Shown in pieces: positions 1 through 41,468 of a stretch of 41,468 nucleotides of DNA. The translations under genes were made by a program, and so were the position numbers. How positions within the stretch are numbered: the first letter of the stretch is position 1; each line of letters begins with the position of its first letter. This stretch comes from Coriobacteriales bacterium (GTDB lineage Bacteria > Actinomycetota > Coriobacteriia > Coriobacteriales > Atopobiaceae): positions 1-41,468 of the forward strand of contig JAQXQO010000101.1 in NCBI GenBank assembly GCA_029101205.1, in the 5' to 3' direction. The notes beneath the pieces are model-generated. The model saw nothing but the letters and a program-made list of their open reading frames with translations. It was not told the DNA's origin and searched no databases.

Positions 1-1
1 C

Positions 2-1327
2 ATCCTGAAGTGCATGCAGAAGGACCCGAAGGACCGCTTCCAGACGGCCGACGAGCTCTACCACGTGCTGCGCGACTACCTGGCGGGCCGCCTTTCGGCC
101 GTGGGCAACGCCACCTCGGTCATCGCGCCCGTGGCGGCCACTCCCCTGCAGCCCACGAACGCGCTGGACAGCACGCAGGCCACCTCTCACATGGCGGCCG
201 CCGCGCGTCACGTGAACGCCAGCCAGACGGGCCACCTGCGCCAGGAGAGCGCCACCGAGGAAGCGCGCAAGCGCAAGGGCAAGAAGCGCACCGCCGCCAT
301 CATCATCACCATCCTGGTGCTGCTCTGCGCGGCCGGAGCCGCAGCGTACGTGCTCTCGAACCAGACACAGACGCAGTCCGTGCCCAACCTGTACGGCCTC
401 AGCAAGGACGACGCCGTCCAGCAGATAGAGTCCACCGGCTTTTTCAAGGTGGGTACCGTGACCGAGGAGTACAACGACACGATGGACTCTGGCCTGGTCG
501 TGGACCAGGACCCCAACGCGGGCAGAGACGCCGCGGAGGGAACTGCCATCAACATAGTCGTCTCGAAGGGCAAGACCCCTGCGGTCGACGTCACCGTACC
601 CGACCTCACGGGAATGAGCCCCTCCGAGGTCGAGGCGGCCCTGAGCAAGCTGGGCCTCATAGGCCAAGCGGGAGACTCGGTATACTCCGATTCTGTCGAG
701 ACGGGCAAGGTCGCCTCGCAGAGCCCCTCCGCGGGTACCACGGCGAAGGCTGGCAGCACCGTGACGTACCAGCTGTCCAAGGGCACCGAGTCCGTCTCGG
801 TCCCCAACGTGGTGGGCAAGAGCGAAGATGACGCCACCTCCGCCCTGGAGGATGCAGGCTTCACCGTGGTCACGAAGTCCGACTACAGCGATTCCTACGA
901 CAAGGGCCAGGTCTCGGCCCAGTCCGTCACCGGCACCGCCGCAAAGGGCACCACGGTCACCATCACCGTGTCGCTGGGCTCCTCCAGCGACACGGTCCCC
1001 AATGTGGTCGGCCAGACCAAGGCAGCTGCGGCAGCCTCTCTGCAGGCGGCGGGCTTCACCGTGAAGTACTCCGATGACACCAGCAGCACGGCTACCGCCG
1101 GCACGGTGACCTGGCAATCCCAGACTGGCAGCGCCACCAAGGGCGCCACGATCACGTTGGGCATCGCCACGGGCACCAGCTCGTCGTCCTCGACGACCAA
1201 CAACAGCTCCTCGAGCACGAAGACCGACGACGACTCGTCGCACGATGCGAACTCCAACACCAGCGGCAGCAGCAACTCCGGCACTAGCGGGTCTGGCACC
1301 AGTTCTTCTACGAGCACGGGTCATTAG
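2..1327 (+). CDS. pknB: Ser/Thr protein kinase with PASTA repeats, 5'-truncated
   Basis: This is the C-terminal part of a PknB/Stk-type membrane kinase; the catalytic domain lies left of the window and only its last helix is seen (DPKDRF, then TADEL, typical of the kinase C-lobe end). A short linker leads to one membrane segment at about nt 290-357 (IIITILVLLCAAGAAA), which places the kinase in the cytoplasm and the rest outside. Four PASTA repeats follow, starting SVPNLYG, VTVPDLTG, SVPNVVG and TVPNVVG (about nt 378-570, 591-783, 798-984 and 991-1167). PASTA repeats in this family bind muropeptides or lipid II and couple cell-wall state to kinase activity. The protein ends in a Ser/Thr/Asn-rich, probably unstructured tail. 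A strong terminator follows. Family assignment is secure; the symbol is by analogy. Confidence 0.93.
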   Translation: MLKCMQKDPKDRFQTADELYHVLRDYLAGRLSAVGNATSVIAPVAATPLQPTNALDSTQATSHMAAAARHVNASQTGHLRQESATEEARKRKGKKRTAAIIITILVLLCAAGAAAYVLSNQTQTQSVPNLYGLSKDDAVQQIESTGFFKVGTVTEEYNDTMDSGLVVDQDPNAGRDAAEGTAINIVVSKGKTPAVDVTVPDLTGMSPSEVEAALSKLGLIGQAGDSVYSDSVETGKVASQSPSAGTTAKAGSTVTYQLSKGTESVSVPNVVGKSEDDATSALEDAGFTVVTKSDYSDSYDKGQVSAQSVTGTAAKGTTVTITVSLGSSSDTVPNVVGQTKAAAAASLQAAGFTVKYSDDTSSTATAGTVTWQSQTGSATKGATITLGIATGTSSSSSTTNNSSSSTKTDDDSSHDANSNTSGSSNSGTSGSGTSSSTSTGH

Positions 1328-1376
1328 CCCGGTCCGACGGACTAGCCCATAGGCAGCCGCACACGGGACGCATCAC

Positions 1377-1413
1377 AAGGGGCACCACGGCAATCACCGC
1401 CGTGGTGCCCCTT
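1377..1413 (+). terminator. Rho-independent terminator after the PASTA kinase
   Basis: A perfect 15-bp stem (AAGGGGCACCACGGC with its complement) closes a 7-nt loop and runs into a pyrimidine-rich CTTCTTTGT stretch, about 50 nt after the kinase stop codon. Confidence 0.85.
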
Positions 1414-1667
1414 CTTTGTGCAGCTCGGTGGGGTTCACTTGATGTCTCAGCGAAAGACGCCAGATAGAAGAGCCGCCTGCTATGTGAGAAGGGCCGCCTG
1501 CTATGCGACGACATCTGGTCACTTCACCCCTGCGCAAACCTGGCCGCTGCGGGTACCCGTACCAGCCAGGTTTGCGCACGAGGTGAATGCCGGCTCGGGG
1601 CATTCAAATAAAATCGCAGGCCAGAGGCCCGGCATAAAGCAAGTAGAAAGTGAGAGATTCGAAGGGC
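1414..1667. other. Intergenic stretch without a recognisable gene
   Basis: No ORF here has a convincing ribosome site or protein-like composition. It holds a 13-bp direct repeat (GCCGCCTGCTATG at about 1471 and 1492) and the large inverted repeat listed separately. It lies between the convergent ends of the kinase gene and tRNA-Arg. Confidence 0.5.
1531..1578. repeat. Inverted repeat with internal palindrome
   Basis: Arms TGCGCAAACCTGGC (1531-1544) and its exact complement (1565-1578) flank a 20-nt centre that itself contains the palindrome CGGGTACCCG (1550-1559). Similarity of the arms extends imperfectly outward (TTCACCC / AGGTGAA). There is no T-tract on either strand, so it is not an obvious terminator. 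Role unknown. Confidence 0.6.
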
Positions 1668-1707
1668 AAGAAGAAAGCCCCCTACCGCATTTCTGCAGGT
1701 AGGAGGC
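1668..1707 (-). terminator. Terminator of tRNA-Arg
   Basis: On the minus strand GCCTCCTACC pairs with GGTAGGGGGC around an 11-nt loop and is followed by TTTCTTCTT. It begins 8 nt after the CCA end of the tRNA. Confidence 0.75.
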
Positions 1708-1715
1708 CGTGTTTT

Positions 1716-1791
1716 TGGTGCCCCCGCGCGGATTCGAACCACGGACACCTGGTTTAGGAAACCAGTGCTCTATCCCCTGAGCTACGAGGGC
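1716..1791 (-). tRNA. tRNA-Arg (anticodon CCT), reads AGG
   Basis: The minus strand folds into a full cloverleaf: acceptor GCCCTCG/CGGGGGC (one G-U pair), D-arm GCTCAGGGGATAGAGC, anticodon stem CTGGT/ACCAG around loop TTCCTAA, and a T-arm with GGTTCGAATCC. The discriminator A and the CCA end are encoded. A -10-like TACAAT lies about 17 nt upstream and a terminator follows directly. Confidence 0.95.
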
Positions 1792-1807
1792 TTGCTTAGC
1801 GCTAGTC

Positions 1808-1813
1808 ATTGTA
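1808..1813 (-). promoter_or_regulatory. Putative -10 element of tRNA-Arg
   Basis: TACAAT on the minus strand lies 16-22 nt upstream of the tRNA 5' end. No good -35 hexamer is visible at 16-18 bp spacing, so the call rests on the -10 match and position only. Confidence 0.4.
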
Positions 1814-1856
1814 GCATCTTAGCGCGGCAGACGCGAGGTCGAGCTCGCACGACAGG

Positions 1857-2519
1857 CTACTTCTTCTTGGCGGCCTTTGCGGCCTCCTTCTGAGCCTTGC
1901 GGGCAGCGCGCTCGCGTGCGTCGTTGTCGATGACGGAGTTCATCTTTTTCACCGTCATGCCATCGGCAACGGAGTCGCAGACCTTGCGAAGGGGACGCAC
2001 CTTGACCCAGTCGTAAACCAAAGAGCCAATGATGGCGGCGTATGCCAGCACCATCAGAAGCACGCTGATGATGCCCGCCACCTCCCCGATGGCCTGTCCG
2101 CCCTGGGTGCCCACGCCGTACACGATGAGCTCGACGACCAGGCAGGCAAAGCCAGCGCCCATGAGGCCCCACCAGACACGGCGCCTGTGGATGTAGTCGG
2201 GGTTCTGCTCCAACATGATGTTGGAAACGGTGGCGCGCATGTCGTCCAGCTCGCGAACGCGACGCTTGGCCTCCTTGCGCTCCTCCTTCGACTGGGGAGT
2301 CTTGCCATGGCTGGAATTGCCACGGGCGTCCACGACGCGCACGCCCTGTGCGGCCTCACGAGCCGGCCTGGCGCGCGTGATGGACTTCTTTGAGAAGCCC
2401 TCGCGCTCCTTTGGCACGTCGTCGTCGGCTGGCTTGGTGTCGTCAGAGCCCTTGCGGAGGTCGTTGGCGTTTGCGGCGGCCTCCTCGCGGGCGCCACGGA
2501 TGGTATCGCGAAGTGACAT
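1857..2519 (-). CDS. Conserved-looking two-TM membrane protein, function unknown
   Basis: A 220-residue protein that I do not recognise. The N-terminal half (about residues 1-95) is hydrophilic and charged, with a basic patch (KEERKEAKRRVRELDD) likely to be helical. Two membrane segments follow at about residues 115-137 (GLMGAGFACLVVELIVYGVG) and 147-170 (IISVLLMVLAYAAIIGSLVY). The C-terminal tail is Lys/Ala-rich and ends AAKAAKKK. Its start codon overlaps the purC stop (TAATG), so the two are probably translated together; whether the functions are linked is unclear. Coding is supported by the coupled start and the consistent membrane topology. Confidence 0.75.
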   Translation of the reverse strand: MSLRDTIRGAREEAAANANDLRKGSDDTKPADDDVPKEREGFSKKSITRARPAREAAQGVRVVDARGNSSHGKTPQSKEERKEAKRRVRELDDMRATVSNIMLEQNPDYIHRRRVWWGLMGAGFACLVVELIVYGVGTQGGQAIGEVAGIISVLLMVLAYAAIIGSLVYDWVKVRPLRKVCDSVADGMTVKKMNSVIDNDARERAARKAQKEAAKAAKKK

Positions 2520-3403
2520 TAGGCTTCCCTCATAGGAACAAACTCATGGCCGGTAATAATCTGGAACGCCTCCTGGTAGCGCTTGGAGGTACCCTCGATG
2601 ACCTCCTGGGGCAGATGGGGCGGCTGGCCCTGCATGTCCCAGTTGGCCTTCAGCCAGTCGCGCACGTACTGCTTGTCGTAGCTGGGCTGTACATGGCCGG
2701 GCTTGTAGCCCTCGGCGGGCCAGAAGCGGCTGGAGTCGGGCGTCAGGCACTCGTCGATGAGCGAGAACTGGCCGTCGATGTAGCCAAACTCGAACTTCGT
2801 GTCGGCGATGATGATGCCGCGCGTGGACGCGTACTCGGCGGCGGCGGTGTAGATCTTCAGGGCGGAGTCGCGCAGCTGCTGGGCAGTCTCCTCGCCCACC
2901 AGCTCGGCGCAGCGCTCGTAGCTGATGTTCTCGTCGTGGTCGCCCAGGGCAGCCTTCGTGGACGGGGTAAAGATGGGCTCCGGAATCTTCGATGCCTCGA
3001 CCAGGCCGGCGGGCAGCTTGATACCGCACACGGTGCCGTTCTGGTCGTAGGTCTTCTTGCCCGAGCCGGTCAGATAGCCGCGAACAATGGCCTCGATGGG
3101 GATGGTCTTGGCCTTCTTGACCAGCATGGAGCGGCCAGTCAGGTAGTCGGCGTACTTCTGGTACTCCTCGGGGTACTCGGAAACGTCCATCGTGATGAGG
3201 TGGTTCGGAATCAGGTCGGCGAACTTCTGGAACCAGAACGCCGAAATGCGGGTCAGAATCTCGCCCTTGTGAGGAATCTCGTCGGGCAGAATGTAGTCGA
3301 ACGCGCTGATGCGGTCGCTAGCGACCATGAGCAGGCTGTCGCCGCAATCATAGATGTCACGGACCTTGCCATGAGAATCGGGACGCAGCTCAATCGTAGA
3401 CAT
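2519..3403 (-). CDS. purC: Phosphoribosylaminoimidazole-succinocarboxamide synthase (SAICAR synthetase)
   Basis: PurC joins CAIR and aspartate with ATP to make SAICAR, step 8 of de novo IMP synthesis, in the cytoplasm. At 294 residues it is a normal-length bacterial/yeast-type enzyme. Visible family motifs are GKVRDIYD near the N-terminus, the SDRISAFD segment, IPIEAIVRGYLTGS (about residues 101-114), IADTKFEFG and LIDECLTPDSSRFW. The ATG at 3403 has an AGGGAG ribosome site 8 nt upstream. It is followed without a gap by the small membrane protein gene. A minus-strand terminator of the upstream histidine kinase ends only about 50 nt before the start, so its promoter (possibly TACAAT at 3439-3444) must be compact. 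purB lies 4 kb away on the same strand. Confidence 0.96.
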   Translation of the reverse strand: MSTIELRPDSHGKVRDIYDCGDSLLMVASDRISAFDYILPDEIPHKGEILTRISAFWFQKFADLIPNHLITMDVSEYPEEYQKYADYLTGRSMLVKKAKTIPIEAIVRGYLTGSGKKTYDQNGTVCGIKLPAGLVEASKIPEPIFTPSTKAALGDHDENISYERCAELVGEETAQQLRDSALKIYTAAAEYASTRGIIIADTKFEFGYIDGQFSLIDECLTPDSSRFWPAEGYKPGHVQPSYDKQYVRDWLKANWDMQGQPPHLPQEVIEGTSKRYQEAFQIITGHEFVPMREA

Positions 3404-3440
3404 TCCACATGCTCCCTTCTGGAGTTACAGACTCTCAAAT

Positions 3441-3478
3441 TGTAATAGAACGAGCGCCGGGTGGAGACCACGGCGCTC
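3441..3478 (-). terminator. Terminator after the histidine kinase, upstream of purC
   Basis: On the minus strand GAGCGCCG pairs with CGGCGCTC across an 11-nt loop and is followed by GTTCTATT. A TACAAT hexamer overlapping the tail (3439-3444) could be the purC -10 element. Confidence 0.7.
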
Positions 3479-3555
3479 AGCTTGACCAAGTTGCTATGCA
3501 GTTGGGTACGTAGCCAGTTAGGTGCGTAGCGTCCTTGCCAGCCCCACGCAGAGTG

Positions 3556-5052
3556 CTAGCCGTTCTGCTGCGGGCGCGCGTCGCGGTGCTCCAGCGGCAG
3601 GCTCAGCGTGAACTTCGTGCCCACGCCCAGCTCGGAGTCGACCGAGATGGTGCCGTTGTGACGGTCCACGATCTCCTTCGTCAGTGCCAGGCCCACGCCC
3701 AGGCCACCGGCCACGCGCTCGCGGCTGGCGTCGGACCTCCAGAACCTGCTGAACACGCGCGGGATGTCCTCCTTTGCGATGCCCATGCCCGTGTCCTGGA
3801 CCGATATCAGGACGTCGGAGCGGCTCTTTGCCACACTGACATTTACCTTGCCACCCTCGGGCGTGTAGCGCAGGGCGTTGCTCATGAGGTTCACCAGGGC
3901 CTCGCGGATGAGGTCGGGGTCTATCTCGGCGAACAGCTGGTCGTGTCCCGTCTCGTTCGAGAAGCTGAGTCCCAGCCCGTTGTCCGAGAAGAGCTGGGCC
4001 TGGTAGGTCACGAGCCCGCTGGCCAGGGCAACCACATCGCAGCGCTCGATGCGCAGCGGGGTTTTGCCGTTCTCCATGCGCGAGAGCTTCAGCATGGCAT
4101 CCACCAGGCGCGACAGCCTGCGCACCTCGATGGCCACCGTGGCCAGGTGCTCGTCGTCTGCGGGAAGCACGCCGTCCTGCATGGCCTCCACCGTGGCCTG
4201 CATGGCCATGAGCGGCGTGCGCAGCTCATGCGCCACGTCGCTGGTCAGGCGGTGCTCCAGCTTTATGTCCTTCTCCAACGTGGTGGCCATGTCGTCGAAC
4301 GTCTCGCCCAGGCGACCCATCTCGTCGTCGCCGCGCAGGCCCGTGCGGGCGCTGAGGTCGCCGTTGCGAATCTGGCTGGCCGTGGAGGTGATGCGCTTTA
4401 TGGGCTTCGTCAGGGCGCGCGACACGAAGTAGCCCAGCACGCAGGCCAGCACGATGGCCACGATGCCCGCGGTAAAGATGGCGCCATAGGAGTTCGTCCT
4501 AAAGGCGGAATCAGTCTTTGTCAGGAAGGCATCGCTGCTGATGGCCCAGAACTGTATGGTGCCCACACGCGTGCCGTCCTGCAGGATGACATCGGCCGAG
4601 ACGTAGTGGTAGTCGTTCCCGGGAAACACCATGGAACCGTGGCCCTGCGTCTGGATCTGCGCCACACGGGCGTCGTCGTACAAGACGTCACCGGCCGCAT
4701 CCTTCAGCTGCACGCCCACGTCGTCCATGGTCTGCGCGTACTCGCGCACGGTCTCGATGGACTCGTCCGTCCACCCGCCGCTGGACTCGTAGGCCTGCGA
4801 CAGGCTCTCGGCCATGCTCTGCGCGGTGCGCTGCATGTTCTCGCGGGTGTACGACTGGAACTGGTTCGTCCACACGATGGCCAGCACGCACACCAGGATG
4901 AGCACGGTCATGATGGCCGTGCAGGCAAATGCCAGCGTCATGCGCCCCGCATAGGTCATGCGGGAGCGCGGGCTGGGCTGTATGGTGTTGTAAGAAGAGC
5001 GGTTGGAGTCGGCGGCGGAATCAGCCGGCGGCTGAGATGCGGGGCGCGACAC
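3556..5052 (-). CDS. Two-component sensor histidine kinase (HAMP, class I)
   Basis: A 498-residue membrane sensor. The order is: hydrophilic N-terminus, TM1 (about residues 40-62), extracytoplasmic sensor region (about 63-188), TM2 (about 189-211), HAMP linker with ALTKPIKRI, HisKA dimerisation domain with the H-box SDVAHELRTPL (phospho-acceptor His about 275), then the ATPase with N-box NLMSNALRYTPEGG, G1 DTGMGIAKED, F-box and G2 GGLGVGLALTK. All catalytic boxes look intact. The start is a GTG 2 nt after the response-regulator stop, implying coupling; no clear ribosome site is visible, and an ATG at 4959 (residue 32) is the alternative. The signal sensed cannot be read from sequence. Confidence 0.93.
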   Translation of the reverse strand: MSRPASQPPADSAADSNRSSYNTIQPSPRSRMTYAGRMTLAFACTAIMTVLILVCVLAIVWTNQFQSYTRENMQRTAQSMAESLSQAYESSGGWTDESIETVREYAQTMDDVGVQLKDAAGDVLYDDARVAQIQTQGHGSMVFPGNDYHYVSADVILQDGTRVGTIQFWAISSDAFLTKTDSAFRTNSYGAIFTAGIVAIVLACVLGYFVSRALTKPIKRITSTASQIRNGDLSARTGLRGDDEMGRLGETFDDMATTLEKDIKLEHRLTSDVAHELRTPLMAMQATVEAMQDGVLPADDEHLATVAIEVRRLSRLVDAMLKLSRMENGKTPLRIERCDVVALASGLVTYQAQLFSDNGLGLSFSNETGHDQLFAEIDPDLIREALVNLMSNALRYTPEGGKVNVSVAKSRSDVLISVQDTGMGIAKEDIPRVFSRFWRSDASRERVAGGLGVGLALTKEIVDRHNGTISVDSELGVGTKFTLSLPLEHRDARPQQNG

Positions 5053-5054
5053 GG

Positions 5055-5795
5055 CTACTTTGCCCGGTTGGCCTTGGCCTTAGCCTTTGCCATGTCGGCC
5101 TCGGGCGCCTCGAAGCGGTAGCCAACGCCGTGCACGGTGTAGAGCCAGCGCGGGTTGCGCGGGTCGTCGCCCAGCTTTGCGCGCAGGTTCTTCACGTGGC
5201 TGTCGATGGTGCGCTCGTAGCCCTCGAAGTCGTAGCCCAGGACCTTCTCGACCAGCTCCATGCGGGTATACACGCGGCCCGGGAAGCGCGCCAGGGTGGT
5301 CAGCAGCTTGAACTCGGAGGCGGTCAGGTCAATCTCGCGACCGTCTATGGTGACCTTGTGGCCCGAGATGTCGATGACCAGATCGCCGAAGTCCAGGACC
5401 TCCAGCTGGGGCTCGCTCTCGGCATGGGCGCGACGCAGAAGCGCACGCACGCGTGCCACGAGCTCACGGGGCGAGAAGGGCTTGATCAAGTAGTCATCCG
5501 CACCCAGCTCGAGGCCGATGATGCGGTCCTCGACCTCGCCCTTTGCCGTCAGCATGATGATAGGCACGTTCGAGGTCTCGCGGATGGCGCGGCACACGCG
5601 CTCGCCCGACAGCTTGGGCAGCATGAGGTCCAGGATGATGAGGTCGAACGAGTGCTTCTCGAACTCCTCAAGGGCGCTCTGACCGTCTCCAACGCCACGG
5701 ACCATATAGTTCTCGCGCTCGAGATAGGCGGCCACGGCGTCACGAATGACCTTGTCGTCCTCGACCAAAAGAATTCTCTTCTCGTCTGAAGCCAT
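5055..5795 (-). CDS. OmpR/PhoB-family response regulator
   Basis: A 246-residue DNA-binding response regulator and partner of the kinase that follows. The receiver domain (about residues 5-118) shows the acidic pair VEDD, phospho-acceptor Asp56 in LIILDLMLP, Thr/Lys in MLTAKGE and DDYLIKPFSPREL. The C-terminal winged helix (about 140-235) has the typical LTASEFKLLTTLARFPGRVYTR, the recognition segment RTIDSHVKNLRAKLGDD and TVHGVGYRFE. I start it at the ATG at 5795, which has GGAAGGGG upstream; a longer reading frame to 5870 adds non-family residues. A GTATTA hexamer lies upstream at 5852-5857. Target genes are unknown. Confidence 0.95.
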   Translation of the reverse strand: MASDEKRILLVEDDKVIRDAVAAYLERENYMVRGVGDGQSALEEFEKHSFDLIILDLMLPKLSGERVCRAIRETSNVPIIMLTAKGEVEDRIIGLELGADDYLIKPFSPRELVARVRALLRRAHAESEPQLEVLDFGDLVIDISGHKVTIDGREIDLTASEFKLLTTLARFPGRVYTRMELVEKVLGYDFEGYERTIDSHVKNLRAKLGDDPRNPRWLYTVHGVGYRFEAPEADMAKAKAKANRAK

Positions 5796-5888
5796 GGTAG
5801 CCCCTTCCACAAAATCCCGTTTATCGGCAGGATAGATGTTCTTCTTGTGCTGTATTAGTGTACCCCACAAAGCACGAACGGAACTGAA

Positions 5889-7100
5889 TCAAAGGGTGAA
5901 CGCCCTGACGGTGACGGAAGCGGGGTAGCCCGTGGTCTCGTCCTTCACCGTGGCAAACGTGACGAACGTGTCGGTCTGTCCGACGCGCGCGGGGTACTCG
6001 CCGTAGTCGATGCAGCGGTTGGAGGCGGACAGCACGCTGTAGGTGCTCTGCGTGGTGTCCACCACGAAGTAGGACGCGCGCACCTTGATCACGTACTTGC
6101 CGTCCTTGCCCGCCACGCCCGCGAAGGGCTCACGCGACAGCGAAAGGAAGTCCCCCGACGACGTACCTATATAGGTGCCCATGCCGGACAGCAGGCCGCC
6201 CGAGCTGTACGAGGCCTCGATGGAGGTGACGAACTGGTCGCCTATGCGCACGGCGCGGAACGGCTTCACCGTCTGGGGCAGTACCAGCTGGTCCTCGATG
6301 CTGGCGAGGTCGTTCGACAGGCTGTAGGCGGTGACGCCGTAGTAGACGCCCTCGCTGGAGCGCACGCGCGGCGTCAGCGTGACCGTGTCGCCCGACACGA
6401 CGGGTGCCGTGGCAAAGCGGCCCGGCGACTCCACGACGGACTTGGCGTTGGAGTCGCCCAGCTTCCACAAGTAGCAGTACGAGCTCTCGGAGGTCTTTGA
6501 CCCCGAGGTGGAAGGCATGACCTGCCAGATGACCGTGCTGCCCGTGCAGGCAAACGAGGGCGGGTCATAGTCGGAGCTCGCCGACCACAGCGTGGTGGCG
6601 GTGCCCGTGAGCGCGCCCTCGCTGAACGCCGAGGCATACAGGGTCCAGTCGTAGGTCAGGTAGTTCAGCTCGACCCAGGCGTAGACCGAGTCTGAGCAGC
6701 GCACGTCGTAGATGACCTCGGCCGTGCTGGTTCCTATGGTCTTTGACACGACCTCGGACAGGTTGCCCGAGCTGGTTGAGAACGCACAGCCCTTCACCAT
6801 GGGGGACGCCGACGACCCCGCCTGCGTCACGGGCAGCCACGTGCCCTCGCCCTCGTGCAGCACGCTGCCCAGGGGTATGGTCCAGTTGCCCGTTTGGGTC
6901 AGGTCGAAGTCCTGCGACGTATAGGTGTTCAAGATGTCGGTTGCCGAGTCGGAGTCGACCACGGTGGGCTGGGGCGTCGTGTCCTCCGACTGCTGCGAGC
7001 AGCCAGAGAGGACGCCCACGGCGGCCGTCGTGGCCGCCGTGGCGAACATCCCACGAAACAGCCCCCTGCGTGTGATGCTATGACGCTTGTGTGCAGGCAC
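5889..7100 (-). CDS. Tat-exported lipoprotein, probable beta-propeller-like, function unknown
   Basis: A 403-residue protein with a twin-arginine signal (SITRRGLFRGMFA, Arg11-Arg12) and a lipobox LSGC ending at Cys34, so it should be exported folded and lipid-anchored outside the membrane. The mature part is rich in Ser, Thr, Tyr and Trp with alternating beta-strand patterns (VYAWVELNYLTYDWTLY, FACTGSTVIWQV, FATAPVVSGDTVTL), suggesting repeated beta blades; no enzyme motif is seen. I start at the GTG at 7100 because GGAG stands 6 nt before it and it lies just after the preceding stop; an ATG at 7136 would overlap the upstream gene and lacks a ribosome site. The TSCPD gene upstream is probably cotranscribed. 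Confidence 0.85.
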   Translation of the reverse strand: MPAHKRHSITRRGLFRGMFATAATTAAVGVLSGCSQQSEDTTPQPTVVDSDSATDILNTYTSQDFDLTQTGNWTIPLGSVLHEGEGTWLPVTQAGSSASPMVKGCAFSTSSGNLSEVVSKTIGTSTAEVIYDVRCSDSVYAWVELNYLTYDWTLYASAFSEGALTGTATTLWSASSDYDPPSFACTGSTVIWQVMPSTSGSKTSESSYCYLWKLGDSNAKSVVESPGRFATAPVVSGDTVTLTPRVRSSEGVYYGVTAYSLSNDLASIEDQLVLPQTVKPFRAVRIGDQFVTSIEASYSSGGLLSGMGTYIGTSSGDFLSLSREPFAGVAGKDGKYVIKVRASYFVVDTTQSTYSVLSASNRCIDYGEYPARVGQTDTFVTFATVKDETTGYPASVTVRAFTL

Positions 7101-7113
7101 GACGGACTCCGGT

Positions 7114-7398
7114 CTACGCGCTGGCGGCGGCGTCATGCGCCATGGACTGCTGCGCCTTGCGCAGGGCGATGGTCATCTGGTCGGCGCAGGAAGTGCGACG
7201 CGGGCCGCAGGTGTTGCCCTGCAGGAGCTCAACCACCTTGTCGACGCTCATGCCGCGCGTCAGCTTGCCTATGGCCTTCAGGTTGCCGTTGCAGCCTCCC
7301 TCGAACTGGACGCCCTCCACCGTCTGGCCGTCATCGCTCAACGTGACGTGGATGGCCCTGGAGCACACGCCTCGCGGCGTGAAGTCGTACTGGTACAT
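7114..7398 (-). CDS. TSCPD-domain (TIGR03905-like) four-cysteine protein
   Basis: A 94-residue protein resembling the TIGR03905 family, which is related to the C-terminal TSCPD domain of some ribonucleotide reductases. Four Cys are visible: GVCSRA, EGGCNGNL, NTCGPRR and TSCADQ, the last two in the CGxRxTSCADQ signature. Such spacing suggests metal binding, but the function is not known. The ATG at 7398 has AGGAGAGGC just upstream; a longer frame to 7440 is not supported. It runs into the Tat-lipoprotein gene with a 13-nt gap. Confidence 0.88.
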   Translation of the reverse strand: MYQYDFTPRGVCSRAIHVTLSDDGQTVEGVQFEGGCNGNLKAIGKLTRGMSVDKVVELLQGNTCGPRRTSCADQMTIALRKAQQSMAHDAAASA

Positions 7399-7440
7399 GC
7401 CTCTCCTCTCGCAGTGAACACATGAGAGTATACCCGGCAC

Positions 7441-7472
7441 AAAAAAGAGGCGACGCCCGAGGGCGCCACCTC
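7441..7472 (-). terminator. Terminator after purB
   Basis: On the minus strand GAGGTGGCGCC pairs with GGCGTCGCCTC (two wobble pairs) around a 4-nt loop and is followed by six T residues. It lies 26 nt past the purB stop. Confidence 0.88.
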
Positions 7473-7497
7473 ATGGAATTCCGTATGAAGCTGCAGC

Positions 7498-8844
<1,347 letters not shown>

Positions 8845-8910
8845 GCGCTTTCCTTTCGTGAGGATGCCGGCTCCCTCGATTCTACCGCGCTGGTACGAGG
8901 CGATGCCGGG

Positions 8911-8957
8911 CACACAAAACGCCCGCCGTCCCCTTCGTGCAAAGAAGAACGGCGGGC
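8911..8957 (-). terminator. Terminator of the opp operon
   Basis: On the minus strand GCCCGCCGT pairs with ACGGCGGGC across a 19-nt loop, followed by GTTTTGTG. It lies 37 nt past the oppF stop codon and before purB. Confidence 0.7.
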
Positions 8958-8993
8958 TTGTGATTCAGGTGCCGGCAGATGCCGGGCGCGATG

Positions 8994-10115
8994 CTAGGAC
9001 TCGGGGTCCACGTCCACCGGGTCGGCGTTGACGTCTGTGGCGCCGCGACCGAACGTGGGACGGGCAGCCTCGTTCTGAATCTCGCGCGAGCGGGCGATGA
9101 CGAAGTCGGGGTCCACCGTATCGTAGCGATGGCACGCGCAGTAGTGGCCGGGCAGGACCTCGTTCAGCTCGGGCGCGGCCACGTCGCAGGCACCCACCTT
9201 TGCGAAGCAGCGGCTGGCGAAGCGGCAGCCCGCCGGCGGGTCGATGGGGCTGGGGACGTCACCCTCCAGTATGATGCGCCTACGGCGCAGCTTGGGGTCG
9301 ACCGAGGGGATGGCCGACAGCAGGGCCTGGGTGTAGGGGCACAGTGGGTCGTGGTACAGGTCGTTCTTGGACGCTATCTCCATCAGGCGGCCCAGGTACA
9401 TGACGCCTACCCGGTCCGAGATGTGCTTGACTACGTTGAGGCCGTGCGCGATGAAGAGGTAGGTCAGGCCGAACTGGTCCTTCAGGTCGTCCAGCAGGTT
9501 CAGCACCTGCGCCTGGATGGACACGTCCAGCGCCGACACGGGCTCGTCGCACACGATGAGCTTCGGGTTCACGGCCAGGGCGCGGGCGATGCCCACGCGC
9601 TGGCGCTGGCCACCGGAAAACTCGTGTGGGTAGCGGTTGCGCATGTAGGGCGCCAGGCCCACGCACTCCAAGAGCTCGTCCACGCGCTTGTCCACCTGGT
9701 CGGGCGGCAGGATCTTGTTCGTCAGGATGGGCTCGGCGATGATCTTTCCCACGGTCATGCGCGGGTTCAGGCTGGCATACGGGTCCTGGAAGATGATCTG
9801 GATGTCCTTGCAGTAGGCACGCCGCTGCTTGGGCGTCAGAGCCGTGAGGTCGGTGCCCTCGAACGTGATGGTGCCGCTGGTCGGGGTCAGAAGGCCCACC
9901 AGCATCTTTCCGATGGTCGACTTTCCGCAGCCGGACTCGCCCACTAGGCCGAACGCCTCGCCGCGGTGAATCTGGAACGAGACGTCGTCCACCGCTCGGA
10001 CGAACGACGTAGGCTTGCCAAAGAAGTTCGAGGCGGCCACGAAGCTCTTTGTGAGGTGCTTCACGTCCAGCAGGACGTCCGGGTCCTGCGCCGCATTCTT
10101 CTGGTCTTCCGCCAT
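8994..10115 (-). CDS. oppF: Peptide ABC transporter ATP-binding protein (OppF/DppF type)
   Basis: One of two ATPases that power peptide import. The 373-residue protein shows Walker [15 protein letters not shown]-loop region [16 protein letters not shown], signature [15 protein letters not shown], Walker [13 protein letters not shown] and the H-loop IAHGLNVV. The C-terminal oligopeptide-transporter extension is present ([19 protein letters not shown] with Cys-containing CRFASRCF and a later HYCACH), which in related DppD proteins holds an iron-sulfur cluster. The start lies 3 nt after the oppD stop. It is the last gene of the operon. Peptide versus other substrate choice (nickel, dipeptide) cannot be settled from the ATPase. 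Confidence 0.93.
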
Positions 10116-10118
10116 GGG

Positions 10119-11099
10119 CTACCTCCCCTCCTCTTCGTCGTACAGGTGGCAGCGCACGCTGCGCTCGGGGTCGTCCTTCAGGGGCTTCAGCTGGGGAGCC
10201 ACCTCGCGGCAAACCTTCATGCACTTCTCGCAACGGTCAGAGAACGGGCAGCCGTTGGGCAGGTGCAGCGGGTTGGGAACCTGGCCGTGAATGGTGTAAA
10301 GACGCTTCGAGTCGTCGTCGTCCAGGCGCGGGATGGAGTTCAGGAGGCCCAGCGTGTAGGGGTGCAGGGGCTTCTCGAACAGCTTCATGACGGGGGACTG
10401 CTCGACGACCTGGCCGCAGTACATGACCACCACGCGGTCGGCCACCTCGGCCACGACGCCCAGGTCGTGGGTGATCAGCAGCACGCCCATGTTGTACTCC
10501 TGGCGCAGCTTGTAGATGAGGTCCAGGATCTGGGCTTGGATGGTCACGTCCAGGGCCGTCGTGGGCTCGTCGGCTATCAGGAGTTTCGGGTTGCACGACA
10601 GGGCCATGGCTATCATGACGCGCTGGCGCATGCCGCCGCTCATCTCGTGCGGGTAGTCACGGGCACGCTCCTCGGGGCTGGGGATGCCAACCACGCGCAG
10701 CGCCTCGACCGCGCGGGCCCACGCCTCCTCCTTCGTGGCGTCGGAATGCTGCTGGATAGCCTCGACTATCTGGTCACCCACGCGATAGACGGGGTCCAGG
10801 CTGGTCATGGGCTCCTGGAACACCATGGCTATCTTTCCGCCGCGCACCTGCTCCATCTGCTGCTCGCTCAGGGACAGCAGGTCGGTGCCGTCGAAGGTGA
10901 TGGAGCCGCCGGCCACGTGGCCCGGCTCCTGCAGGAGTCGCATGATCGAGAGGGACGTCACGGACTTGCCCGAGCCGGACTCGCCCACCAGGGCCACCGT
11001 CTCGCCGGCGTTCACGCCAAAGGTGACGCCATTCACCGCTCGCACCACCCCCTTGCGGGTGGGGAACTCGGTAACGAGGTTCTTTACCTCTAGCAGCAT
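10119..11099 (-). CDS. oppD: Peptide ABC transporter ATP-binding protein (OppD/DppD type)
   Basis: The partner ATPase, 326 residues. Motifs: Walker [14 protein letters not shown], signature [15 protein letters not shown], Walker [14 protein letters not shown]-loop LITHDLGVV. The C-terminus carries the oligo-peptide extension with Cys residues in [15 protein letters not shown], the usual [4Fe-4S]-type spacing of this subfamily. It starts 4 nt after the oppC stop and runs into oppF with a 3-nt gap, so the four transporter components are tightly coupled. Confidence 0.93.
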
Positions 11100-11103
11100 G
11101 CGA

Positions 11104-12000
11104 TCACCTCCTCCTTGCCTTGGGATCGAAGGCGTCGCGAAGGCCGTCGCCCAGCAGGTTGAACGCCAGGACGGTGACGGTGATCGCGAGGCCCGGGAAA
11201 ATCATCGTGTACGGGGCTGAGAAGATGTAGTTGCGGCCTCGGCCCAGCATGTCGCCCCACTCGGCCGCAGGAGGCTGAACGCCCAGTCCCAGGAAGCCCA
11301 GGGCCGCGCAGTCCAGAATGGCGCCCGAGATGCCCAGGGTGGCGCGGACGATGATGGACGGCGCCACGTTGGGCAGCACGTGCCGCATGATGATGACGGA
11401 GTCCTTGTCGCCGATGACGCGCGCGGCGGCCACGTAGTCGTTCTCCTTTACCGAGAGGATCTGCGAGCGCACGATGCGCGCGTACTCCGGGATGGAGACC
11501 AGGCCAATGGCCACGACGGCCTTGTCGATGCCCTTGCCCAGGGCCGCCATGAAGGCGATGGCCAGCAGGATGGACGGGATGGCCAGCATCATGTCCATGA
11601 TGCGCATGATGATGGTGTCCACGATGCCGCCCTTGTAGCCGGCGATGGCACCCAGCGTCACTCCGATGACCAGCGAGATGGCGACCGCCAGAAGGCCCAC
11701 AGACAACGAGATGCGCGTGCCCACGAGGATGCGGCAGAATATGTCGCGTCCCTGCTGGTCGGTACCGAACCAGTGAGCGGCAGACGGCGCCTGGAACGAC
11801 GCCGAGAGGTCCTGCTCGTAGGGATCGTAGGGCAGGACCTGCGGGAACAGGGTGGTCACAATGGCTATGACCACCAGCACCGCGATGACCACCAGGCTGA
11901 TGAGGGCCGCCTTGTTGCCGCGCAGCGAGTACCACACGTCGCTTGCCAGCGAATCGGGCTTCTCCTCCTCGGGGGCCACCTTAGCTTCGGCTTCTGCCAT
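11104..12000 (-). CDS. oppC: Peptide ABC transporter permease (OppC/DppC type)
   Basis: A 298-residue inner-membrane permease. An acidic N-terminus (about residues 1-20) precedes TM1 (ALISLVVIAVLVVIAIVTTL) and the OppC-type exported loop with WFGTDQQGRDIFCR. Further TM segments follow, and the EAA loop YARIVRSQILSVKENDYVAAARVIGD docks with the ATPases. The ATG at 12000 is preceded by GAGGGG at 8-9 nt; a GTG at 12009 overlaps the oppB stop (GTGA) but is too close to that site. It should pair with OppB to form the translocation pore. Confidence 0.92.
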   Translation of the reverse strand: MAEAEAKVAPEEEKPDSLASDVWYSLRGNKAALISLVVIAVLVVIAIVTTLFPQVLPYDPYEQDLSASFQAPSAAHWFGTDQQGRDIFCRILVGTRISLSVGLLAVAISLVIGVTLGAIAGYKGGIVDTIIMRIMDMMLAIPSILLAIAFMAALGKGIDKAVVAIGLVSIPEYARIVRSQILSVKENDYVAAARVIGDKDSVIIMRHVLPNVAPSIIVRATLGISGAILDCAALGFLGLGVQPPAAEWGDMLGRGRNYIFSAPYTMIFPGLAITVTVLAFNLLGDGLRDAFDPKARRR

Positions 12001-12005
12001 TATGA

Positions 12006-13022
12006 TCACCCCTCTTCCTTCGAGTACTTGATGCGAGGATCCAGGTAGGCGTAGATGATGTCGACGACCAGGTTGATGATGACGAAGATCACGCCGATCA
12101 GCAGGACGACGCCCTGCACCACCGGGAAGTCGCTCTTTAGGATGCAGTCCACGGTGTACTTGCCGATGCCGGGCCAGGCGAACACCGTCTCGGTCAGCAT
12201 GGCGCCGCCCAGAAGGCTGCCCAGCTGCAGGCCGATGACTGTGGTCACGGGCAGCATGGCGTTGCGCAGGGCGTGGTGCTTCACGACGACCTTGCGCGGC
12301 AGACCCTTTGCGGACGCAACGCGCACGTAGTCCTCGCCCAGCGTCTCCAGCATGGACGAGCGGGTCATGCGCGTGATGATGGCCATGGAATACATAGACA
12401 GGGTGACGGCGGGCAGGATGATGTGCTGCAATACGTTGCCCAGGGCCTCGAAGTCACCGGACAACAGCGTGTCCAAGATGTAGAGACCCGTGCCGCCCAC
12501 GGGCTGCAGCATGGGGTCCACGCGTCCGCTGGACGGCAGGATGTGAAGCACGCCCGAGAACAGGATGATGAACAGGATGCCCAGCCAGAACACGGGCATC
12601 GACACGCCCAGCAGGGCGAACACCAGGGTGCCGCCGTCGGCTGCCTTGCCACGGTGCGTGGCAGCCACGACGCCCAGCTTCACGCCCATGAAGGACGCTA
12701 TCAGGATGGCCACGAGGGCCAGCTCGATGGTTGCCGGGAAGCGGCTGGCGATCTCCTGCGACACCGGAGTATGCGTGTAGTAAGAGGTGCCCAGGTCGCC
12801 GTGAAGGGCGCCACCTAGAAAGTTGAAGTACTGGATCAGTATAGGGTCGTTCAGGCCGTTGGCGTCACGCCAGGCAGTAATCTCGTCGGGGGTGGCATGC
12901 TCGCCCAAGACCACGGGGGCGGGGTCCGAGGAGAACACCCTCATGATCAAGAACACGATGACCGAGACGCCCAGCAGCACCAGTATCGACTGCAGGATGC
13001 GCTTGACGATGTATTTGCTCAA
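12006..13022 (-). CDS. oppB: Peptide ABC transporter permease (OppB/DppB type), TTG start
   Basis: A 338-residue permease with six expected TM segments, beginning MSKYIVKRILQSILVLLG, the classic OppB N-terminus. The exported loop DLGTSYYTHTPVSQEI and the EAA loop LGEDYVRVASAKGLPRKVVVKHHALRNA are present, and the C-terminus has the DIIYAYLDPRIKY motif of the family. The start is a TTG at 13022 with AAGGAGG 8 nt upstream; the longer frame to 13085 crosses a hairpin and adds basic non-family residues. It is the second gene of the operon, behind the oppA-oppB hairpin. Confidence 0.92.
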   Translation of the reverse strand: MSKYIVKRILQSILVLLGVSVIVFLIMRVFSSDPAPVVLGEHATPDEITAWRDANGLNDPILIQYFNFLGGALHGDLGTSYYTHTPVSQEIASRFPATIELALVAILIASFMGVKLGVVAATHRGKAADGGTLVFALLGVSMPVFWLGILFIILFSGVLHILPSSGRVDPMLQPVGGTGLYILDTLLSGDFEALGNVLQHIILPAVTLSMYSMAIITRMTRSSMLETLGEDYVRVASAKGLPRKVVVKHHALRNAMLPVTTVIGLQLGSLLGGAMLTETVFAWPGIGKYTVDCILKSDFPVVQGVVLLIGVIFVIINLVVDIIYAYLDPRIKYSKEEG

Positions 13023-13045
13023 GGCGCTGGCCTCCTTTCGTTGCA

Positions 13046-13092
13046 GAAAAAGCGGACGCGCGAGGCGGATGCGGGACCGCCCCACGCGTCCG
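13046..13092 (-). terminator. Hairpin with T-tract between oppA and oppB (partial terminator)
   Basis: On the minus strand CGGACGCG pairs with CGCGTCCG over a 24-nt loop that contains a further GGCGG/CCGCC stem, then runs into CTTTTTC. Such hairpins after the binding-protein gene commonly lower expression of the membrane parts relative to the binding protein and protect the oppA message; this role is inferred. Confidence 0.65.
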
Positions 13093-13124
13093 TGTCCGAT
13101 ATCAAAGCCTTACGGATGGACGAC

Positions 13125-14750
13125 CTACTGCTGCTTGGTCGCGTTCCACAGTCGAACGACGCCCGTGGGGTGAATGACGAAGCCCGAGACCTTCGGGTTG
13201 TAGCCAGCCAGGTTCTTCGAGTGCGAGATCAGCAGCCAAGGCTGCTGATCTGCAACCATCTGCTCGCACTGCTTGTAGATGTCGTTGCGCTGGTCCTCGT
13301 CGCTGGTGGCGACGCCCTGGGCGATGAGCGCCTTGTAGTCGGCGTTGTTGAACTGGGCTATGTTCATCGTGGGCGTGGGGTCCGCCAGCAGGTTCATGAA
13401 GTTGTCGGGGTCGCCGTTGTCGCCCGTCCAGCCATAGAAGCACACGTCCCAGGGGTCCGTAGTGGTCTTGGTCTTGTAGGTGGTCCAGTCGTAGGCCGTG
13501 ATGTCCAGCTTTACGCCAACCTTGTCGAAGTAGCCCTGAATGGCCTCAGCCAGGACCTGACCGCCCTTGGTGTTGTAAGGACGCACGTTGGAGTACGTAA
13601 TGCACTTCAGCGAGGTGACGCCCAGGGAGGCCAGCGTGGCCTTCGCGGTATCGGGGTCGTAGGGCGTCTGCTGGATGTCGGAGTCGTACGGGGCCATCCA
13701 GGTGGGCATGACGGAGTTGGCGACGGAGGCGTAGTCACCGTACAGCGAGCTCACGAGCTCGTCCACGTTCACTGCCTGCGCCAGGGCCTTGCGCACCTTC
13801 TGGTCCTTGCACACACTGCTGTCGGTGCAGTTGAAGGCCATGTAGTTGATGTTCATGCCGTCGGCCGTGAACAGCTGGTTGCCGGCGCTGGTGATGGTAT
13901 CGACCACAGAGTCGTCCAGGCCGTCGATGATGTCGGCCTCACCGTTGTTCAGGGCGGTCACGCGCGAGGCGTTCTCGGCGATGAACTTAAAAACGATGTT
14001 CTTGGTCTTGGGAGCGTTGTCCTTGTCCCAGTAGTCGTCGTTCGCGACCAGCTTGACGTTCTGGCCCTTGTCCCACGACACGAACTTGTAGGGGCCGGTG
14101 CCCACGGGGTTCTCCATAAGACCCGTGGGGTCCTTCTCGAACACGGTGGGGCAGGCAATGGGGGCTGCCAGCACCATGGCCAGGTTCTTGATGAAAGGCG
14201 CGGAGGCGGCGGCCAGGGTGATCTTCACCGTGTAGTCGCCATCAGTCTCGACTGACTTGACGCCGTTGCCCTCGGAGGCGGTGCCAAAGGTGAAGGAGGC
14301 GTAGGTCATGTCATCGGTGCGGCCGGTGCCCTCCAGCTGGCGCTCGATGCTCTTCTTGACAGCCTCGGCATTGAAGTCGGTGCCGTCGTGGAACTTCACG
14401 CCCTGCTGCAGGTTGAAGGTGTAGGTCAGGCCGTCGTCCGAGATGTTGTAGTCGGTTGCCAGCTTGGGCTTCACGTCGCAGGAGTCGTCGTCGTAGGTCA
14501 CGAGGTTCTCGTAGATGTTCTCGATAATCTTTGCGGACTCGCCGTCGTCCACGTAGGCAGGGTCCAGGCCACGCGGGTCTGCGCCCTGGGCAAACGTGAT
14601 GGTGTCGGCGATGCCCGAGTCGCCGGAGCCCGAAGCGTCAGAAGCGCGCTTGCTGCCGCAGCCCGCCAGAGCAAAGGCGCTGCCAGCGCTTACGAGGCCC
14701 ATCATCTTTACGAATGTCTTTCGGGACATCTCGGCCTTGAACGATCCCAT
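13125..14750 (-). CDS. oppA: Peptide ABC transporter substrate-binding lipoprotein (SBP family 5)
   Basis: A 541-residue extracytoplasmic solute-binding protein. The signal peptide ends in a lipobox ALAGC (Cys31), so it is lipid-anchored on the outer membrane face. Family-5 features include TITFAQGADPRGLDPAYVD, YTFNLQQGVKFHDGTDFNAEAV and GTGPYKFVSWDKG, and the C-terminus has a NPKVSGFVIHPTG-like segment. The ATG at 14750 has AAAGGAG 5 nt upstream, and an in-frame ATG at 14765 is that ribosome site itself. It heads the opp operon. The promoter lies in 14751-14906; candidate hexamers such as TTGACC exist there but none pair convincingly. Confidence 0.93.
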   Translation of the reverse strand: MGSFKAEMSRKTFVKMMGLVSAGSAFALAGCGSKRASDASGSGDSGIADTITFAQGADPRGLDPAYVDDGESAKIIENIYENLVTYDDDSCDVKPKLATDYNISDDGLTYTFNLQQGVKFHDGTDFNAEAVKKSIERQLEGTGRTDDMTYASFTFGTASEGNGVKSVETDGDYTVKITLAAASAPFIKNLAMVLAAPIACPTVFEKDPTGLMENPVGTGPYKFVSWDKGQNVKLVANDDYWDKDNAPKTKNIVFKFIAENASRVTALNNGEADIIDGLDDSVVDTITSAGNQLFTADGMNINYMAFNCTDSSVCKDQKVRKALAQAVNVDELVSSLYGDYASVANSVMPTWMAPYDSDIQQTPYDPDTAKATLASLGVTSLKCITYSNVRPYNTKGGQVLAEAIQGYFDKVGVKLDITAYDWTTYKTKTTTDPWDVCFYGWTGDNGDPDNFMNLLADPTPTMNIAQFNNADYKALIAQGVATSDEDQRNDIYKQCEQMVADQQPWLLISHSKNLAGYNPKVSGFVIHPTGVVRLWNATKQQ

Positions 14751-14906
14751 GTTGGCTCCTTTCATCGGAAGCGTTTTCCCTCCCCAGAGAAAACTCTTTA
14801 CTTCCGGCTATTTGGACTACGAATAATCTAGGGTCAACAGGGACGCCTAAGACGTGTGATTTACTTTTGTATATGAGTATTTTCGTGTTTGAAATCAAAA
14901 TCTAAT

Positions 14907-14946
14907 AAATAACGCCTGATGAAAACGGCTTCACCAGGCGTTATTT
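14907..14946. terminator. Bidirectional terminator after argH
   Basis: AAATAACGCCTG (14907-14918) is exactly complementary to 14935-14946, with an inner TGAA/TTCA stem and A- and T-rich ends on both strands. It lies 47 nt past the argH stop and isolates arg from opp transcription. Confidence 0.85.
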
Positions 14947-14993
14947 GTGCTATGGGACGCGGAGAAATGCCTTCGCGCCATGGGGTCGCCACG

Positions 14994-16388
14994 CTACCGC
15001 GGCAGATTCTGCTCGTCTGCCTTCAGCGCGTCGACAGCTTCGCCCAGCTGCACCTGAACGGCCTTCATGCCGGTGCCGCCGTAGGTGTTGCGCGCGTTGG
15101 CGATGCCCGCGGGGTCCAGGTCCTGGGCCACGTCGTCCTCAAACAGCGGGCTCGCGGCCTTGAACTCCTGCGCCGTCAGGTCCTCCAGGCCCTTGTGGTG
15201 CTGCTCGCAGTACAGCACCAGCTTGCCCACGACCTCGTGGGCCTGTCGGAAGGGCATGCCCTTCTTTGCCAGGTAGTCGGCCACGTCGGTTGCGGCCGTG
15301 AAGCCCTTGCCAGCTTGGGACAGCATGACGTCGTCGTGCACGGTCATGGTCTCCAGCATGCCGGCGGCAATCTCCATGCAGTCACTGAGGGTCTTCGCCG
15401 CGTCAAGCGGGCCCTCCTTGCACTCCTGAAGGTCCTTGTTGTACGCCAGGGGCAGCGACTTCATGGTGGTCAGCAGGGCCATCAGGTCGCCATAGACGCG
15501 ACCGGTCTTTCCGCGCGTCAGCTCGGCGAAGTCGGGGTTCTTCTTTTGCGGCATGATGGACGAGCCCGTGGAGTACGAGTCGGACAGCGTGATGAAGCCG
15601 AACTCCGTCGAGCTCCACATCACGATCTCCTCGCACAGGCGCGAGAAATGCATCATGGCCACGCTGCACGCGTACTCCAGGTCCAGCAGGTAGTCGCGGT
15701 CGGACACCGCGTCCATGGAGTTGGGGATGGCGTGGTCGAAGCCCAGGAGCTGCGTGGTGTACTGGCGGTCCAGCGGGTACGTGGTGCCCGCTAGCGCAGC
15801 AGAGCCCAGGGGGTTGGCGTCCGCCGCGTCGTAGGCGGCACGCAGGCGCACGTAGTCGCGGGTGAACATCCAGAAGTAGGCCAGCAGGTGGTGGGACAGC
15901 AGGACGGGCTGCGCGTGCTGCAGGTGCGTGTACCCGGGCATCACGACGCCCAGGTGCTGCTGCGCCTGCTGCAGCACTACGCGCCGCAGCTCCACGTTGC
16001 CGTGCATCAGCTGGGACGCCAGGTCCTTCGCCAGCAGGCGGATGTCGGTGGCCACTTGGTCGTTGCGCGAGCGGCCCGTGTGCAGGCGGGCGCCGGGCTG
16101 GCCTATGGCCTGCGTCAGCTTGGACTCCACGGCCATGTGCACGTCCTCGTCGTTCACGTCCCAGGGAAAGGTGCCATCCTTTATCTGCTGCGATATGTCC
16201 TGCAAGCCGGCGTCGATGGCCTTCTGGTCGTCCTGGCTGATGATGCCCTGCTTTGCCAGCATGCGCGCGTGCGCGCGGGAACCCGCGATATCCTGCTGGG
16301 CCATGTTCTTGTCGACCTCAAGCGAGGCTCCGAACTCCTGCGTGAACTGGTCGACGCCCTTCTGAAACCTGCCGCCCCAAAGTGCCAT
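14994..16388 (-). CDS. argH: Argininosuccinate lyase
   Basis: ArgH splits argininosuccinate into arginine and fumarate, the last step of arginine synthesis. The 464 residues match the family. The N-terminus MALWGGRFQKGVDQF and the superfamily signature GSSIMPQKKNPD are diagnostic; TGRSRNDQVATDIRL, TPLxHxQPA-like GYTHLQHAQPVLLSHH and the LDAAKTLSDCM region are also seen. The ATG at 16388 has GGGAGG about 7 nt upstream; a longer frame to 16454 crosses a terminator. It follows argG after 86 nt, but a terminator with a T-tract fills that gap, so argH expression probably depends on read-through. Confidence 0.97.
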   Translation of the reverse strand: MALWGGRFQKGVDQFTQEFGASLEVDKNMAQQDIAGSRAHARMLAKQGIISQDDQKAIDAGLQDISQQIKDGTFPWDVNDEDVHMAVESKLTQAIGQPGARLHTGRSRNDQVATDIRLLAKDLASQLMHGNVELRRVVLQQAQQHLGVVMPGYTHLQHAQPVLLSHHLLAYFWMFTRDYVRLRAAYDAADANPLGSAALAGTTYPLDRQYTTQLLGFDHAIPNSMDAVSDRDYLLDLEYACSVAMMHFSRLCEEIVMWSSTEFGFITLSDSYSTGSSIMPQKKNPDFAELTRGKTGRVYGDLMALLTTMKSLPLAYNKDLQECKEGPLDAAKTLSDCMEIAAGMLETMTVHDDVMLSQAGKGFTAATDVADYLAKKGMPFRQAHEVVGKLVLYCEQHHKGLEDLTAQEFKAASPLFEDDVAQDLDPAGIANARNTYGGTGMKAVQVQLGEAVDALKADEQNLPR

Positions 16389-16417
16389 GTGCTGCCTCCC
16401 GATGCCGTCCCTCTGAT

Positions 16418-16452
16418 AAAAAGGCGGCCCTGCCACAGGGGGCAAGGCCGCC
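16418..16452 (-). terminator. Terminator-like hairpin between argG and argH
   Basis: On the minus strand GGCGGCCTTGCC pairs with GGCAGGGCCGCC (one G-U pair) around a 6-nt loop and is followed by TTTTTAT. It ends about 30 nt before the argH ATG, leaving no room for a separate promoter. Confidence 0.75.
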
Positions 16453-16474
16453 ACGTCGTCTGGTTTCGTCGCGC

Positions 16475-17698
<1,224 letters not shown>

Positions 17699-17851
17699 GA
17701 TGAAGTCTCCTAAGCAATTAATATTTTTATATATGTGTAGACGTGGAGAAGTGCGAACGCTTCGAGGTCCGACAAGACGCAACGCAATTTGTCTGTGAGG
17801 TAAGAAGGGCCATCGGGTGGCCATTTGGTGCCGACGGACAAAAACGCTGGT

Positions 17852-17932
17852 TTAGGCGTCCTGTCGGTTCATACGTCGCAGAGAGACCCCATTCGCGGTA
17901 TGGTGGTGCATGTTCGCGAACATACGCTTCAT
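17852..17932 (-). CDS. Putative 26-residue leader peptide upstream of argGH
   Basis: A short ORF with a strong ribosome site, GAGGAGG placed 7 nt before its ATG. It starts MKRMFANMHHH and ends SLRRMNRQDA before TAA. Four of 26 codons are Arg (CGT, CGA, CGT, CGA), with an adjacent Arg-Arg pair, and three His codons run in a row. It ends 153 nt before the argG ATG on the same strand. The position and Arg codons suggest a translation-controlled leader that senses arginyl-tRNA, but no standard attenuator terminator is clear; only a weak ACGC/GCGT stem followed by TTTTT sits at its stop. It may instead be a small functional protein. Unrecognised otherwise. Confidence 0.5.
   Translation of the reverse strand: MKRMFANMHHHTANGVSLRRMNRQDA
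17910..17923. repeat. 14-bp perfect palindrome inside the leader ORF
   Basis: ATGTTCGCGAACAT is self-complementary and covers codons 4-8 of the leader ORF. It could be an operator or an RNA hairpin; its inner GTTCGCGAAC has the half-sites reversed relative to an actinobacterial SOS box. Confidence 0.6.
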
Positions 17933-17956
17933 AGCGTGGCCTCCTCATAAGCGAGT

Positions 17957-18010
17957 GGCGCGTGCAACGCACGCGGCTGCAGCTGGCACGCTGCCCGATT
18001 GGCGCGTGCC
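17957..18010 (-). promoter_or_regulatory. Leader RNA with competing stems upstream of the arg leader ORF
   Basis: Read on the minus strand, four segments follow each other: A GGCACGCGCC (18010-18001), B GCGTGCC (17991-17985), C CGCGTGC (17976-17969 region) and D GCACGCGCC (17965-17957). A can pair with B or C, and C with A or D, so two exclusive folds are possible just before the GAGGAGG ribosome site. This is a typical layout for RNA-based control; the ligand or trigger is unknown. Confidence 0.5.
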
Positions 18011-18025
18011 CTTTTGGTGGTTTGC

Positions 18026-18031
18026 ACTATA
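18026..18031 (-). promoter_or_regulatory. Putative -10 element for the arg leader/argGH transcript
   Basis: TATAGT on the minus strand lies about 95 nt upstream of the leader ORF. The -35 region has no good match, so this is tentative. It would start the transcript just before the competing stems. Confidence 0.35.
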
Positions 18032-18097
18032 GGACTTGGCGGACGCTCAGGTGCCGAAAGTCGACAGATTCCGTGCAAATGGAAACAAACGGGACAC

Positions 18098-18130
18098 AGA
18101 GAAGGCCGGGAACCATGCTGGTCCCCAGCC
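18098..18130 (-). terminator. Probable terminator of tRNA-Lys
   Basis: On the minus strand GGCTGGGGACCA pairs with TGGTTCCCGGCC (three wobbles) around GCA, followed by TTCTCTG. The tail is only moderately T-rich. Confidence 0.6.
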
Positions 18131-18141
18131 TGTGGTTTTGA

Positions 18142-18217
18142 TGGTGCGCCCTGAGGGGGTCGAACCCTCGACCTTGGGATTAAAAGTCCCCTGCTCTACC
18201 AACTGAGCTAAGAGCGC
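18142..18217 (-). tRNA. tRNA-Lys (anticodon TTT)
   Basis: The minus strand gives acceptor GCGCTCT/AGGGCGC, D-arm GCTCAGTTGGTAGAGC, anticodon loop CTTTTAA (TTT), and T-arm GGGTTCGACCCC; CCA is encoded. The first anticodon-stem pair is a G-A mismatch. A TAGAAT -10-like hexamer lies at 18228-18233, 11-16 nt upstream of the tRNA 5' end. Confidence 0.95.
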
Positions 18218-18271
18218 ATCTTTGTCGATTCTATCACGCCGTGCGACGGCCCAAGACCCACGCGGCGGTTT

Positions 18272-19546
18272 CTACCAGGCCCACAGCCCGTCCACAAAGA
18301 CGGGCACCTCCTGGCCGTCGGCCTTGAGGCCCGTCACGTTGAGGTCGTCGGAGCCAATCATGAAGTCCACGTGCGTGCTGCTCTGGTTGACGCCGTGCTC
18401 CACCAGCTGCTCCTTCGTCATCTGGAAGCCGCCGTCGATGCACTCGGGGAAGCCCATGCCCAGCGCCAGGTGGCAGCTGGCGTTCTCGTCGTACAGCGTG
18501 TCGTAGAACAGCACGCCGCTCTCGCGGATGGGCGTGTTCTTGGCTATGAGCGCGCACTCGCCCAGCCTGCAGGCGCCCTCGTCGGTCTTCAGGATGTGCG
18601 CCAGCACGTCCCTGCCCTCGGAGGCGCCGAAGTCCACGACTTTGCCCGCCTGGAACTTGAACCAGAAGTCGCGCACGACCTGGCCCGCGTGCACCAGCGG
18701 CAGGGCGGAGTGCACCACGCCGTCGGCGCGGTTGCGGTCGGGCGAGGTGAACACCTCCTCGGTCGGGATGTTGGGAAAGAAGACCTTCCCGTCCACCGTG
18801 CGCCCTGCGCCACCCTCCCAGATGTGCCCGTGGTTCAGGCCCAGCGTGAGGTCGGTGCCGTTGGACGACGTGTAGTGCAGGCTGTCGAAGGCATACGTGT
18901 TCAAGATTCGCTTGTTCTTCTCGAAGTTCGCGTTGTGGCGCTCCCACTCGCTCTGCGGGTCGTCGCCCGCGGCGCGCGAGACCTCCAGGATGGCCACCCA
19001 CAGGCGGTAGACCGCCTCCTCGGGCGGCAGGCCAGGAAACACGTGGCAGGCCCACTTGGCCACGGGCACGCCCGCGATGCACCACACGTTGCGGCCGAAG
19101 TCCATTCCGTCGCGGAAGGCCTTGCACTCGGTGTTGCGCGCGTGGGACACGGCGGCGGGCTTCGCGGGGTCGATGCCCTTCAGCACCGACGGGTCCGTGC
19201 CCTCCAGAAACAGGAAGCTGGCACCCGCCTGGGCCAGCGAGTCCAGCTGCTCGCGCTTCCAGGACGGCGTGTGACGCAGGCGCTCGATGTCCACGTTCTC
19301 GTAGGTCATACGCGTGATCTCGTCATCGGACCAGATCACGGTCACGCGGGCGGCGCCCGCCTTGTAGGCGGCACGCACGACGCGACGGGCGAAGTCCGCG
19401 CGCTCCACGGGGGCAGACACCACCAGCTCGCTGCCCGGCTGCACCGCCGCCCCCTTGCGAACCAGCAGCGTGGCATAGAGGTCCAGCTGATGCGAGAGGC
19501 CCCGCATGGAGCTGCGGACCTCGGCCTCGGTCATGGGAAGGCTCAT
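18272..19546 (-). CDS. M29-family aminopeptidase (AmpS/PepS/T type)
   Basis: A 424-residue cytoplasmic metallo-aminopeptidase of family M29, which trims N-terminal residues from peptides. Family marks: FLFLEGTDPSVLKGID, the metal-site region FPNIPTEEVFTSPDR, HSALPLVHAGQVVRDFWFKFQAGKV-like segment, LGECALI, and the C-terminal His-containing NASCHLALGMGFP and STHVDFMIGSDDL, which supply the usual Glu and His ligands. The ATG at 19546 has GAGGAGGA 5 nt upstream. A TATGAT hexamer lies just upstream, possibly a -10. Together with the Opp importer it would use imported peptides, though the two are not in one operon. Confidence 0.92.
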   Translation of the reverse strand: MSLPMTEAEVRSSMRGLSHQLDLYATLLVRKGAAVQPGSELVVSAPVERADFARRVVRAAYKAGAARVTVIWSDDEITRMTYENVDIERLRHTPSWKREQLDSLAQAGASFLFLEGTDPSVLKGIDPAKPAAVSHARNTECKAFRDGMDFGRNVWCIAGVPVAKWACHVFPGLPPEEAVYRLWVAILEVSRAAGDDPQSEWERHNANFEKNKRILNTYAFDSLHYTSSNGTDLTLGLNHGHIWEGGAGRTVDGKVFFPNIPTEEVFTSPDRNRADGVVHSALPLVHAGQVVRDFWFKFQAGKVVDFGASEGRDVLAHILKTDEGACRLGECALIAKNTPIRESGVLFYDTLYDENASCHLALGMGFPECIDGGFQMTKEQLVEHGVNQSSTHVDFMIGSDDLNVTGLKADGQEVPVFVDGLWAW

Positions 19547-19650
19547 GGGATTCCTCCTCGAATCATAAAAATTTTAACGTGCAGCCCATGCGTGCATGCA
19601 CGCCCAACGGTATCTACCCAGCAGGAGGGACGGCAGACTCAGCACACATG

Positions 19651-19673
19651 AAAAGGGCCCCATATGGGGCCCC
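19651..19673 (-). terminator. Terminator of tRNA-Gly
   Basis: The perfect palindrome GGGCCCCATATGGGGCCC is followed on the minus strand by TTTT. It starts 12 nt after the tRNA CCA end. Confidence 0.85.
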
Positions 19674-19683
19674 GAAGATGCTC

Positions 19684-19758
19684 TGGAGCGGGCAACGGGA
19701 TTCGAACCCGCGGATGACGGCTTGGGAAGCCGTTGCCTTACCACTTGGCGATGCCCGC
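19684..19758 (-). tRNA. tRNA-Gly (anticodon CCC)
   Basis: The minus strand gives acceptor GCGGGCA/TGCCCGC with discriminator T and an encoded CCA, D-arm GCCAAGTGGTAAGGC, anticodon stem ACGGC/GCCGT with loop TTCCCAA, and T-arm GGGTTCGAATCCC. A TAGAAT -10-like hexamer lies at 19770-19775. Confidence 0.95.
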
Positions 19759-19946
19759 GTACGTAGGGAATTCTAACACAGAAAAAAATTTTTCCCTCCC
19801 GCGCCAGGGGCCGGCGGAAAAATTCCGGCGACGCACAGGGATTCCGACCTGCGAGGGCTTCGTTTTGCTGCCAGTCACGTGCTGGTTTCCTGCCAGCCCC
19901 GTGCCAGCTAAAAACAATATTCATGCAGGTCATAGGGGGTATTGTG

Positions 19947-19982
19947 GCGCTCCGCCACGCGGTGGCGGCTCGCCGGGAGCGC
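19947..19982 (+). promoter_or_regulatory. Structured leader upstream of the adhesin gene
   Basis: CCGCCAC (19952-19958) pairs with GTGGCGG (19962-19968) around GCG, and outer GCGCTCC pairs with GGAGCGC (19976-19982), sharing a few bases. It lies 44 nt before the adhesin start and has no T-tract, so it may act on mRNA stability or translation. Role inferred only. Confidence 0.4.
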
Positions 19983-20025
19983 AAAGTCCACCCCGACGGG
20001 CACGGCACGAGCTAGGGAGGAACAT

Positions 20026-23000
20026 ATGCCCACGAAGCCCAGCATTGCCCATGTACCCCGAGGGGTGGCGCCAGGTGCGATGACCGCACGTCACACCCGT
20101 CAGGATGCGGTCCCGGACGCAGGTCGCCAGCTCCGGTGGCCCCGCGCACGCCTGCGCGGAGGCGACCGGCTGCGCGGCTCACGCCCCGTGGCGCCCGGAC
20201 ACGCAGGCAGGAGCTCGTACGCGTCCTGGGAAGCCATGGCTAAGCAGCGACCCGCGGACGCTTCGCACGACCAGCGCGCACGCGGTCCGCGCGCCATCGT
20301 CAGCGCGGCGCTGGCCACCATCCTGATGCTGTACCAGCTGCTGTGCCCCATCAGCGCCGCGGCGCAGGATGCTCCGTCGGATTCCGGCAAGCCGGATGGC
20401 GCGGCGGCCGAGACCACCTTCACCACCGAGCGAAACATGAACAACCCGACCTTCTCGTTCGAGGACAGCCAGGGCAACGTGTCATACTGCCTCGAGCTCG
20501 AGAAGCACGACCCCAAGACCGGCGAGAAGTACGACTTTAGCCACGTGGCCACTGGTGCCGTGGGTTACATCACGCTGCACGGCTACAACAACACGACGGT
20601 CATCGAGGGGCAGGAGCTCACGGCTAACGAGGCGCGTTGGGCCACCCAGTACGCCTACTGGATGGAGGCAGGCTGCCTGGACACCGACTGCAGGCTGCTG
20701 CACGAGTCAGACCAGATGAAGAACCCCGGCAGGGTCCTCCAGTTCATCACCCGAGACGAGATGGGATGGAAGGCCGGCGTGCGCCTGTATCAGGCGGCGA
20801 AGGCCTTCGAGGAGGACCCGGCACGCAACGTGCCAACGGCCCCCGAGAACCAGTGCGCCCTCGTGTACACGAAGCAAGGCACCGACGACCTCTCGCAGCC
20901 CATGCTGGTGGTGCACACGCACTCAGGCGATATCGACCTCCAGAAGGACTCCACCGACCCAAAGACCATAGGCTCGAGCGACGCGTACTCGCTCGAGGGA
21001 GCCTGGTACTCCGTCTGGAAGGACCAGGCATGCACGCAGCCCACCGGCACCTACCTGGTGACCGACGCCGACGGCAGAGGGCGGTTGCTGGTGTGGGCAG
21101 ATGCCCCGACCAAGGACCCGGCACAGCTGCCTGAGGGCACCTACTATGTGCGTGAGCGCCGCGCTCCCAAGGGATACCAGCTGGATGACAACGTCTACCA
21201 GGTGGAGGTTCACGAGGGCCAGACGTCCACCCTGCGCCCCCGCGGAGAGGCCAGCCACGAGACGCCCCTGGAGGGCACCATCTGGATCCGCAAGTCCAGC
21301 GGCCTGAGCAAGCTGACTCAGGGCAACGGTGCCTACTCGCTTGCCGGTGCCGTGTTTGGCGTGTGGAGCACGCGGCAGGACGCCCAGAACCAGACCGACG
21401 TGGCGCTGGCAAAGGACGACACCGACCCTCTGGACGGCTACTGGTACCTGGTTCATTCCGGCGCGAACGACAACTATGTGCTGGACGCCGACACGGGCAG
21501 CGACAACGTGGGCCTGTGGCGCTACAGCGGCGCAGACAACCAGCAGTGGCTCTTTCAAAAGAATGCCGACGGCTCCTATAGCCTAAAGAACAAGGCGGAG
21601 GGCACGACCCTCACCAGCCAGTCAAAGGACGGCAACGCCGTCACCGGCAATGGGGGATCCTGGTCCGTGGTCCAAAACGACGACGGGACCGTTTCGCTGA
21701 AGGACTCCTCGGGCAAGTACCTGGGCATCGTTGGGAGCGACATCCACTCGGGCACCAACGTGGCGGCGGGGACGGAAGGCCCCACCGTGGCCCAGCGCTG
21801 GAAGCTGCGCAGCACCAGCAGCTTCATGGGCCGCATCGTCACGAACCAGAAGGGCGAGGGCCAGCTGGACCACCTGCCCATGGGCAGCTACTACGTACGC
21901 GAGGTCAGCGCGCCCGCAGGCTATCAGCTGGACGGGACTGTCCGCGAGGTGCGTGTGGGATCGGGCTCGTCCAGCGTGCTGGAGGTGACCAACCAACCCC
22001 TGGGCCAGCCCGTCGACCTGGTGGTGTCTAAGTACGACGCCGACAGGGGGCGCCTGCTGAGCGTACAGTCCTCAGCGACGCAGGCTGACGCCAGCTCGCA
22101 GGGCACCGACGAGCCGAGCGGCCAGGGCCTTGCCGGCGCCCAGTTCACACTGCGCTACTACGACGGATACTACGACGACGTCGCAGACCTGCCCGACTCC
22201 CCCACCCGTTCGTGGGTGCTGAGGACAGACGCGCAGGGCCGTTGCAGCCTTGTCGGTGCCTATAAGGACCCAGACACCTACCTGGCATCGGGCGACCAGC
22301 TCTACCTGGACGCCGACCGCAATCCCATCCTGCCGCTGGGCACCGTGACCATCCAGGAGACGGCGGCCCCCGTGGGCTACAACCTCAGCGACAAACAGGT
22401 GTACCTGCAGCAAATCCGAACGCAGCAGCAGTCGGACGGACACTTCGAGGCCGCAGGGTTCCAACCGGTCGAGGTGGGTGACACCGCCATCAGAGGCGAC
22501 CTCAGCATCCACAAGACCGACTCCTCCACCGGTCTGCCCCTGCCCGGCATCGCCTTCCTCGTCACAAACAAGCAGACCGGAGAGCGCCACGTCATCGTCT
22601 CCGACCGCTCGGGCGTGGCCAGCACCAGCACCGTGCCCCACACCACGGGAACCAACCTCAACGACCTGGCCGTGTCCTTCTTGGACGACGGAGGGGTGGA
22701 GTCGGTGGACCAGACCAAGCTCTCGGCCTCCAACGGCGTGTGGTTCGCACGGTCCAATGGGGTGCAGGCGCGCGTGACAAACGATCGCGGCGCCCTGCCC
22801 TATGGCACCTACGAGGTCAGCGAGCTCCCCTCGGCCTCGAACCAGCACTACGTCCCCGCGCAGCCCTTCGAGGTCACCATAGGCTCCGAGCACGCACTGT
22901 TGCAGAGGTCGATCACGAACACGCCCATCACCCTGCAGACGACCCTCACCGGTTCGGGCTCCGACGCACACTCCGCCACGCCAAGGAAGTCGATCAAGCT

Positions 23001-24960
23001 GACAGACGAGGTGCGCTATCAGGGCCTTACCCCCGGCAAGAAGTACCAGCTGCACGCCACGCTGATGGACAAGCAGACGGGCAAGCCCCTGCAGGTGGAC
23101 GGCAACACTATCGAGCAGACCGTCGAGGTGGTCCCCAGGGCCAGCACGGGCAGCGTTCAGGTGACCTTCGACCTGGATGCTACGGGCCTGGCAGGCCACA
23201 CCGTCGTGGCGTTCGAGCATCTGACACGAGACGGCAAGGAGGTTGCCGCCCACGCCGACCTGAACGACGCCGACCAGACCGTGTGGTTCGCATGCATCGG
23301 CACCACCGCTGCAGACGCGGCCACAAAGGACCATGTGGCCACCGGAGCGAGCAACGACACCCTGGTAGACACAGTTGCCTACTCGGGCCTTCAGCCTGGC
23401 TCCGCCTACAGCCTGGTGGCAACCCTACATCTGCGCGACGCCGACGGACACGACCTGGGCCCGGCAAAGGCAGCCAACGGCAGCGTCGTCACCGCAACGA
23501 AGGAGTTCACGCCTACGGACCCGAACGGAACCGTGGACGTCAGCGTAACCACGGACACGTCCGCGTTCGCGGGAAAGACCCTGGTCTTCTTTGAGTCCCT
23601 CCAGCAGGCGGGGCGCGAGGTGTCCAGCCACACTGACATAGCCGACGAGGACCAGTCCGTCCACGTGCCCACCCTGTATACAAACGCCACGTGCGCGGGG
23701 TCCCACACCGCGACACCCAAGGGCGCGACGAAGATCGTGGACCAGGTGAGCTATTCCAACCTGGCAACCGGAAAGACCTATACCCTGAGCGGCAGACTCG
23801 TGAACGCCAGCACGGGGCAAACCGTCAGCGTCGACGGACACGAACTCACGGCATCGGTACAGCTCAAGCCCGAAAACCCGGACGGCACCGTCACGGTGAC
23901 CTTCGACATACCCGACGCCTCACAGCTCAAGGGCATGACCGTGGTGGCGTTCGAGCGCCTGACGCTGGGAGACGCCGAGGTAGCACGTCACGAGGACGCA
24001 CACGACGAGCAGCAGACCGTGCGCTTCTGCAGCATCAGCACCAGCGTGCACGACCAGTCCGACGGCGACCACGTACTTGCGGCAGAGGGCAGCTCCACCA
24101 TCGTGGACACCGTGACCTACCAGAACCTGGTTCCTGGAAGGCAGTACGCTCTCAACGCCAGGCTGATGGACGCCACCACAGGCCAGGCCATCACCCATAA
24201 CGGCGCGGATGTCACCTCCTCGGCCAGCTTCACCCCTACCAGTCCCGACGGCACCCAGGATGTGCAGATCACCCTTGAGCCTGCCGAGTGGGCAGGCAAG
24301 AAGCTCGTGGTGTTCGAAACGCTGAGCCTGGACGGCGCAACCGTTGCGACGCACGAGGACATCGATGACGCCGAGCAGGCCGTGTACATTCCCTCCGTGC
24401 GCACCACGCTGGCCGACTCCGCCGACGGCGACCACGAGGTGGACGCCGGCAGCACCATTCAGCTGGTCGATACGGTAGAGTACTCCGGAGTACAGCCGGG
24501 CATCGAGCACCATGTGCTGGGCTCGCTCGTGCACAAGAACGACGGCAGCCCCGTCACGCACTCCGACGGCACGCCCGTCACCGCCGAGGCTACCTTCACC
24601 CCCTCGGAAGAAAGCGGCCGCGTGGAGGTGGCCTTCCAGCTGGACGCATCCGAGCTGGCGGGAAGCGACGTAGTGGCCTTCGAGGACCTGCAGGTAAGCG
24701 GTGTCACGGTGGCTTGCCATAGGGACTTGCAGGACCAGGATCAGACGGTCCACGTAGGCGACGCCACGCCCAATCCGCCCGCCCCGACGGCGCCCACCCA
24801 CACTGCCGGCAAGACCACGGACAGCAGCCCCTCCATCAGGCTTCCTTCCACGGGAGACAAGGGCATAGACGCACTGGTAGGCGCTTGCATGCTGGGGGCG
24901 CTGGCCTGCTTTGCCTCAGCCTTCGTACTCGTGCGCCCCAAGATCCATCCCAGGCGCTAA
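20026..24960 (+). CDS. LPxTG-anchored surface adhesin with thioester, SpaA/ricin and VaFE domains
   Basis: A 1,644-residue cell-wall protein. Order: N-terminal Arg-rich stretch; signal peptide at about 85-115 (IVSAALATILMLYQ, cleavage near SAAAQ); thioester head (SYCLE near 153 and ATQYAYW, the TQXA motif, near 206); SpaA/CnaB-like domain 1 (about 302-402, ending YYVRERRAPKGYQLD); domain 2 (about 416-655), interrupted by a ricin-type beta-trefoil (about 471-596, QQW motif); domains 3 (663-795) and 4 (824-955); five VaFE/T-Q ester repeats (about 969-1577; VAFEHL, VFFESL, VAFERL, VVFETL, VAFEDL, each ending near DQTV-like); LPSTG at 1606, a hydrophobic segment and basic tail for sortase. Thioester and ester bonds in such proteins give covalent host attachment and stiffness. 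The ATG at 20026 has GGGAGGA 4-5 nt upstream; ATG 20236 would give a normal-length signal peptide. No sortase gene is in view. Confidence 0.93.
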   Translation: MPTKPSIAHVPRGVAPGAMTARHTRQDAVPDAGRQLRWPRARLRGGDRLRGSRPVAPGHAGRSSYASWEAMAKQRPADASHDQRARGPRAIVSAALATILMLYQLLCPISAAAQDAPSDSGKPDGAAAETTFTTERNMNNPTFSFEDSQGNVSYCLELEKHDPKTGEKYDFSHVATGAVGYITLHGYNNTTVIEGQELTANEARWATQYAYWMEAGCLDTDCRLLHESDQMKNPGRVLQFITRDEMGWKAGVRLYQAAKAFEEDPARNVPTAPENQCALVYTKQGTDDLSQPMLVVHTHSGDIDLQKDSTDPKTIGSSDAYSLEGAWYSVWKDQACTQPTGTYLVTDADGRGRLLVWADAPTKDPAQLPEGTYYVRERRAPKGYQLDDNVYQVEVHEGQTSTLRPRGEASHETPLEGTIWIRKSSGLSKLTQGNGAYSLAGAVFGVWSTRQDAQNQTDVALAKDDTDPLDGYWYLVHSGANDNYVLDADTGSDNVGLWRYSGADNQQWLFQKNADGSYSLKNKAEGTTLTSQSKDGNAVTGNGGSWSVVQNDDGTVSLKDSSGKYLGIVGSDIHSGTNVAAGTEGPTVAQRWKLRSTSSFMGRIVTNQKGEGQLDHLPMGSYYVREVSAPAGYQLDGTVREVRVGSGSSSVLEVTNQPLGQPVDLVVSKYDADRGRLLSVQSSATQADASSQGTDEPSGQGLAGAQFTLRYYDGYYDDVADLPDSPTRSWVLRTDAQGRCSLVGAYKDPDTYLASGDQLYLDADRNPILPLGTVTIQETAAPVGYNLSDKQVYLQQIRTQQQSDGHFEAAGFQPVEVGDTAIRGDLSIHKTDSSTGLPLPGIAFLVTNKQTGERHVIVSDRSGVASTSTVPHTTGTNLNDLAVSFLDDGGVESVDQTKLSASNGVWFARSNGVQARVTNDRGALPYGTYEVSELPSASNQHYVPAQPFEVTIGSEHALLQRSITNTPITLQTTLTGSGSDAHSATPRKSIKLTDEVRYQGLTPGKKYQLHATLMDKQTGKPLQVDGNTIEQTVEVVPRASTGSVQVTFDLDATGLAGHTVVAFEHLTRDGKEVAAHADLNDADQTVWFACIGTTAADAATKDHVATGASNDTLVDTVAYSGLQPGSAYSLVATLHLRDADGHDLGPAKAANGSVVTATKEFTPTDPNGTVDVSVTTDTSAFAGKTLVFFESLQQAGREVSSHTDIADEDQSVHVPTLYTNATCAGSHTATPKGATKIVDQVSYSNLATGKTYTLSGRLVNASTGQTVSVDGHELTASVQLKPENPDGTVTVTFDIPDASQLKGMTVVAFERLTLGDAEVARHEDAHDEQQTVRFCSISTSVHDQSDGDHVLAAEGSSTIVDTVTYQNLVPGRQYALNARLMDATTGQAITHNGADVTSSASFTPTSPDGTQDVQITLEPAEWAGKKLVVFETLSLDGATVATHEDIDDAEQAVYIPSVRTTLADSADGDHEVDAGSTIQLVDTVEYSGVQPGIEHHVLGSLVHKNDGSPVTHSDGTPVTAEATFTPSEESGRVEVAFQLDASELAGSDVVAFEDLQVSGVTVACHRDLQDQDQTVHVGDATPNPPAPTAPTHTAGKTTDSSPSIRLPSTGDKGIDALVGACMLGALACFASAFVLVRPKIHPRR

Positions 24961-24996
24961 GGTATGGGAATGTCAGAACCGGAGGAGATGACCGCC

Positions 24997-25245
24997 ATGG
25001 AGCACGCGCCCGTTTTGGAGCTCTTTGTCATGCCCGGCTGCAATGAGTGCCAGAAGGTCCGCTCGTATGTGGCTGACCGTGGGGTCGGCATTGCCACCAC
25101 GGACGTCACGCGCAGCCGCGAGGCCCGAACCAGGCTCCAAGGCCTGCTGGGCAGGCTGCAGGTACCCTGCCTGCTGGTAAACGGGCAGGTGCCCGTCCTG
25201 GGCGGATCCGAGATCGTGACCTATCTGTCCGATCACGTGGCATAG
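24997..25245 (+). CDS. Glutaredoxin-like thioredoxin-fold protein
   Basis: An 82-residue protein with a thioredoxin-fold pattern: strand LELFVMP, redox motif CNEC (CxxC), helix, the cis-Pro segment QVPCLLVNGQVPVLGG, then the GSEIVTYL end typical of glutaredoxins. It probably reduces or senses thiols in the cytoplasm. I use ATG 24997, which has GGAGGAG 9 nt upstream; an in-frame ATG at 24964, 3 nt after the adhesin stop, is possible but lacks a good site. It is likely cotranscribed with the adhesin, though a functional link is unproven. Confidence 0.85.
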   Translation: MEHAPVLELFVMPGCNECQKVRSYVADRGVGIATTDVTRSREARTRLQGLLGRLQVPCLLVNGQVPVLGGSEIVTYLSDHVA

Positions 25246-25333
25246 GAGCAGCTCGGGGCCGGCGCGGCTCATAGCGCCGTCTTGCCCCAGCCAGATCCAG
25301 CGCCACGCCCCCGATATTCGTTGCGAGGGACAA

Positions 25334-25373
25334 AAAGAGCGGAGGGACGACCACTGGTCGCCCCTCCGCCTTT
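25334..25373. terminator. Bidirectional terminator between convergent genes
   Basis: GCGGAGGGACGACCA (25339-25353) pairs with 25355-25369 with one mismatch. The minus strand continues CTCTTTTTGTC, the plus strand CTTTGTC, serving both the M28-like gene and the glutaredoxin gene. Confidence 0.8.
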
Positions 25374-25439
25374 GTCTGCGAAGCTTTTCTGTTCCACTCT
25401 CACGCATCAAACGCCCGTGGCGGCTGACCCGAGACCCCG

Positions 25440-28400
25440 CTACGACCTGCGTATGAACTCGCAGATGGCGCGCACGATGGAGGACACCTGACCGGGATCC
25501 ACGTTCACGGGCGCGTCGTTCATGGTGTGCGACAGGGCGGGTAGCCCGTTCTCGTCCATGCCCATCACCGTGAAGGACCTCACGCGGGAGCGCATGGCGG
25601 GCGTGGCGTCTGTGTCGGTCCAGCCGTAGTCGATGGTCTGCAGGTCCAGGTGCAGGTCCTGGGCGGTCTTCGTGAAGAGTCTGAGACTCCTGCGGTCGGC
25701 GCGGCGACCGTCGTCGCGGCCCTCGCGCGTCAGAACCACAGGGGCACCGGCGCCGATGCTGTCCAGGTTCACCAGGAACGCTCCCCTGATGTCACGGCGG
25801 AAGTTCGCGAGGAACGACTTGATGCCGGCGTGGCCCACGCTGGAAGCGCCGACCGCCACGAACCACACGTCGTGAGACACAAGGTAGTCGTCGCCCATTT
25901 GGAGGATGGCATCCTGCGCGTCCTCGTCGTCCGGCACGTCCTGAGCCTCATCCTGCACGGCGTCGTCGGCCATCTGGTCGGCAGTCGCGTTGGCGGGCAT
26001 CTCCTGGGCGGGCTCGTCCGTCGGCTGCTGCACGTCGGGGTCGCGCAAGTCAGAGCGAACGGCTGCGCCGCCCTTCCAGTTCATCCTGCGGTTGCCACGC
26101 TGGTCGTCGCTGACGTCCATGCCCTCGGTATCCTCTCCGGCAGTGTCGTCGTTCTCGTAGTCGTAGGGCTCGGCCTCGTCGTAGTCGTCGTACTCGGCGC
26201 CTTCTGCCAAGGGGTCCTCCTCCTTGCCGGAGGGGTCAGGCAGGTCACAGAGAGCTGCGCGGCGAGCGATGCCCGACGTATTGATGGGAGGCTCATACGA
26301 GGACTTCCCCCACGAGGGGTCATCGATGGGCTTGGGGGCCTTTCGGCGCGGATAGCCATGGGCAGAGGAGACTGCAGGCTCGTATCCCTCCGAGATGGTG
26401 TCCAGCCCTGAGGTGTCCTTCGGCAGTATGTCGGAGCTCTCCTCATCGTCGTCGAACTGGAGGTAGCTGCCACGCTGGTCCAGGTCGTAGTCGTCGTCGG
26501 CCGTCGGGGCGTCGTTCGGCTGGTCAAAGTCGTAGTCCGCGTCGAGGTCGTCCAGGGCGTCCGCGTCGCTCGGGAGGTAATCCTCGCCCCTCACTTCCTC
26601 GAACTCGCCTGCCGCGCCCTGCTCGGGGCGCCTCTGTGCGCGTTCGCCATCGTCAGCCGTGGAATTGTCGTACTCGCGCTCGTCCGTGTAGGCGTCCTCC
26701 TGCTGACTGCCGTCATCGCGCGACGCGTCGGCGTTGTCGGGTTGGTTATCCGCATCGTACTGAGCCGCCTGCTGATCCGACGCGTCGTCGTAGTACTCAT
26801 CGTAGGAGCTGACGGCAGCAGGGTCTGCCTGGTCGCCGTGACCAGACTTGTAGCCGCTGAACCAGCCCTTCAGTCGGTCGAGGAAGCCATGTCCCTTTGT
26901 GCCGTTGTCCCTCGGGGAGACCTGGCCCTCGTCGTAGTCGCCGTAGGAGCCATCATCGCTCCATTCATCCTGCGACTGGCCGCTCATGCGGTCGTAGTCC
27001 GCATAGGCGTCGTCCGAGTAGCCCTGGTCGTCCGCCTGCGAGTCGTAAGCCTCGTCGGACTCGTAGTACTCCTCACCGCTCTGGTAGTCGGCATCCGCGG
27101 GCTCGCCGTCGGACGTGGAGTCGTCCACGGTCTCCTGGGCGTACTCCTCGTCCTCCACGCTGGACTGGTCCCAGCTAAGGTCGCTCGCCGCCTGCTGGGC
27201 GGACTGGTCGTCATCTGTCTGACCTGTCGCCGTAACATCCGTGTCCACCAGGTGCGGCACGGGCTTGGCAGGCTGTGCTCCAGACGTTGCCGGCTCGACC
27301 GGCGCGTCCTTCGAGGAGCTGCGATTGCTCGACGCAGCGGCGACGTTGCGGCGACGCGCCGCCTGCCTACGCGGAGACTCCAGCGTATCCAGGCGCACGG
27401 GCTCAGGAACCCCCTGGCCCTTGTCCTGCGCTGGGGTTTGATCCTCCGCGTCGTCCTTAGGATTGGCGGCAAGCTCGCCTTCGGAGGCGAAGTCGTCCTT
27501 GGGCGCCTCGGATGGCGTCACGTCCCAAGGCTGATCATCCTCGGACACTTGGGCGCCCTCGTCCTGCATGTTGTCCTCAGACGTCTGGCTGTCAGCTGCC
27601 GCATCATTCTGCATGGAGGAACCGGTGTCGGATGCAGCGACAGGATCGCTAGCCCCCGCAGCCGGCCGTGCCTCGACGGAAGCGTCCTGCTCATCCGCCT
27701 GCGGAGCGTACTCCAGATCCTCCTCAGACTCGTCCTGGTCGGACGCAGCTATCTCGGTATTGTCGCGCGCGCGATCCTCGTCGTATGCAGGGGCCTGCTT
27801 CTGCGCGGCGTCGGTCGCGCTGGAATCCTCAGTCTGCTGCGTGGGCTCCTCGGCTGCGGCGCCGTCGTCGCCGTAGCCCTCGTCGTAGTCGTCGTACTCC
27901 TGGCCGCTCTCGTCTGCATACCCGTCGGTGGCAGGATACTCGTCCTCGTAGTATTCATCCGAGGCACCGGCATAGACGGCATCCTGATAGTAGTTATCGG
28001 CGGCAGAGCCCTGCTGGGCCGCGTCGGCATCGTCTGACACGCGGCGCGGACGAAGGTCACCCGGACGCACGGTCCTCAGCTCGCTGCCATCGTCGGCACG
28101 CCAGGCCTCGACGTCCTCGTCGCCCTTGTATGTGGTCTCAAAGCTGGAGTAGTCTGCCCCCTGCAGGTCCTTGTTCTCACCGCGCGCGATGACGGGCTTA
28201 CCCACACGGGAGAACTTCTCCTTCAGCTTGTGGAAGAAGCCCATGCCCTTCTTCTTTGCCTTTTGAGCGGCAGAGGAGGCAGCGCTCTTCGCGGAGGCCT
28301 CCGCGTTCAGGCGCACTGCGGGGTTCTCGTTCAGGTCCTGCGTGGCCTCGAGGTCGGACGGGCTCTCGGCCGCTTCCTGCGTCGACTGCTCGTCGTCGGC

Positions 28401-29795
28401 CTGGTCCTCGTAGTACTCATCCGGCGCGGGCTGATAGCTGGAGTCGTCCTGGTCAGTGGTCTGGCTGGGCTGCTCCTGGTCGTCTGCCGCAGGCACAGCC
28501 TGGGCGTCATCCTCCTGTGCCTGGCTGTAGTCGTCATAGACCTGCCCATCGGAGTAATGCTGCTCATCGTAGTACGCCTGCTGATCGGCTTGGTCCGCAT
28601 TGGCGTCGTACGACTGGTCGTACGCGGTGGCGTCAGTCGCCGACGCATCGGCATAGGTCTGATCCGCCGCCGTTTGATTCGCTTGGTCAGCAGGAGCCTG
28701 CTCGTCATATGCCTGCACGTCCTCGGCGGATGCGTCGGCCTCCGGCTGCTCGGCGGTCTCCACCTGCTGCCCCTGCGCTGCCGGCTCCTGGGGGGAAAGG
28801 TCTTGGGCCTCATCGGGTGCCCCTGCGTACTCGGGCTCGACGCGCTCGTACAACGCGCCATCGACGGCCTGGTCGGCAGGGACCGTGACGACCTTGGGCT
28901 CCTCGTACACGATCTGGCACGTGGGAGGCAGGATGCCCAGGGACTCCAGGACCTCCTTGCCGTGGCGGACGCCGCTGGGCTTCTCGACCACCTGCACCAT
29001 GCGGGGCTTCTGGTCCTCGGACGCCCTACGCACGTAGGGCCTGCCCTCGGCGGCAGCATCCACGCGATCGGCACCAGGACGCACCTTTGCCAGAACCGAG
29101 AGCATGGCAGCCACGGACGCCTTGTTGTCGTTGGAGCCGGACGTGCACGCCGCGAAGCGCTCCATGATGTTTGCGATGGCCACGACCACCAGGGGTATGC
29201 ACGCCACCAGGCCGACGACCCACAGCAGCACACGCACCGCAACGGGCAGGAACCCGAACACCTGGATCAGCGCCATCAGGGCAGCCACCAGCACGCAGGG
29301 GAACGAAGCCTTGTACAGCGTTGACTGGTAGCGGGCGAACGCGTTCCCGTAGAGGTAGTTCTCGCGTGGAGTGTCGTAGTGCGCAACGATCACGATGGGA
29401 CGAGAGCCCTTCGTGACCTTGTCGCCCGTGGCTCGATGCACGCCCACCACGTTCTGGCTGCGTTCCACGGGACCGAAGTTCTCAAAGACGTTATAGCCCT
29501 TGTGGACCATGACCAGCAGCACGCCGGCAGCCAGGGCCAGCACCAGGCCCACAGCCCTTACGGCGCCACCGGCCACACCAGTCAGAAGCACGCCCAGCAG
29601 CAAGACGATTGCCAGCACGTCGGGCATCAACTTGCCCAGGGGATGGGTGTCGAACTCCTGAATCGTCGGCTCAAGGCCGTGGTCCTTCATTATCTCGACC
29701 AGGGTTTCCGCCGCCTGGAACTCCTCTTGACTGTTTGCGGGTGCAATTCCTATCTCGTTGTCGAGATAGTCCATGTAGTCGCGCGTCTTTGCCAT
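25440..29795 (-). CDS. M28-peptidase-like membrane protein with a huge acidic disordered insertion
   Basis: A 1,451-residue protein. The N-terminal part has the first half of an M28 (Zn aminopeptidase-like) fold, with VAHYDTP (His139, Asp141) and SNDNKASVAAML (Asp223), and four TM segments at about 59-78, 80-98, 165-183 and 187-209. Residues about 300-1290 are low complexity, rich in Asp, Glu, Gln, Ala and Tyr, with two short basic amphipathic islands. The C-terminal part returns to M28: VWFVAVGASSVGHAG (about 1311-1325), LVNLDSIGAG (Asp1345) and LPALSHTMND (His1423). The expected Glu-Glu pair at the ASS position is Ser1318-Ser1319, so activity is doubtful. The ATG at 29795 has AAGGA 6 nt upstream. 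Usual M28 domains are 200-300 residues, so the insertion dominates. Membrane-attached; function unknown. Confidence 0.85.
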   Translation of the reverse strand: MAKTRDYMDYLDNEIGIAPANSQEEFQAAETLVEIMKDHGLEPTIQEFDTHPLGKLMPDVLAIVLLLGVLLTGVAGGAVRAVGLVLALAAGVLLVMVHKGYNVFENFGPVERSQNVVGVHRATGDKVTKGSRPIVIVAHYDTPRENYLYGNAFARYQSTLYKASFPCVLVAALMALIQVFGFLPVAVRVLLWVVGLVACIPLVVVAIANIMERFAACTSGSNDNKASVAAMLSVLAKVRPGADRVDAAAEGRPYVRRASEDQKPRMVQVVEKPSGVRHGKEVLESLGILPPTCQIVYEEPKVVTVPADQAVDGALYERVEPEYAGAPDEAQDLSPQEPAAQGQQVETAEQPEADASAEDVQAYDEQAPADQANQTAADQTYADASATDATAYDQSYDANADQADQQAYYDEQHYSDGQVYDDYSQAQEDDAQAVPAADDQEQPSQTTDQDDSSYQPAPDEYYEDQADDEQSTQEAAESPSDLEATQDLNENPAVRLNAEASAKSAASSAAQKAKKKGMGFFHKLKEKFSRVGKPVIARGENKDLQGADYSSFETTYKGDEDVEAWRADDGSELRTVRPGDLRPRRVSDDADAAQQGSAADNYYQDAVYAGASDEYYEDEYPATDGYADESGQEYDDYDEGYGDDGAAAEEPTQQTEDSSATDAAQKQAPAYDEDRARDNTEIAASDQDESEEDLEYAPQADEQDASVEARPAAGASDPVAASDTGSSMQNDAAADSQTSEDNMQDEGAQVSEDDQPWDVTPSEAPKDDFASEGELAANPKDDAEDQTPAQDKGQGVPEPVRLDTLESPRRQAARRRNVAAASSNRSSSKDAPVEPATSGAQPAKPVPHLVDTDVTATGQTDDDQSAQQAASDLSWDQSSVEDEEYAQETVDDSTSDGEPADADYQSGEEYYESDEAYDSQADDQGYSDDAYADYDRMSGQSQDEWSDDGSYGDYDEGQVSPRDNGTKGHGFLDRLKGWFSGYKSGHGDQADPAAVSSYDEYYDDASDQQAAQYDADNQPDNADASRDDGSQQEDAYTDEREYDNSTADDGERAQRRPEQGAAGEFEEVRGEDYLPSDADALDDLDADYDFDQPNDAPTADDDYDLDQRGSYLQFDDDEESSDILPKDTSGLDTISEGYEPAVSSAHGYPRRKAPKPIDDPSWGKSSYEPPINTSGIARRAALCDLPDPSGKEEDPLAEGAEYDDYDEAEPYDYENDDTAGEDTEGMDVSDDQRGNRRMNWKGGAAVRSDLRDPDVQQPTDEPAQEMPANATADQMADDAVQDEAQDVPDDEDAQDAILQMGDDYLVSHDVWFVAVGASSVGHAGIKSFLANFRRDIRGAFLVNLDSIGAGAPVVLTREGRDDGRRADRRSLRLFTKTAQDLHLDLQTIDYGWTDTDATPAMRSRVRSFTVMGMDENGLPALSHTMNDAPVNVDPGQVSSIVRAICEFIRRS

Positions 29796-30155
29796 TTGAT
29801 TTCCTTCGCTTGGCGTGAGGTAAGTGCCATATATATTCGTCGTTCGAGTATACGTCTATGCGCCAGCGTTTTCGCAGTTTGGCCGTGGTGGGTCCGCCAC
29901 AGGCACATGCTTTTTTCGATGGCTACACCCGAATTATCCTTTGGTAATCGCAAATACTGACCTGCCACAACGCCACCCTGGGACCCAGGAAGAGCGTCTT
30001 GAGCCCACACAAGATGACATCTGGAGGCAGAACGATTGCTACACTCAAACCAGCGTGGCGGCGGTAGAGCTTAGCCTTTGGGTCGCCGGCGCCTTATCGC
30101 GCCCCGCATCCTATGGCTTACCCAACCGCTGTATTCACGACGGACGACACGACTG
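29796..30155. other. Intergenic stretch upstream of two divergent genes
   Basis: No gene is supported here. It must hold the promoter of the M28-like gene; a TATACT hexamer on the minus strand lies near 29850 without a convincing -35. The right part leads into the WYL promoter region. Confidence 0.4.
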
Positions 30156-30216
30156 CGTTGACCGTTGCGATAATACGTTGACCGCTGCATTGCGTATTAA
30201 CACTAGACCATATAAA
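30156..30216 (+). promoter_or_regulatory. WYL operon promoter region with direct repeats
   Basis: CGTTGACCGTTGC (30156-30168) and CGTTGACCGCTGC (30176-30188) repeat 20 bp apart, two helical turns. A -10-like TATAAA lies at 30211-30216 with a weak ATTGCG about 16 bp upstream. TAATAC (30171) and GTATTA (30194) hexamers interleave. Confidence 0.45.
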
Positions 30217-30235
30217 TACAGTTTGAATACACAGT

Positions 30236-30272
30236 GTATTACCTGCGTATTTTTACGTATTTCACGTATTAC
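30236..30272 (+). promoter_or_regulatory. Phased GTATT repeats, probable operator in the WYL leader
   Basis: GTATT occurs at 30236, 30247, 30257 and 30266, spaced 11, 10 and 9 bp, the first and last extended to GTATTAC. The array lies downstream of the -10 candidate and ends just before the ribosome site AGAAAGG, so a protein bound here would block transcription or translation. Confidence 0.55.
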
Positions 30273-30286
30273 AGAAAGGTTCTGCA

Positions 30287-31267
30287 GTGTCAGACGATTT
30301 CATCGAGCTCTCCGGCAACGACACAGAGGCCGAGCGTCTGCTGTCCATAGCCTTGGAATTCGAGAACGCCAGCGCCCCGCTGAGCTCCGACTACGTCAGG
30401 CGCAGCTTCTACGCCAACATTCAAAGCGACGAGTCGGCCCGAAAGGCATTCATGCGCGACAGGCAGAAGCTTGTTCTATGCGGCGTCGTGATATCCCTCG
30501 TAGCGAAGGACGGTACAAAGTCCGGCTGGACCATCAATAAAGAGGCTACTTTTGCGAACCCCTGCGCACTCAACGCAAAGGAGGCACTGGCTATTGACCT
30601 GGCATGCTCGCCTCTAGCTAGCGATCCATCTTTTCCGTATGCAGGCGAACTCAGGCAGGCTCTGGCAAAGATCGACCGCGCCTTCGATGCCCGGACACCG
30701 GTGCGCCTTACGAAGGTGGATGCCTCCAGGCCATCCGCCCTGCCAACCTTGGAACAGGCCGCCTCGCAGCATATGGGAGTCGAAGTTTCCTATCAAAAGG
30801 CTGACGGCAGCACTGTCCAAAGGATGCTGGGCGTGCTGGGCTTCTATCCCTTGCGCGGTAATACATATGTAGTCGCAATGAACCTGGACCAGAGGGAAGT
30901 GGACCCACATGTGTACAACACCGCCCGCATTCAAACTGCTAAGGTTCATAAGTCTAGAACATACGAGATTCCCGTAGACTTCGACGTGCGGGACTACATT
31001 CGCCTCCCATTCCAGTTGGGACCGCGCAAATACACTGCGCGCTTCTTCGTTCCCGCGAATGTTGCAAGGAGCATGCAAGTCGCCAGCCGAGGAAGGGGCG
31101 TATTCTCAACAGCACCCGGCTCCGGTCTTATGTGGGACGTAGACGTCAGCAATACATGCGATGCCGCATCGTGGGCCATATCGCAGGGAATACGCCCTGT
31201 ATTACCTCGGGAACTCGCTACGAGCTACCGTTCGCTACTGGAGGGCGCGTTACGTAATGCAAAGTAA
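30287..31267 (+). CDS. WYL-domain transcriptional regulator 1 (PafB/PafC-like)
   Basis: A 326-residue regulator. The N-terminal winged-helix region (about residues 12-85) has the pattern LLSIALEFENASAPLSSDYVRRSFY, then SDESARKAFMRDRQKLVLCGV and GWTINKEATF, as in PafB/PafC proteins. The WYL domain (about 155-230) shows VEVSYQKADGS, LGFYPLRGNTYVVAMN and a terminal VHKSRTYEIP; the eponymous W-Y-L reads T-Y-V here. A WCX-like C-terminal part follows. It starts with GTG at 30287, with AGAAAGG 7 nt upstream. It overlaps regulator 2 by 11 nt, so both are made together. PafBC in mycobacteria is a DNA-damage activator; a like role is only analogy. Confidence 0.88.
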   Translation: MSDDFIELSGNDTEAERLLSIALEFENASAPLSSDYVRRSFYANIQSDESARKAFMRDRQKLVLCGVVISLVAKDGTKSGWTINKEATFANPCALNAKEALAIDLACSPLASDPSFPYAGELRQALAKIDRAFDARTPVRLTKVDASRPSALPTLEQAASQHMGVEVSYQKADGSTVQRMLGVLGFYPLRGNTYVVAMNLDQREVDPHVYNTARIQTAKVHKSRTYEIPVDFDVRDYIRLPFQLGPRKYTARFFVPANVARSMQVASRGRGVFSTAPGSGLMWDVDVSNTCDAASWAISQGIRPVLPRELATSYRSLLEGALRNAK

Positions 31268-32261
31268 TACATCTAATACATCCGCAGATAAGTCCACGCG
31301 CCGCCGCGCGCGGAGAAGTGGCAGGGCCAATGCCCTACAGGAGGCGCGCGACCTAGTGAGCGTGTTGGGCTCGTTGGCACAAAAGGGTGACACCGTCTCC
31401 GCAAAGGCGCTCAGCTCCAGGCTGGGCATCAGCCCGCAAGATGCCAAAAAGCTTCTTCTGCTACTGATGGAAGCCGGAGGCGAATACAGCGCCCCACTTT
31501 CCGTGTATCAAGAGAGCGACGACCAGCTCTCCATTGCCTTCGAAAACGCGACTGCAGGAAAGCCGCTCAGGCTGACGCAAAGCGAGTCGATAGCACTCAT
31601 GGCTGCATTGAATTACTTGAATGTGCCAGACGACGACCCTATCAGACATCATTTGATGGACTCGTATGGCCATCCCAGCGCGAGCGTAGCCCAGATCCAG
31701 AAGACCCTGGCTCCCGCCGTCACATCCGCCAAATCACAGGACCTCGTTGTCTTGACCTCGGCTATCGCGGACTCGGATGCCCTCACCTTTCTGTACCAGG
31801 GCGCCACAGACGCCGCGCAGCATAGTAGGTTGGTTGTCCCGCGCCGCATAACGTATGGCGACTCTGGCTGGTACCTGATTGCATACGACCTTAATCGTAA
31901 GGGAGACCGTACCTTCAGGGTCGATCGCATGCAGAACATTGCACGCAAGCCGATACCCGTCGACTGGAACGCGGATACGCGTAATACGCCATCCGAGGAG
32001 CCGTCAAGCAACACCGAAACACAACGTGTTACGTTGGTATTTTCCGACTCACGCTATCTGTCCCTGTTCAATTGGCCAGGTCTCGAGATAATACAGCGCT
32101 CCGTCAATTCCACCACGGCAGAAATACCGTATTACCCCAGTAGCGACTGGCTGCCGCGACATCTGGCGGCATGTGGTGGATCCGTTACCACAACGGATGC
32201 CGACTTGTCAGCTCGCGTGCGCTCTTACGTGCAAGAAGAACTAGACGCCATCGACAGGTAG
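31257..32261 (+). CDS. WYL-domain transcriptional regulator 2 (PafB/PafC-like)
   Basis: A 334-residue regulator. A Ser/Thr/Arg-rich N-terminus (residues 1-25) leads to a winged-helix region (about 28-90; ALSSRLGISPQDAKKLLLLLMEAG). The WYL domain (about 170-240) has DALTFLYQGATDAAQHSRLVVP, YGDSGWYLIAYDLNRKGDRTFRVDRM, a full WYL motif, and a WCX-like C-terminal part follows with VTLVFSDSRYL. The ATG at 31257 lies inside the end of regulator 1; a GGAGG stands 12 nt upstream, long but usable. The frame opens further left but without family residues. Its first codons contain two copies of the GTATTAC/TAATAC motif, and its AAT-ACA codons depart from neighbouring AAC-ACC usage. Confidence 0.88.
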   Translation: MQSNTSNTSADKSTRRRARRSGRANALQEARDLVSVLGSLAQKGDTVSAKALSSRLGISPQDAKKLLLLLMEAGGEYSAPLSVYQESDDQLSIAFENATAGKPLRLTQSESIALMAALNYLNVPDDDPIRHHLMDSYGHPSASVAQIQKTLAPAVTSAKSQDLVVLTSAIADSDALTFLYQGATDAAQHSRLVVPRRITYGDSGWYLIAYDLNRKGDRTFRVDRMQNIARKPIPVDWNADTRNTPSEEPSSNTETQRVTLVFSDSRYLSLFNWPGLEIIQRSVNSTTAEIPYYPSSDWLPRHLAACGGSVTTTDADLSARVRSYVQEELDAIDR

Positions 32262-32273
32262 CTTTTACCTGCG

Positions 32274-32508
32274 GTAATACACCTCTCAGCGAGATAATAC
32301 GATGAGTGTCCATAGTGCGTCGGGGCCTTCTGCCGTGCGGCGCGTCTCTGCCCTGCTCATTCTGCTGCGTATTACGGGTCCCTCGCGCCCTTCTCCACAA
32401 GGGTAAAAGAATCGCGTGCTGCCAGTCCATTTCCGACAGCACGCGATCTGTATTACCCGTATTACGAACACGCTGAAGGATCGCGGCCCATCGATGGTTT
32501 TGTATTAC
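32274..32508. repeat. Intergenic cluster of GTATTAC/GTAATAC motifs
   Basis: Exact copies occur at 32274, 32369, 32450, 32459 and 32502, with a TAATAC hexamer at 32295. The pair at 32450/32459 is head to tail at 9 bp. The stretch lies between regulator 2 and dinG and holds no gene. Confidence 0.7.
32404..32447 (-). terminator. Terminator after the DinG-type helicase gene
   Basis: ATCGCGTGCTG (32411-32421) is exactly complementary to 32437-32447; the minus strand continues TCTTTTACC. It lies about 90 nt past the helicase stop codon. Confidence 0.65.
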
Positions 32509-32539
32509 ACGCGGCTACAAACCCATTGGGCCCGCATTG

Positions 32540-35500
32540 CTACTCGTGCGCGCTTCTCCACATCCCGATGAACCGACCGACGTTTGCCGTCTCCAAGTTC
32601 GTGCAGTTCCTTGAGGGCAGCGACCGCATGAAGTCGCGACCATACCGCTTCGTGACTAGGCGTGAATCAGCTAGCACCAGAATGCCGGAATCCGTGGAGC
32701 TCCTTATGAGTCTGCCAGCCGCCTGCTTCACTGAGAGCACGGCATCTGGCAGGGAGTATCGCCACCAAGCTCGGTCCTCTCTGAGCTCGCGTTCCTGCAC
32801 AAGCGGATCGTGGGGGCTGCTGAAGGGCAGCTTAGGGATTACGACGCAGCGCAGCGTGTCACCCGATGCGTCGAAGCCCTCCCAGAACGACTTCAACGCC
32901 ATCAGAGACAAGCTCTTCTCAGCAATGAAGCGCTCGCGTAGGCGCCTGGCGGACGTGGCACGATCCTGGCACACCAGCTCCAGTCCAACCTCCGAAAGGC
33001 GCGGAGCCAGCGAAGCGTACACCTGCTCCATCTCGCGGCGATTCGTGAACAGAGTCAACACCGAGCCATCCATTGCCTTGTGAACGTCAAACAGGAGGTC
33101 GGTCAGGCTGTCGACGTACCTGCGGTCGTTGGGTGCCGGCATGTCCTTAGCCACGATGACCGACATGTTGTGATCGTAATCGAAGCTTGAACTCAACTGA
33201 ACATTCTTGTATTGCCTGGGCGGAAGCGTATCCAAGCCGACGGCATGGTCGAAGTGGTTGAAGTTCTTGCCCACGGCCATGGTTGCGCTGGTAAACACGA
33301 CGCTCTTCATCGACGACAGCCACTTGGAGCCCAGATCGGCACCAACGTCCAGCTTTTGGGCCAGCAAGCCCTCCTGGCCAATGCGCTTCTGTTGCCTGAA
33401 CAGTCGCGCGGAGTACACATAGTCTTCCTGCGGCTCGACGACTATGAGCTTGATTCCGCCCAGAAGGTCGTCTAGGTTGCGGATGGGCTCCTGGAGGTCT
33501 CCTGCCAGCTGTGGCTCGGGAGCCTGGAGGGCATCCTGCGCCTGCTTCAGGAAGTGGACGCACTGCTGCAACCCCTCAATGCAGTCCGCTCCCGACCGTT
33601 TCACGGCATCCCACTCGTCAGACTCTCGCACCTTCTGGTCGATCCACAGGTTGATGCCGTCGTAGCCGTTAGAACGCCCCGCCAGATGCACCAGCTCGTG
33701 CACGCACTCAAAGAAGTCGGCCACCGTAACGCTGACCCTAGAGAGGGACGCAGCCGCCTTCGATAGCAGTGCTGTTATCAGCGTTCCGCCGTCTACACCA
33801 ACCGAACGCACCATCAGCGTATGGATGACGCCCGTCTTTGTGCCGCCCAGCAGCTCAAAGGCAGAACGCGCGGCGTCGCTGGAGACCTCGATAGCCCACT
33901 GCTTTCTGGCTTCGTCCTCGAAGCCATGTGCCTCGTCCACGACCCAGTGCCTTACGGGCGGCAGTATGGCGTTGTCGGCCGCAACATTGCGCAGCAGCAG
34001 AGAGTGGTTCGTCACCACGACGTCACTGCACGCGGCGCGCCGGCGGGCACCGTGAACAAAGCACTCATCGGGAAAGAAGGGACAGCGGTTGCGCAGACAA
34101 TCGTTCGAGCTGATGGTCAGCATCTGGCGCGGCACGTACCTCCAACGAATGCCCAGCGCATCCAGGTCACCGTCGGGCGACTGGCTGGCAAAGGCGTAGA
34201 CCACCGCGATGGCCGTCAACATGTCTGCTTCGATGGTATTGGGGGACTTGCCGGTGCCATCCACCTGCGAGAGCGGCAGGTCGTTCTGGACCGCGCGCTC
34301 CAGTCTGTGCAGACATGGATAGTGTTCGTAGCCCTTCAGGCTGGTGAAGCTGACGCCGTTCGGCAGGACGGCATCCAGGGCGGGCAGCTCATGCGATACC
34401 AGCTGGTCCGTGAGGGCGTTCGTCTTTGTGGCGACGCCCACCGTCACGTTGTTCATCTGGGCAAACAGCACCTCGGGCAGCAGGTAGGCAACGGACTTGC
34501 CAACGCCTGTGCCAGCCTCGATGGCCCGATGCGTGGACGTAGCCAGTGCATTGCGCACTTCTTGCGCCATGGCCACCTGCTCGCCTCGGCGCTCGTAGCT
34601 GTCGTACATCCTGCTGACGACCCCGCCGGGAGCGAAGGCGTCGGCTATCTGCTGCTCGGTCGGAGCATGAAGCAGCATGCTGTCGTCTCCGGCATCGGCG
34701 CGCTTCTGCTGCGCCGACGCATGGATAAGGTCGTGCCTGGTCGCCTTCAGCGAGAAGTGCGCTCCCTCGTCCTCAAGGGCCAGGTGCGAAAAGATGGGCC
34801 TGAACGCCCAGCTGACGTCTGGGTGCATGTCGGCCAGCAGTGACAAAAGGCCCTTCGGCAGCATGTCGAGCCCGCACAGGATGATGCGCCACATGCCGCA
34901 CAGCGCGTCCACGTCGTCAGTGGCTCGGTGCGTAACGGAGTCGCAGTGGAACGCATGGGCCATGTCGGCAAGCCTGTGAGAGCTCAGCCTGGGCAGGGCA
35001 ATGCGCGACAGGGCCAAGGTGTCAATCCAGTTGTCGCTGACCTCGGTGCCACCCGGCACCGCCTCGACGAACGTGCGGTCAAAGGTGGCGTTGTGTGCCA
35101 GCACCGGTACGCCACCCACGAACTCCGCCAGCTGCGCCACGGCTTCGCGCGCGTCAGGGGCATCTTGCACGTCCAGCTGGGTGATGTGCGTCAGACGCTG
35201 GATCTCTGGTGGTATGGGCGTGCTGGGGTGAACGAACGTCTGGAAGCGGTCCACGATCTCACGGCCGGACATCCTGGCGGCAGCAATCTCTATGAGCTCG
35301 CAGTCCCTGAACGAGAGGCCCGTGGTCTCCGTGTCCAGGACCACGATGTCTTCCTCCAGCAGACCGAAGTCGACGGTCTGAGCCTTCTGCTCCAGGCCCA
35401 TATACTTACGCCGAATGTGCTCGGGCGTTCCAGGCAAAAGAAGGGAGTCAAGAGTGACTTCTTGGCTCCCATTCTGTGAATCATTATGCGTGTTGCTCAT
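32540..35500 (-). CDS. dinG: DnaQ-like exonuclease fused to a DinG-family helicase
   Basis: A 986-residue fusion. The N-terminal DEDDh exonuclease (about residues 50-215) has Exo I VVLDTETTGLS (Asp56, Glu58), Exo II LAHNATFDRTF and Exo III HRATDDVDA. The XPD/DinG-like helicase follows with Walker A EAGTGVGKSVAYLLPE, four Cys in YPCLHR and CLRNRCPFFPDEC (iron-sulfur site), DEAH box WVVDEAHGFEDEA, and motif VI QAAGRLIRSSTDSG. Such proteins unwind 5'-3' and act in repair or on R-loops and G4 structures; the exonuclease fusion is common in Firmicutes. The start lies 9 nt after the ddl stop, so the two may be cotranscribed; the ribosome site is weak. Confidence 0.93.
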   Translation of the reverse strand: MSNTHNDSQNGSQEVTLDSLLLPGTPEHIRRKYMGLEQKAQTVDFGLLEEDIVVLDTETTGLSFRDCELIEIAAARMSGREIVDRFQTFVHPSTPIPPEIQRLTHITQLDVQDAPDAREAVAQLAEFVGGVPVLAHNATFDRTFVEAVPGGTEVSDNWIDTLALSRIALPRLSSHRLADMAHAFHCDSVTHRATDDVDALCGMWRIILCGLDMLPKGLLSLLADMHPDVSWAFRPIFSHLALEDEGAHFSLKATRHDLIHASAQQKRADAGDDSMLLHAPTEQQIADAFAPGGVVSRMYDSYERRGEQVAMAQEVRNALATSTHRAIEAGTGVGKSVAYLLPEVLFAQMNNVTVGVATKTNALTDQLVSHELPALDAVLPNGVSFTSLKGYEHYPCLHRLERAVQNDLPLSQVDGTGKSPNTIEADMLTAIAVVYAFASQSPDGDLDALGIRWRYVPRQMLTISSNDCLRNRCPFFPDECFVHGARRRAACSDVVVTNHSLLLRNVAADNAILPPVRHWVVDEAHGFEDEARKQWAIEVSSDAARSAFELLGGTKTGVIHTLMVRSVGVDGGTLITALLSKAAASLSRVSVTVADFFECVHELVHLAGRSNGYDGINLWIDQKVRESDEWDAVKRSGADCIEGLQQCVHFLKQAQDALQAPEPQLAGDLQEPIRNLDDLLGGIKLIVVEPQEDYVYSARLFRQQKRIGQEGLLAQKLDVGADLGSKWLSSMKSVVFTSATMAVGKNFNHFDHAVGLDTLPPRQYKNVQLSSSFDYDHNMSVIVAKDMPAPNDRRYVDSLTDLLFDVHKAMDGSVLTLFTNRREMEQVYASLAPRLSEVGLELVCQDRATSARRLRERFIAEKSLSLMALKSFWEGFDASGDTLRCVVIPKLPFSSPHDPLVQERELREDRAWWRYSLPDAVLSVKQAAGRLIRSSTDSGILVLADSRLVTKRYGRDFMRSLPSRNCTNLETANVGRFIGMWRSAHE

Positions 35501-35509
35501 TGCGACTCG

Positions 35510-36496
35510 CTACTTCTGCTGGTCCTCGTTCCGCTGCTTGTCGCGGTCCTCAAGCGCCAGCTCGATGAACTTCTTGCAAAGGTCAGAGAACTCGATGCCA
35601 CCATGACGTGCGGAGTCGGGCAGCAGGCTGCGCTTGGTCATGCCGGGAACGGGGTTGGTCTCCAGGATGACCGGGGTGCCGTCGGCCTTCACGATGAAGT
35701 CGCTGCGCGAACAGCCACGGCAGCCCAGTGCCTTGTGCGCGGCCACGGCGTACTGCTGGGCCTTCGCGTACACGCCCGGCTCCAGACGCGCAGGAATCAC
35801 ATGGTGCAGGGAGCCTGGCTCGTACTTCACCTTTACGTCGTAGAAGTCGGCGTTCGTCACGATCTCGACGATGGGCAGGGCGCTGGGGTCGTCGTTGCCC
35901 ACCACGGGAACGGTGATCTCCATGCCCTCGATGCAGTTCTCAATCAGGACGTTGTCGCCCTCGGACGTGGCCTTCGCGATGGCCTCGTGTAGCTGCGCAC
36001 GGTCGGTCACGCGGGTGACGCCGAACGAAGAGCCGTTGCAGGCGGGCTTTACGAACAGCGGCATGCCCAGCTGCTCTATGACCTGGTCGATCTGACCCTC
36101 GGTCAGGTCCTCGCCAGCGGGCACCGTGATGCCGTCAGGCGTGGGGATGCCGGCGGCACGATAGCACATCTTTGCCTCGTCCTTGGCGGTTGCCAGGGCG
36201 GAGGGCAGAACGCCCGAGAAGGTATAGGGGATGTGCAGAATCTCGCACAGGCCCTGGATGCAGCCATCCTCGCCAAAGCGACCATGCATGGCGATGAAGG
36301 CGATGTCGTACGAGCCGCGTGCAAAACGCTCGACGAAGTCAGAGTCGGCCACGTTCAGCAGCTCGACGTCGTTGAAGCCAGCCTCGGTCAGCGCCTCAAC
36401 TACGTTCTCGCCAGACTCCAGCGAGATGTCGCTCTCGTCAGACCAGCCACCGGCCAGTACCGCAACCCTGTTTCGTGTAACGTCAGTGCTTGCCAT
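35510..36496 (-). CDS. ddl: D-alanine--D-alanine ligase
   Basis: Ddl makes the D-Ala-D-Ala dipeptide for peptidoglycan in the cytoplasm. The 328-residue ATP-grasp enzyme shows VAVLAGGWSDESDISLESG, the HGRFGEDGCIQGLCE motif, FVKPACNGSSFGVTRV, the omega-loop FYDVKVKYEPGSL and the catalytic LETNPVPGMTKRS. Departures from the common pattern are IPYTFSG (usually YTGSG) and NPVPGMT (usually NTxPGMT); the loop Tyr is kept, which favours D-Ala over D-Lac. The ATG at 36496 is preceded by GAGGAG at 7 nt. It is divergent from rlmN, with 112 nt between. Confidence 0.93.
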   Translation of the reverse strand: MASTDVTRNRVAVLAGGWSDESDISLESGENVVEALTEAGFNDVELLNVADSDFVERFARGSYDIAFIAMHGRFGEDGCIQGLCEILHIPYTFSGVLPSALATAKDEAKMCYRAAGIPTPDGITVPAGEDLTEGQIDQVIEQLGMPLFVKPACNGSSFGVTRVTDRAQLHEAIAKATSEGDNVLIENCIEGMEITVPVVGNDDPSALPIVEIVTNADFYDVKVKYEPGSLHHVIPARLEPGVYAKAQQYAVAAHKALGCRGCSRSDFIVKADGTPVILETNPVPGMTKRSLLPDSARHGGIEFSDLCKKFIELALEDRDKQRNEDQQK

Positions 36497-36608
36497 GTCT
36501 GTATCTCCTCAGGTCCAGCGCGCCTGCGTTAGACTCAAATCGGAAGTAACCTAACCTAGATAGGATACTCCATACTTTGTATACCTCAGAGATAAGGGCA
36601 GAAATACC

Positions 36609-37691
36609 ATGGCAGAAATCGCCGAACCCACGCATGACTCCACGTCTCCCAGAAGGCCCAGCGGGCGCAAGCGCGACCTGCACTCCATGTCCCACTCCGC
36701 CGTCGCCGAGCTGATGGAATCCTTGGGCCAGCCCAAGTTCCGTGTGAAGCAGGTCGAGGAGTGGGTATGGGAGAAGAACGTGAGCTCCTTCGATCAGATG
36801 ACGAACCTACCCAAGACGCTGCGCCAGAGCCTGGCGGAGGTTTGCACGCTGGGCGGCGTCGAGGAGGTCGCCGCGCAGGTGTCCACCGACGGCAGCAAGA
36901 AGTACCTCCTGCGCTTCCCGGACGGCGTGGGCGTTGAGTGCGTCGGCATGCCCACGAAGAACCGCCTTGCCGTGTGCGCATCTACGCAGGCCGGCTGCGG
37001 CATGGGCTGCGCCTTCTGCGCCACCGGCCAGTCCGGCCTGAAGCGCTCCCTTACCGCAGGCGAGATCTACGAGCAGGTCATGCACGTGCGCGACGACTTC
37101 AACACGCGCGTGACGTCCGTCGTGCTCATGGGTCAGGGCGAGCCCTTCATGAACTACGACAACACGCTGGCCGCCCTGAGGAAGCTCAACTCCCCCGAGG
37201 GAGCGGGCATCGGCGCCAGGCACCTGACGGTCTCCACGTGCGGCGTCATCCCCATGATCCTGCGCTTTGCAAACGAGCCCGAGCAGTTCTCCCGGGCCGT
37301 CTCGCTGCACTCCGCCGTGCAGAAGACGCGCGACGCCCTGATGCCTGGCGTAAAGAAGTACTCGCTGGTCCACCTGTACGACGCCATGGGTGAGTACGTG
37401 GACAAGACCGGCCGTCGTCCCACCTACGAGTACGCGCTCATCAAGGGCGTCAACGACAGCGACGAGGAGCTGCGCTACCTGTGCGACTTCTGCCGCGACA
37501 CCCTGGCGCACGTGAACATCATCAAGCTCAACGCCATCCCCGGCTCCAGGTTCCAGCCCGCTAGCGACGAGCGCGCCAACGATTTTGTGCGCTATCTCTC
37601 GAACGTGGGCGTCGAGGCCACCATCCGCAACTCCCGCGGGGCGGACATCGACGCGGCCTGCGGCCAGCTGAGCCAGAAAATCCTGGGCTAG
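36609..37691 (+). CDS. rlmN: 23S rRNA (adenine-2503-C2)-methyltransferase
   Basis: RlmN is a radical-SAM enzyme that methylates A2503 of 23S rRNA and some tRNAs. The 360-residue protein has a helical accessory domain, then the CxxxCxxC motif in GCGMGCAFCATG, the GQGEPFMNYDN segment, STCGVIPMI and SLHSAVQKTRDALMP, and a C-terminal GADIDAACGQL with the methyl-carrying Cys. The ATG at 36609 has AAGGG about 10 nt upstream. It is monocistronic, followed after 97 nt by a terminator. Confidence 0.97.
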   Translation: MAEIAEPTHDSTSPRRPSGRKRDLHSMSHSAVAELMESLGQPKFRVKQVEEWVWEKNVSSFDQMTNLPKTLRQSLAEVCTLGGVEEVAAQVSTDGSKKYLLRFPDGVGVECVGMPTKNRLAVCASTQAGCGMGCAFCATGQSGLKRSLTAGEIYEQVMHVRDDFNTRVTSVVLMGQGEPFMNYDNTLAALRKLNSPEGAGIGARHLTVSTCGVIPMILRFANEPEQFSRAVSLHSAVQKTRDALMPGVKKYSLVHLYDAMGEYVDKTGRRPTYEYALIKGVNDSDEELRYLCDFCRDTLAHVNIIKLNAIPGSRFQPASDERANDFVRYLSNVGVEATIRNSRGADIDAACGQLSQKILG

Positions 37692-37787
37692 CCACCGAAG
37701 CCTGCCGCCGAGTCGCTCGGCCATATTACGCTTCGCAATACAAGAAGTACAGCGTATTAGCGACGCATTACTAGAAGCAATACACCC

Positions 37788-37829
37788 GACCGCCGTCACT
37801 CAATGGAGTGTCGGCGGTCGTTCTCTATT
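37788..37829 (+). terminator. Terminator after rlmN
   Basis: GACCGCCG-T-CACTC pairs with GAGTG-T-CGGCGGTC (one T-T mismatch) around AATG, followed by GTTCTCTATT. Confidence 0.75.
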
Positions 37830-38421
37830 GGCGGGCTTCCTATGATGGAACGTGACGACGGCCTCGAATCAGGCTCGGACGCAAGCTTGGTCCTTCGGAG
37901 TTGCAGACAAATCAGCCAAGCGAAGCGGGCCTCCCTAGCGATGGATTTCGATAGCCCGTAATACGCGTCACCGCACGACGTGACCTGTAGCACGGGGGCT
38001 AATACGGCTGTAGCAAGACGGTGCAATACGCGTTCCCGGCACCCCGTCTGCCTTTCGATGATCAGCGTCGCGCATTCTACCCACGAGCTCGGGCTCTCAG
38101 TACCTAAAACACGGACGCCAAAAACAAGTCCTACGCGTCCTCCTGGAAGGCTACGCCATGACTGCTTTGCTTCATCAGGAGCGCTCTGTGAATAGGCGCA
38201 GCGCAAGACGTATTAACCTGTGTTATTACCTGTTTTACCTGCGTAAATACGTGTTTAGTATCGGTACGGCGCAACCTCATGCCGCACCTCGTACTACAAG
38301 AAAATGCACCATGAATACGTCTGTCTTCGCCTGCGGAGCGCCAGACGATGCACTCCGAACGCATTAATGATCTCGGCTCAGCGCGGCAACCCGGCAAGCC
38401 TTCCCGCTCGCAGAAACCCGC

Positions 38422-38447
38422 GCCTATGTTTCACGTGAAACATAGGC
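38422..38447. promoter_or_regulatory. parS: parS centromere site
   Basis: The 16-bp core TGTTTCACGTGAAACA (38427-38442) is the canonical chromosomal parS bound by ParB, here with no mismatch. The palindrome extends perfectly to 26 bp (38422-38447). It lies about 0.5 kb downstream of parB. ParB would load here and spread, with ParA moving the complex to segregate the origin region. Confidence 0.95.
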
Positions 38448-38570
38448 CTTGCGGCTCCTGCATTCTCACGCACTGCCCAGGACGCCCGCGCTCCAGATGA
38501 GCGAGTGCTCTGTCTGGCTCGCCAACCTCGACGGTCAGGTTTTGTTGCCGCATCTCCCTTGATGCTTCCA

Positions 38571-38604
38571 CTAAACAGATGAGGCACCCACTCAGGATGC
38601 CTCA
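38571..38604 (-). terminator. Possible terminator of the parAB operon
   Basis: TGAGGCA (38580-38586) pairs with TGCCTCA (38598-38604); the minus strand continues TCTGTTTAG. The tail is weak and the hairpin lies 115 nt past the last gene. Confidence 0.45.
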
Positions 38605-38719
38605 CCTCTTGTCGTAATCCATTCGTCTGTATGTCGCATCGACAACTACACAGTCTCCGGCGCGCATTCATCGGTCCGTTTGACCCGACGCCGCGGACCC
38701 TCCGTGTCAGCGGACGAAC

Positions 38720-38965
38720 CTAGTACCCCAGCGACTCCCACTGCGCCTCGGTTCGCGCCTGGTTCGAATGGTCTACGTTGTTCTGTGCCATGGTCTCCTG
38801 CACAATCGGCTTCACCACGTCCATGACGTTCTGGACGGTCTGCTTGGCCGTTGCCACGCGGTCCTGTATCTGGATGCGCTGCTCGTCGCTCAGACCATGG
38901 TTGTAGAACCAGTAACCACCCATCCCAATTGCGGCGGTGCAGAGCAAGAAGTGCCTCACCTTCAT
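38720..38965 (-). CDS. Small membrane protein coupled to parB, function unknown
   Basis: An 81-residue protein, not recognised. It starts MKVRHFLLC, has one short hydrophobic segment (about residues 5-22, FLLCTAAIGMGGYWFYNHG) and then a hydrophilic, probably helical region with repeated Gln/Val/Asp (RIQIQDRVATAKQTVQNVMDVV), like a short coiled coil. Its ATG overlaps the parB stop (ATGA), with GAGGA directly before it, which implies coupled translation. Its place behind parAB makes a membrane-linked segregation role conceivable, but this is speculation. Confidence 0.7.
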   Translation of the reverse strand: MKVRHFLLCTAAIGMGGYWFYNHGLSDEQRIQIQDRVATAKQTVQNVMDVVKPIVQETMAQNNVDHSNQARTEAQWESLGY

Positions 38966-39849
38966 TCCTCATCACTCCCAGCGAAGTCGTTCGTGCCGTC
39001 TAAACGGTTCACGAGCTGAGCAAGCTCTTCTTCTGAGGCAAACTCAATCTCGATACGGTTCTTTCCCCTGACCTGGCGCACCCTGACCTTCGTATTCAGA
39101 GCAGAGCCCAAACGCTTGGCTGCCGTCTGAAACGTCTGTGGTACTTGGCGCTTCTGCTTCGGCGCGGGTTCCGCCTGGGGACCGACAGAAAATAACGGAG
39201 CGAGAGTTTCTGTCTGTCTGACGGAAAGCCCTTCGGCTATCACGCGCTCCGCCAGCCGAATCCTGCCCTCATCGTCAGGTACCGACAAGATTGCGCGGGC
39301 GTGCCCAGATGACAGCTCCCCATCTCGCACGTATTCCTGTACCCGCTCTGGCAGCGCCAGAAGCCTCATCGCATTGGCCACGGCGCTCCTGGACTTCGAC
39401 AGGATGCTCGCCAGCTCTTCCTGAGTGAGCCCGTTCTGCTCCATCAGAAGCTGGTATCCCCTTGCCGCCTCCATGGGGTTTAGGTCTGTGCGCTGAAGGT
39501 TCTCGATGAGGGCTAGCTTCAGCACGTCCTCGTCGCTGATGTCCCGGATGGTCACGGGCACAGACTGCAGGCCGGCGCGGCGCGCCGCCTGATAGCGACG
39601 CTCGCCCGCCACGATCTCGCACCCGTCCCGGTCCTTCCTCACCAGGATGGGCTGCAGCAGTCCGTTCTGCCTTATGGAGTCGGCCAGCTCGTTCAGGGCA
39701 TCCTCGTCGAAGTGCTTGCGGGGCTGGTCCGGGTTGGGGTGTATCTGGTCCACGGGCAGCTCGGCATCGGCAGGGGACTCGCCAACCTCTCCGGCCGTCT
39801 CTCCAAGTAGGGACTCCAGCCCTCGGCCCAGGCCGCCCTTCCTAGCCAC
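38962..39849 (-). CDS. parB: Chromosome-partitioning protein ParB (Spo0J)
   Basis: A 295-residue ParB CTPase/DNA-binding protein. The N-terminus RKGGLGRGLESLL is the ParA-stimulating tail. The ParB/sulfiredoxin fold follows with IHPNPDQPRKHFDEDALNELADSI, the CTP motif GERRYQAARRAG and ENLQRTDLNPMEAARGY. The helix-turn-helix region is LTQEELASILSKSRSAVANAMRLLALP, and a dimerisation domain ends the protein. It overlaps parA by 8 nt. It should bind the parS at 38427, load as a clamp and spread. Confidence 0.96.
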   Translation of the reverse strand: MARKGGLGRGLESLLGETAGEVGESPADAELPVDQIHPNPDQPRKHFDEDALNELADSIRQNGLLQPILVRKDRDGCEIVAGERRYQAARRAGLQSVPVTIRDISDEDVLKLALIENLQRTDLNPMEAARGYQLLMEQNGLTQEELASILSKSRSAVANAMRLLALPERVQEYVRDGELSSGHARAILSVPDDEGRIRLAERVIAEGLSVRQTETLAPLFSVGPQAEPAPKQKRQVPQTFQTAAKRLGSALNTKVRVRQVRGKNRIEIEFASEEELAQLVNRLDGTNDFAGSDEE

Positions 39850-40642
39850 GCCGCACCACTTCCTTGGCCAGCTTCCCGTAGGCCAGGGCCCCCTTGCTCA
39901 CACGTGCGTACATGTTTATGGGCAGGCCATGGCTGGGAGCCTCAGACAGCTTCACGTTGCGCGGGATGATGGTCTTGAAGACCTTCTTGCCAAAGAAGTT
40001 CTGGACCTCCTCCACGACCTGCTTCGAAAGCGTTGTGCGACTGTCATACATGGTCATCAGGACGCCGAAGATCTCAAGGCCCGGGTTCATCTTCGCCTTT
40101 ACCATCTTCATGCTCTCCAGGAGCTTCGTGAGGCCTTCCAGGGCGTAGAACTCGCATTGGATGGGAATCAGCAGCGAGTCGGCGGCCACGAGCGCGTCCA
40201 CGGTCAGCAGGCCCAGCGAAGGAGGGCAGTCGATAAAAACGTAATCGAACTCGTCACGCACGGGCGCCAGGAGGTTCTTCAGACGCATCTCGCGGTTGTC
40301 GGCGTTCACCAGCTCGATCTCCGCACCGGCAAGCGAAATGGTGGCAGGGGCGATGAACACCGTGGGGCACGGGGTCGGCTGGATGATCTGGTCCAGCGGG
40401 ACGTCGTTCATCAAGCAGTCGTAGATGTCAGCGCTGATCTGGTCCTTGTCGACGCCAAAGCCACTCGTGGTATTTCCCTGTGGGTCGAAGTCGATCACGA
40501 GGACCTTCTTCTTGCCTTCGCCCAACGCAGCCGAGAGGTTGATGGCCGTGGTTGTCTTTCCCACGCCGCCCTTCTGGTTGATGATGGCAATGACGCTGGA
40601 GTTCCTGCCAGGCAGGCCTCTCTTTACCGACGTATATCCCAT
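39842..40642 (-). CDS. parA: Chromosome-partitioning ATPase ParA (Soj)
   Basis: A 266-residue Walker-type ATPase that binds DNA non-specifically and moves ParB-parS. Deviant Walker A: NQKGGVGKTTTAINL; A' VLVIDFDPQGN; Walker B YVFIDCPPSLG; and the IPIQCEFYALEGL region. The ATG at 40642 is preceded by AAGGAGGAG with 2 nt; the longer frame to 40738 carries no family sequence. It heads the parA-parB-small membrane protein operon. A GTAATAC motif lies about 52 nt upstream of its ATG (40694-40700). Confidence 0.96.
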   Translation of the reverse strand: MGYTSVKRGLPGRNSSVIAIINQKGGVGKTTTAINLSAALGEGKKKVLVIDFDPQGNTTSGFGVDKDQISADIYDCLMNDVPLDQIIQPTPCPTVFIAPATISLAGAEIELVNADNREMRLKNLLAPVRDEFDYVFIDCPPSLGLLTVDALVAADSLLIPIQCEFYALEGLTKLLESMKMVKAKMNPGLEIFGVLMTMYDSRTTLSKQVVEEVQNFFGKKVFKTIIPRNVKLSEAPSHGLPINMYARVSKGALAYGKLAKEVVRRG

Positions 40643-40904
40643 GTCTCCTCCTTCTGCGACGCTACAGTCGAGCGCTGGCGCCACGGGTCGGATGTAATAC
40701 TTTACACGCTCCCCAAGGCCGAATACCAGTTGCCGCAATCTTGCACTTCCAAACGCACCGAAGCGGCGAGCCCTATACCTGCGCGTCTATCAAACTGGCC
40801 ATTCGCTGTGACAGTATCCATCACAAACGAGACATGAATTCAAAAGCCGAGTCCGCCCGAAGCGTTGGCTGGGCCCCGCCGCAGAGAGTCCAGAATGGTT
40901 AATT

Positions 40905-40989
40905 GTGGGCTGCCCGCCGCCTCAAGCGTGGGCTGCCCGCCACCTCAAGCGTGGGCCACCCGCCACCTCAAGCGTGGGTCGCGCGCCGT
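40905..40989. repeat. 23-bp tandem repeats, about four copies
   Basis: Units begin with GTGGG at 40905, 40928, 40951 and 40974; consensus GTGGGCTGCCCGCC plus a CCTCAAGC joint. The last copy is degenerate. They lie 260-350 bp upstream of parA. Confidence 0.8.
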
Positions 40990-41057
40990 CTCTCTGCGGC
41001 AGGGCCGGCAAAGCTGGCAGCAAGCTGGCCGCGTTTTCCGCATATGACCCGCCGCGC

Positions 41058-41099
41058 CACTCGACCAACGCCATTCGAACAACAGCATTCGAACAACAG
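41058..41099. repeat. 14-bp tandem repeats, cluster 1
   Basis: CATTCGAACAACAG occurs exactly twice (41072-41085 and 41086-41099), preceded by a diverged copy at 41058-41071 (10 of 14 bases). Confidence 0.8.
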
Positions 41100-41236
41100 C
41101 CAAGAAGGGCTTTGGGTCCGGCACCTCGTTTTGCACAAGATCGGGTGAGTGGGGATTTAAGCACCGAGAATGCGGCCGTCAACAAACGAACCTTCTCCGA
41201 GAAGCCCCACCGATAACCAGCACCGTATCGCAACGG

Positions 41237-41278
41237 CATTCACACATCGGCATTCGCACAACGACATTCACACCTCCT
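41237..41278. repeat. 14-bp tandem repeats, cluster 2
   Basis: CATTCACACATCGG, CATTCGCACAACGA and CATTCACACCTCCT follow each other without gaps and share the CATTC..AC..C pattern of cluster 1, 140 bp away. Confidence 0.75.
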
Positions 41279-41408
41279 CAGTTAGAAGAGCCATGATGCC
41301 CATTCCCCGCGCGGCAGACGTTCTCCGCAACACGCGGGAGCTTCTGGATGTCATTTCACAGTTCCGGGGTCCGGCACGCGCTCATCAACCACGCATATTG
41401 ACCACGCA

Positions 41409-41453
41409 TAAGAAAGGGGCGTGCGATTATTCACGAGAAACAAAGGACGCCCC
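41409..41453 (-). terminator. Probable terminator of a gene beyond the right edge
   Basis: On the minus strand GGGGCGT pairs with ACGCCCC across a 24-nt loop, followed by TTTCTTATG. This implies a minus-strand gene ending just outside the window. Confidence 0.45.
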
Positions 41454-41468
41454 CACAACACACCCACC

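Follow-up and report, generated by a model that had tools for sequence, protein, structure and literature searches.

A stretch of 2.27 kb in a Coriobacteriales genome is crowded with one 7-mer, GTATTAC/GTAATAC, which raises the question of what protein reads these sites and to what end. The stretch lies within a window of 41,468 nucleotides (the whole stretch of DNA analyzed here) from a draft genome, G000 (2.10 Mb, 174 contigs). An earlier note had described the cluster in and around a tandem pair of WYL regulator genes, taken it as the sign of a dedicated DNA-binding system and pointed to the WYL proteins as candidate binders and autoregulators. This interpretation is partly supported. Counts, shuffles and the genome background confirm the cluster, and a dedicated DNA-binding system is strongly supported by helical phasing, codon choice and conservation in 18 genomes. 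The part given to the WYL proteins did not survive comparison with relatives.

Motif sites around the origin

The 12 exact copies reported within 30236–32508 are all present, and the first 30 kb of the window holds none, as the earlier note also said. The whole window has 14 copies against 0.72 expected from window shuffles (maximum 4 in 100), the other two being at 37958 and 40694. For the 2.27-kb stretch (30236–32508), with the rest of its own genome as background, 0.03 copies are expected (Poisson P ~1e-27). The motif sites and genes of the window are as follows.

30236–30272, + strand: promoter-side array 5′ of WYL1, with GTATTAC at 30236 and 30266 and the degenerate GTATTTT (30247) and GTATTTC (30257), spaced by about 11, 10 and 9 bp
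30287–31267, + strand: WYL1, PafB-like WYL regulator (Pfam WYL; PDB relatives 9fnd/7p5x)
30858–30864, − strand: GTATTAC site in WYL1, where it reads GGT AAT ACA
31199–31205, + strand: GTATTAC site in WYL1
31257–32261, + strand: WYL2, PafC-like WYL regulator (start inferred; Pfam WYL; PafBC 6sj9, E=6e-9)
31264–31279, − strand: paired sites in the WYL1/WYL2 overlap, encoding the SNTSNT start of WYL2
31981–31987, − strand: GTATTAC site in WYL2
32129–32135, + strand: GTATTAC site in WYL2, at Pro-Tyr-Tyr codons
32274–32508, + strand: five GTATTAC sites in the WYL2–DinG gap (32274, 32369, 32450, 32459, 32502)
32540–35500, − strand: DinG-type exonuclease/helicase, convergent with WYL2
37958–37964, − strand: GTATTAC site about 0.46 kb from parS
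38427–38442, + strand: perfect parS, TGTTTCACGTGAAACA
38962–39849, − strand: parB, chromosomal Spo0J type (TIGR00180, E=1e-55)
39842–40738, − strand: parA (Soj), with the sequence KGGVGKTT
40694–40700, − strand: GTATTAC site in parA

The word is a 7-bp palindrome about a central A/T (GTA-W-TAC), in which orientation has little meaning. No promoter accounts for ten of the 12 copies, which fall within genes or between convergent 3′ ends; five of these (32274–32502) occupy the gap between the convergent WYL2 and DinG genes. The placing of the 12 sites stands, but not their restriction to the WYL pair, as sites recur round the whole origin region.

Pfam matches and PDB sequence relatives connect the tandem WYL1 and WYL2 with PafB and PafC; the HTH_PafC match of WYL2 is under the cut-off (27.4 vs 32). 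In the window the two genes are separate, with an 11-bp overlap, and several relatives seem to have both fused in one frame of 600–840 aa at the WYL locus (e.g. G002:C53:24609–25664), a likeness to the solved fused PafBC. Also in the window, an open reading frame of 1451 residues (25440–29795, − strand) has ends resembling an M28-type aminopeptidase and an interior of some 1000 residues of acidic, Tyr/Gln-rich low-complexity sequence; it has no Pfam match at 0.001.

Counted over all of G000, GTATTAC has 48 matches, near the 44 of the reversed word; this total includes three copies twice over, as contigs C46 and C90 overlap at their 5′ ends as reverse complements for ~140 bases. The word is thus of ordinary frequency overall but concentrated in place. 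A genome-wide regulon is not supported for G000, since totals equal the reversed-word control and close pairs occur at the origin only. The one other cluster, at the C46/C90 junction, lies beside gyrA across the origin and has five distinct copies within ~0.2 kb and one more 1.5 kb further. It is flanked by tRNA-Ala, tRNA-Ile, gyrA and gyrB on one side and by a 273-codon gene, a short gene and typA on the other. Since the window carries parB, parA and parS 6 to 8 kb from the WYL cluster, both clusters are origin-proximal.

In nine genomes with a long origin contig, the landmarks detected follow the order DinG, ddl, parB, parA, dnaA, gyrB, gyrA, the second-cluster 273-codon gene and typA, with the WYL pair adjoining DinG; these genomes have 11–29 GTATTAC copies against 1–5 expected. 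In a genome-wide search for close same-strand pairs, all fell on the origin contigs in G000 (7/7), G001 (8/8), G101 (6/6) and G092 (5/5), as did 12/15 in G029 and 3/4 in G100. G002 and G102 have no same-strand pair of the strict tested pattern anywhere in the genome; their single sites are nonetheless clustered. Genomes of the second genus in which the system occurs (see below) have many single sites elsewhere (118–231 in all). Arrays are found on the WYL/DinG side, the parS side and the gyrA side, and at dnaN-recF in some species. The sites occupy different genes in different species yet remain near oriC. In G029 five more GTATTAC copies stand close together ~12 kb past the WYL pair (L088, G029:C11:137455–137895), which widens the array region of that genome.

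RHH-TM and its co-occurrence with the sites

The 273-codon gene within the second cluster (G000:C46:136–957) is not part of the window: it lies across oriC from the WYL cluster, ~25 kb away, on the side of gyrA and typA. It encodes a predicted membrane-anchored ribbon-helix-helix protein, for which we coin the name RHH-TM. An N-terminal Arc-type ribbon-helix-helix (RHH) domain, MPKKPTTFSMRMPEDINDRIQSYAEEHQCTKAEAMSHFARAG, is followed by a second similar segment, AIVPADIRQKVQEYAKAHECSETEALGYYARLGI, which may be another RHH-like unit; then come an acidic region and, at the C-terminus, a hydrophobic helix. Pfam Arc (PF03869) matches 17 of 19 RHH-TM members at E<0.1; the G000 protein passes the cut-off (21.2 vs 20.4 bits) and the other members are weaker. 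The TTFSMRMPED strand is invariant among members. Each of the 19 has a single C-terminal hydrophobic stretch of 19 residues (mean hydropathy 2.65–3.33, elsewhere under 1), by which RHH-TM is predicted to insert in the membrane.

By sequence RHH-TM has no PDB relative, and DUF536 is absent from its Pfam matches. No cognate ParA ATPase lies beside it, the neighbors being tRNA-Ile/Ala, gyrA and typA; within the origin region we saw a single ParA, that of parAB. A phage origin was rejected, as viral contigs contain no relative. In the nearest sequence relatives found for the N-terminus, the RHH domain is joined to a minimal nucleotidyltransferase (GSFARG...SDIDLRL; L140–L147, L112, L114, L115). 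We found no description of such a membrane-anchored RHH protein in the open-access literature, which does not prove that none exists.

Of 140 family genomes covered by a profile search, 19 encode RHH-TM; three belong to one genus and 16 to another. Among 397 genomes of the order, no full-length relative occurs outside these two genera. A wider family was rejected, since weak matches in other genera are mostly RHH-nucleotidyltransferase fusions without the membrane helix.

WYL2 relatives are present in 44 of 60 related genomes. Among 30 WYL2 loci that we read, the motif cluster is found in exactly the four RHH-TM genomes (12, 9, 6 and 11 copies); the remaining loci lack it, with a single copy in one A+T-rich genome. 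At the WYL loci of the 18 RHH-TM genomes that have one, AATAC is the most over-represented 5-mer in 17 and the second in one; GTATTAC occurs 109 times against 3.6 expected and GTATTAT 52 times against 3.0. The 26 WYL loci from genomes without RHH-TM together have one GTATTAC against 1.1 expected. Close pairs were absent from the whole genome in eight of 12 genomes without RHH-TM, including the near relatives G010 and G017; in the other four, pairs exist and none of the listed places is in the parB/gyrB region.

The RHH-TM locus is itself motif-enriched in most genomes, weakly at the gene in some species (rank 14–33 at 6 of 19 loci). G001 has no site within 1.5 kb of the gene, the nearest pair being 2.3 kb away. 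At the RHH-TM locus of G093 (L097), another word is repeated, AAAGTCTGTA-like, with GTCTGTA present in 10 copies against 0.24 expected.

We used a gyrB tree for the species relationships, the WYL2 tree being too poorly resolved. Genera without RHH-TM (G010, G017) fall among those with it, so that joint gain or loss of protein and sites may have happened repeatedly, although the test does not reject one clade (p-AU 0.22).

Helical phasing and codon choice

Centre-to-centre distances were taken between GTATT sites in ~400 kb of DNA from motif-bearing genomes. They peak at 10–12, 21–22, 32–33, 42–43 and 53 bp and almost vanish at about 16, 27, 38, 48 and 59 bp, a phasing to the DNA helix with a period of ~10.7 bp. 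Rayleigh z is 164 for the 742 pairs at 8–64 bp and 17 at 65–128 bp, and the signal fades further out. As site pairs are not independent, a jitter control and per-genome values outweigh the nominal P: moving sites by up to 8 bp gave a Rayleigh value of at most 14, and single genomes gave, for example, 11 in the window and 23 in G029. For sites on opposite strands, phasing is sharpest when the central W of GTAWTAC serves as the reference point, to within half a base. This dyad supports a symmetric site bound by a dimer.

The sites have also left their mark on codons. At a conserved Pro-Tyr-Tyr in WYL2 (window 32129), all aligned RHH-TM genomes that keep the residues write them as CCG TAT TAC/TAT, which creates a site; 16 of the 17 motif-bearing genomes in the alignment have a site at this place. 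Where Pro-Tyr-Tyr/Phe is kept without RHH-TM, five of six genomes use CCC or CCT and TAC. Several further positions in the 3′ half of WYL2 show the same codon pattern. Selection at the DNA level keeps sites inside WYL2 through synonymous codon choice. In G001, five sites at the start of the gene after recF, which from our own reading of the sequence we take to be DUF721-like, dictate an Asn-Thr-rich N-terminus, and the start of WYL2 (31264–31279) is likewise dictated by sites. That sites shape the N-termini of both genes argues that they follow position, not gene function. Another G001 gene, directly upstream of dnaA (L080:13759–14907), encodes a histidine-kinase-like ATPase with a Pro/Gln-rich region.

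A candidate origin tether and known systems

Exact co-occurrence, a gene inside the second cluster and a fold suited to palindromes together lead us to a strong inference from sequence that RHH-TM is the binder of GTAWTAC (core GTATTA). We think it probable that this predicted membrane-anchored protein binds the arrays flanking oriC and tethers or positions the origin region at the membrane. Dimers of the N-terminal Arc-type RHH domain would occupy the short palindromes, and whole-turn spacing (about 11, 21–22, 32–33, 42–43 and 53 bp) would let neighbors bind next to each other along a single face of the double helix. The C-terminal helix would fix these complexes to the cell membrane, holding or positioning the origin region there next to ParABS. 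Tethering, with a role in segregation, is proposed as the most likely job because arrays occur almost only in the roughly 30–40 kb around oriC. Replacement of ParABS was rejected, as parB, parA and parS are intact in the window. That cells already have ParABS, with no evident need for a second system, counts against a tether. So do the weak enrichment at the RHH-TM gene in some species, the lack of strict pairs in G002 and G102, and the many single sites elsewhere in genomes of the second genus.

The main rivals to tethering accept RHH-TM as the binder and give it another task. One is that it mainly controls replication initiation or access to the origin, as a membrane-bound sequestration switch, with segregation secondary. 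The arrays do flank dnaA-dnaN-recF-gyrBA, and in G101 and G001 they enter the dnaN/recF-DUF721 region; however, the WYL pair, ~13–14 kb from dnaA, has the array of greatest density and conservation, and few sites adjoin dnaA itself, so we consider this unlikely. The other makes RHH-TM a transcription regulator, sequestered at the membrane, that controls its own gene, the WYL pair and neighboring genes, in keeping with sites upstream of both the WYL1 and RHH-TM genes. This is rather unlikely given the 10 copies that are intragenic or in the convergent 3′ gap, the change of site-bearing genes among species while nearness to oriC is constant, and the codon-level selection deep inside WYL2.

A different binder restricted to the same two genera is quite improbable. 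Co-occurrence by itself would allow it: both genera could stem from one ancestor, and any other lineage-specific protein could then show the same distribution. Against this, RHH-TM is encoded within the second cluster, its DNA-binding fold fits short palindromes in phased arrays, and no further candidate was seen. Binding and autoregulation by the WYL proteins, suggested by the overlap of the densest cluster with their genes, is hardly credible: most relatives lack the motif near the orthologous pair, the outcome that the earlier note had named as refuting it (26 related genomes with WYL orthologues and no RHH-TM, including G010 and G017), the cluster tracks exactly the genomes with RHH-TM, whose own locus also carries the motif, a second cluster lies ~25 kb away, and sites occur within parA, DUF721 and RHH-TM as well. 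The two proteins resemble PafB/PafC (6sj9; PMC6789036) and, rejected as binders on conservation, are best described as carriers of the array.

The preferred reading, an RHH-TM tether, matters because the holding or positioning of bacterial origins is known for few lineages, and here sequence alone points to a protein and to where and in what geometry its probable sites lie, which makes the idea directly testable. If it is true, the known origin tethers gain a fold, RHH combined with a membrane helix of its own; such a system would be seen to differ among genera of one family beside intact ParABS, and selection on the DNA would be seen to build a centromere-like array into an unrelated regulator's codons. 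Whether a tail-anchored RHH protein on phased GTAWTAC arrays, partly in coding sequence, constitutes a new type of origin–membrane linker alongside ParABS is in our judgment evenly balanced.

GTATTAC is unlike the 16-bp parS, and a canonical parS and ParB coexist with it in the window. The proposed tether would work in the manner of RocS, RacA or Noc, its closest known analogs together with RHH centromere proteins. RacA of Bacillus subtilis has an origin-proximal cluster of short sites that is centromere-like and anchors the chromosome to the cell envelope. The site cluster and the anchoring proposed here are similar, but RacA belongs to sporulation, is MerR-like and acts through DivIVA, whereas RHH-TM is an RHH protein with a predicted membrane helix of its own. 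RocS of Streptococcus pneumoniae links the chromosome to the membrane and works beside ParB (PMC11500499, PMC13042908). As predicted for RHH-TM, it is a small protein with an N-terminal DNA-binding domain, a middle region and a C-terminal membrane anchor. RocS, however, combines a DUF536 coiled coil with an amphipathic helix. RHH-TM instead has an RHH domain and a helix predicted to span the membrane, and its likely sites form a defined array round oriC; it falls outside the RocS family, and we claim no homology.

Noc, once bound to its sites, brings chromosomal DNA to the membrane, as proposed for RHH-TM, but it is a ParB-like CTPase with an amphipathic helix and its 16-bp NBS sites are spread over most of the chromosome (PMC8429893, PMC6657595); here 7-bp sites are clustered near oriC. 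RHH dimers on arrays of short sites are known from omega of plasmid pSM19035 (PMC4498918) and archaeal SegB (PMC12284271), and the chromosomal sites of SegB are largely intragenic (PMC12284271), as most are in the present arrays. RHH-TM nevertheless stands apart from the RHH partition proteins (omega/ParG/SegB): omega and SegB use a ParA-type ATPase and have no membrane anchor, whereas RHH-TM has a predicted anchor and no partner ATPase alongside.
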